Assembly: GCA_937918905.1 (NCBI GenBank)
Contig: CAKZSH010000284.1
Location: 1 to 34,151 of the forward strand
Direction of reading: 5' to 3'
Origin: an uncultured Saprospiraceae bacterium
Lineage (GTDB): Bacteria > Bacteroidota > Bacteroidia > Chitinophagales > Saprospiraceae
DNA: 34,151 bases
The notes under the pieces were generated by a model, which saw only the letters and a program-made list of their open reading frames with translations, had not been told where the DNA came from and did no database searches. A program made the translations under genes and the position numbers. This document shows positions 1 through 34,151 of the stretch, in pieces; within the stretch, counting starts at the first letter, position 1; every line of letters starts with the position of its first letter.

Positions 1-51
1 CCATTAAATCATAATATCATTGACAAAAAAGGGGGTTTTCTCGACAAATGA
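1..51 (+). CDS. possible 3' end of a gene cut by the window edge
   Basis: Frame 1 of the plus strand is open from the first base to a TGA at 49-51 and would encode 16 residues ending GGFLDK. Both other plus frames stop within the first dozen bases. Too little is left to name a product. The support is positional: a plus-strand gene ending here would face the response regulator ending at 179, and the large inverted repeat at 72-179 would lie between two convergent genes, as at 5284-5356 and 21033-21142. The frame could equally be open by chance. Confidence 0.25.
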   Translation, partial: PLNHNIIDKKGGFLDK

Positions 52-71
52 GTTGTAGGAACTATGAATAT

Positions 72-179
72 ATTGTTAAATTGTTTCGCTTCGCTAATTG
101 TTTGATTGTTATCGAATAACGCCAATCACAATTATTCGATAACAATCAAACAATTAGCGAAGCGAAACAATTTAATAAT
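72..179. repeat. large inverted repeat, 48-bp arms, intergenic
   Basis: Left arm 72-119 and right arm 132-179 are complementary over 48 bp with one mismatch, around a 12-nt loop at 120-131. The outer end touches the first base of the stop codon of the response regulator (179-181, minus strand), so any transcript of that gene would run straight into the stem. The stem flanking the loop reads TCGAATAA / TTATTCGA. A transcription terminator or mRNA-end-protecting hairpin is the plain reading, although no long T tract follows. Confidence 0.9.
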
Positions 180-928
180 TATTTCAAATCAGACAATCGT
201 TTTAACAAGGCCTCTCTCTTTTTCGAAGATACTTCTACTTCTTTCCCATCATTCATTTCAACAATACCACCTTTTTTTGATTTGATAAATTTTCGGACTG
301 CATGCAAGTTGACAAGGTGTGATTTATGAATTCTAAAGAAGTCTTTTTCTAATAATAAATCTTCAAAATGCTTTAAAGTTTTTGTGATGAGATGAGAACT
401 TTTATCAGATAAAATAACGGTGGTATAATTGCTTTCTCCTTCACATCGAATGATTTCATCATAATTGACAAAGGTAAAACCATCTGCAGTTGTCAAGGCA
501 ATTTTTTCTATTTTTTGAGATTTGAGTAGTTCTTGAAGGAATTTAAATTTTTCAGGTTGGTGAGTGAAATTACGCAATTCTTTTACTTTGTCTACCGCTT
601 TAATTAGTGCGTCAATTTCGATGGGTTTTAAAATATAATCAATAGCCGCAAATTTAAATGCCTTTAATGCATACTCATCATAAGCAGTTGTGAAAATCAC
701 ATCAAATGCAAAGTCATTGTTATAATGTTTTAATAATTCAAAACCACTTTCTAAAGGCATTCTGATGTCTAAAAAAACAACATCAGGTTCTTCTAAGGCA
801 ATCAATTCTTTTGCCTCACTTACCGAAGCTGCTAAACCAATAATTTCCAATCCTTCACAATATTCTTCACATAAAGATTTGAGCATCCTACGGCTTCTAG
901 CTTCGTCATCAACTATAATACCTTTCAT
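179..928 (-). CDS. LytTR-family response regulator
   Basis: A 249-residue two-domain response regulator of the LytR/AlgR type. Residues 1-120 form a CheY-like receiver with the acidic pair in IIVDDEA near the N-terminus, the phospho-acceptor Asp54 in VFLDIRMP, a conserved Thr in IFTTAYDEY and Lys in ILKPIE. Residues about 145-245 form a LytTR DNA-binding domain (the FVNYDEIIRCEGESNYT segment, then FFRIHKSHLVNL). Such proteins usually work with a membrane histidine kinase of the LytS/YpdA type. No kinase lies on the upstream side, where the neighbour at 1250 is divergent, so its partner is outside this window or unlinked. Start ATG at 928; length is normal for the family. Function is secure at family level, target genes unknown. 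Confidence 0.93.
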   Translation of the reverse strand: MKGIIVDDEARSRRMLKSLCEEYCEGLEIIGLAASVSEAKELIALEEPDVVFLDIRMPLESGFELLKHYNNDFAFDVIFTTAYDEYALKAFKFAAIDYILKPIEIDALIKAVDKVKELRNFTHQPEKFKFLQELLKSQKIEKIALTTADGFTFVNYDEIIRCEGESNYTTVILSDKSSHLITKTLKHFEDLLLEKDFFRIHKSHLVNLHAVRKFIKSKKGGIVEMNDGKEVEVSSKKREALLKRLSDLK

Positions 929-1124
929 TTATTCTCGGGTGTTTGTTTTGTAAACTATATTTTTTGTTTTGAAAACCTGCGCTTTCAATCAGCGTAAATT
1001 ACTGAATGCCAATGACTTAATAAAAAAAAAAGTAAAGTTTCTTCCTACCTTTTTTTTCAAAAAATATACTTTCGAGAATAGAGGATATTCTTATCTTTAG
1101 AAAAATAAAATTTGTTGGAATTAG

Positions 1125-1234
1125 GTGTTAATGTGTATGTGTGTATAAGTGTATATGTTGTCGAATACTTGTGAGTTCTTTAATCAAAATATTTTCGATA
1201 ACATATACACTTATACACACATACACATTAACAC
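1125..1234. repeat. large inverted repeat in the divergent gap / 5' leader of the TRAP gene
   Basis: Arms 1125-1165 and 1194-1234 (41 bp, one mismatch) with a 28-nt loop. The arms are made of GTGTAT/GTATAAGT-like words. The right arm ends 15 nt before the ATG at 1250, so the hairpin would be inside the leader of that gene if transcription starts upstream of it. The gap 929-1249 separates divergent genes, so this element cannot be a simple terminator for either. The rest of the gap is AT-rich; I see only weak candidates for promoters, such as TATACTTTCG near 1065. Confidence 0.9.
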
Positions 1235-1249
1235 AACAAAAAAACATCC

Positions 1250-2359
1250 ATGAAACGAAAAGATTTTTTTAAAGGTGCTGCACTAGGAATTATTTCTCTT
1301 CCATTTGCTATAAAAACTTGTGGTGGTCAAAATGTTGCACAAGATACTTCGACCAATATTTCAGGAAAAAAATACAAATGGAAAATGGTTACGACATGGC
1401 CGCCTAATTTTCCAGTTCTAGGAGAAGGTTGTTCTTTGTTTGCAAAATGGGTGAAGGAAATGTCAGGTGGTAGAATGGAAATAAAAGTATATGGTGGAGG
1501 AGAGTTAGTACCAGCTTTGGAAGTATTCAATGCGGTGAGTAGTGGTGCTGCTGAATGTGGAAGTGGATGTGCATATTATTGGGCCGGTATCGAACCATCA
1601 GCACAATTTTTTGCATCAGTTCCATTTGGAATGAATGCACAACAGATGAATGCTTGGATCCTTAGTGGGGGAGGTTTAGAACTTTGGGAAGAGTTGTATG
1701 ATAAACATAATTTGATTCCTATGCCTGGTGGAAATACAGGTGTTCAAATGGGCGGATGGTTTCGAAGAGAGATCAATTCTATGGCGGATTTACAAGGGTT
1801 AAAAATGCGAATGCCGGGACTTGGAGGTAAAGTGTTGGCTAAGGCTGGCGGGAATCCTATTCTAATTGCAGGAGGAGAATTATATACGAGTTTAGAGCGT
1901 GGAGTCATTGATGCGACGGAGTGGATTGGGCCTTATCATGATTACATTATGGGGTTCCACCAAATTGCAGATTATTATTATTCTCCAGGGTGGCATGAGG
2001 CAGGGACGACGCTTGAAATGCTTTTTAACAAAGAAAAATTTAATGCATTGCCTGAAGATTTACAAGCGATCATGAGGGCAGCAGCAGCTCGATTAAATAT
2101 TTGGATGCTGTCAGAATTTGAAGCGAAAAATACACTTTACTTGAAGAAAATTTTAGCAGAGTCGAAGGTGCAGATTAGAGAGTTTCCTCAAGATGTTTTA
2201 AATCAATTAAAACAATATACTGACGAAGTGGTGGCGGAGGTGGTAGCTTCTGATGATTTTGCAAAGAAGGCTTATGAATCTTATAATAATTTTAGGAACG
2301 AGGCGGTGGAATGGTCGAAGTTGACGGAAAAGGTTTTTTATAATAAAATTCAAATGTAG
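1250..2359 (+). CDS. TRAP-type C4-dicarboxylate/keto-acid transporter substrate-binding protein (DctP/TakP-like)
   Basis: A 369-residue solute-binding protein of the TRAP family. The mature part starts near residue 40 (KYKWKMVTTWPP), followed by typical DctP/TakP segments: FAKWVKEMSGGRMEIKVYGGGELVP, the ligand-contacting stretch around MPGGNTGVQMGGWFRREI, and MRMPGLGGKVLAKAGGNPILIAGGELYTSLERGVIDATEWIGPYHD, which carries the Arg, Glu and Trp positions that bind the carboxylate ligand in this family. The N-terminus (MKRKDFFKGAALG, hydrophobic stretch, then KTCGG) resembles a Tat signal with RK in place of RR; Cys24 might be a lipid anchor, though the preceding residues are a poor lipobox. No DctQ or DctM membrane subunit lies nearby, so it is an orphan here. 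Substrate not predictable beyond a small organic acid. Confidence 0.9.
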   Translation: MKRKDFFKGAALGIISLPFAIKTCGGQNVAQDTSTNISGKKYKWKMVTTWPPNFPVLGEGCSLFAKWVKEMSGGRMEIKVYGGGELVPALEVFNAVSSGAAECGSGCAYYWAGIEPSAQFFASVPFGMNAQQMNAWILSGGGLELWEELYDKHNLIPMPGGNTGVQMGGWFRREINSMADLQGLKMRMPGLGGKVLAKAGGNPILIAGGELYTSLERGVIDATEWIGPYHDYIMGFHQIADYYYSPGWHEAGTTLEMLFNKEKFNALPEDLQAIMRAAAARLNIWMLSEFEAKNTLYLKKILAESKVQIREFPQDVLNQLKQYTDEVVAEVVASDDFAKKAYESYNNFRNEAVEWSKLTEKVFYNKIQM

Positions 2360-2362
2360 GGT

Positions 2363-2448
2363 TTTACCACGGAGGCATGGAGAAGGGACACGGAGGGTTA
2401 GAGGTACTCTTTGTTCTCCGTGTCTCCTCTCCATGCCTCCGTGGTAAA
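2363..2448. repeat. inverted repeat between TRAP gene and L,D-transpeptidase
   Basis: The outer 21 bp (2363-2383 with 2428-2448) are perfectly complementary. The inner 22 bp per side match at 13 positions, and the palindrome closes without a loop on GTAC at 2404-2407. The arms are G-rich on one strand (words like CACGGAGG, ATGGAGA), unlike the AT-rich surroundings. It starts 3 nt after the upstream stop codon and ends 14 nt before the next ATG. Confidence 0.88.
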
Positions 2449-2462
2449 TCAAAAAAAACGCT

Positions 2463-3263
2463 ATGAAAAAACATCACATTTTACTATTCACAACATTTGT
2501 AATTATATTGTTTTCAATCAATCATTTCTTTTTGAAAAATAATACATCCAATTTAGAACACATCAGTTTAGCATCATGGAGGGAAACAACCCCAAGCTCT
2601 TTTCGAAAACAACAAATGCAATTCGAAAGAGTCAGAGATGCCTATGCTCAAAAGGAAATTTTCCTCAAGAAATTACTCATTTCAAAAGGAATCCACTCAT
2701 TCGATTATGAGATATTTTTAAGAGCTTTTAAAAAAGAAGAAGAATTAGAAGTGTGGATAAAAACTAAAAATACTACTCAATATCAATTGCTAACAGCCTA
2801 TCCCTTTTGTAAAAACTCTGGCGCACTTGGCCCCAAGAGAATTGAAGGTGACGGACAAATTCCAGAAGGGTTTTATCGTATCAGTCATTTTAATCCAAAG
2901 AGTAGTTTTTTACTTTCTTTAAAAGTTAATTATCCAAATGAATCTGATAAAATTCTAAGTGATCCTTCCAGGCCTGGCGATGATATTTATTTACATGGTG
3001 GCTGCCAAACGATAGGTTGTATTCCCATTACAAATGATAAAGTTCAGGAGTTGTATCTGTTAGCAATTGAAGGGCACGAGGCAGGGAAAAGTATTCCAAT
3101 TCATATTTTCCCAACAAAACATTTCCAAGATATTTTATTGGAAGGAAACGCTCATTATTCTTTTTGGAAAAACTTAAAAATAGGATTTGATTTTTTTGAA
3201 AAAAATAAAAAACTGCCAGTAATCCATGTGAATGTTGAAGGTGAATATATTTTTACATCATAA
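2463..3263 (+). CDS. L,D-transpeptidase family protein (YkuD domain, YafK-like)
   Basis: A 266-residue protein with an N-terminal hydrophobic segment (residues 6-24) that works as a signal sequence or anchor, placing the enzyme in the periplasm. The YkuD catalytic block is visible as YLHGGCQTIGCIPIT, with His178 and the nucleophilic Cys186 in the TxGC form. The preceding stretch (IEGDGQIPEGFYRISHFNP) is the usual lead-in of the YafK/ErfK group. Members either cross-link peptidoglycan peptides 3-3 or attach/release proteins on the wall; YafK-type enzymes act on anchored proteins, so the precise reaction stays open. ATG at 2463 follows an A-rich leader. It ends at a bidirectional terminator shared with the convergent DUF922 gene. 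Confidence 0.88.
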   Translation: MKKHHILLFTTFVIILFSINHFFLKNNTSNLEHISLASWRETTPSSFRKQQMQFERVRDAYAQKEIFLKKLLISKGIHSFDYEIFLRAFKKEEELEVWIKTKNTTQYQLLTAYPFCKNSGALGPKRIEGDGQIPEGFYRISHFNPKSSFLLSLKVNYPNESDKILSDPSRPGDDIYLHGGCQTIGCIPITNDKVQELYLLAIEGHEAGKSIPIHIFPTKHFQDILLEGNAHYSFWKNLKIGFDFFEKNKKLPVIHVNVEGEYIFTS

Positions 3264-3300
3264 AAAAAGCGTCTACAGAAATTTCCATAGACGCTTTTTT
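3263..3300. terminator. bidirectional terminator between convergent genes
   Basis: Stem 3263-3275 with 3288-3300 (13 bp perfect, GCGTCTA core, A run on one side and T run on the other) and a 12-nt loop. The left arm begins at the last base of the upstream stop codon and the right arm ends 21 nt before the stop of the opposing gene. A/T tracts on both sides let it work in both directions. Confidence 0.9.
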
Positions 3301-3321
3301 CTAAAAATAAATACTATAACA

Positions 3322-3858
3322 TTACTCTTTCAAAAGAGATAATTCCATATTTATTTTATAAAACCATTCATCTTGTTGTTCTTTGTCCAAACTATGCCGA
3401 GTCATTAGGTCGAATGCTTTTTGTTCCGATCTCCAATTATCAAGATAAGAACTCACAAAGGTTTCGAATTCTGCTTCCTCACCACAAAGGAATTTTCTTT
3501 CTTTTAAAGATTTTCTTAATCGTCTAGCAGCCAATTCTGTAATGTCAAAATGAATTTGCTCATGCGAAAGATGATGTTCAGTACGCGCCTCATCTTTAAC
3601 CCAAGATTCATCTTTTTCAAAATAGGCTTGAATCTTAAAAGTAATTTCTCCGTCCTTACAACCTTTGTAATGAACGATGCCTGAAGAGGTTAATGCAGAA
3701 ATAGATTGGTAATCAAAACGTGGTTGTCCTTTAAAATCATTCCAATCCAATTTATAATTAGGACTCCAATAAATCACTTCATTAGAATCAGCACTAGTGC
3801 CTAGCACTAACATAAAAAGCCCAAGTAGCAGGTGAATGCCAAGTTTTTTCTTTTTCAT
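3322..3858 (-). CDS. DUF922-type secreted putative metallopeptidase
   Basis: A 178-residue protein with a signal peptide (MKKKKLG then a hydrophobic stretch to about residue 22). The mature part begins with the W-x-P...L.W.DF.G pattern of the DUF922 family, and residues 99-103 read HEQIH followed by FD, an HExxH zinc-binding motif typical of zincin-type peptidases. Two cysteines at 67 and 124 could form a disulfide. DUF922 proteins are annotated as putative peptidases with no established substrate, so the function is by motif only. Convergent with the L,D-transpeptidase and sharing its terminator. ATG at 3858. Confidence 0.8.
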   Translation of the reverse strand: MKKKKLGIHLLLGLFMLVLGTSADSNEVIYWSPNYKLDWNDFKGQPRFDYQSISALTSSGIVHYKGCKDGEITFKIQAYFEKDESWVKDEARTEHHLSHEQIHFDITELAARRLRKSLKERKFLCGEEAEFETFVSSYLDNWRSEQKAFDLMTRHSLDKEQQDEWFYKINMELSLLKE

Positions 3859-4011
3859 AAGGAGATTATTTTTAGAAATGAATGGGAGATCATTTCCGAT
3901 TTTTTAAATTGTTCATTTGATATTTTTTGGTTTGTTTATTTGGTTTTAGTTAACTGGGGTTGAAAGTAAGTATTCACCTGTGTGCGATTGGGGAGAACGT
4001 GTGGTAAATTG

Positions 4012-4335
4012 TTACAATTCAATTGATGGATTCCATAGATGTTTTTTGAAATCCTGAACGGTATTATCTTTTACGATGACTCCTTCATTTTCAAGTAATT
4101 GTTGCATCATTGTTGGGCTAGGAAAATGGTTTCTGCCGCTGAGTTCACCTTTACGATTAACTACTCGGTGAGCAGGAACATTCCCTTCTGTAAAACTTTT
4201 ATTGAGTGCCCATCCCACCATTCTTGCCGAACCTAAATCAAGATAATTGGCAATCGCACCATAAGTACTAATGCGACCAAATGGTATTAGACGAGTAACT
4301 TCATAAACGTCTTCTAAATAATTTCTTTTTTTCAT
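4012..4335 (-). CDS. alkyltransferase-like protein (MGMT DNA-binding domain, no active cysteine)
   Basis: A 107-residue protein equal to the DNA-binding C-terminal domain of O6-alkylguanine-DNA alkyltransferase. The helix-turn-helix part is clear (RLIPFGRISTYGAIANYLDLGSARMVGWAL), with the RMVGWAL recognition helix. The active-site motif, PCHRV in true alkyltransferases, is PAHRV at residues 54-58: the acceptor Cys is Ala55. Known ATL proteins carry Trp or Ala there, bind alkylated guanine without repairing it, and hand the lesion to nucleotide-excision repair. The N-terminal MGMT domain is absent, as in other ATLs. ATG at 4335. Confidence 0.88.
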   Translation of the reverse strand: MKKRNYLEDVYEVTRLIPFGRISTYGAIANYLDLGSARMVGWALNKSFTEGNVPAHRVVNRKGELSGRNHFPSPTMMQQLLENEGVIVKDNTVQDFKKHLWNPSIEL

Positions 4336-4395
4336 AATTTTAATGTGCTAGAGTCTTTTAAAAAAATTCAATGATAAGTATTTTTTAAAAATAAT

Positions 4396-4403
4396 TACTT
4401 TTG
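4396..4403 (+). promoter_or_regulatory. Bacteroidota -7 box (TACTTTTG) upstream of the TrpF-like gene
   Basis: The octamer fits TAnnTTTG exactly and is followed by GCCACAC, a typical start-site context in this phylum. Transcription from here would give the TrpF-like gene at 4634 a leader of over 200 nt. I see no clear -33 TTTG. The stretch 4336-4633 also holds the direct repeat GATAAGTATTTTTTA at 4373-4387 and 4603-4617. Confidence 0.5.
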
Positions 4404-4413
4404 CCACACTTTT

Positions 4414-4500
4414 ATGAAAAAAATTGACCTTGAAAAAGGGGTAGTTGAAAAAATTGTTTTATTCGGTAGGTTTTCGAGTCATTTCGAAATTAATGCATGA
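4414..4500 (+). other. possible 28-codon leader ORF or gene remnant
   Basis: ATG at 4414 opens 28 codons (begins MKKIDLEKGVVEK) to a TGA at 4498-4500. It sits only 10 nt after the -7 box at 4396-4403, so the mRNA would be nearly leaderless. I do not recognise the peptide. It lies between two copies of a 15-nt direct repeat and upstream of the TrpF-like gene. It could be a short leader peptide, a decayed gene or a chance frame. Confidence 0.15.
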
Positions 4501-4633
4501 TAACAATATCAAATATTATTCCTTTTGTATCAAATTTTGAATTTGATTATGATGACTTAACGAAAGTTTGAATGGATTCTATATATCAGAATAATACTTT
4601 AAGATAAGTATTTTTTACAAAATCATCAATAAA

Positions 4634-5284
4634 ATGTTGAAAACCAACGTAAAGGCGAGCAATATCACCAATTTGACGGATGCAAGATATTTTGCAGCTT
4701 GGGAAGTTAAATGGTTAGGATTTGATTTTCAGGAAGGTTCTGAAAATTATATATCACCTCCAACCATGAAAGCGATCAAAGAATGGGTAGAAGGAGTAAA
4801 GTTCGTAGGCGAATTTCCATTTACGACTGCTGAAGATATGAATGCTGCTGTAGCAGCATTAGAATTGGATGCAATACAAGTGGGGATGTTTACCGAAGTA
4901 GAAGTTTTAGAAAAAATAAGTGAAGTTACAGTCATTAAAGAAGTTGTGATTTCTCCAGATGTTGATGAAGCTAGTTTGGAAAACCATCTTCAACTTTATG
5001 CCCCTCACGTTGAGTATTTTTTATTCTCTTTTGAAAAAAGTGGAACGACTTGGGAAATGATGAAAAATGGAAAAAGCCAAATTTCCATTGCTGTGTTGGG
5101 AAAGATTTGTAATCAATATAAAATTATTTTAAGTATTGATCTTTCTCCAGATGCTTTGGAAGAAATTCTAGCGATTCCAAATTTGCATGGCTTGAATGTA
5201 AAAGGAGGAGAGGAGGAAAAAGTAGGCGTAAAATCTTTTGATGAGTTGGATGAGATTTTTGAGGCGCTGGAAATCTTAGTTTAG
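4634..5284 (+). CDS. TrpF-like (phosphoribosylanthranilate isomerase fold) protein lacking catalytic residues
   Basis: A 216-residue protein aligning by eye with TrpF over its whole length. The start KASNITNLTDARYFAAWEVKWLGFDF matches the K-I-C-G-I-T-n-x-x-D-A...LGF opening; VKFVGEFP matches the second strand; and LHGLNVKGGEEEKVGVKSFDELDEIF matches the C-terminal phosphate-binding end. TrpF uses a Cys general base in KxCG and an Asp general acid in the LLD segment. Here the first motif is KASN (Ser9 for Cys, Asn for Gly) and the second reads FLFSFE without Asp. The GGTG phosphate loop is also not intact. It is therefore unlikely to isomerise phosphoribosylanthranilate. No other trp gene is nearby. 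Ligand and role unknown. Confidence 0.72.
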   Translation: MLKTNVKASNITNLTDARYFAAWEVKWLGFDFQEGSENYISPPTMKAIKEWVEGVKFVGEFPFTTAEDMNAAVAALELDAIQVGMFTEVEVLEKISEVTVIKEVVISPDVDEASLENHLQLYAPHVEYFLFSFEKSGTTWEMMKNGKSQISIAVLGKICNQYKIILSIDLSPDALEEILAIPNLHGLNVKGGEEEKVGVKSFDELDEIFEALEILV

Positions 5285-5356
5285 AATAGTGAATTAGTTG
5301 ATTAGTTAATCGGATAGCCAGATCAACTAATCAACTAATCAACTAATTCACTATTC
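5284..5356. repeat. inverted repeat between convergent genes, ATTAGTTG words
   Basis: Arms 5284-5307 and 5333-5356 (24 bp perfect) with a 25-nt loop. The arms are tandem copies of GATTAGTT; the right side has one extra copy of the 8-nt unit compared with the left. The left arm begins on the last base of the TrpF-like stop codon and the right arm ends 6 nt before the stop codon of the opposing YqeY gene, so the element fills the gap between the convergent genes. Confidence 0.9.
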
Positions 5357-5362
5357 GACTAT

Positions 5363-5809
5363 TTATCCTAACAATGCTTTTACAATTCCAGAAATGGTCT
5401 TGCCATCTGCTTTTCCAGCCAATTGCTTCGAAGCCATCCCCATAACTTTTCCCATATCTTTCATTGATGAAGCACCTGTCTGTTCGATGATGCCTTTGAT
5501 AAAAGTTTCCAATTCCGCAGCATCCATTTGCTTTGGTAAATATTTTGTTAGAATTCCAATTTCTTCTCTTTCCGTTACTGCTAAATCCTCACGACCTTGC
5601 TTTTCGAAAATATCCAAAGAATCCTTCCGTTGTTTTACTAATTTTTGAACCAACTTGATTTCTCCTGCTTCATCCAATTCAGTACCACTTCCATCTGTCT
5701 TTTGCATTTGAATAGCTGTTTTGATTGCTCTCAAACTACGAAGTGCAGTTTTATCTTTAGCTTTCATTGCTGCTTTGAGGTCGTCCATAATCTTTGATTC
5801 TAAACTCAT
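5363..5809 (-). CDS. GatB/YqeY domain protein
   Basis: A 148-residue YqeY family protein, consisting of the tRNA-binding tail domain found at the end of GatB in the amidotransferase that makes Gln-tRNA(Gln)/Asn-tRNA(Asn). It starts MSLESKIMDDLKAAMKAKDK, continues with ALRSLRAIKTAIQ, and ends with the typical KGIIEQTGASSMKDMGKVMG...ADGKTISGIVKALLG. The frame stays open further upstream to a TTG at 5926, but the ATG at 5809 matches the family start and follows an A-rich leader, so I use it; the extra 39 codons cover a low-complexity repeat. The standalone protein is thought to act on tRNA charging or quality control, not established in detail. Confidence 0.9.
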   Translation of the reverse strand: MSLESKIMDDLKAAMKAKDKTALRSLRAIKTAIQMQKTDGSGTELDEAGEIKLVQKLVKQRKDSLDIFEKQGREDLAVTEREEIGILTKYLPKQMDAAELETFIKGIIEQTGASSMKDMGKVMGMASKQLAGKADGKTISGIVKALLG

Positions 5810-5851
5810 TTTTATGTTTTTTAATTTATAAAATATATACTCTAACGTGAT

Positions 5852-5904
5852 GTTGTTATTTGTCAAATAATTTTGAAATGACTCAATAACCAATAACTTA
5901 ATAA
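5852..5904. repeat. AATAAC-word repeat upstream of YqeY
   Basis: GTTGTTATT at 5852-5860 faces ACTCAATAACCAATAAC and AATAACTTAATAAC-like words at 5881-5904. The 13-mer GTTATTTGTCAAA (5855-5867) occurs again at 14063-14075, beside the same ACTCAATAACCAATAAC wording, so both places carry related elements. Complementarity here is short and imperfect. Confidence 0.55.
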
Positions 5905-5926
5905 CATTTTTCGAAAAAAAGTTCAA

Positions 5927-6715
5927 TTACTGTTGTGCCTCTTCGACCCAATTAGAAAGTCTGACAAAATCCTCTACCGAAAGTCTTTCAGGTCGTAGGG
6001 TGAAAATTTCATTTTGTAAAAATTCATTTTCAGCCTCATTATTTTTATTGAAAAACATTTTCATGGTATTCCGTAACATTTTTCTTCTTTGGCTAAATGC
6101 TTGTTTCACCACTCTTTTAAAAAGTTTCGGATCACAACCCAAATCTAAGTTTTCTTTTCGAACCAATTGAATCACACCTGACTGAACTTTTGGTGGAGGA
6201 TCAAAATTCATTCGATCTACAGTAAACAAATATTTCCCTTCATAAAATGCTTGAGCCAAAACACTAATCACTCCATAAGTTTTTGAACCGGGTGGAGCAA
6301 CAATTCTTTCTGCGACTTCTTTTTGAAACATCCCAACCATCTCAGGAATCAATTCTTTATTTTCCAACATTTTAAAAATAATCTGCGAAGAAATATTGTA
6401 AGGAAAATTTCCAATCAATCCAAATGCTTCACCATCAAACATTTCTTTCAAATCAGATTTTAAAAAATCTTCTCCAATAATTTTTCCTTCCAAGGCGATG
6501 AAATTTTTATTCAAATAACTCACCATATCTCGATCAGCTTCCACTACTTTTAGATTGAAATCTCTCTGTAAAAGATATTTAGTCAACATACCTTTCCCCG
6601 GCCCTATTTCCAAAACATTATCATACAAGTCTGTCAATTGCAAACCATGTGCAATTTCTTCCGTGATAATTTCACTATTTAAAAAATGTTGACCGAATGA
6701 TTTTTTTGCTTTCAC
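5927..6715 (-). CDS. rsmA: 16S rRNA (adenine(1518)-N(6)/adenine(1519)-N(6))-dimethyltransferase
   Basis: KsgA/RsmA dimethylates two adjacent adenines in the 3'-terminal hairpin of 16S rRNA late in 30S assembly. The 262-residue protein has the family opening KAKKSFGQHFLN, the SAM-binding motif VLEIGPGKGMLT (residues 34-45), the acidic VVEADRDM strand, and the catalytic NFPYNIS motif at 103-109 (usually NLPYNIS). The C-terminal part carries FDPPPKVQSGVI and FSQRRKMLRN. The start is GTG at 6715: an in-frame TAA lies five codons upstream and the only codons between are AAA, TCC, ATC and ATT, so GTG is the sole canonical start. It precedes the YqeY gene on the same strand. Confidence 0.96.
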   Translation of the reverse strand: MKAKKSFGQHFLNSEIITEEIAHGLQLTDLYDNVLEIGPGKGMLTKYLLQRDFNLKVVEADRDMVSYLNKNFIALEGKIIGEDFLKSDLKEMFDGEAFGLIGNFPYNISSQIIFKMLENKELIPEMVGMFQKEVAERIVAPPGSKTYGVISVLAQAFYEGKYLFTVDRMNFDPPPKVQSGVIQLVRKENLDLGCDPKLFKRVVKQAFSQRRKMLRNTMKMFFNKNNEAENEFLQNEIFTLRPERLSVEDFVRLSNWVEEAQQ

Positions 6716-6738
6716 AATGATGGATTTTTATGAGTTTT

Positions 6739-6808
6739 GAGATTGTGGATATTGGGTATTGAGACTCGTCAGTTTTCGATTTTCTCAATGCCCAATACTC
6801 ATAACCTC
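6739..6808. repeat. inverted repeat between divergent ksgA and leucyl aminopeptidase
   Basis: Arms 6739-6764 and 6783-6808 (26 bp, about five mismatches) with an 18-nt loop. The arms are made of TATTGGGTATTGAG words. It lies about 24 nt upstream of the ksgA start, between two divergent genes, so it is not a terminator of either. The rest of the 6716-7112 gap is AT-rich, with a -7-like box at 6926-6933 and no ORF of note. Confidence 0.75.
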
Positions 6809-6925
6809 AATACCCAACTATTACTTTTTTTAGCCACTTAAATTTTTGATTTTCAAGGAAAAAACCAATTTATTATCGTAAACAAACAAGCGTTTCTTCA
6901 AAACAGAATTATCGTTTAAATTCTT

Positions 6926-6933
6926 TATATTTG
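6926..6933 (+). promoter_or_regulatory. -7 box TATATTTG upstream of leucyl aminopeptidase
   Basis: Exact match to TAnnTTTG, followed by CCGAATT. It would give the gene at 7113 a leader of roughly 170 nt. No clear -33 element. A second, closer promoter cannot be excluded. Confidence 0.4.
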
Positions 6934-7112
6934 CCGAATTATTGTTTGAAACACACTTACAAAACCGAAAACTACGGTTAGATTATCAAAATGAAGTGAT
7001 GTTTGGTTTTTTAGCAGAATTTTTTTTTTCTAAAATGAAAAATAACTGAATACCATAAAACATTTATTTCATCTAATAATCTTTCTACTTTTTTCGAAAT
7101 ATAAGAACCTCG

Positions 7113-8552
7113 ATGAATACGAAAGTTTCGATAGCAAGATCGAATAAATATAAGGATGATCTCATAATTCTTTCAGATAAAAAAGATTTAAGTTGGACTC
7201 GTTCCATTTTATCTGCTTCTGAGTCTGCGTATTTGAAATCTGCTGCAAAGAAAGAAATCAATTTTATATTTATACCCAATGTAGAAAGAAATGTTGTTGT
7301 TCAGTTTTTAAAAAAAGGAGAAAATTCATCTTATCATAAGGAAGATATTCGACTTGCGGGCAATGAAATTTTACAAACTCTTTCGCACTACAAAATTGAA
7401 AAAGTAGAAATAATCAACCATTGCAAAGAAAACAATATTCTTTTCTATGTAGAAGGTATGCTTTTAGGCAACTACCAATTTCTAAAATATTTCAATGATA
7501 AAAAAGAGAAAACCAATTCTCTTAAGGAAATAAAAATAGCTAAAAATTCTTCGACGACAAAAGCGGTGAAAGAATTAGAAGCAGTAGTGAGTGCAACTTG
7601 TTTGGCGAGAGATTTGGTTAACGAACCTCAGTCTTTCCTCTCGGCTCCACAGATGAGCAAGGAAATTCAAAAAGCTGGAAAGGCTTCTGGATTTTCAGTT
7701 CAAGTTTTTGACAAAAAGAAAATTGAACAACTCAAGATGGGCGGTATCCTTGCCGTCAATATGGGAAGTATTCTACCTCCTCGTTTTAATATTCTCACAT
7801 GGAAACCTAAGAATGCAAAAAACAAACGTCCAGTTGTTTTGGTGGGTAAAGGTATCGTGTATGATACAGGTGGATTGAGTTTGAAGCCTACGGCAAATTC
7901 TATGGATTTTATGAAATGCGACATGGGTGGAGCCGCTACGGTGATAGGCACGATGAGTGCGATTGCGAAAGCCAAGTTACCTGTTCATGTTGTAGCACTT
8001 ATCCCTTCTACGGATAATCGACCTGGACTAAATGCATATGCTCCTGGTGATGTGATAGAAATGTATAGTGGGAGTACCGTTGAGGTTTTGAATACAGATG
8101 CAGAAGGAAGAATGGTACTGGCTGATGCTTTGCATTATGCTAAAAAATACAAACCTGAATTGGTTATGGATTTTGCAACTTTGACTGGTGCAGCTTCCAA
8201 AGCAATTGGCCCAGTAGGGATGTGCTACATGGGCAATGCAGATAAAAAAGTAAAAAATGACTTGGAAGAAAGTGGATATGAAGTATATGAACGCTTAGTC
8301 GAATTTCCACTTTGGAGAGAGTATGGCGATCAAATTAAATCCAATATTGCAGATATAAAAAACCTCGGTGGAGGTTTTGCAGGTATGATTACCGCAGGAA
8401 AATTTTTAGAACATTTTACAGGAGGTGAATATCCTTGGGTGCATTTTGATGTAGCTGGGAGTGCCTATCTCAAATCAGCTGATGGATACCGAACCAAAGA
8501 AGGTACAGGTGCAGGTGTACGTTTGATGTTTGATTTTTTTAAAAAATATTAA
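7113..8552 (+). CDS. leucyl aminopeptidase, M17 family
   Basis: A 479-residue two-metal aminopeptidase that removes N-terminal residues from peptides in the cytoplasm. The poorly conserved N-terminal macro-like domain takes up residues 1-150. The catalytic domain has VGKGIVYDTGGLSLKP (Lys246 and Asp251 as metal ligands), CDMGG (Asp270) and the family signature NTDAEGRMVLADAL with Asp329, Glu331 and Arg333. The C-terminal WVHFDVAGSAYL...TGAGVRL is typical of M17. ATG at 7113 is the first start in the frame after the promoter region. It is followed by pdxA on the same strand after 90 nt holding a small hairpin. Confidence 0.95.
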   Translation: MNTKVSIARSNKYKDDLIILSDKKDLSWTRSILSASESAYLKSAAKKEINFIFIPNVERNVVVQFLKKGENSSYHKEDIRLAGNEILQTLSHYKIEKVEIINHCKENNILFYVEGMLLGNYQFLKYFNDKKEKTNSLKEIKIAKNSSTTKAVKELEAVVSATCLARDLVNEPQSFLSAPQMSKEIQKAGKASGFSVQVFDKKKIEQLKMGGILAVNMGSILPPRFNILTWKPKNAKNKRPVVLVGKGIVYDTGGLSLKPTANSMDFMKCDMGGAATVIGTMSAIAKAKLPVHVVALIPSTDNRPGLNAYAPGDVIEMYSGSTVEVLNTDAEGRMVLADALHYAKKYKPELVMDFATLTGAASKAIGPVGMCYMGNADKKVKNDLEESGYEVYERLVEFPLWREYGDQIKSNIADIKNLGGGFAGMITAGKFLEHFTGGEYPWVHFDVAGSAYLKSADGYRTKEGTGAGVRLMFDFFKKY

Positions 8553-8588
8553 AAAAAGAGTGCAATTGAATTGCAACAAAAATAATCA

Positions 8589-8630
8589 TTCTTAGAAAAA
8601 CCTGACTTAAAATAATGGATTTTCTAAGAA
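8589..8630. repeat. short inverted repeat upstream of pdxA
   Basis: TTCTTAGAAAAACC (8589-8602) pairs with 8617-8630 over 14 bp with one mismatch and a 14-nt loop. It lies between the leucyl aminopeptidase stop and the pdxA start 13 nt further on. It could be a weak terminator or part of the pdxA leader. A 13-nt palindrome at 8562-8574 lies just before it. Confidence 0.6.
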
Positions 8631-8642
8631 CCAAAATCATTG

Positions 8643-9743
8643 ATGATGGAGAAGAAAAAAATAGGAATAAGCATTGGAGACATAAATGGGGTAGGGCTAG
8701 AAGTGATTTTAAAGACTTTGGCTAACAAAGCAATTACGGATATGTGTACGCCAATTATTTATGGATCTTCGAAAGTAGTTTCTTACCATAAAAATATTGT
8801 TGGGTTGGATGGTTTTCATTTTCAATCTATCAACTCTGCTCAAAAGCCTTACCATGGTAAAGTGAATGTGGTGAACTGCTGGACAGAGAATGTGAATATC
8901 TCAATCGGAACTCCTTCTGAAGCAGGTGGGGAGTATGCGATCAAATCTTTGGCGGCAGCGACTCAAGAATTGAAAGAAGGACATATTGATGCTTTGGTGA
9001 CTGCACCTATTCATAAAAAAGGAATGCAAGATGCTGGATTTAAATTTCCAGGTCATACGGAATATTTGACTCAAGAATTAGGAGGGAAAGAAAGTTTGAT
9101 GTTGATGGTAAATGATAGCTTACGTGTAGGTGTTGTTACCAATCACTTACCGATCAAAGATGTTGCAGCAGCTGTAACTAGAGGAAAGATTATCGGAAAA
9201 CTCAAAATTCTTAATCAGACCTTGAAGCAAGATTTCGGAATTGAACGTCCAAAGATTGCAATGTTAGGATTAAACCCTCATGCAGGAGATGATGGAATGC
9301 TGGGAGAAGAGGAAGAAAAAATTATTCGCCCAATAGTGATTGAAAGTAAAAAGAAAGGATATATCGTAAATGGACCTTTTCCAGCAGATGGCTTTTTTGG
9401 TTCAGGTCAATATCGAAAATTTGACGGAATCTTAGCGATGTATCATGACCAAGGTTTGGTACCATTTAAGACACTTTCTTTTGGAGCAGGTGTGAATTTT
9501 ACAGCAGGACTTTCTGCTGTACGAACTTCTCCAGATCATGGAACTGCATTTGATATTGCTGGAAGTAATATGGCTAATCCAGATTCTTTTAGAAGGGCTT
9601 TATTTTTAGCAATAGATGTAGCTACTCATCGAAAAGAATATGAAAAGATGCACGAAAATCCTGTGGTATCGCAAAGTAAAAAATATACGCAAGGTGAAGA
9701 TGAAGTACTAAAAGAAGAAAAAGAAGAGAAGCCTACTCCGTAG
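8643..9743 (+). CDS. pdxA: 4-hydroxythreonine-4-phosphate dehydrogenase
   Basis: PdxA oxidises 4-phosphooxy-threonine in the DXP-dependent route to pyridoxal phosphate. The protein (366 residues from the ATG at 8643) opens with IGISIGDINGVGLEV, then shows the metal-binding and substrate motifs VTAPIHKKGM, FPGHTEYL, LGLNPHAGDDG and AMYHDQGLVPFK, and the C-terminal SPDHGTAFDIAG. All are standard for PdxA. The frame can be read from a TTG at 8640, but two ATGs follow at 8643 and 8646 and are far more likely. The last 25 residues are a charged tail (GEDEVLKEEKEEKPTP) not needed for the fold. Confidence 0.95.
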   Translation: MMEKKKIGISIGDINGVGLEVILKTLANKAITDMCTPIIYGSSKVVSYHKNIVGLDGFHFQSINSAQKPYHGKVNVVNCWTENVNISIGTPSEAGGEYAIKSLAAATQELKEGHIDALVTAPIHKKGMQDAGFKFPGHTEYLTQELGGKESLMLMVNDSLRVGVVTNHLPIKDVAAAVTRGKIIGKLKILNQTLKQDFGIERPKIAMLGLNPHAGDDGMLGEEEEKIIRPIVIESKKKGYIVNGPFPADGFFGSGQYRKFDGILAMYHDQGLVPFKTLSFGAGVNFTAGLSAVRTSPDHGTAFDIAGSNMANPDSFRRALFLAIDVATHRKEYEKMHENPVVSQSKKYTQGEDEVLKEEKEEKPTP

Positions 9744-9762
9744 ATTTTTATTGGCTTCAGAA

Positions 9763-9915
9763 ATTCGAAGAAGGGGTGGGAAGAAGGGAAAACGGATTTA
9801 CGATTTGAGAAGTTTTGACGAGTTATCGTATTCACCGTTATTCGTCATACTTCTCAAATCGTAAATCCGTCTTCCCTTTTTCCCTTCTTCCCTTCTTCCC
9901 ACCCCTTCTTCGAAT
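9763..9915. repeat. very large inverted repeat between convergent pdxA and GHMP kinase
   Basis: Left arm 9763-9821 (59 nt) and right arm 9842-9915 (74 nt). Outer and inner blocks match exactly (for example ATTCGAAGAAGGGGTGGG outside and CGGATTTACGATTTGAGAAG inside), while the right arm carries an extra insertion of about 17 nt made of more CCCTTCTT words. The apex reads TGACGA...TCGTCA around a 20-nt loop. It fills most of the 195-nt gap between two convergent genes and is G-rich on one strand, unlike its surroundings. Confidence 0.93.
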
Positions 9916-9938
9916 ATTAAAATAAGACGACCTTTGAG

Positions 9939-10841
9939 TCACCTTGTGAATAACTCAATCAACTTAAAATTTTTCAACTCCTCCCTCGTCCTTTCAAAAT
10001 CAAAAGTAATTCCCAGTAAAAAACCTCCTCCTCCTGCACCACATAATTTTAATTTAAAAAAATCACTTGCCAATCCATCCAACCATATTGCTCGGAAATC
10101 AGTTGGAATCATTTCTGAGAAATATTTGAATTGGAAATGCCCTATGTCGTGTACTTTTCCAAACAATACATTTACATTTTGAGATAAAAAAGCAGCAATG
10201 GCTTCATCCACATCTGGAATGTACTCTGCTTGAAGTCGAGAAAAATAATCAAGGTTTTTACATTTGTCTAAAAAGATATTGACGAAGGGGCCAGTTTGTC
10301 GAGGAATTTTTGTGTCTAGTAAAAAGAGTTGATAATTATTTTTTTGTTGAAAATCTACGATAGAAATTTTTTCTTTTGATTCTAATAATAATGTTTTTTC
10401 TATAAAACAAATTAAAGGGTCAGTCCCTGAACTTGAGCCATGAAAAAAACTTTCTAATTGAGCAAATATTTTTTTAAATGTTAAAAAATTGCTTTCTTTT
10501 TTTTCTAATTTATTTTTACAAAAAACATCATAAACCGCAGCACACAATGCGCCCGAACTACCCACACCATAACCTGTTGGAATATTAGAATCAAAGAAAA
10601 GACCTTTCGCTAATTCTTTTTTGAAGTGAGCAATATCTAACTCGCAAAGCAGCTCATTTTTATTTTGTAATACTTCCAAATGATTTGCAAATGCAGGCAA
10701 TTCCATTTGAACTTTCTCAAAGTCTCGATTAGTATTTTTCCAACTTCCATAGAAATGGGGTAAAGGCATCGCCAATGCTTGCGAACCTTTGATAATGGAG
10801 TGTTCTCCGAAAAGTAAAAGTTTGGAAGTATATTGTTTCAT
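9939..10841 (-). CDS. GHMP kinase, probable mevalonate kinase
   Basis: A 300-residue GHMP-family small-molecule kinase. Motif 1 is LLLFGEHSIIKGSQALAMP near the N-terminus, motif 2 is the phosphate-binding PTGYGVGSSGALCAA (residues 88-102), the catalytic-Asp segment is HGSSSGTDPL (Asp141), and motif 3 is LCGAGGGGFLLG near residue 262. The opening and the Glu-His pair (GEH) favour mevalonate kinase over homoserine or galactose kinases; a phosphomevalonate kinase remains possible. That would place it in the mevalonate route to isopentenyl diphosphate. Its ATG overlaps the stop of the upstream CYTH gene by 4 nt, so the two are translationally coupled. Confidence 0.82.
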   Translation of the reverse strand: MKQYTSKLLLFGEHSIIKGSQALAMPLPHFYGSWKNTNRDFEKVQMELPAFANHLEVLQNKNELLCELDIAHFKKELAKGLFFDSNIPTGYGVGSSGALCAAVYDVFCKNKLEKKESNFLTFKKIFAQLESFFHGSSSGTDPLICFIEKTLLLESKEKISIVDFQQKNNYQLFLLDTKIPRQTGPFVNIFLDKCKNLDYFSRLQAEYIPDVDEAIAAFLSQNVNVLFGKVHDIGHFQFKYFSEMIPTDFRAIWLDGLASDFFKLKLCGAGGGGFLLGITFDFERTREELKNFKLIELFTR

Positions 10842-11350
10842 TTTTGTAATAACAAATCGCTGTAAGAATTTTCAATTAAATCATTTTCTTCAATGCCTAA
10901 CAAATTTAAATAAAATTGGCATTGCTCCATCAGTTTTTCTTCGCCAAGTCTACCATCCGAATCAATCGCTTCGATCTCCATAAAATTACCCAAATCTGTA
11001 ACTTCGTCCACATGAAATTTTACATTATCAATAAAATAAATTGAACGCAACTTATCCACTACAACGAGCACTCCATTGGCTTGAGTTAACAATTGTTTTA
11101 ATGAAGAGTCAGGATGTGGGTGATACAAAACATAATCTGATTTTTTAGGGCCAGCTTGATTAGGGCGATTGTATTGAATCAAAGCCGTTTCAATATTTCC
11201 TTCTCGCAATTTCATTCTCCCATTGGGTACTTTAAAGTAAGTATCAATTTGATGATCGACTCCTTTAAAATCCGCTTGATGAGATTTTAGAATTTCTTTG
11301 ATGGTAACAGGGTCGTTACATTTTGCTTTAATTTCAATATTAAGTGCCAT
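10838..11350 (-). CDS. CYTH domain protein (class IV adenylate cyclase/triphosphatase-like)
   Basis: A 170-residue CYTH (triphosphate tunnel metalloenzyme) protein. It opens with the ExExK-type signature NIEIKAK, followed by the charged strands of the tunnel: YFKVPNGRMKLREG, ALIQYNRPN, VVVDKLRSIY, VKFHVDEV and LGNFMEIEAI. Family members hydrolyse or cyclise nucleotide or thiamine triphosphates or inorganic triphosphate with divalent metal; which applies here cannot be told. The stop codon overlaps the GHMP kinase start (ATGA), so a functional link, such as phosphate-donor chemistry, is possible but unproven. ATG at 11350. Confidence 0.85.
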   Translation of the reverse strand: MALNIEIKAKCNDPVTIKEILKSHQADFKGVDHQIDTYFKVPNGRMKLREGNIETALIQYNRPNQAGPKKSDYVLYHPHPDSSLKQLLTQANGVLVVVDKLRSIYFIDNVKFHVDEVTDLGNFMEIEAIDSDGRLGEEKLMEQCQFYLNLLGIEENDLIENSYSDLLLQK

Positions 11351-11400
11351 TTTTTTTGATTAAAGATGATGAAGTTTTAGGTGTAGAGGAAGACGTATTG

Positions 11401-11479
11401 TGATTTTTTTATGACTATCGAAAAACGCGTTATAGAAAAATCATAAAAAATCAGTGTAACTCTGCGGCTAAAAAAATCA
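11401..11479. repeat. half-decayed copy of the dispersed palindrome family
   Basis: An inner stem TGATTTTTT(T)ATGA (11401-11414) pairs with TCATAAAAAATCA (11441-11453) around GAAAAACGCGTTA (11420-11432). The stretch 11411-11479 aligns without gaps to 21071-21139 at 59 of 69 positions, including 19 identical bases at 11461-11479. In the other copy an outer left arm completes the palindrome; here the expected left outer arm is missing, so this copy looks truncated or eroded. It lies between the CYTH gene and MurF-Alr, both on the minus strand. Confidence 0.85.
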
Positions 11480-11516
11480 TAATGCGTTTCCATAATTTTG
11501 AATCCATAATCTTATT

Positions 11517-13979
11517 CTAATAAAGATAAATTCGTTTTACACGATTTGAAATAATTGGAAAAATTTCATAGGGAATGGTCTGCATTGCTATTGCTAATTC
11601 TTCAACAGTTGGTTGTTTTCCAAAAATAATAACATCATCACCAACTGCGGCTTCAGGTATTTTAGAGACATCCACCATGCACATATCCATACAAACATTT
11701 CCAATAATTTTTGCCAACTTCCCTTGGATGAGTACGCTAAATTTTTCGTTGCCTGCGGAACGCATCAACCCATCTGCATAGCCAATACTAATCGTCGCAA
11801 TGCGCATAGATTTTTTTGCTTTTCCTTTGCGACCATAGCCAATAGTTTCTTTTGCAGCTACATTTTTTATTTGCGAAATAGTGGCTTTGAGAGTGTGTAC
11901 TTTTTGTAATTGATTTTGAATTTTTTGACTACCATCAATTCCGTAGAGTCCAATTCCTAAGCGAACCATATCCATTTGATGTTGTGGAAAACGATTGATA
12001 CCACTTGAATTTAAAATATGTCGAAGCGGTTTGTATTGAATAGCTCTAGTTATTTTAGCGTACATTTTTTTATAACGAACTACTTGGTTTTTGGTAAAAA
12101 CATCATGTTCTCCTGCTTCACTCCCAACTAGATGTGAAAAGATAGATTGAACTTTTACTTGCGGATTTTTTTTCAAAATAGAAATAAGTGCAGGCACATC
12201 TTTTTCTTCAAAACCCAATCGTCGCATCCCTGTATCCATTTTTAAGTGGACGAATATTTTCTGATTTTTTTTAGAAAAATGTTGGACGAATTTTTCCAAA
12301 AGTGCGATACTATAAATTTCAGGTTCGAGGTCATATTTTTTTAAAACATCAAAAATTGCATCCTCAGGATTCAATACTAAAATGGGTGATTTGATTCCTG
12401 CTTTTCTCAATTCGACTCCTTCATCAGCATAGGCAACAGCGAGATAATCTACTTTTTGAAATTCCAAGACTTTGGCAACTTCTACGCTTCCGCTTCCGTA
12501 GGCATCCGCTTTGACCATTGCGATTAGTTTGGTTTTGGGTTTCAAAAAACTATTGTACACTTTTAAATTATGCACAAGCGCTTCCAAATTAATTTCCAAA
12601 ACTGTTTTATGATTTTTTCGAGAAAGGCGATCAGCTATTTTTTCAAAAGTAAAAGGGCGTGCTCCTTTTAACAATATATTTTCATTTTTAAAATCAGCAG
12701 TCGAAGTCTGTTTTAAAAAGTCTAAAGTAGTTTTAAAAAAATGGGTTTTTATTTTTTTATTTAAATATTTTTTTAGGGAAAAAACTTTTTCCCCAACACC
12801 TATGACTTTGGATATTTTTTTATCCTTAATCAATTGTGCGATAGTTTGGTACAGGTCTTTTTCGCTTAAACCAACTTGTAAAATGTCAGAAAGAATAAGT
12901 GTACGTTGATTGATATTGCCTTGCTGTTCGAGGCGGTTGAGTGCAATTTTGATAGAAGCCAAATCCGCATTGTAACTGTCATTGATGATGATACAATTAT
13001 TGACTCCTTTCTTGATTTCAAGGCGCATAGGAACGGATTGCAATTTTTGAATTTTCTGTGCAATCCAAGTATTTTTCTTTTTAAGAAATAATAAAATGGC
13101 CCAACATTGAATCGCATTTTCAATAGATGCTTCATCTGAAAAAGGAATTGTAATGCTAATTTCTTTTTGATTAAAAATTCCTTTAATCGTAGTTCGTTGG
13201 TTATTTTTAGAAGTGGATTTTATTTGAAGTTTTGCTTTGTTTTTTCGAGACCAGTCAAATAGTTTTTGTTTTCCAAAACCAAGCATTTGTTGGTGTACTC
13301 GTTCATCGTCTTTGCAATAAATAATCGTTTTACAATTTTTAAATAATTGTAATTTCTCTTTTATTTTTTCTTCTGGATTTTTAAAACCTTCATTGTGCGC
13401 ATCTCTCACATTGGTAAGTATTCCAATTTCAGGTTGGATAATTTTTTCCAAATTGTCCATTTCATTTTTTGTAGAAATACCTGCTTCGAAAATACCGATG
13501 CTGTGTTCTTTTTGAATTTGCCAAACAGAAACGGGGACTCCTATTTGAGAATTATAACTTTTTGGATTTGCGATGACCTGGTGGTCATCTTGTAGGAATT
13601 GTAGCAACCATTCCTTGACAATAGTTTTGCCATTGCTACCTGTAATTCCAATAGTCTTTAATGAAAATTGCTGACGATGAAATTGACCAATTTTTTGAAG
13701 TGCAAAGATTGCATTTTTCACAAAAATAAAATTAGCGGAAGGGTAGGAGCGGGTTTTTATTTTTTTCTCAACAATGAAATTACGGACTCCTTTATCATAA
13801 AGACCTTTGATGAAATCATGTCCATCTCGACGTTCTCCTTGAATGGCAAAAAATAAAGATGAGGAAGGAAAATTAACTTGTCGACTATCAAATAATAAAT
13901 GTTCAATGGAAGATGCAATGATTTTTTTTTTCAAAAAAGAACCACCCACAATTTCTGCTATCTTCTGAATTTGATACAT
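11517..13979 (-). CDS. bifunctional UDP-MurNAc-tripeptide:D-Ala-D-Ala ligase / alanine racemase
   Basis: An 820-residue fusion of two peptidoglycan-precursor enzymes. Residues 1-455 are MurF: Mur ligase P-loop GITGSNGKT (111-119), the EAGIST and NVRDAHNEGF segments, and NDSYNADLASIKIAL. MurF adds D-Ala-D-Ala to UDP-MurNAc-tripeptide. Residues 458-820 are a fold-type III alanine racemase: PLP Lys490 in MVKADAYGSG, the catalytic Tyr715 in IGYGRKG, and the NVCMDMCMVDV and VGDDVIIFG segments. The racemase makes the D-Ala from which the ligase substrate is built, so the fusion joins two steps of one pathway; this fusion is known in Bacteroidota. ATG at 13979. The upstream gap holds the AATAACTC tandem repeat. 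Confidence 0.96.
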   Translation of the reverse strand: MYQIQKIAEIVGGSFLKKKIIASSIEHLLFDSRQVNFPSSSLFFAIQGERRDGHDFIKGLYDKGVRNFIVEKKIKTRSYPSANFIFVKNAIFALQKIGQFHRQQFSLKTIGITGSNGKTIVKEWLLQFLQDDHQVIANPKSYNSQIGVPVSVWQIQKEHSIGIFEAGISTKNEMDNLEKIIQPEIGILTNVRDAHNEGFKNPEEKIKEKLQLFKNCKTIIYCKDDERVHQQMLGFGKQKLFDWSRKNKAKLQIKSTSKNNQRTTIKGIFNQKEISITIPFSDEASIENAIQCWAILLFLKKKNTWIAQKIQKLQSVPMRLEIKKGVNNCIIINDSYNADLASIKIALNRLEQQGNINQRTLILSDILQVGLSEKDLYQTIAQLIKDKKISKVIGVGEKVFSLKKYLNKKIKTHFFKTTLDFLKQTSTADFKNENILLKGARPFTFEKIADRLSRKNHKTVLEINLEALVHNLKVYNSFLKPKTKLIAMVKADAYGSGSVEVAKVLEFQKVDYLAVAYADEGVELRKAGIKSPILVLNPEDAIFDVLKKYDLEPEIYSIALLEKFVQHFSKKNQKIFVHLKMDTGMRRLGFEEKDVPALISILKKNPQVKVQSIFSHLVGSEAGEHDVFTKNQVVRYKKMYAKITRAIQYKPLRHILNSSGINRFPQHQMDMVRLGIGLYGIDGSQKIQNQLQKVHTLKATISQIKNVAAKETIGYGRKGKAKKSMRIATISIGYADGLMRSAGNEKFSVLIQGKLAKIIGNVCMDMCMVDVSKIPEAAVGDDVIIFGKQPTVEELAIAMQTIPYEIFPIISNRVKRIYLY

Positions 13980-14053
13980 TTAAGGATATAGTTAAACAAG
14001 TGTCAGATTGAAAATTTTTGGTTCTAAATGAATCTATGTGGTCTTATGGAGAT

Positions 14054-14170
14054 GGTTATTAGGTTATTTGTCAAAAACTTTGGGAAAAAAACGTTATTCG
14101 AAATAACTCAATAACTCAATAACTCAATAACTCAATAACTCAATAACCAATAACCAATAACCAATAACTT
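14054..14170. repeat. AATAACTC/AATAACC tandem repeat with an opposing GGTTATT arm
   Basis: 14102-14141 is five perfect copies of AATAACTC, 14142-14162 three copies of AATAACC, and 14163-14170 AATAACTT. GGTTATTAGGTTATT at 14054-14068 is nearly the reverse complement of two of these units, giving a loose hairpin whose apex holds ACGTTATTCGAAATAAC. It lies between the MurF-Alr start and the biotin carrier protein stop (both minus). The downstream end is 5 nt from the stop codon at 14176. Confidence 0.9.
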
Positions 14171-14175
14171 AACAA

Positions 14176-14664
14176 CTATTCCATTTCAATTAACAGTTGT
14201 CCTTTTTCTACAGCTTCTCCTTGTTTGGTATGAATGGCTTTGATTTGACCGTCGCCAACCGCTTTCAGTACATTTTCCATTTTCATTGCTTCAAGGATTA
14301 GGAGTCCATCTCCCTCTTTTACCTCTTGCCCAATTTCTACTGATACTCCTAAAACTAATCCAGGCATAGGAGCTTTTACATCAGAGGCCACTTGAGTATT
14401 CACCACAGCAAGCCCCAATTGACTGACTAGTTGATCGTAGTGGTCTGCGATATTTATTTCGTAAGGATTTCCATTGACTTTGATCGTAAAGGTTTTTTTA
14501 GCATAATTCGCTTCGATAACTTCGGCACGATATGCCTTGTTATTTTTTAAAATATGGAATGTTCCATTTTGCTCTTTTACAAAATCAAAATCTTTAATTT
14601 GTTCCGTTGTTAATTCAAAATCTGAATCGTTATTTACGTTTATTTTATATTTATTTTTATCCAT
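14176..14664 (-). CDS. biotin carboxyl carrier protein-like (acyl-CoA carboxylase biotinyl domain)
   Basis: A 162-residue protein whose C-terminal 70 residues are a biotinyl domain: VKAPMPGLVLGVSVEIGQEVKEGD then EAMKMEN, with the biotin-accepting Lys128, and the closing EAVEKGQLLIEME. The N-terminal half (residues 1-85) is a small beta-rich region like the linker part of the alpha subunit of propionyl/methylcrotonyl-CoA carboxylases. It would carry carboxybiotin between a biotin carboxylase and a carboxyltransferase. Neither partner is in the window, so the acyl-CoA substrate is unknown. ATG at 14664, 2 nt after the stop of the AtpI-like gene, so likely co-transcribed with it. Confidence 0.88.
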   Translation of the reverse strand: MDKNKYKINVNNDSDFELTTEQIKDFDFVKEQNGTFHILKNNKAYRAEVIEANYAKKTFTIKVNGNPYEINIADHYDQLVSQLGLAVVNTQVASDVKAPMPGLVLGVSVEIGQEVKEGDGLLILEAMKMENVLKAVGDGQIKAIHTKQGEAVEKGQLLIEME

Positions 14665-14666
14665 GT

Positions 14667-15050
14667 TTAACTTTTAATCTTACTTAATTTCATCATAAAG
14701 TAAGTTTCAAAAATAGTAAATATTAAGTAAATGATTAGAAAAGGAACTGCATACATTTTAGTAGGAGGCATTGCTAACTTGAAATAACCGATAACTATAA
14801 TGATACAAAACAACATTTTAATAAATGTTGTAGCCATGACTTGTTGAAGAAATAAATTTTTATCTGCACTTAGAGCTGCACGATGTGTTAGAAAAAACAT
14901 CAATGAACTAAAAAGAATGAATCCAATACAACTTAGATAGGAAAAAACTTGGAAAGGTTGAAATTGTGGAATTTGATTGATAAGGAAAACCAAGAGGAAA
15001 GTACCTAAAGAAACACCTCCCAATTGAGTGAAAAAATTACGATAACTCAT
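14667..15050 (-). CDS. four-helix membrane protein, AtpI-like position
   Basis: A 127-residue protein with four hydrophobic segments, at about residues 12-30, 34-54, 70-91 and 97-119, separated by short charged loops (HRAALSADKN, KLAMPPTKM). I do not recognise a specific family from sequence alone. It follows the small AtpZ-like gene, and in many bacteria AtpZ and AtpI lie together at the head of the ATP synthase operon, which suggests an AtpI-like role. No F1Fo structural genes follow here; the next gene is a biotin carrier protein. Inference from context and topology only. Confidence 0.6.
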   Translation of the reverse strand: MSYRNFFTQLGGVSLGTFLLVFLINQIPQFQPFQVFSYLSCIGFILFSSLMFFLTHRAALSADKNLFLQQVMATTFIKMLFCIIIVIGYFKLAMPPTKMYAVPFLIIYLIFTIFETYFMMKLSKIKS

Positions 15051-15056
15051 ATGCTT

Positions 15057-15140
15057 GTTGAATTTTGAATGAATGAATTCTGAATTTTGAATGAAGTTGG
15101 AGGCAATTCAAAATTCAAAATTCTAACATTCGAAATTAAC
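15057..15140. repeat. inverted repeat with GAATTTTGAATG words
   Basis: A left arm near 15057-15095 (tandem GAATTTTGAAT/GAATTCTGAATT words) is imperfectly complementary to about 15104-15140, where CAATTCAAAATTCAAAATTC recurs. It reaches the stop codon of the AtpZ-like gene (15140-15142) on one side and ends 6 nt before the start codon of the next minus-strand gene on the other, so it fills the whole gap inside a gene pair that would normally be one operon. Confidence 0.8.
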
Positions 15141-15310
15141 TAAAGTAAATCTTTTAATGTAACATAAAAGCCTGCAAATGCAAAGATCAACACAAAAACA
15201 ATAGTCATGTATTGTTGTTCATTGCCCATCCATTCATCTAATTTTACTCCGATGAATGCACCTATGGCTATGGTGATTCCTAGCTGGAATGCCATGCCAG
15301 AGTATTTCAT
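15140..15310 (-). CDS. AtpZ/AtpI-like small membrane protein
   Basis: A 56-residue protein with two transmembrane segments. It begins MKYSGMAFQLGITIAIGAFIG and continues VKLDEWMG, the YsGmafQ...G...G.kLDe pattern of AtpZ proteins, which sit ahead of ATP synthase genes and form a small channel or assembly aid for the Fo ring. The second helix is YMTIVFVLIFAFAGFYVTLKDLL. The ATG at 15310 lies 4 nt after the bactofilin stop. A TTG at 15346 would add 12 charged residues and overlap the bactofilin by 32 nt; AtpZ proteins often do have such a charged N-terminus, so this alternative is real. Confidence 0.75.
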   Translation of the reverse strand: MKYSGMAFQLGITIAIGAFIGVKLDEWMGNEQQYMTIVFVLIFAFAGFYVTLKDLL

Positions 15311-15314
15311 ATAA

Positions 15315-15773
15315 TTAACTGACTTTTTGCGCTGCTTTTTGTCCAATGGATTGGTTGTTTATTTTTTTGACATTTGAAGTGCCTACTTTTGCTCGACTTG
15401 CTCCCATTTTACAAGTTACATTGAATGTTGCTCCGGATTGAACCAATAATTTATTAGTAATAACATCACCATGTACTTCTGCAGTTTCTTTCACCGTAAG
15501 CAATTGATTGACATTGAGGTTACCTTCAAATTTTCCTTCGATAACTGCATTTTCACATTTCACATCGCCTTCAATAACACCTGATGGTCCAATAATAACT
15601 TTTGCCTTGCATGTCAATGTGCCGATGATTGTTCCATCAATACGAATATCATTTTCAGAAGAGATAGTCCCTTCTACTTTTGTTCCTTTTACTAAACTAT
15701 TAAGAGAATTGCTTGTACTTGAGGGGGCTACGCTATTTGTAGCAGCTGTTTCCTTTTTTTTACTACCGAACAT
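15315..15773 (-). CDS. bactofilin (polymer-forming cytoskeletal protein)
   Basis: A 152-residue bactofilin. After a Ser/Thr/Asn-rich N-terminus (residues 1-25), the core from NSLVKGTKVEGTISSENDIRIDGTIIGTLTCKAKVIIGPSGVIEGDVKC to about residue 115 is a right-handed beta-helix with repeated I/V-x-G turns, then a short basic tail. Bactofilins self-assemble without nucleotides into membrane-bound filaments and act in cell shape and wall synthesis. It precedes the AtpZ-like gene by a few bases, an arrangement found in other Bacteroidota from memory. The upstream gap of 366 nt contains a degenerate inverted repeat and a terminator. Confidence 0.92.
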   Translation of the reverse strand: MFGSKKKETAATNSVAPSSTSNSLNSLVKGTKVEGTISSENDIRIDGTIIGTLTCKAKVIIGPSGVIEGDVKCENAVIEGKFEGNLNVNQLLTVKETAEVHGDVITNKLLVQSGATFNVTCKMGASRAKVGTSNVKKINNQSIGQKAAQKVS

Positions 15774-15807
15774 GTCTATTTAATTTTTTTTTGGAATGAT
15801 TGAATGA

Positions 15808-15908
15808 GGTGAGTCAAAAAAATATCGCATTAAGTCGAAGAGTTGTTTGTTTTCCTACAATCGAACTCTAAGAGGTTGAATCTATAAATATTGGACTTTT
15901 GACTCGCC
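15808..15908. repeat. degenerate long inverted repeat upstream of bactofilin
   Basis: GGTGAGTCAAAA (15808-15819) pairs with TTTTGACTCGCC (15897-15908) with one mismatch. Further inside, AATAT and an AGAGTT/AACTCT pair add partial complementarity. It looks like an eroded version of the larger palindromes. It occupies part of the 15774-16139 gap, where I find no gene. Confidence 0.55.
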
Positions 15909-16062
15909 AATTTACTCTCTCAGACTGATTGTTTTCTCAAGTAGACTGAAAGTTAAGGTTTTATTTTGATGAACTTAAAAAAATAGAACAATAATTCTGT
16001 TTTCCTCATATTTTAAAATTTTTTAAAAAAAGAGAAAAAAAGATGCGTTCTCACCAAAATAA

Positions 16063-16107
16063 AAAGAGATGTCTCCTTAAAGTTATTAGTTAAGGAGACA
16101 TCTCTTT
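16063..16107 (-). terminator. terminator downstream of the PorP/SprF gene
   Basis: Perfect 18-bp stem, 16063-16080 with 16090-16107, core AGAGATGTCTCCTTAA and a 9-nt loop. On the minus strand it begins 32 nt after the PorP/SprF stop codon and is followed by a T-rich run, as expected for an intrinsic terminator. Confidence 0.88.
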
Positions 16108-16139
16108 GTGCCGTAAAAATAATATTTTTTTCTAAAATC

Positions 16140-17189
16140 CTAGAAATTTGGACAATAAACATTTCTAACTTCAGGACCACATATCTTATAAATCATTGAG
16201 AATTCGAATGCTCCATTCGAATTACTTGCTGGTCGAAGGCTCGAAATATTCACATCATAGCTAAATCCGATTGAGAATTGCTCATAATCAAATTTAGTTG
16301 AAAGAATCAATGCATCAGAGGTGAAAGAATTCTTGAAGTGGTTAGAAAGACGGAACCATGCTCCAACTTGGAATGCTTGGTGTAATCTTTTACTTTTTCC
16401 TAAAAGGAATTTCAAACTTGTTCCTGCATTTAACTCAAATGAAGGCCCTTGAAAGAAAGTTACCACACCTGGAATCAAACCTACTCTATCAGAAACTAAA
16501 AACTCTCCACCAGCGTGGATTGTAAATTTGCTGTATAATTCTTCAAATTTATCAGAATCAAAAGATTGGTTCGCTCGATTTAAGTGACTAAATGCACCTC
16601 CTACGTAAAAATTATTGTTTTCATCAAAAACAGAAAACCATAATAATCCAGCAGAAACATCTGCAAATAAGAAGTTATCATTATCAAAATTCTCATTAGT
16701 CGGACGAGTCGGGTCAAAGTTTCCTTGACCATCATGCTGAGAACCATATCGAAGATTTAAGAAATCGATACTTCTCTGAGAAGCTCCTACATCAGCACCT
16801 ACTACTAAGTAGTTGCCTGATGTTCGACCTCCACTCATTTTTTTACTATAAGAAAGAGATAATCTTCCTTGAAGCGTTGCGAAGTTAGACTCTCCAGCTT
16901 TATCGCCCCAAAAAGTACCGCCTACTCCAAAGTAATCATTACGTCCAACTGGAATCTTTTGGTCATATGATACCGAGTAAGTTGAAAATGCGTTTGCTTT
17001 TAATACACTTGCCCATTGGTTACGGTAGTTTCCTACCAAGCGGACATTACAGTTCATTACACCCGTTAATGCAGGATTTAAGTTTAGAGGGGATGCATAA
17101 AACTGAGAAAAATGGATGTCCTGTGCGGTAATTGTTGCTGTTCCCATGACAGCAAAGAGAATAATAAATAGTTGTTTCAAACTTTTCAT
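16140..17189 (-). CDS. PorP/SprF family type IX secretion-associated membrane protein
   Basis: A 349-residue protein of the PorP/SprF family, with a signal peptide ending near TITAQD and the diagnostic opening DIHFSQFYASPLNLNPALTGV followed by the NYRNQW motif. The remainder is outer-membrane beta-barrel-like: alternating strands with Gly/aromatic residues (FFGVGGTFWGD, YLVVGADVG, FYVGGAFSHLNR, LIPGVVTFFQGPSFELNAG) and a C-terminal region ending IYKICGPEVRNVYC. SprF-like proteins help secrete or anchor particular type IX cargo, often a large adhesin encoded next door. No such cargo gene is adjacent here, so this copy is an orphan or serves a distant partner. Two C-terminal cysteines are notable. 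Confidence 0.93.
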   Translation of the reverse strand: MKSLKQLFIILFAVMGTATITAQDIHFSQFYASPLNLNPALTGVMNCNVRLVGNYRNQWASVLKANAFSTYSVSYDQKIPVGRNDYFGVGGTFWGDKAGESNFATLQGRLSLSYSKKMSGGRTSGNYLVVGADVGASQRSIDFLNLRYGSQHDGQGNFDPTRPTNENFDNDNFLFADVSAGLLWFSVFDENNNFYVGGAFSHLNRANQSFDSDKFEELYSKFTIHAGGEFLVSDRVGLIPGVVTFFQGPSFELNAGTSLKFLLGKSKRLHQAFQVGAWFRLSNHFKNSFTSDALILSTKFDYEQFSIGFSYDVNISSLRPASNSNGAFEFSMIYKICGPEVRNVYCPNF

Positions 17190-17521
17190 GAATCAGTAAT
17201 TTGAACCTTTAATTAATGAATAAAAATATGAGGACAAGGGATTTAAAACTAGGTTGAAAATGCAAAGTATGTAAAAATACGGAAAATCAATTAATAATGA
17301 AACGTAGAATTTAATTAGTTACCTAATTTACGACAATTTTTTTGCACTTTTAATCAACGTATTTTCTTTTTATCATATTTCAATTGAAAGGTAAGATTAT
17401 TTCATCTTCCTTTTTACTAGTCTATTTGTTGTGCTTTTATGATACTACTCGATGGGAAATTGCTGCCTAGATTATTTTTTGAATATGGATTTTTAGGAAA
17501 AATAGAAAAAATTAGATCGAA
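17190..17521. other. 332-nt AT-rich gap without a gene
   Basis: No coding frame of note on either strand. On the minus strand, about 70 nt before the PorP/SprF start, ACATACTTTGCA resembles the -7 box with one base less spacing than TAnnTTTG. No inverted repeat comparable to the others is visible, which makes it one of the few large gaps in the window without one. Confidence 0.5.
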
Positions 17522-18604
17522 TCAATCTTCATTTTTCCATATTGCACCGTATTCTTCTACCAAAATATTATCATAATCGTCTGCTTTCTGGAAAAGGTAT
17601 TTAAATAACTTCGATCCAGTATCCATATTTAAATATCTGTCATAGATCAAAAGTGATAATACAATATCATTCTCTTTAATACTAAAGGTCAGTCCTTCAA
17701 TTTCATAATTTTGTTTCAAAAGGTATTCGTAGAGGGGTTTTATATTTTCTTTAGGGAGCAAACAGAGAGAAGCATCTCCCATGATAAGTCCTGTTTTTTC
17801 GTGATATGAAATATTAATAGTTGCACTTCCTTGAATAATTTCCCAATTATTAGGACCAATTCTAGATAACCCTACATTATGTCCCATTTTATTGAGTAAT
17901 TCTTCAATCGTTTTGGATACTCCCAATGCTTCGTATTCTTCGACTTCTGAAGGCAATTGCACTTTGGCTCCACAATGAGGACAGTAGCCATTATCTATTG
18001 TTTTTTCAAAAACGATATTGGAACATGAACCACAGCGAACTCCAATTTGGTTATCTGTTGCCTGAAATTCTTCAATCGCTTTTTGCAAATAAGAGATTGG
18101 CAATGAAAAACCAACATTATTTCCATTTTGGATGACAAAAGTATTGACCCCTACGATTTCTCCTTTTTGATTAATTAAAGGCCCGCCACTATTTCCTGGA
18201 TTAAGTGCAGCATCATGTTGGATATAAACCAAATCATTTTTTTCTTCCTCTACATTAGAGACAATGCCTTGAGTAGCAGAATATTTTAATCCAAAAGGAT
18301 GACCTGCTGCAATGACGGCTTCGCCTCGTTCCATAGTTCCACCATTAAATATTTTCGCTTCGGGAGCTTCTATAACATTAGGAATTTGTAAAAAGGCAAG
18401 ATCGTGTCTGACATCAGTAAAAATCACTTTAGTCATTTGTTTTTCAAATCCTTCTCCATTGATGACCACTTCTTGATTACCTCTAACCACATGTTCATTA
18501 GTAATAATCAAGTTAGCATTTTTCAAATAAAAACCAGTCCCTGTGCTATAGGGAGTAGCAATTTGAATAATGATGTTTTTATATAAATTGATTATTTCTT
18601 TCAT
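17522..18604 (-). CDS. cytoplasmic HtrA-like serine protease with zinc ribbon and C-terminal chaperone-like module
   Basis: A 360-residue protein in three parts. Residues 1-180 are a trypsin/HtrA-type protease with His38 (ITNEHVV), Asp68 (RHDLAFL) and Ser139 (NPGNSGGPLIN), so the triad is complete. Residues 191-214 are a zinc ribbon, C-G-S-C ... C-P-H-C (Cys191, 194, 208, 211). Residues about 252-351 form a module that aligns with residues 75-176 of the neighbouring 443-residue protein. There is no signal peptide and no PDZ domain, unlike periplasmic DegP/DegQ. Its ATG overlaps the stop of the upstream partner gene by 4 nt, so the two proteins are probably made together. Substrate unknown. 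Confidence 0.85.
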   Translation of the reverse strand: MKEIINLYKNIIIQIATPYSTGTGFYLKNANLIITNEHVVRGNQEVVINGEGFEKQMTKVIFTDVRHDLAFLQIPNVIEAPEAKIFNGGTMERGEAVIAAGHPFGLKYSATQGIVSNVEEEKNDLVYIQHDAALNPGNSGGPLINQKGEIVGVNTFVIQNGNNVGFSLPISYLQKAIEEFQATDNQIGVRCGSCSNIVFEKTIDNGYCPHCGAKVQLPSEVEEYEALGVSKTIEELLNKMGHNVGLSRIGPNNWEIIQGSATINISYHEKTGLIMGDASLCLLPKENIKPLYEYLLKQNYEIEGLTFSIKENDIVLSLLIYDRYLNMDTGSKLFKYLFQKADDYDNILVEEYGAIWKNED

Positions 18605-19932
18605 GCTGTTTTCGTCAAATCTAATTTCTTAACCATGAGTAAAAAGGATTTTGCAAAATTGGTCAAAGTATCAAATTGTAAAAGATTTTTATCAGGGTCC
18701 ATTTTGCTATACAAAGTTTCATTATTTTTTACAATGTCTCGAATGGCTCGTTTGATGGCTTTTTTGTCAAAAACCTTTTTCTCGGAATCATAATAATTCA
18801 AAGTGTAGCCAAGATTTTTAAAATAATCAGCTTCTAAAATTTGATAATACAAATGGAATAACTCTCGATCAGGTCGTGGTACTGCAAAATTAAACATACA
18901 ATAACCAACGATATATCCAGGAATCGCGATGGCAATATGATTATACCCATTTTGATTATACCAATCCATATTATGCAATTCGCCATCAATAAAACCAATT
19001 ACTCGATCATGATTGACAGGCTTGGTAATCCCAAATGTTGACTTGGTGAGGTACATTTCTTTGAAAAATTCTTCCTTTGGTCGATCAATTAATTTTTTTA
19101 ATTCTTTTCGAATAAAAATATTTTTTTGAGCCGTATTTTTCCCATCAGTCGTAAAATAGATGCGGTGAATACGTTCTAAAGTTTCCATCATAAACCCTTC
19201 TGGCTTTGTCAAGTAATCAAGTTTATAACTCAAGTTTAACAATATATATGCATATCCTCCTGGGTATTGATCTATGTTTGGTTTTCCACTTTCCATAGCA
19301 ATTAATGCCTCCTTGATTGCATGAGTCAGATAATTATATTTAACCTCTTTTTCGGGTATTGGAATCTGAATCAAATGGCTAATATCAACAGGTTCAAGCA
19401 TTCTAAATTCATCAATTAGAATATCATCCAATTTATCAGCATTAGTCGTTAATTCTTTAAGTGCGTAATACAATTTGTAAGGAGAACCATCTAAAACATA
19501 GGTGTCGAATCGAATTGTAATATTATTGTTATTATCAATTGCAAATCGAGTATATCGAAGAGAAAAATTCCGCTCCAACAATCGACGCATAAATCCGATA
19601 TTGAGGGTATCTGTTTTTGCAACTTTGGCTTCGATAGTTACTTTATTGGCATCTGCCATGCCTGTTGCTTTCTTAGAACCCTGATAAACTTCAAAATGGA
19701 TTTTTCCACCTTCTTCTTTCCAAATTACATTATCTTCATAATTGTCTCGGAGGTAAGTGAAAAATTCAAGGTAGGAGGAAAGGTATTGTTCTTTTTCAAA
19801 TAAATCCAAAGCTTTATCCCAAGAGTCGTACTGACTCGCGACTTTGTAGGAATCCGTATAACGTCCAAAACTAATATTCGGTTGTGGCTCCTTCTTCGTT
19901 CCGCCTCCAAAAAGATATTCAAAAAAGCTCAT
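18601..19932 (-). CDS. uncharacterised 443-residue partner of the HtrA-like protease
   Basis: I do not recognise a named family over the full length. It begins MSFFEYLFGGGTKKEP, a short possibly flexible N-terminus, and has no signal peptide or clear membrane segment. Residues 75-176 (VYQGSKKATGM...MRRLLERNFSLRYTRF AIDNNNNITIRF...KLYYALKELTTNADKLDDILIDEF) match residues 252-351 of the downstream protease by eye and have the look of a YbjN/type III secretion chaperone-like fold: a helix, several strands, then a helix ending in a small acidic run. Residues 200-443 are a second, mostly helical region of unknown type. The 4-nt overlap with the protease gene indicates coupled translation. Possible roles are substrate adaptor, inhibitor or chaperone of the protease; this is inference. 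Confidence 0.75.
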   Translation of the reverse strand: MSFFEYLFGGGTKKEPQPNISFGRYTDSYKVASQYDSWDKALDLFEKEQYLSSYLEFFTYLRDNYEDNVIWKEEGGKIHFEVYQGSKKATGMADANKVTIEAKVAKTDTLNIGFMRRLLERNFSLRYTRFAIDNNNNITIRFDTYVLDGSPYKLYYALKELTTNADKLDDILIDEFRMLEPVDISHLIQIPIPEKEVKYNYLTHAIKEALIAMESGKPNIDQYPGGYAYILLNLSYKLDYLTKPEGFMMETLERIHRIYFTTDGKNTAQKNIFIRKELKKLIDRPKEEFFKEMYLTKSTFGITKPVNHDRVIGFIDGELHNMDWYNQNGYNHIAIAIPGYIVGYCMFNFAVPRPDRELFHLYYQILEADYFKNLGYTLNYYDSEKKVFDKKAIKRAIRDIVKNNETLYSKMDPDKNLLQFDTLTNFAKSFLLMVKKLDLTKTA

Positions 19933-20015
19933 TGATTAGAGTATAAATTATTCTATTTAAATTTGAGGGTCGAAAAATAACATATTTAACCGACTTTTCT
20001 ATTAAAATCTTTCTC

Positions 20016-20032
20016 GTTCTTTGTCAAAGAAC
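20016..20032 (+). promoter_or_regulatory. 17-nt palindrome upstream of the GSCFA gene
   Basis: GTTCTTTGTCAAAGAAC is a perfect odd palindrome 17 nt before the ATG at 20050. The first 11 bases, GTTCTTTGTCA, recur at 22377-22387 upstream of two divergent genes. It may be a small operator or a hairpin in the leader; no regulator is indicated. Confidence 0.3.
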
Positions 20033-20049
20033 CATATTGATTAAAATAT

Positions 20050-21030
20050 ATGAATAAATTTCGTACTGTATTGCAACCTGAGGTTTCTTCATTTCAAATT
20101 GAACATCAAAGTGGCGTACTTTGTATGGGATCATGTTTTGCGGAACATATCGCAAAGCGATTAAAATCCTATAAATTTCGTACGTTTTTAAATCCTTTTG
20201 GAATTGTCTACAATCCTATGTCGATTACTAGAGGCTTTGATTTTTTATTGGAAAATGAGAAAATTTTTGATGAAAATGATCTTTTTCAACATCTTGACGG
20301 ATGGCATAGTTTTCAACATCATGGCAGTTTTTCACATCCTGAAAAAGAAGTAGCATTAAATCAAATCAATTCCAGATTAAATGAGGCTCGACTTTTTTTT
20401 AAAAATGCACAATATTTAATCCTTACTCTTGGAACTGCAAATGTATTTGTTCATAAAAAATCAGGTGAAGTCGTTACTAATTGTCACAAAGTTCCACAGC
20501 AAGAATTTATCAAAAAAGAATTGAGTGTCGAAGAAATGGTCATCTTGATGAGTGATGTTTTACAAAAAATAAACAATGCTTTTCCGAATTTGAAAATTAT
20601 TACCACAGTGAGCCCTGTGCGCCATATTCGAGATGGCTTAGTAGAAAACCAAGTCAGTAAATCTAAACTTTTATTGACTTTACATCAAGTTTCAAAACAA
20701 TATGCGCACGTCAGCTATTTCCCTTCCTATGAAATTATGATGGACGATTTGCGGGACTATCGTTTTTATAAAAAAGATATGATTCATCCGAATGAATTAG
20801 CAGTAGATTATATTTGGGGGTTTTTCTCCAAAACTTTTTTCCCAGAAAAAACAATAGCATTAAATGCTAGGGTTGAAAAGATAAATATGGCTGTGGCACA
20901 TCGTCCTTTTCATCCACAATCAGCAGCGCATTTAGAGTTTAAGAAAAAGCAATTGGAAAAGGTAGAACAGTTGGGTAAGGAGTTTCCTTTTTTGAATTTT
21001 GAGGAGGAGAGGGGTTACTTTAGTTCATAG
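20050..21030 (+). CDS. GSCFA domain protein
   Basis: A 326-residue protein of the GSCFA family, named for the motif seen here as MGSCFAEHIAKRL near residue 26. Further family features are FLNPFGIVYNP, LILTLGTANVFVHK, HKVPQQEF, TTVSPVRHIRDGL and YFPSYEIMMDDLRDYRFYKKDMIHPNELAVDYIW. The overall pattern (GSCFA Ser, later Asn/Gly, then D-x-x-H-P near the C-terminus) is like SGNH/GDSL hydrolases, so a hydrolase or acyl-transfer activity is likely but unproven. No signal peptide. ATG at 20050. It ends 3 nt before the large palindrome at 21033. Confidence 0.92.
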   Translation: MNKFRTVLQPEVSSFQIEHQSGVLCMGSCFAEHIAKRLKSYKFRTFLNPFGIVYNPMSITRGFDFLLENEKIFDENDLFQHLDGWHSFQHHGSFSHPEKEVALNQINSRLNEARLFFKNAQYLILTLGTANVFVHKKSGEVVTNCHKVPQQEFIKKELSVEEMVILMSDVLQKINNAFPNLKIITTVSPVRHIRDGLVENQVSKSKLLLTLHQVSKQYAHVSYFPSYEIMMDDLRDYRFYKKDMIHPNELAVDYIWGFFSKTFFPEKTIALNARVEKINMAVAHRPFHPQSAAHLEFKKKQLEKVEQLGKEFPFLNFEEERGYFSS

Positions 21031-21032
21031 TA

Positions 21033-21142
21033 TGTTGATTTTTTTAGCCGCAGATTTACTCAGACTGGTCATGACTGTAGAAAAACGCGTTACAGAAAAG
21101 TCATGACCAATCTGCGTAAATCTGCGGCTAAAAAAATCAACA
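21033..21142. repeat. large inverted repeat filling the gap between two convergent genes
   Basis: Arms 21033-21076 and 21099-21142 (44 bp, two mismatches) around a 22-nt loop with GAAAAACGCGTTA at 21080-21092. The left arm begins 3 nt after the GSCFA stop and the right arm ends immediately before the stop codon of the opposing gene (21143-21145), so the element is the whole intergenic region. The right half aligns ungapped with 11411-11479. The arms contain AGCCGCAGATTTAC wording, richer in GC than the surroundings. Confidence 0.94.
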
Positions 21143-22330
21143 TTAAAAATTCACCCCACCTCCTAAACTAATATATTCCGCCACCGTCAAATGCGTTTTT
21201 AAAGCAAGGTTTAAAAAGAACTTATGTTTTAAAAAACCTTTATTAGGTAAATAAAATCGAGTGCTAAATTTAGTGTAAGTCGTTCCTGATTTCAAAAAAG
21301 AAAATTTTCCCAAATACACTCCAAACTGCAACGTCAAACTCCAACTCCCAAACAAAAATTCATCTCCCACAAACCAAGTCAAACGAGAAGCCTTCTTTTG
21401 TGCATCACTTCGATTCGTAGCATGATAAGTATGTAAAGCAAAATGATAAATGGCTTTATTTTGTTCATATTCAAATCCTGTTACCAAGAGATTCACTCGA
21501 TTCAAATAATATTTTCCAGATACCCCAAAAACATAAATAGGATAGCGAGGCCCACCAATAGCAAACCGTTGAATCAAACCATATCCCGACTGAATATCCA
21601 TTCCAAATCTACGAGTTGGCTTTCGACTTATTTCATGAAAAAGATAATCTTCTTTTTGTAAAGGCTGAGGGGAATAATTTATTCCAAAAATTAATGCAGG
21701 AATATTTAATCCAAAATTCGGCAGCCTTGCACTTCCATTTGAAAAATGGTTAAGACTTAATCCTGTATGAAATTTAAAATTCGAATTCAATTGTTTAAAT
21801 GCATGAAACTTCATAAAAATAGTAGTCACTCCATGTGAGCCAATAGCATTATTTTCAGGATTATTGACGACATCATATGGCTTCGTCATATAAGCCACAC
21901 CTGTTCCGATTTGATAAAAAGCCTCCCATTTTTTTTTTGTAAAAAGTGGAATATTGATATTTGGAGTAATACTCAAAGCACTTCCCAATACCTCATTATT
22001 TCCAAACCGTAACCACATTGCAGTTATCCCAAATCGGGGAAATTTTCGCCATTGATGCCATTCTTTTTTTCCAAAAGTTTGAAATTTAAAATTAACATCC
22101 AGCCCATAAGTTGGGCCTTTTACATCAAATGCAAGTTCAGGTGTATGTTTTGTTACCACCCCAAAATGAAAACTTGGTTCAATGGAAAATCCCTTTTGAG
22201 CATCCATCATAAAGGGCCAACACGTTAAAAGGGCAATTATTCCAACTCGAATAAAAATCGGGAAATAATAAAAAAAAGTCAGAGTTTTGCACTCCGTTTC
22301 CGTTAATTGCGTTAACCGTTCGTTAAACAT
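21143..22330 (-). CDS. PagL-like acyloxyacyl hydrolase, outer membrane
   Basis: A 395-residue outer-membrane beta-barrel protein. The segment LNHFSNGSARLPNFGLN (His195, Ser197) matches the H-x-S-N-G...P-N-x-G-x-N active-site signature of PagL-type lipid A 3-O-deacylases, annotated in Bacteroidota as acyloxyacyl hydrolase. The rest consists of alternating strands with aromatic ends (GFSIEPSFHFGVV, FGITAMWLRFG, YPIYVFGVSGKYYL, SLTLQFGVYLG) finishing at NF, a proper C-terminal strand. The hydrophobic signal region lies at residues 25-40 with cleavage near MMDAQ, preceded by an unusually long 24-residue N-terminus; ATG at 22330 is the only start before the hydrophobic stretch. Likely lipid A remodelling, though the barrel is larger than classical PagL. 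Confidence 0.78.
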   Translation of the reverse strand: MFNERLTQLTETECKTLTFFYYFPIFIRVGIIALLTCWPFMMDAQKGFSIEPSFHFGVVTKHTPELAFDVKGPTYGLDVNFKFQTFGKKEWHQWRKFPRFGITAMWLRFGNNEVLGSALSITPNINIPLFTKKKWEAFYQIGTGVAYMTKPYDVVNNPENNAIGSHGVTTIFMKFHAFKQLNSNFKFHTGLSLNHFSNGSARLPNFGLNIPALIFGINYSPQPLQKEDYLFHEISRKPTRRFGMDIQSGYGLIQRFAIGGPRYPIYVFGVSGKYYLNRVNLLVTGFEYEQNKAIYHFALHTYHATNRSDAQKKASRLTWFVGDEFLFGSWSLTLQFGVYLGKFSFLKSGTTYTKFSTRFYLPNKGFLKHKFFLNLALKTHLTVAEYISLGGGVNF

Positions 22331-22485
22331 AAGTTAAAGAGATGGTGTAGTTATAGACAGTTTCAGTTTATAATCCGTTCTTTGTCAGAGAGTTATGAAG
22401 TTTTTAGAATTTATTTAAAAAAAACTTTATGTAACCTCGGCACAGAATTACGAGTCTTATAAATCGAAACGTTACAATAAAATTG

Positions 22486-22493
22486 TATTTTTG
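22486..22493 (+). promoter_or_regulatory. -7 box TATTTTTG upstream of the first OmpH gene
   Basis: Exact TAnnTTTG match followed by ACAG, 57 nt before the ATG at 22550. The upstream 20 nt lacks a clear -33 TTTG. Confidence 0.55.
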
Positions 22494-22549
22494 ACAGTCT
22501 TATTATAAAACGTTTAAAATAATTAAAGAATCAAACTAGTTGTAAAATT

Positions 22550-23092
22550 ATGAATAAGAAGACAATTAAATTTATGGGAAGAAAAATACTTTTTATGTTT
22601 GCTTTTGTAATGTTGACTTCTGTCAGCATGATGGCTCAAAAAATAGCATCTATTGATGTCAATGCTATCCTTGAAAGTATGCCTGAATATCAAACAGCTC
22701 AAAAACAATTGGATAATGTGGCTGCTAAATGGAGACAAGATATTGCCAAAGAGTATGATAAAATCAAAGGGATGTACAACAAGTATCAAGCTGAAAGTGT
22801 GATGATGACTGATGATATGCGAAAGCAAAAAGAAGACGAAATCATGGCTCAAGAGAAGCGAGTAAGAGATATGCAAAAATCAAAATTTGGTCCTGATGGA
22901 GCTTTATTTGAAAAACGCCAAGAGTTAGTTGCACCTATTCAAGAACAAGTTTATACTGCGATTGAAGAATATGCAAATGATAAAGGGTATGATTATATTT
23001 TCGATTCAGGAAGCGCGACAGGAATTATTTTCGCCAATCCTCGATACGATAAAACGGACGATGTTAAAAAGAAATTAGGAATAAGAAATTAA
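22550..23092 (+). CDS. OmpH/Skp family periplasmic chaperone, first copy
   Basis: A 180-residue OmpH/Skp protein. Signal peptide residues 1-30 (FMFAFVMLTSVSMMAQ), then KIASIDVNAILESMPEYQTAQKQLD, the family opening, a long charged helical hairpin (residues 45-130) forming the tentacle, and a closing strand region (YTAIEEYANDKGYDYIFDSGSATGIIFANPRYDKT). Skp trimers hold unfolded outer-membrane proteins in the periplasm. It is followed by a second, shorter copy with its own promoter. In many Bacteroidota two such genes follow bamA; here bamA is absent and a PagL-like gene lies divergently upstream. Confidence 0.93.
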   Translation: MNKKTIKFMGRKILFMFAFVMLTSVSMMAQKIASIDVNAILESMPEYQTAQKQLDNVAAKWRQDIAKEYDKIKGMYNKYQAESVMMTDDMRKQKEDEIMAQEKRVRDMQKSKFGPDGALFEKRQELVAPIQEQVYTAIEEYANDKGYDYIFDSGSATGIIFANPRYDKTDDVKKKLGIRN

Positions 23093-23093
23093 A

Positions 23094-23179
23094 GTTGAAT
23101 TATGATTAGTTAATCAAGGCGTAACGTAAATTCTTTTTTCGATCATCGTATGACCTAGTTAACTATTTAACCAATTCAC
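23094..23179. repeat. weak inverted repeat between the two OmpH genes
   Basis: 23094-23119 and 23154-23179 (26 nt each) are roughly complementary, best around GAATT and TAGTTAA, with the help of small shifts. The loop contains GGCGTAACG and TTTCGATCATCG. It begins just after the stop codon of the first copy. It may be a weathered member of the palindrome family or a weak terminator. Confidence 0.4.
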
Positions 23180-23218
23180 CTATACACTAACTACGTGAAG
23201 ATATTTTTTAATTTTGAT

Positions 23219-23226
23219 TATCTTTG
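23219..23226 (+). promoter_or_regulatory. -7 box TATCTTTG upstream of the second OmpH gene
   Basis: Exact TAnnTTTG match followed by CAGCCC, a very typical initiation context for this phylum, 80 nt before the ATG at 23307. This indicates that the second OmpH copy has its own promoter. Confidence 0.6.
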
Positions 23227-23306
23227 CAGCCCAAAAATTGTAAGAATTAAATTTTATCAAACAAATTACCCCGAAATAATCGGGAATTAAAAATCTGAAA
23301 ATAGCA

Positions 23307-23813
23307 ATGAGAAAGTTTATTAAAATTAGTTTTTTGTTAGCGATGTTTGCTTTTGTAGCGATGAATGCACAAGCACAAAAATTTGGATTCATCGACTCTG
23401 ATGCGTTACTTGCTGAAATGCCAAAAGTAAAACAAGCAAGAGCTAACTTAGAAGTGCTTCAAAAGCAACTTCAAACTAAAGGACAAAATATGGTGAATGA
23501 ATTCCAAACTAAATATCAGGAGTTGGAACAAAAGCGTCAGCAAGGAGTCATTACTCAAAAAGACTTGGAAGCAGAGGCTAAAAAATTGGAAAAGAAGCAA
23601 TTGGAAATTCAGCAGTATGAGCAAGAAATGATGAAACAATTGTCTGAAAGAGAGCAAAAAGAATTGAAACCAATTTTGGATGAAGTTACTGCTGCCATTC
23701 AAGCAGTTGCTAAAGAAAATGGTTATCAGTACATTTTTGAAAAGAAGACTTTATTGTACTTCGATTCAGCGATGGATGTTAGTTCTTTAGTAAGATCAAA
23801 ATTGAATATGTAA
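23307..23813 (+). CDS. OmpH/Skp family periplasmic chaperone, second copy
   Basis: A 168-residue OmpH/Skp protein. It has a signal peptide (MRKFIKISFLLAMFAFVAMNAQA), then QKFGFIDSDALLAEMPKVKQARANLE, a Gln/Lys/Glu-rich coiled hairpin (residues 45-125) and the closing AVAKENGYQYIFEKKTLLYFDSAMDVSSLVRSKL. It is more regular and more charged in the hairpin than the first copy, so the two may form separate trimers or mixed ones. Own -7 box at 23219 and own terminator at 23841-23873. Confidence 0.94.
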   Translation: MRKFIKISFLLAMFAFVAMNAQAQKFGFIDSDALLAEMPKVKQARANLEVLQKQLQTKGQNMVNEFQTKYQELEQKRQQGVITQKDLEAEAKKLEKKQLEIQQYEQEMMKQLSEREQKELKPILDEVTAAIQAVAKENGYQYIFEKKTLLYFDSAMDVSSLVRSKLNM

Positions 23814-23840
23814 AAAGATCTTAGACATGCGTCGACATTT

Positions 23841-23873
23841 AGTCCTGTTAGAGCTTTAAGTTTTAACAGGACT
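23841..23873 (+). terminator. terminator after the second OmpH gene
   Basis: AGTCCTGTTA (23841-23850) pairs perfectly with TAACAGGACT (23864-23873), 13-nt loop, followed by TTGTTTTTGATTT. It lies 28 nt after the stop codon. Confidence 0.82.
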
Positions 23874-23921
23874 TTGTTTTTGATTTCAAGTCAAACTGTG
23901 AATTTTCTATGTTTAAAATTT

Positions 23922-23929
23922 TACATTTG
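23922..23929 (+). promoter_or_regulatory. -7 box TACATTTG upstream of pth
   Basis: Exact TAnnTTTG match followed by CACTTTT, about 105 nt before the pth start at 24035. The leader would include the GC-rich hairpin at 23994-24017. Confidence 0.5.
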
Positions 23930-23993
23930 CACTTTTATTTAGAAACTATATTGAAACTTTTAAATCACAAAATCAGTTTTGATTTTGATTGCC

Positions 23994-24017
23994 ACCTGCC
24001 TGCCGGCAAAGGCAGGT
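23994..24017. repeat. GC-rich short palindrome in the pth leader
   Basis: ACCTGCC (23994-24000) pairs with GGCAGGT (24011-24017) and the inner TGCCGGCA (24001-24008) is itself a palindrome, so the element can fold in more than one way. It is strongly GC-rich in an AT-rich gap and ends 17 nt before the pth ATG. Confidence 0.75.
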
Positions 24018-24034
24018 TTTAATTTTTATTAAAA

Positions 24035-24664
24035 ATGCTTGACTGGTTAAAAAACCTTTTTAATTTTTCTAAAGAACAAGAAGAACCTGATCCAATGAAA
24101 TATTTGATTGTAGGCCTAGGTAATATGGGCGCGGAATATGATGACACCCGCCACAATATCGGATTCGATGTAGTGGATGCTTTGGCGAAAGAATTTGATG
24201 TAAAATTCAAAGATGACTCGCTTGCCGACTTGGCAGAATTCAAGCACAAGGGACGTACTTTTATTTTAATAAAACCTTCAACTTATATGAATCGAAGTGG
24301 GAAGGCAGTTCGTCATTGGATGACCAAAAAGAAGATTCAAAAGTCAAATGTTTTAGTTGTGGTGGATGATAAAAATTTAGATTTTGGAACCCTTCGACTT
24401 CGTGGCAAAGGTTCAGATGGAGGACACAATGGCTTAAAAGATATTGACCAAATGACAGGAGGAAATAATTATGCACGTATTCGTTTTGGAATTGGAAGTG
24501 ATTTTGGCAAAGGTCAACAAGTAGATTTTGTATTAGGGAAATGGTCCTCAGAGGAGCAAGAAAAATTACCAGAAATCATAAATCGAGCTGCTGATGGGGT
24601 AAAGAAATTTGGAACAATTGGATTGTCTCATACGATGACTGAATTGAATAAGAAGGCAAAGTAG
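24035..24664 (+). CDS. pth: peptidyl-tRNA hydrolase
   Basis: Pth releases tRNA from peptidyl-tRNA dropped by ribosomes. The core begins MKYLIVGLGNMGAEYDDTRHNIGFDVV, with the catalytic His in RHNIGFDV and Asn in the GN and YMNRSGKAV motifs; LVVVDDKNLDFGTLRLRGKGSDGGHNGLKDI and YARIRFGIGSD complete the family pattern. The ATG at 24035 adds 20 residues (LDWLKNLFNFSKEQEEPDP) before the usual start at Met21 (24095). Such short extensions occur in Bacteroidota Pth from memory; starting at 24095 would also give a complete enzyme. The gene ends just before an inverted repeat at 24666. Confidence 0.95.
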   Translation: MLDWLKNLFNFSKEQEEPDPMKYLIVGLGNMGAEYDDTRHNIGFDVVDALAKEFDVKFKDDSLADLAEFKHKGRTFILIKPSTYMNRSGKAVRHWMTKKKIQKSNVLVVVDDKNLDFGTLRLRGKGSDGGHNGLKDIDQMTGGNNYARIRFGIGSDFGKGQQVDFVLGKWSSEEQEKLPEIINRAADGVKKFGTIGLSHTMTELNKKAK

Positions 24665-24665
24665 T

Positions 24666-24732
24666 TTGTGATTCGTAAATAGTGATTTGTGATTAGTTAA
24701 ACGAGTTACGAATCACCAATTACCAATCACAA
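24666..24732. repeat. inverted repeat downstream of pth, TTGTGATT words
   Basis: Arms 24666-24690 and 24708-24732 (25 bp, four mismatches), 17-nt loop with ACGAGTTACGAAT around its inner edge. The arms consist of TGTGATT/GTGATT words. It starts 2 nt after the pth stop codon. Confidence 0.78.
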
Positions 24733-24802
24733 CTTTGACAAAAAAAAGATTTTTAACCAATAGAAAGTATCTGAATTCCGTTTTGATAAAAAAGTAAACT
24801 TC

Positions 24803-25582
24803 ATGAATAGTTTTTTCAAAATAACTTTTATCCTTTTTTTTGCTTCTCTTTTTGTTATAAGTTGCAAAAGTCGAAAAAAAGTAATTTCTACTGATGATTC
24901 TATTCCTGAAAAATCAACAAGTTTTTTATTAAAAGCATTAGGTAAAAATAAAGTCGATGTAGAATGGCTAAGTGCAAAAGCGAAAATTACCTACCGTGGT
25001 GAAAATGAAAGACTCAAAGCTACTGCAATCATCAGAATGCGAAAAGATAGTGTTTTATTTTTTGTAGTAAAAAAAGCAGGAATCGAAGGTGCTCGTGTAC
25101 AAATTACAACAGATTCAATTTATATTATTGATCGACAACGTAAAGAATACCTGATCAAAGGTTTAGATTTTTTTGAGGGAAAATATAATTTACCTGCTAA
25201 CTTTGAAGCCATACAAGATATCGTTTTGGGAAATGTACTTTATCTTTCCAATGTAAAACCCGAATCAAAAATTAAGGACAACCAATATCACCTTTTTGTA
25301 GAAAAAGATAATGTTCGAGCTGAATATTGGATGGAAGGAGTTACACATTTTTTAAAACAAATGCAGTTTACTGACGTAAGAAATAGTAGGACTTTCAACA
25401 TGACTTTCGAAGACCATCGACAACTAGAGGATGAACAATATTTTTCTTATATTCGTAACCTCAATGTTTCAGGTGAAAACATGGATGAAGCCGACATGAA
25501 AATAAAATTATCAAAAGTAGAAATCAATATACCCAAGAGCATAAAGTTTGATATTCCTAAAAGATATAAAAGAGTCGACTAA
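24803..25582 (+). CDS. DUF4292 family lipoprotein
   Basis: A 259-residue lipoprotein: hydrophobic N-terminus ending in the lipobox VIS-Cys21. The mature part runs from the ISAKAKITY-like strand (VEWLSAKAKITYRGENERLKATAIIRMRKDSVLFFVV) through IEGARVQITTDSIYIIDRQRKEYLIKG, a pattern of DUF4292 proteins, whose strands resemble the LolA/LolB lipoprotein-carrier fold. That suggests binding of a lipid or acyl chain on the outer membrane, but no function is established. In Bacteroidota it is typically followed by an EnvC-like gene, as here (stop at 25582, next ATG at 25620), which suggests a link with envelope growth. Confidence 0.88.
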   Translation: MNSFFKITFILFFASLFVISCKSRKKVISTDDSIPEKSTSFLLKALGKNKVDVEWLSAKAKITYRGENERLKATAIIRMRKDSVLFFVVKKAGIEGARVQITTDSIYIIDRQRKEYLIKGLDFFEGKYNLPANFEAIQDIVLGNVLYLSNVKPESKIKDNQYHLFVEKDNVRAEYWMEGVTHFLKQMQFTDVRNSRTFNMTFEDHRQLEDEQYFSYIRNLNVSGENMDEADMKIKLSKVEINIPKSIKFDIPKRYKRVD

Positions 25583-25619
25583 GTTTTTAAGCGGTAACTT
25601 CAAGTTACCTCTCAAGTTA

Positions 25620-26849
25620 ATGTTGCTTGTATGTATATTGTTATCCTCTTTTAATTTTTCCAAGGCTCAAGTTCGAAAAGATCTAGAGGACCGCCGCCGA
25701 AAACTCCTCCGAGAAATCGAATTAACCTCCAAACTTTTAAATAGAACAACCTCCAATAAGGCAGCCGCCCTTGATCGTTACGTTACCCTTCGCAAACAAA
25801 TTCAAAAGAGAGAATTATTAGTTGAGACTTTACGAAAAGAAATTCAATTCACAAATCTAAGTATTGATAGAACGACTGATGTTGTCAATTCCCTTGCAAA
25901 AGATATTGAACGCCTTGAAAAGGAATATGGGGAACTCCTTCGGCAAGCCTATCGAAGAAAAAAAAACAACAGTAGTCTTACATATGTTTTTTCTGCGGAA
26001 ACTATTAATCAAAGTTTTCAAAGATGGCAGTATCTCAAACAATATGATGAGTATCGAAAAAGACAAGCACAACTTATTTTAGAAACTAAAGCAACATTGA
26101 CGGATAAGAAAAGTCTGTTAGAGGAAACTAAATTAGAAAAAGAAGAGTTGATTACGACATCAGTACGGCAGGCAGCATTGTTGAGTGCAGAGTTAGGAGA
26201 TAAAAGTAAATTGTTGAGCAGTCTTAGAAAAGATGAAAAACGACTCAAAAACGAATTGCGTTCTCAACGTACGGATCATGAACGCCTTAATGATGCTATC
26301 GAAAATGCTATTAGAAAAGATATGGCAGTTCGGCGCAAAAATGAAAGATCAAGAAAACCTAATCCAAATAATAAAAGAAATGAACCTTTAAACTCAAAGC
26401 CCAAAGTAGAAGATGAATCTATTGCATTGAACCGATTGGCAGGTAATTTTAGAAATAACCGTGGTCGTCTTCCTATGCCTGTAAAAAATGGAATCGTCAC
26501 TAAACGATTTGGCAAACAAGCCCATCCAACACTTCCTAAAATTCAGATTACCAATAATGGAATTGATATTCGTACAGAGCATAGCGCAAAAGTTTTTGCT
26601 ATTTTTGAAGGAAAAGTCGTAAGCAAACAATTTATCCCTGGTTATCAAAATATGCTAATTGTCCAACATGGAGATTACTACACCGTTTATTCTAATTTGG
26701 ATAAAGTATATGTAGAAAAAGGAGATAAAGTAAGAACTTTGCAAGACCTTGGCACCGTAGCGATGAATAGAAAAACAAAGGTTTCGGAAGTACATTTTGA
26801 AGTATGGAGAGACAAAGCAAGATTGAATCCTGAGGATTGGGTGGAGTAA
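25620..26849 (+). CDS. EnvC-like murein hydrolase activator (coiled coil plus degenerate LytM domain)
   Basis: A 409-residue periplasmic protein with a signal peptide (MLLVCILLSSFNFSKAQ), a long coiled coil (about residues 20-245, rich in Lys, Glu, Leu and Arg), a basic Asn/Arg-rich linker and a C-terminal M23/LytM domain. The zinc ligands are not intact: the usual H in xGIDI reads NNGIDI, YAHL reads YSNL, and the HxHFE motif reads EVHFE. It therefore probably activates amidases rather than cutting peptidoglycan, as EnvC does in cell separation. The frame extends upstream to a TTG at 25548 inside the DUF4292 gene; the ATG at 25620 is preferred because it starts the signal peptide directly. 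Confidence 0.88.
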   Translation: MLLVCILLSSFNFSKAQVRKDLEDRRRKLLREIELTSKLLNRTTSNKAAALDRYVTLRKQIQKRELLVETLRKEIQFTNLSIDRTTDVVNSLAKDIERLEKEYGELLRQAYRRKKNNSSLTYVFSAETINQSFQRWQYLKQYDEYRKRQAQLILETKATLTDKKSLLEETKLEKEELITTSVRQAALLSAELGDKSKLLSSLRKDEKRLKNELRSQRTDHERLNDAIENAIRKDMAVRRKNERSRKPNPNNKRNEPLNSKPKVEDESIALNRLAGNFRNNRGRLPMPVKNGIVTKRFGKQAHPTLPKIQITNNGIDIRTEHSAKVFAIFEGKVVSKQFIPGYQNMLIVQHGDYYTVYSNLDKVYVEKGDKVRTLQDLGTVAMNRKTKVSEVHFEVWRDKARLNPEDWVE

Positions 26850-26888
26850 AAAATCCCAAATGAAATTCACTCATAAAACATAAATAAC

Positions 26889-26978
26889 ATGGATATTAAT
26901 TATTTAGCATTAGGATTTATTTTAATAATGTTTATTTTAGGTTTTGTTTTTGGAAAAAATCAAAACAAAAACCAGTAA
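26889..26978 (+). CDS. 29-residue single-span membrane peptide
   Basis: ATG at 26889, stop TAA at 26976-26978. It encodes a 4-residue polar start (MDIN), a single hydrophobic segment (YLALGFILIMFILGFVF) and a polar tail GKNQNKNQ, the pattern of a small membrane protein with its C-terminus in the cytoplasm. It has an A-rich leader (AACATAAATAAC) and fits between the EnvC gene (39 nt after its stop) and hflX (27 nt before its start) without overlap. I know no family for it. A chance ORF with such a neat membrane pattern and leader is possible but less likely. Confidence 0.55.
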   Translation: MDINYLALGFILIMFILGFVFGKNQNKNQ

Positions 26979-27005
26979 TTTTTAATAAAAAAATAACCAA
27001 AATAT

Positions 27006-28223
27006 ATGGCAAACGAGTGGAATGTAGGAGGACAAAATAGAAAGCAAGGATTAAAGAAAAAACTTGAACAAGCTGTTCTAGTTGGCATTATTGCCCAGCA
27101 ACAAACGGAAAGTCAAACTACAGAATATTTAGATGAATTAGAATTTTTAGCACTTACGGCAGGAGCAGTTGCTAAAAAAAGATTTGTCCAAAAACTACAG
27201 CATCCTGATCGTAGAACTTTTGTGGGATCTGGAAAAATGCTTGAAATTCAAGAATATGTGGAGGCGCATGAAGAAATTTCTTTGGTGATTTTTGATGATG
27301 ACTTGACAGGCAAACAGACAAGTATCATTGAAGAAATGCTCAAAGTCAAAATCATTGATCGAAGTACTTTGATTCTTGACATCTTCGCCAATCGAGCACA
27401 AACTGCTCAAGCAAAAACTCAAGTTGAATTGGCTCAAATGCAATACATGTTGCCTCGATTGAGAGGTCTTTGGGATCACTTGGAACGACAACGTGGTGGT
27501 ATCGGAATGCGTGGACCTGGGGAAAAAGAGATTGAAACAGATAGACGGATTGTTCGGGATAAAATCTCCTTGTTAAAAAAACAGTTAGAAAAAATTGATC
27601 AACAAAGTCAAACACAACGTAAACGAAGAGGGCAACAAGTTCGAGTAGCGTTGGTAGGGTATACCAATGTTGGAAAATCTACATTGATGAATGTGTTGAG
27701 TAAATCAGATGTATTTGCGGAGGATAAATTATTTGCAACATTAGACACAACGGTACGAAAAGTAGTATTAGATCGAATGCCCTTTTTACTTTCTGATACA
27801 GTTGGATTTATTCGAAAACTTCCTCATCACTTAGTGGAGAGTTTTAAATCCACATTGGATGAAGTTCGCGAAAGTGATTTACTGATTCATGTGGTGGATA
27901 TTGCACACCCACAATTTGAAGATCACCTGCAAACGGTCAATAAAACGTTGAAAGATTTAGATGCTTTAGAAAAGCCAACGATTTTGGTTTTTAATAAAAT
28001 AGACTTGTATCGAGAACGTTATTTTGACAAATACTTAGAAGAAGAAATGAAAGTTGAAATAGTGAATGAGCTAAAATCTCGATTAAAAAATGATTACAAT
28101 CACGAGAATGTTTTTATCTCTGCTTTGACTAAGGAAAATATTAATATTTTTAGAAGTACGCTAGAACGGAAGGTGAAAGAGATGTATGCAATTCGGTATC
28201 CGCACCAAGTAAAACATTGGTAA
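27006..28223 (+). CDS. hflX: GTPase HflX
   Basis: HflX is a ribosome-associated GTPase that splits stalled 70S ribosomes, especially after heat or antibiotic stress. The 405-residue protein has the N-terminal HflX domain with the glycine-rich loop RGGIGMRGPGEKEIETDRR (residues 163-181), a coiled segment, then the G domain: GYTNVGKS (218-225), TLDTTVRK, DTVGFIRKLPHHLVESFKSTL and NKIDL. All GTPase motifs are intact. ATG at 27006. The C-terminal domain is short. Confidence 0.96.
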   Translation: MANEWNVGGQNRKQGLKKKLEQAVLVGIIAQQQTESQTTEYLDELEFLALTAGAVAKKRFVQKLQHPDRRTFVGSGKMLEIQEYVEAHEEISLVIFDDDLTGKQTSIIEEMLKVKIIDRSTLILDIFANRAQTAQAKTQVELAQMQYMLPRLRGLWDHLERQRGGIGMRGPGEKEIETDRRIVRDKISLLKKQLEKIDQQSQTQRKRRGQQVRVALVGYTNVGKSTLMNVLSKSDVFAEDKLFATLDTTVRKVVLDRMPFLLSDTVGFIRKLPHHLVESFKSTLDEVRESDLLIHVVDIAHPQFEDHLQTVNKTLKDLDALEKPTILVFNKIDLYRERYFDKYLEEEMKVEIVNELKSRLKNDYNHENVFISALTKENINIFRSTLERKVKEMYAIRYPHQVKHW

Positions 28224-28229
28224 TCGTAT

Positions 28230-28283
28230 CCCGAAGCTCCAGTTTCAATTCTATATTCTTTCAACGAAGCTGGAGCTTCAGGG
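28230..28283. repeat. inverted repeat after hflX with GAAGCTCCAG core
   Basis: CCCGAAGCTCCAGTTTC (28230-28246) pairs with 28266-28283 (GAAGCTGGAGCTTCAGGG) with one mismatch and one bulge; 19-nt loop. It lies 7 nt after the hflX stop codon. No T tract follows, so it is more like the other intergenic palindromes than a classic terminator. Confidence 0.78.
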
Positions 28284-28447
28284 TGCAGGACGAAACATTG
28301 ATAGTGAAAAATTCGTGTATATAAAGTTCTTTTTATATCTTGTTTCGAAATAAATAAACCCGACAACAATGGTTGTAAAAGATAAAAGTTTGTTTTAATT
28401 CGACTTGATATTTTTCAACCAAATATTCTAACAATCATTCATTTTAT

Positions 28448-29548
28448 ATGAACACTACCCTTAGCAAATATGCTAAATTATTGGTTAAGTATTGTTTAGA
28501 GATTAAGAGAGGCAACCAATTATTTGTACAGACTACCACCTTAGCAGAACCTTTGGTTCGAGAAGTATATCGAGCAGCGCTTCAAGCAGGTGCTCATGTG
28601 GAAGTGAATATGGAATTTCGAGAGCAAAGCCGTATCTTTTTTGAAGAAGCTAAAGGAAAACAACTGCAACGCGTTTCGCCTTTTTACAAAAGGGCAATGG
28701 AAAAATTTGATGCCTACCTTTACATTCGCGCACCTTTCAATTTAATGGAAAATCAAAGCGTGGATTCCAAAAAAGTCAAAATCAAAAAGACAGCACACGC
28801 TGGAATTTCTAAAACGTATTTTAGAAGAACAGGTACTCGTGACCTGAAGCGTAACCTTTGTCAATATCCTACTCAGGCTGCTGCGCAAAATGCAGGTATG
28901 TCATTAGAAGAGTATGAGAATTTTGTCTTTGGGGCATGTCATTTATTTAAAGATGATCCTGAGAAGGAATGGTTGAAAGTTCGAAAATTCCAGAAGCAGA
29001 TAGTTGATGTTTTAAATAAAAGAAATAAAGTCCATTACAAAGGTGATGGAATTGATATTAGTTTTTCAACCAAAGGGAGAACTTGGATTAACTCCGATGG
29101 TCAAACCAATATGCCCTCAGGCGAAGTGTATACTTCACCGGTGGAAAATTCAGTTAATGGTATAGTGAATTTTTCTTACCCAGCAGTTTACATGGGACAT
29201 GAAGTTGAGGGAGTTACGCTTTGGGTAAAAGACGGTTTTATCGAAAAATGGGAAGCGAAACGAGGTCAAGCATTTTTAAATAAAATATTTAAAATGAAGG
29301 GCACTCGAAATTTTGGGGAGGCTGCCATAGGCACGAATTACAATATCAATAAATTTACAAAGAATATTTTATTTGATGAAAAAATAGGCGGGACGATACA
29401 TATGGCAATCGGACAATCTTATAGTCAAGCAGGTGGAAAAAACGAATCACCGATACATTGGGATATGATTGGAAATATGATGAATGGAGGAGAAATTTTT
29501 GCGGATGATGAGAAAATATATGATAGCGGGAAATTTTTATTTGTTTAA
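28448..29548 (+). CDS. M29 family aminopeptidase
   Basis: A 366-residue metal-dependent aminopeptidase of the AmpS/AmpT (M29) family. The metal- and substrate-binding positions are visible: Glu226 in NMPSGEVYTSP, Glu291 in GEAAIGTN, His318 in GTIHMAIG with Tyr325 seven residues later, and His337/Asp339 in SPIHWDMI. M29 enzymes are cytoplasmic dimers active on small peptides. The gene has its own leader: a TTTG at 28389-28392 and a near -7 box TATTTTTC at 28409-28416, 16 nt apart, may be its promoter. ATG at 28448. Confidence 0.93.
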   Translation: MNTTLSKYAKLLVKYCLEIKRGNQLFVQTTTLAEPLVREVYRAALQAGAHVEVNMEFREQSRIFFEEAKGKQLQRVSPFYKRAMEKFDAYLYIRAPFNLMENQSVDSKKVKIKKTAHAGISKTYFRRTGTRDLKRNLCQYPTQAAAQNAGMSLEEYENFVFGACHLFKDDPEKEWLKVRKFQKQIVDVLNKRNKVHYKGDGIDISFSTKGRTWINSDGQTNMPSGEVYTSPVENSVNGIVNFSYPAVYMGHEVEGVTLWVKDGFIEKWEAKRGQAFLNKIFKMKGTRNFGEAAIGTNYNINKFTKNILFDEKIGGTIHMAIGQSYSQAGGKNESPIHWDMIGNMMNGGEIFADDEKIYDSGKFLFV

Positions 29549-29679
29549 AAACTAAACATAATTTCAATTTAAATTTTGCTTTTAAATTTGATTTTTTACA
29601 AATTTCACCCGTATTCTAATTTTTTTTATCAAAATTCATAGAAAAAATAAAGAAAAAGAAAAAAACCACTTGAAAATAT

Positions 29680-29687
29680 TATTTTTG
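29680..29687 (+). promoter_or_regulatory. -7 box TATTTTTG upstream of the exonuclease-like gene
   Basis: Exact TAnnTTTG match followed by CACCAC. Initiation about 5-8 nt downstream would leave a roughly 30-nt leader before the ATG at 29724, or about 60 nt before the GTG at 29755. Confidence 0.6.
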
Positions 29688-29754
29688 CACCACTTATTAT
29701 AAACAAAGAAACTTCGGTTTAAGATGGCTTTTATCGAAGAAAAAAAAGGAAACC

Positions 29755-30489
29755 GTGAATCAGAACATCGCATTTTTAGAACTAAAGTTTGGAAACATCT
29801 ACGGAGGACCTCCAAACTTCTATGCCATTCACGAAGTGGCATTGTTGGTATTTGAGCCACACTCAAACAAAATCTTTTTAGAAAGTATGACTGTTGCTAT
29901 TGATGTTGACATTGTCAGCGTTGAAGCAAAAGTTAACGAACTTGGAAACACGATTGACCGTGTCAAAGAGGTGGTCAATATGAAAACTAAGCGAAGAAGA
30001 CCATTCGATGAAACTTATCAAATTTTTGATAGAGAATTAGATGGTGCTTTCGGAATGTTACGACCTGCTCAAAAATGGGTTCGTGCATTTTTTGGTAAAT
30101 GTTTTCAAAAGTATCGTATCAGTGATATCGTTACTTTCGATGGACGAAGAGATTTATTTTTATTGGAAAAATCTCGAGTACGATTTGATCGAATGAATAT
30201 CATTGATTTACAAAAAGACATTATTAAAGAAACGAACTATTTATTCTCTTTGAATAAATTAGCAGTAGTAACTGGATTTGATTTTACAGGAACTATGCTT
30301 CGATCAAATAATGAGGAATATTGGATGCACCCAATTGCAGCCAAACAAATTATTCCTAAAACGGCTTCTTATGATGCTGCGAGATTGTTGATGGTTCACC
30401 AAGAGTTCCATAATCATAAAGATGACTTCTTGATGAAAGCGGCACTTTTATTAAATAAAATTGAAATGCAAAAAGCGAAGTCGTCGTAA
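29755..30489 (+). CDS. uncharacterised protein with DEDD-exonuclease-like layout; start unclear (A8 tract)
   Basis: I cannot name a family with confidence. The 244-residue frame starts NQNIAFLELKFGNIYGGPPNFYAIHEVALLVFE, similar in layout to the first strand pair of DEDD exonucleases (xDxETTG...IHEIALV), has ISDIVTFDGRRDLFLLE where these have the HNaxFD motif, and ends with ASYDAARLLMVHQEF like the third motif. Few acidic residues sit at the catalytic positions, so any activity is doubtful. The only start in this frame is GTG at 29755. A well-placed ATG at 29724 lies in a different frame and runs into an A8 tract (29740-29747); one A fewer would join it to this frame, giving MAFIEEKKETVNQNIAF. 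Slippage or a base-call error is possible. Confidence 0.65.
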   Translation: MNQNIAFLELKFGNIYGGPPNFYAIHEVALLVFEPHSNKIFLESMTVAIDVDIVSVEAKVNELGNTIDRVKEVVNMKTKRRRPFDETYQIFDRELDGAFGMLRPAQKWVRAFFGKCFQKYRISDIVTFDGRRDLFLLEKSRVRFDRMNIIDLQKDIIKETNYLFSLNKLAVVTGFDFTGTMLRSNNEEYWMHPIAAKQIIPKTASYDAARLLMVHQEFHNHKDDFLMKAALLLNKIEMQKAKSS

Positions 30490-30513
30490 CGATTTTTGTT
30501 TTTTAGAAAAATA

Positions 30514-30551
30514 AAAAAACGGTCTGTCGAGTTTTCGGCAGGCCGTTTTTT
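30514..30551 (+). terminator. terminator after the exonuclease-like gene
   Basis: Stem 30514-30530 with 30535-30551 (17 bp with two G-T wobbles) and a 4-nt loop, A run on the left and T run on the right; core TGTCGAGTTTTCG. It lies 25 nt after the stop codon. The apex is nearly identical, on the other strand, to the terminator at 31345-31390. Confidence 0.92.
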
Positions 30552-30681
30552 GTTAGTTATAAATATTGAAACAATTATAAATTCATTTTTTTGTAAATTG
30601 ATGAATAACTATTCAAGTGAATCCATTCCACTTATTCAAACAACTTTAGGATGTTAATTTTTTAATTAAAAAATACCAAAT

Positions 30682-31317
30682 ATGAAAAATTTAATCGCTC
30701 TTAGTTTATTTTTATTTTTTATTTCAAGTAGTTGTTCTAGTGACCATACGCAAAAAATCAGTTCTTCTCAGGATTTGCAAATTGGACAGAATGATAATTT
30801 TCACGAAAGGGATAAAGTGATGTTTGAAAGTGGTTATGACCAGATGAGAGTTCAAGAAGAAATAATGGCTTGGCAAGAGGTGGACTTGCTTTATAGAAAT
30901 ACCATTGAAGGAAAGGAATCTTCTATTTCTTTAACTAATTTTAAAAAATCTGTGATTAAAGATTTAGTCTTTAGGTATGACATTATTAATGTTGAAACGA
31001 CAGATAAACATGAACTTTTTGAGTTTTATGCGAATGAGATTTATAATACAGATAATCTTAGTTTACCATCATGTAATTATTTATTGCTCTCCAATTTATC
31101 GAATCATTGGTCCAATCAAAAAATAGTAACATATGCAAATGATGCTATTGAAAAAGGAAAAGGTCAAAGATTAAAAAAGGAAAAAGTGATTAGAACTCTT
31201 TCTACAAAAGAAGATGACCTTGTTAAATTTGTAGTTAAAGATTTAAAGAAATCATTAGAAACTCATGATGAAGCTATCGTTAAATTAAAAGCATTAGCAG
31301 AAGTAAGTGAAGGTTAG
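30682..31317 (+). CDS. hypothetical lipoprotein
   Basis: A 211-residue protein with a signal peptide and Cys18 (MKNLIALSLFLFFISSSC), preceded by Ser at the position that is usually Leu/Val, so the lipobox is weak but plausible; the following SSDHTQ is polar. The mature part is helical and charged (VQEEIMAWQEVDLLYRNTIEG, SLTNFKKSVIKDLVFRYDI, VVKDLKKSLETHDEAIVKLKALAEV) without motifs I know. It is flanked by terminators at 30514 and 31345, so it is a single-gene unit. Function unknown. Confidence 0.72.
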   Translation: MKNLIALSLFLFFISSSCSSDHTQKISSSQDLQIGQNDNFHERDKVMFESGYDQMRVQEEIMAWQEVDLLYRNTIEGKESSISLTNFKKSVIKDLVFRYDIINVETTDKHELFEFYANEIYNTDNLSLPSCNYLLLSNLSNHWSNQKIVTYANDAIEKGKGQRLKKEKVIRTLSTKEDDLVKFVVKDLKKSLETHDEAIVKLKALAEVSEG

Positions 31318-31344
31318 ACTTTCGGAGCTGTGAGTGAGAATTTT

Positions 31345-31390
31345 AAATAAAAATAGGCTTGTCGAAAACTCGACAAGCCTATTTTTATTT
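31345..31390. terminator. bidirectional terminator with perfect 21-bp stem
   Basis: 31345-31365 pairs perfectly with 31370-31390, 4-nt loop AAAC; A/T tracts on both outer sides. It lies between convergent genes (lipoprotein ending 31317, DUF4290 ending 31406). Its apex, read on the minus strand as TGTCGAGTTTTCG, repeats that of the terminator at 30514-30551. Confidence 0.94.
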
Positions 31391-31405
31391 TTTAGCATTT
31401 TTAAT

Positions 31406-32137
31406 CTATCGTCTTCCTCTACCTCCTCGATGATCTCTTCGATCATTTCTACCTCCTCGATGATCTCTTCGGTCATTTCTACCTCGGTTGTCTCTTCGAT
31501 CGTTTCTACCCCGATGATCTCTATCTCTGTCATTATCATTGTCTCTTCTTTTCTTTCGATTGGCATTACTTAGGCCATCTAATGAAACATTGTCTGCAAC
31601 GGATAATTTTCCATCAGACATATTTAAAAGATCTTGCTTGATAATTTCATCGCTAATATAATGTTCTTTATTCCAGGTCTTGTAAGCCATTTTCATATAA
31701 CCTCCAATCACAGAAACGAAGCCATCTTTTTTAGGCCCTTCTTCCATTTTTAACGCCTTGTCAATTAGAATTTGAACATTGTTACCATAATGTCGATAAG
31801 CAGCATTAGAGGCAGGATAGCTTACAGGTTCAGGTTTTTTGATATCTGTTTCAGGAGTAGGAATTTCTCCATTAGGAGGCATTACATCCAATTCATATTC
31901 TGCTATTCTAAATACATGTTTCCACAATTTTGAACGATAATCTTCTATATTTCTATTTTGTGGATGCATTTGATGCATCAGATCAATTACTCTTTCAATA
32001 AAAGCCTGACGCATTTCATTGCTCTCAATATTTCGAGCATGCCGAATAAGCATTTGAACATTTCTTCCATATTCAGGAATAATTAAATCGGATTTTTCGG
32101 AGTTGTACTCCATGTTATGTGCACTATGTGAGCCCAT
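31406..32137 (-). CDS. DUF4290 protein with repetitive RGG/RND tail
   Basis: From the ATG at 32137 the protein is 243 residues. The DUF4290 core follows MEYNSEKSDLIIPEYGRNVQMLI and includes IERVIDLMHQMHP, YRSKLWKHVFRIAEYELDVMPPNGEIP and AYRHYGNNVQILIDKAL, a helical domain known only from Bacteroidota, function unknown. The last 50 residues are disordered and basic: three near-copies of GRNDRRDxRG ending RGGRGRR, encoded by 30-nt DNA repeats. Such Arg-Gly-Asn tails often bind RNA. Other starts are ATG 32113 and TTG 32173; the TTG lies in a hairpin and is unlikely. It follows glmS on the same strand. Confidence 0.82.
   Translation of the reverse strand: MGSHSAHNMEYNSEKSDLIIPEYGRNVQMLIRHARNIESNEMRQAFIERVIDLMHQMHPQNRNIEDYRSKLWKHVFRIAEYELDVMPPNGEIPTPETDIKKPEPVSYPASNAAYRHYGNNVQILIDKALKMEEGPKKDGFVSVIGGYMKMAYKTWNKEHYISDEIIKQDLLNMSDGKLSVADNVSLDGLSNANRKKRRDNDNDRDRDHRGRNDRRDNRGRNDRRDHRGGRNDRRDHRGGRGRR
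31421..31507. repeat. 30-nt tandem repeat encoding the RGG/RND tail
   Basis: Two near-identical 30-nt units (31421-31450 and 31451-31480, one base different), then a shortened third copy (31481-31507) and a degenerate remnant to about 31530. Each unit codes for ten residues (GRNDRRDHRG type). Copy number is likely to vary between strains. Confidence 0.88.
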
Positions 32138-32161
32138 GTAAATTTTTATTTTGTATTGAAA

Positions 32162-32205
32162 GACAATGGACAAAGATAAGTTTTTTAAATCTATTGTCCA
32201 TTGTC
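32162..32205. repeat. hairpin between glmS and DUF4290
   Basis: GACAATGGACA (32162-32172) pairs perfectly with TGTCCATTGTC (32195-32205) over 11 bp, 22-nt loop. It lies 12 nt downstream of the glmS stop and ends before the DUF4290 start at 32137. It may be a weak terminator or processing hairpin, and its word-like arm resembles the other intergenic palindromes. Confidence 0.75.
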
Positions 32206-32216
32206 ATCTGTTTTAT

Positions 32217-34055
32217 TTATTCAACAGTTACAGATTTGGCGAGATTTCTAGGTTGATCAACATTACAACCTCTAATCAAAGCAATATGATAAGAAAGTAA
32301 CTGTAAAGGAATTACTGATAATAAAGGAGTTAATGGTTCTTCTGTATCAGGAATTTCAATCGTATAATCAGCAATTTTACCAATCTCTTTATCCCCTTTA
32401 GTAACAATTGCTATAACAATACCCTTACGCGCCTTAACTTCTTGGATGTTACTTACGATTTTTTCATAAGCACTTTTATTTGTTGCAATAACTACAACAG
32501 GCATATTTTCGTCAATCAATGCAATAGGCCCATGTTTCATTTCTGCAGCAGGGTAACCTTCAGCATGAATATATGAGATCTCTTTAAGTTTTAAAGCTCC
32601 TTCCAAAGCTACAGGGAAATTATACCCACGTCCCAAGTATAAAGTATGGCGCGTATTGATAAATTTTGCAGCTAGTTTTTCGATTTGATCGTTGCATTCC
32701 AATGCCTCTTGTACTTTTTGAGGAATTTCTTCTAAGCCTCGAAGTAACTGTTGATAATATGATTTAGGAATTGTTCCTCTTTTATATCCCATATAAATAG
32801 CCATCAAAGTAAGTGCTGTTACTTGACCTGTAAATGCTTTCGTACTTGCTACACCAATTTCGGGGCCAGCATGAATATAAGAACCAGAATCAGTAATTCG
32901 AGCAATAGAAGAACCAACTGAATTTACAATTCCGTAGATTAAAGCACCTTTATCTTTTGCTAATTCAAGAGCAGCTAAAGTATCTGCTGTTTCTCCTGAT
33001 TGTGATAAAGCGATAACTACATCATCTTTATTGATAATTGGATTTCTATATCGTAATTCAGATGCATATTCTACTTCTACAGGTATTCTAGCTAATTCTT
33101 CGAAAAGGTATTCTCCAATAAGCGCAGCATGCCAGGAAGTTCCACAGGCAGCCATGATAAATCTTTTGGCATTAAACATTTTCTCATCTACATTTTCGAT
33201 TCCTCCTACTTTTATCCAACCTGCTGCGGCATTCAAACGACCACGCATACAATCTGCAATGGTATTTGGTTGCTCATAAATCTCCTTGAGCATAAAATGC
33301 TCATAATCTCCTTTTTCCAATTTTTCAATATTCATATTGAGGTGTTGGATATATGGAGTTTGTATTTCGTTATCAATTGTTTTAATTTCAAATGAACCAT
33401 TTTTATTGACAACTGCTATTTCTTCATCATTTAAATAAACAACCTGATCTGTATAGCCTACAAGTGGTGTTGCATCAGATGCTAACCAGAATTCGTCTTT
33501 TCCAATACCAACAACAAGAGGACTTGCCTTTCTTGCTGCAACTAATTTAGTAGGGTCTTCTCTATCCAAGACAACAATAGCATAAGCACCAACCACCTGT
33601 GACAAGGCAATTCTAACTGCTTCTTCTAATATTAGATTGTCTTTTTCTTGAATAGCACCTATCAAATGTATCAATACTTCTGTATCGGTATCACTATGAA
33701 ATGAATGCCCATCTTTTATCAAAGCTTCCTTGATAGCAGCATAATTTTCAATAATACCATTATGGATAAGTGTCAATCTATCTTTTTGACAAGTATGAGG
33801 GTGAGCATTTACATCATTAGGTTCACCATGAGTGGCCCAACGAGTATGTCCAATACCAACTGAACCATCAAGGTTCTTTCCTTTTACAAAAGAAACTAAA
33901 TCATTTACTTTTCCTTTCTTTTTGTAAACATGTAAATCTCCATTGTATAGTGCAATTCCAGCACTATCATAACCACGGTATTCTAACCGTTTTAAGCCTT
34001 TAACTATAAAAGGATAAGCGTCTTTTTTGCCAATATAAGCTACGATTCCGCACAT
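32217..34055 (-). CDS. glmS: glutamine--fructose-6-phosphate aminotransferase (isomerising)
   Basis: GlmS makes glucosamine-6-phosphate from fructose-6-phosphate and glutamine, the first step to UDP-GlcNAc for peptidoglycan and lipopolysaccharide. The 612-residue protein starts with the nucleophile Cys2 (MCGIVAYIG), followed by the glutaminase motifs RLEYRGYDSAGIAL, GIGHTRWATHGEP and HNGIIENY. Two SIS sugar-isomerase domains follow (AACGTSWHAAL, ALSQSGETADTLAAL, GPEIGVASTKAFTGQ, EGYPAAEMKHGPIAL), and the conserved tail is PRNLAKSVTVE. ATG at 34055 is certain because of Cys2. It lies 17 nt after a partial upstream gene, suggesting an operon. No riboswitch or ribozyme is visible at its 5' side in the available 96 nt. 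Confidence 0.97.
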   Translation of the reverse strand: MCGIVAYIGKKDAYPFIVKGLKRLEYRGYDSAGIALYNGDLHVYKKKGKVNDLVSFVKGKNLDGSVGIGHTRWATHGEPNDVNAHPHTCQKDRLTLIHNGIIENYAAIKEALIKDGHSFHSDTDTEVLIHLIGAIQEKDNLILEEAVRIALSQVVGAYAIVVLDREDPTKLVAARKASPLVVGIGKDEFWLASDATPLVGYTDQVVYLNDEEIAVVNKNGSFEIKTIDNEIQTPYIQHLNMNIEKLEKGDYEHFMLKEIYEQPNTIADCMRGRLNAAAGWIKVGGIENVDEKMFNAKRFIMAACGTSWHAALIGEYLFEELARIPVEVEYASELRYRNPIINKDDVVIALSQSGETADTLAALELAKDKGALIYGIVNSVGSSIARITDSGSYIHAGPEIGVASTKAFTGQVTALTLMAIYMGYKRGTIPKSYYQQLLRGLEEIPQKVQEALECNDQIEKLAAKFINTRHTLYLGRGYNFPVALEGALKLKEISYIHAEGYPAAEMKHGPIALIDENMPVVVIATNKSAYEKIVSNIQEVKARKGIVIAIVTKGDKEIGKIADYTIEIPDTEEPLTPLLSVIPLQLLSYHIALIRGCNVDQPRNLAKSVTVE

Positions 34056-34072
34056 AATAGGGTTTGTTTTTG

Positions 34073-34151
34073 TTATTGATTAATAGTATACGTTAAGTTT
34101 AATTTTGCAGGATATGTAGAATGTCCAGGGCCAAAGAGAATAACTCTTTGA
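34073..34151 (-). CDS. 3' end of a gene upstream of glmS, probably DUF4270 family
   Basis: One minus-strand frame is open from the window edge to a TAA at 34073-34075, giving the C-terminal residues QRVILFGPGHSTYPAKLNL then TYTINQ. This hydrophobic-aromatic ending, with the ProAlaLysLeu-x-Leu-x-Tyr pattern, resembles the end of DUF4270 proteins, which in Bacteroidota commonly lie next to glmS (from memory). The gap to the glmS ATG is only 17 nt. The assignment rests on 25 residues and on context. Confidence 0.5.
   Translation of the reverse strand, partial: QRVILFGPGHSTYPAKLNLTYTINQ

Follow-up and report, generated by a model that had tools for sequence, protein, structure and literature searches.

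The window, the whole stretch of 34,151 nucleotides that was analysed, comes from an uncultured Saprospiraceae bacterium and encodes a 216-residue relative of the tryptophan biosynthetic enzyme phosphoribosylanthranilate isomerase (TrpF). This protein and its orthologues are referred to here as X. The gene, its divergent neighbour and the segments of X that bear on its function are as follows, with the basis of each assignment in brackets.

4012..4335, minus strand: alkyltransferase-like protein (ATL), with PAHRV for PCHRV, divergent, read as an ancestral gene-order neighbour (locus comparison)
4336..4633, no strand: intergenic region of 298 bp between the divergent ATL and X (upstream alignment)
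4634..5284, plus strand: X, TrpF-derived pseudoenzyme, 216 aa (ATG open reading frame, Pfam PRAI, AlphaFold2, dN/dS, residue table)
4652..4663, plus strand: KASN, residues 7-10, beta1 motif at the TrpF KxCG, Lys retained, catalytic Cys and Gly gone (residue alignment)
4673..4699, plus strand: LTDARYFAA, helix alpha1, residues 14-22, where conservation across the family is highest (conservation profile, alignments)
4784..4786, plus strand: W51, at the end of alpha2, the same residue in all short and full-length members and in intact DAR-type TrpF (alignments)
5018..5029, plus strand: FLFS, beta6 motif, residues 129-132, with Ser at the position of the general-acid Asp (residue alignment)
5132..5140, plus strand: SID, residues 167-169, at the beta7 phosphate-binding GG of TrpF (residue alignment)
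5204..5233, plus strand: GGEEEKVGVK, residues 191-200, beta8-alpha8 loop, strongly conserved, pLDDT below 50 at 194-198 (conservation, AlphaFold2)
5234..5281, plus strand: SFDELDEIFEALEILV, residues 201-216, helix alpha8 (conservation, alignments)

The window ORFs scanned encode a response regulator, DctP, YkuD, DUF922, ATL, YqeY, rRNA adenine dimethylase, M17 peptidase, PdxA, alanine racemase and others, and no trp gene was found among them, as the first-pass annotation had noted for the surroundings of X. The ATL (4012-4335, minus strand) has its alkyl-accepting Cys replaced by Ala (PAHRV), and ATL often adjoins TrmB. Only close relatives can be aligned across the ATL-X intergenic region, in which no strong upstream footprint was seen beyond these relatives.

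The same annotation described the TrpF scaffold as kept from end to end, and domain and structure comparisons bear this out. Pfam PRAI matches residues 9-210 (E = 2e-10; score 41 bits, cut-off 22.7), AlphaFold2 predicts a TIM barrel (pLDDT 89.2, from a 13-row alignment), and the thirteen best solved structure matches to this model are all TrpF or TrpC-TrpF fusions (TM 0.71-0.78); as modelled, X retains the (beta-alpha)8 barrel of the PRAI family. Its score against the NCBIfam TrpF equivalogs, 39 bits, falls far below the cut-off of 215. X resembles TrpF (PF00697) in fold, length and register, in K7 and Q82, and in the E-G-K of the beta8-alpha8 loop. It differs in the loss of the catalytic Cys and Arg, of the GGxG loop and the beta7 GG and, in the window protein, of the Asp, as well as in its location outside any trp operon and its occurrence in genomes devoid of the tryptophan pathway.

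In TrpF, the Cys acts as the general base and the Arg after beta2 is a substrate residue. Alignment of the window protein with intact TrpF places S9 and N10 at the Cys and Gly, N38 at the Arg and S132 at the Asp, so that KASN for KxCG and FLFS for LLD stand as first reported. The GGTG phosphate loop is likewise lost, and a second phosphate element can be added to this loss: I168 and D169 occupy the beta7 GG, while the beta8 SG reads G191-G192. A residue table comparing 44 full-length Saprospiraceae X with 30 operonic Bacteroidia TrpF extended these observations. The Cys is present in 30/30 TrpF and 0/44 X, where Ser predominates at this position and Gly, Ala, Asn or Thr make up the rest; family-wide (122 X proteins), it is absent from 119 of the 120 that could be scored by motif at that position and present in one. 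The Arg of the SxR motif, found in 30/30 TrpF, is lost in X, as are the GGxG and beta7 GG, and Gly takes the place of the beta8 Ser. Loss of the general-acid Asp after beta6 is not general, as 22 of the 44 close relatives retain it. This residue corresponds to D126, the catalytic general acid of Thermotoga maritima TrpF (PMC9088769).

The source genome (5.55 Mb in 372 contigs, completeness 93%) encodes three PRAI proteins: an intact TrpF (134 bits), an orphan (83 bits) and X (41 bits). The intact TrpF sits in a trpD-C-F-B operon, which answers the proposal of the first-pass annotation to look for a second, intact trpF; the case in which X would be the only trpF of a prototrophic genome does not apply. 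The orphan (L002:1477-2139, minus strand, contig C282) also has the PRAI fold and also lies outside any trp operon, near a proline-racemase-like ORF, but it retains its catalytic motifs (KICC, LLLD, GGTG and the beta7 GG) and is without the DAR/W51 signature of X described below. Extra PRAI genes resembling this orphan are present in several relatives.

X is widespread. With the window protein as query, 148/299 genomes of the order gave matches, and with an X profile 98/395 genomes of the class did so. Some weak cross-hits to ordinary TrpF are counted in both figures, and about 75 of the class genomes have matches at E<=1e-10. The suggestion that a phylogeny of TrpF homologues might disclose a conserved clade proved apt: X forms one clade spread through Bacteroidia (support 100/99), apart from a single clade of operonic Bacteroidia TrpF (100/100). 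X is probably ancient and vertically inherited in Bacteroidia, and no description of the family was found in the literature searched. Within it, a distant subgroup (L110, L113-L117, L120, L122, L126, L127) has the N-terminal DAR motif and an LDYD-like C-terminal motif in place of GxKSF, and two X-like proteins (L097, L098) with HEARYAAA and an altered C-terminus group beside TrpF in one tree and inside the X clade in the other. Long open frames in three loci (L013, L015, L045) look like upstream read-through rather than domain fusions.

A PRAI search of 59 genomes identified 12 X-bearing genomes, each at least 97% complete, with no TrpF or with only X itself. TrpC is absent from all 12, and TrpA matches are absent or are short, weak fragments of 43-66 positions, of which one passes the cut-off by 0.5 bits. 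Co-occurrence of X with the tryptophan pathway is thus broken in these genomes; X is kept without the pathway and, therefore, is not a cryptic TrpF. A diverged TrpF that still works would be compatible with the complete fold, with the PRAI score above cut-off and with the general-acid Asp in half of the relatives, but the Cys and Arg are lost, and the intact trpF of the source genome together with the twelve pathway-less genomes led us to reject this very improbable reading. The consequences for annotation are practical, as many Bacteroidia genomes carry X and Pfam would either name it TrpF or, for the short members, miss it altogether. X uncouples TrpF-fold proteins from tryptophan synthesis, and a PRAI match alone is an unsafe basis for calling prototrophy.

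Loss of the active site and variable length might also be expected of a decaying pseudogene. However, dN/dS was 0.05-0.22 across eight orthologue pairs (rough values, as dS is near saturation in several), which indicates purifying selection, reading frames are open nearly everywhere, and the signature of X is invariant across many families; decay was rejected on the selection test and has next to no probability. The orthologues in two genomes (G130 and G277) are each interrupted by a TAG stop codon, which may reflect either recent loss or an error in sequencing. X thus combines two properties of a pseudoenzyme, an enzyme fold stripped of catalytic residues and maintenance by selection. The earlier proposal of a repurposed barrel that is no longer a TrpF is well supported by the intact trpF elsewhere, the conserved clade, purifying selection and retention without trpC, trpA and trpF, and the function of X is probably a different, non-enzymatic one.

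Gene neighbourhood offers a possible partner system. ATL is divergent from and adjoins X in 39 loci, TrmB is near X in 12, and the order ATL-X-TrmB occurs in five loci (L063, L066, L069, L103, L104) from four families, from which it might be supposed that X acts with ATL and TrmB in nucleic-acid alkylation or repair. This is improbable, as ATL is near-universal (48/50 genomes checked), ATL and TrmB are tandem neighbours in ten genomes that lack X, and many X genes are located elsewhere, with neither ATL nor TrmB nearby. Because ATL is near-universal and adjoins TrmB in X-less genomes, the ATL-X-TrmB slot is best explained mainly as ancestral gene order, which argues that the X genes are orthologous and vertically inherited, and not that they share a function with ATL and TrmB. 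No co-directional neighbour of X is conserved across the loci compared.

Conservation in X is concentrated in one sector, beta8-alpha8-beta1-alpha1-beta2-alpha2, which contains LTDARYFAA (mean 4.1 bits), W51, and the GxEExxGxKSF of the beta8-alpha8 loop (3.3 bits) and following helix. The signature of this sector comprises L14, the DAR at 16-18, Y19, W51, G54, GxExxxGxK at 191-200 and F202. Because helices alpha8, alpha1 and alpha2 are adjacent in a TIM barrel, these stretches would form a single contiguous surface sector. Short members of the family keep the signature. Among 23 X of 149-214 aa, 19 columns reach an identity of at least 85%, and every one of them falls inside the sector, either within the first 54 residues or towards the C-terminus, with none in the intervening part. 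Identity averages 0.57 in the sector versus 0.24 outside it, where the middle of the protein, eroded in relatives of 149-190 aa, is barely alignable. Several of these short relatives are missed by Pfam PRAI. The AlphaFold2 model of a 149-aa member (pLDDT 79.5) runs from beta1-alpha1 to beta5 and resumes at beta8-alpha8 after a poorly predicted gap, and TrpF proteins remain the best matches to this model among solved structures (TM 0.54-0.64).

The reading that we favour, and consider probable, is that X is a TrpF-derived pseudoenzyme of Bacteroidia that acts by binding through the alpha8-beta1-alpha1-beta2-alpha2 sector, with another protein or X itself as the likeliest partner. In some members the barrel would have been eroded to about 150 residues while the sector signature survived. 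Against this reading stand the lack of a conserved co-directional neighbour and the conservation of three pocket-facing residues in full-length members. The latter is the basis of the main rival, an unlikely one, in which X would catalyse a new reaction or act on a new substrate by means of K7 in beta1, E60 in beta3, Q82 in beta4 and, in half of the members, the beta6 Asp. Among the 44 full-length Saprospiraceae members, K7 is found in 40, E60 in 42, Q82 in 35 and D132 in 22. Hence D132 is variable; in addition, short orthologues lose or change the E60 and Q82 region yet retain the signature sector, both TrpF phosphate elements are gone, and no metabolic gene is conserved as a neighbour of X. 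In the full-length subset, the conserved K7, E60 and Q82 may nevertheless serve a different ligand or reaction. The first-pass annotation had suggested, more specifically, that the repurposed barrel binds a different phosphorylated ligand. This part of its interpretation is unsupported, because neither phosphate element is intact and the residues conserved across the whole family lie away from the catalytic pocket. X might, as the annotation proposed in the alternative, act as a regulator.

A precedent for the binding role that we prefer is the TSB-like pseudoenzyme of eudicots, a catalytically dead tryptophan-pathway paralogue that has kept an interaction function (PMC12727527). TSB-like is derived from tryptophan synthase beta and acts on the alpha subunit, whereas X persists in genomes without a credible TrpA and, thus, cannot target TrpA there.

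Searches of other classes of the phylum with the X profile returned strong matches, and those inspected were mostly catalytically intact TrpF (KICG, SPR, LLD, GGTG) that share with X the DAR, W51, GP and KDF residues. These DAR-type TrpF (L209-L225) have L14, D16-A17-R18, Y/F19, W51, G54, P55 and F202, with R18, W51 and G54 each in 15/15 and F202 in 14/15. The X profile scores them at 116-168 bits, versus 27-63 bits for Bacteroidia TrpF. Unlike X they are catalytically intact, and one (L210) lies inside a complete trpE-G-D-C-F-B-A cluster, confirmed gene by gene. A tree that holds X and DAR-type TrpF together as one clade is 5.2 log units worse (p-AU 0.33), so that a joint clade is neither established nor rejected. 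The idea that R18, W51 and F202 form an interface specific to X was ruled out, as the same residues occur in intact DAR-type TrpF. Because the signature is common to these intact enzymes of sister classes, the alignments place its origin before the loss of catalysis, and the sector surface probably predates that loss as well. On the favoured reading, the ancestor would have carried isomerase activity together with this surface, and X would have retained the surface alone after a different TrpF came to provide the isomerase.

A tentative scenario, which we regard as possible rather than likely, is that the ancestral TrpF of Bacteroidota was bifunctional, combining isomerase activity with a conserved binding surface (DAR/W51/KDF). 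A different TrpF would then have taken over the isomerase step in Bacteroidia, and the old protein would have been kept for its surface alone, part of the barrel being discarded in some lineages. In the sister classes, intact DAR-type TrpF would carry out this hidden second role to the present day. X offers a testable case of a metabolic enzyme in which a second function seems to outlast both catalysis and part of the fold. In the L210 trp cluster, an ORF between trpE and trpG (L210:8348-9334, minus strand; GIQPSGKLHIGNYFGA) is tryptophanyl-tRNA-synthetase-like, a name given from a motif alone.
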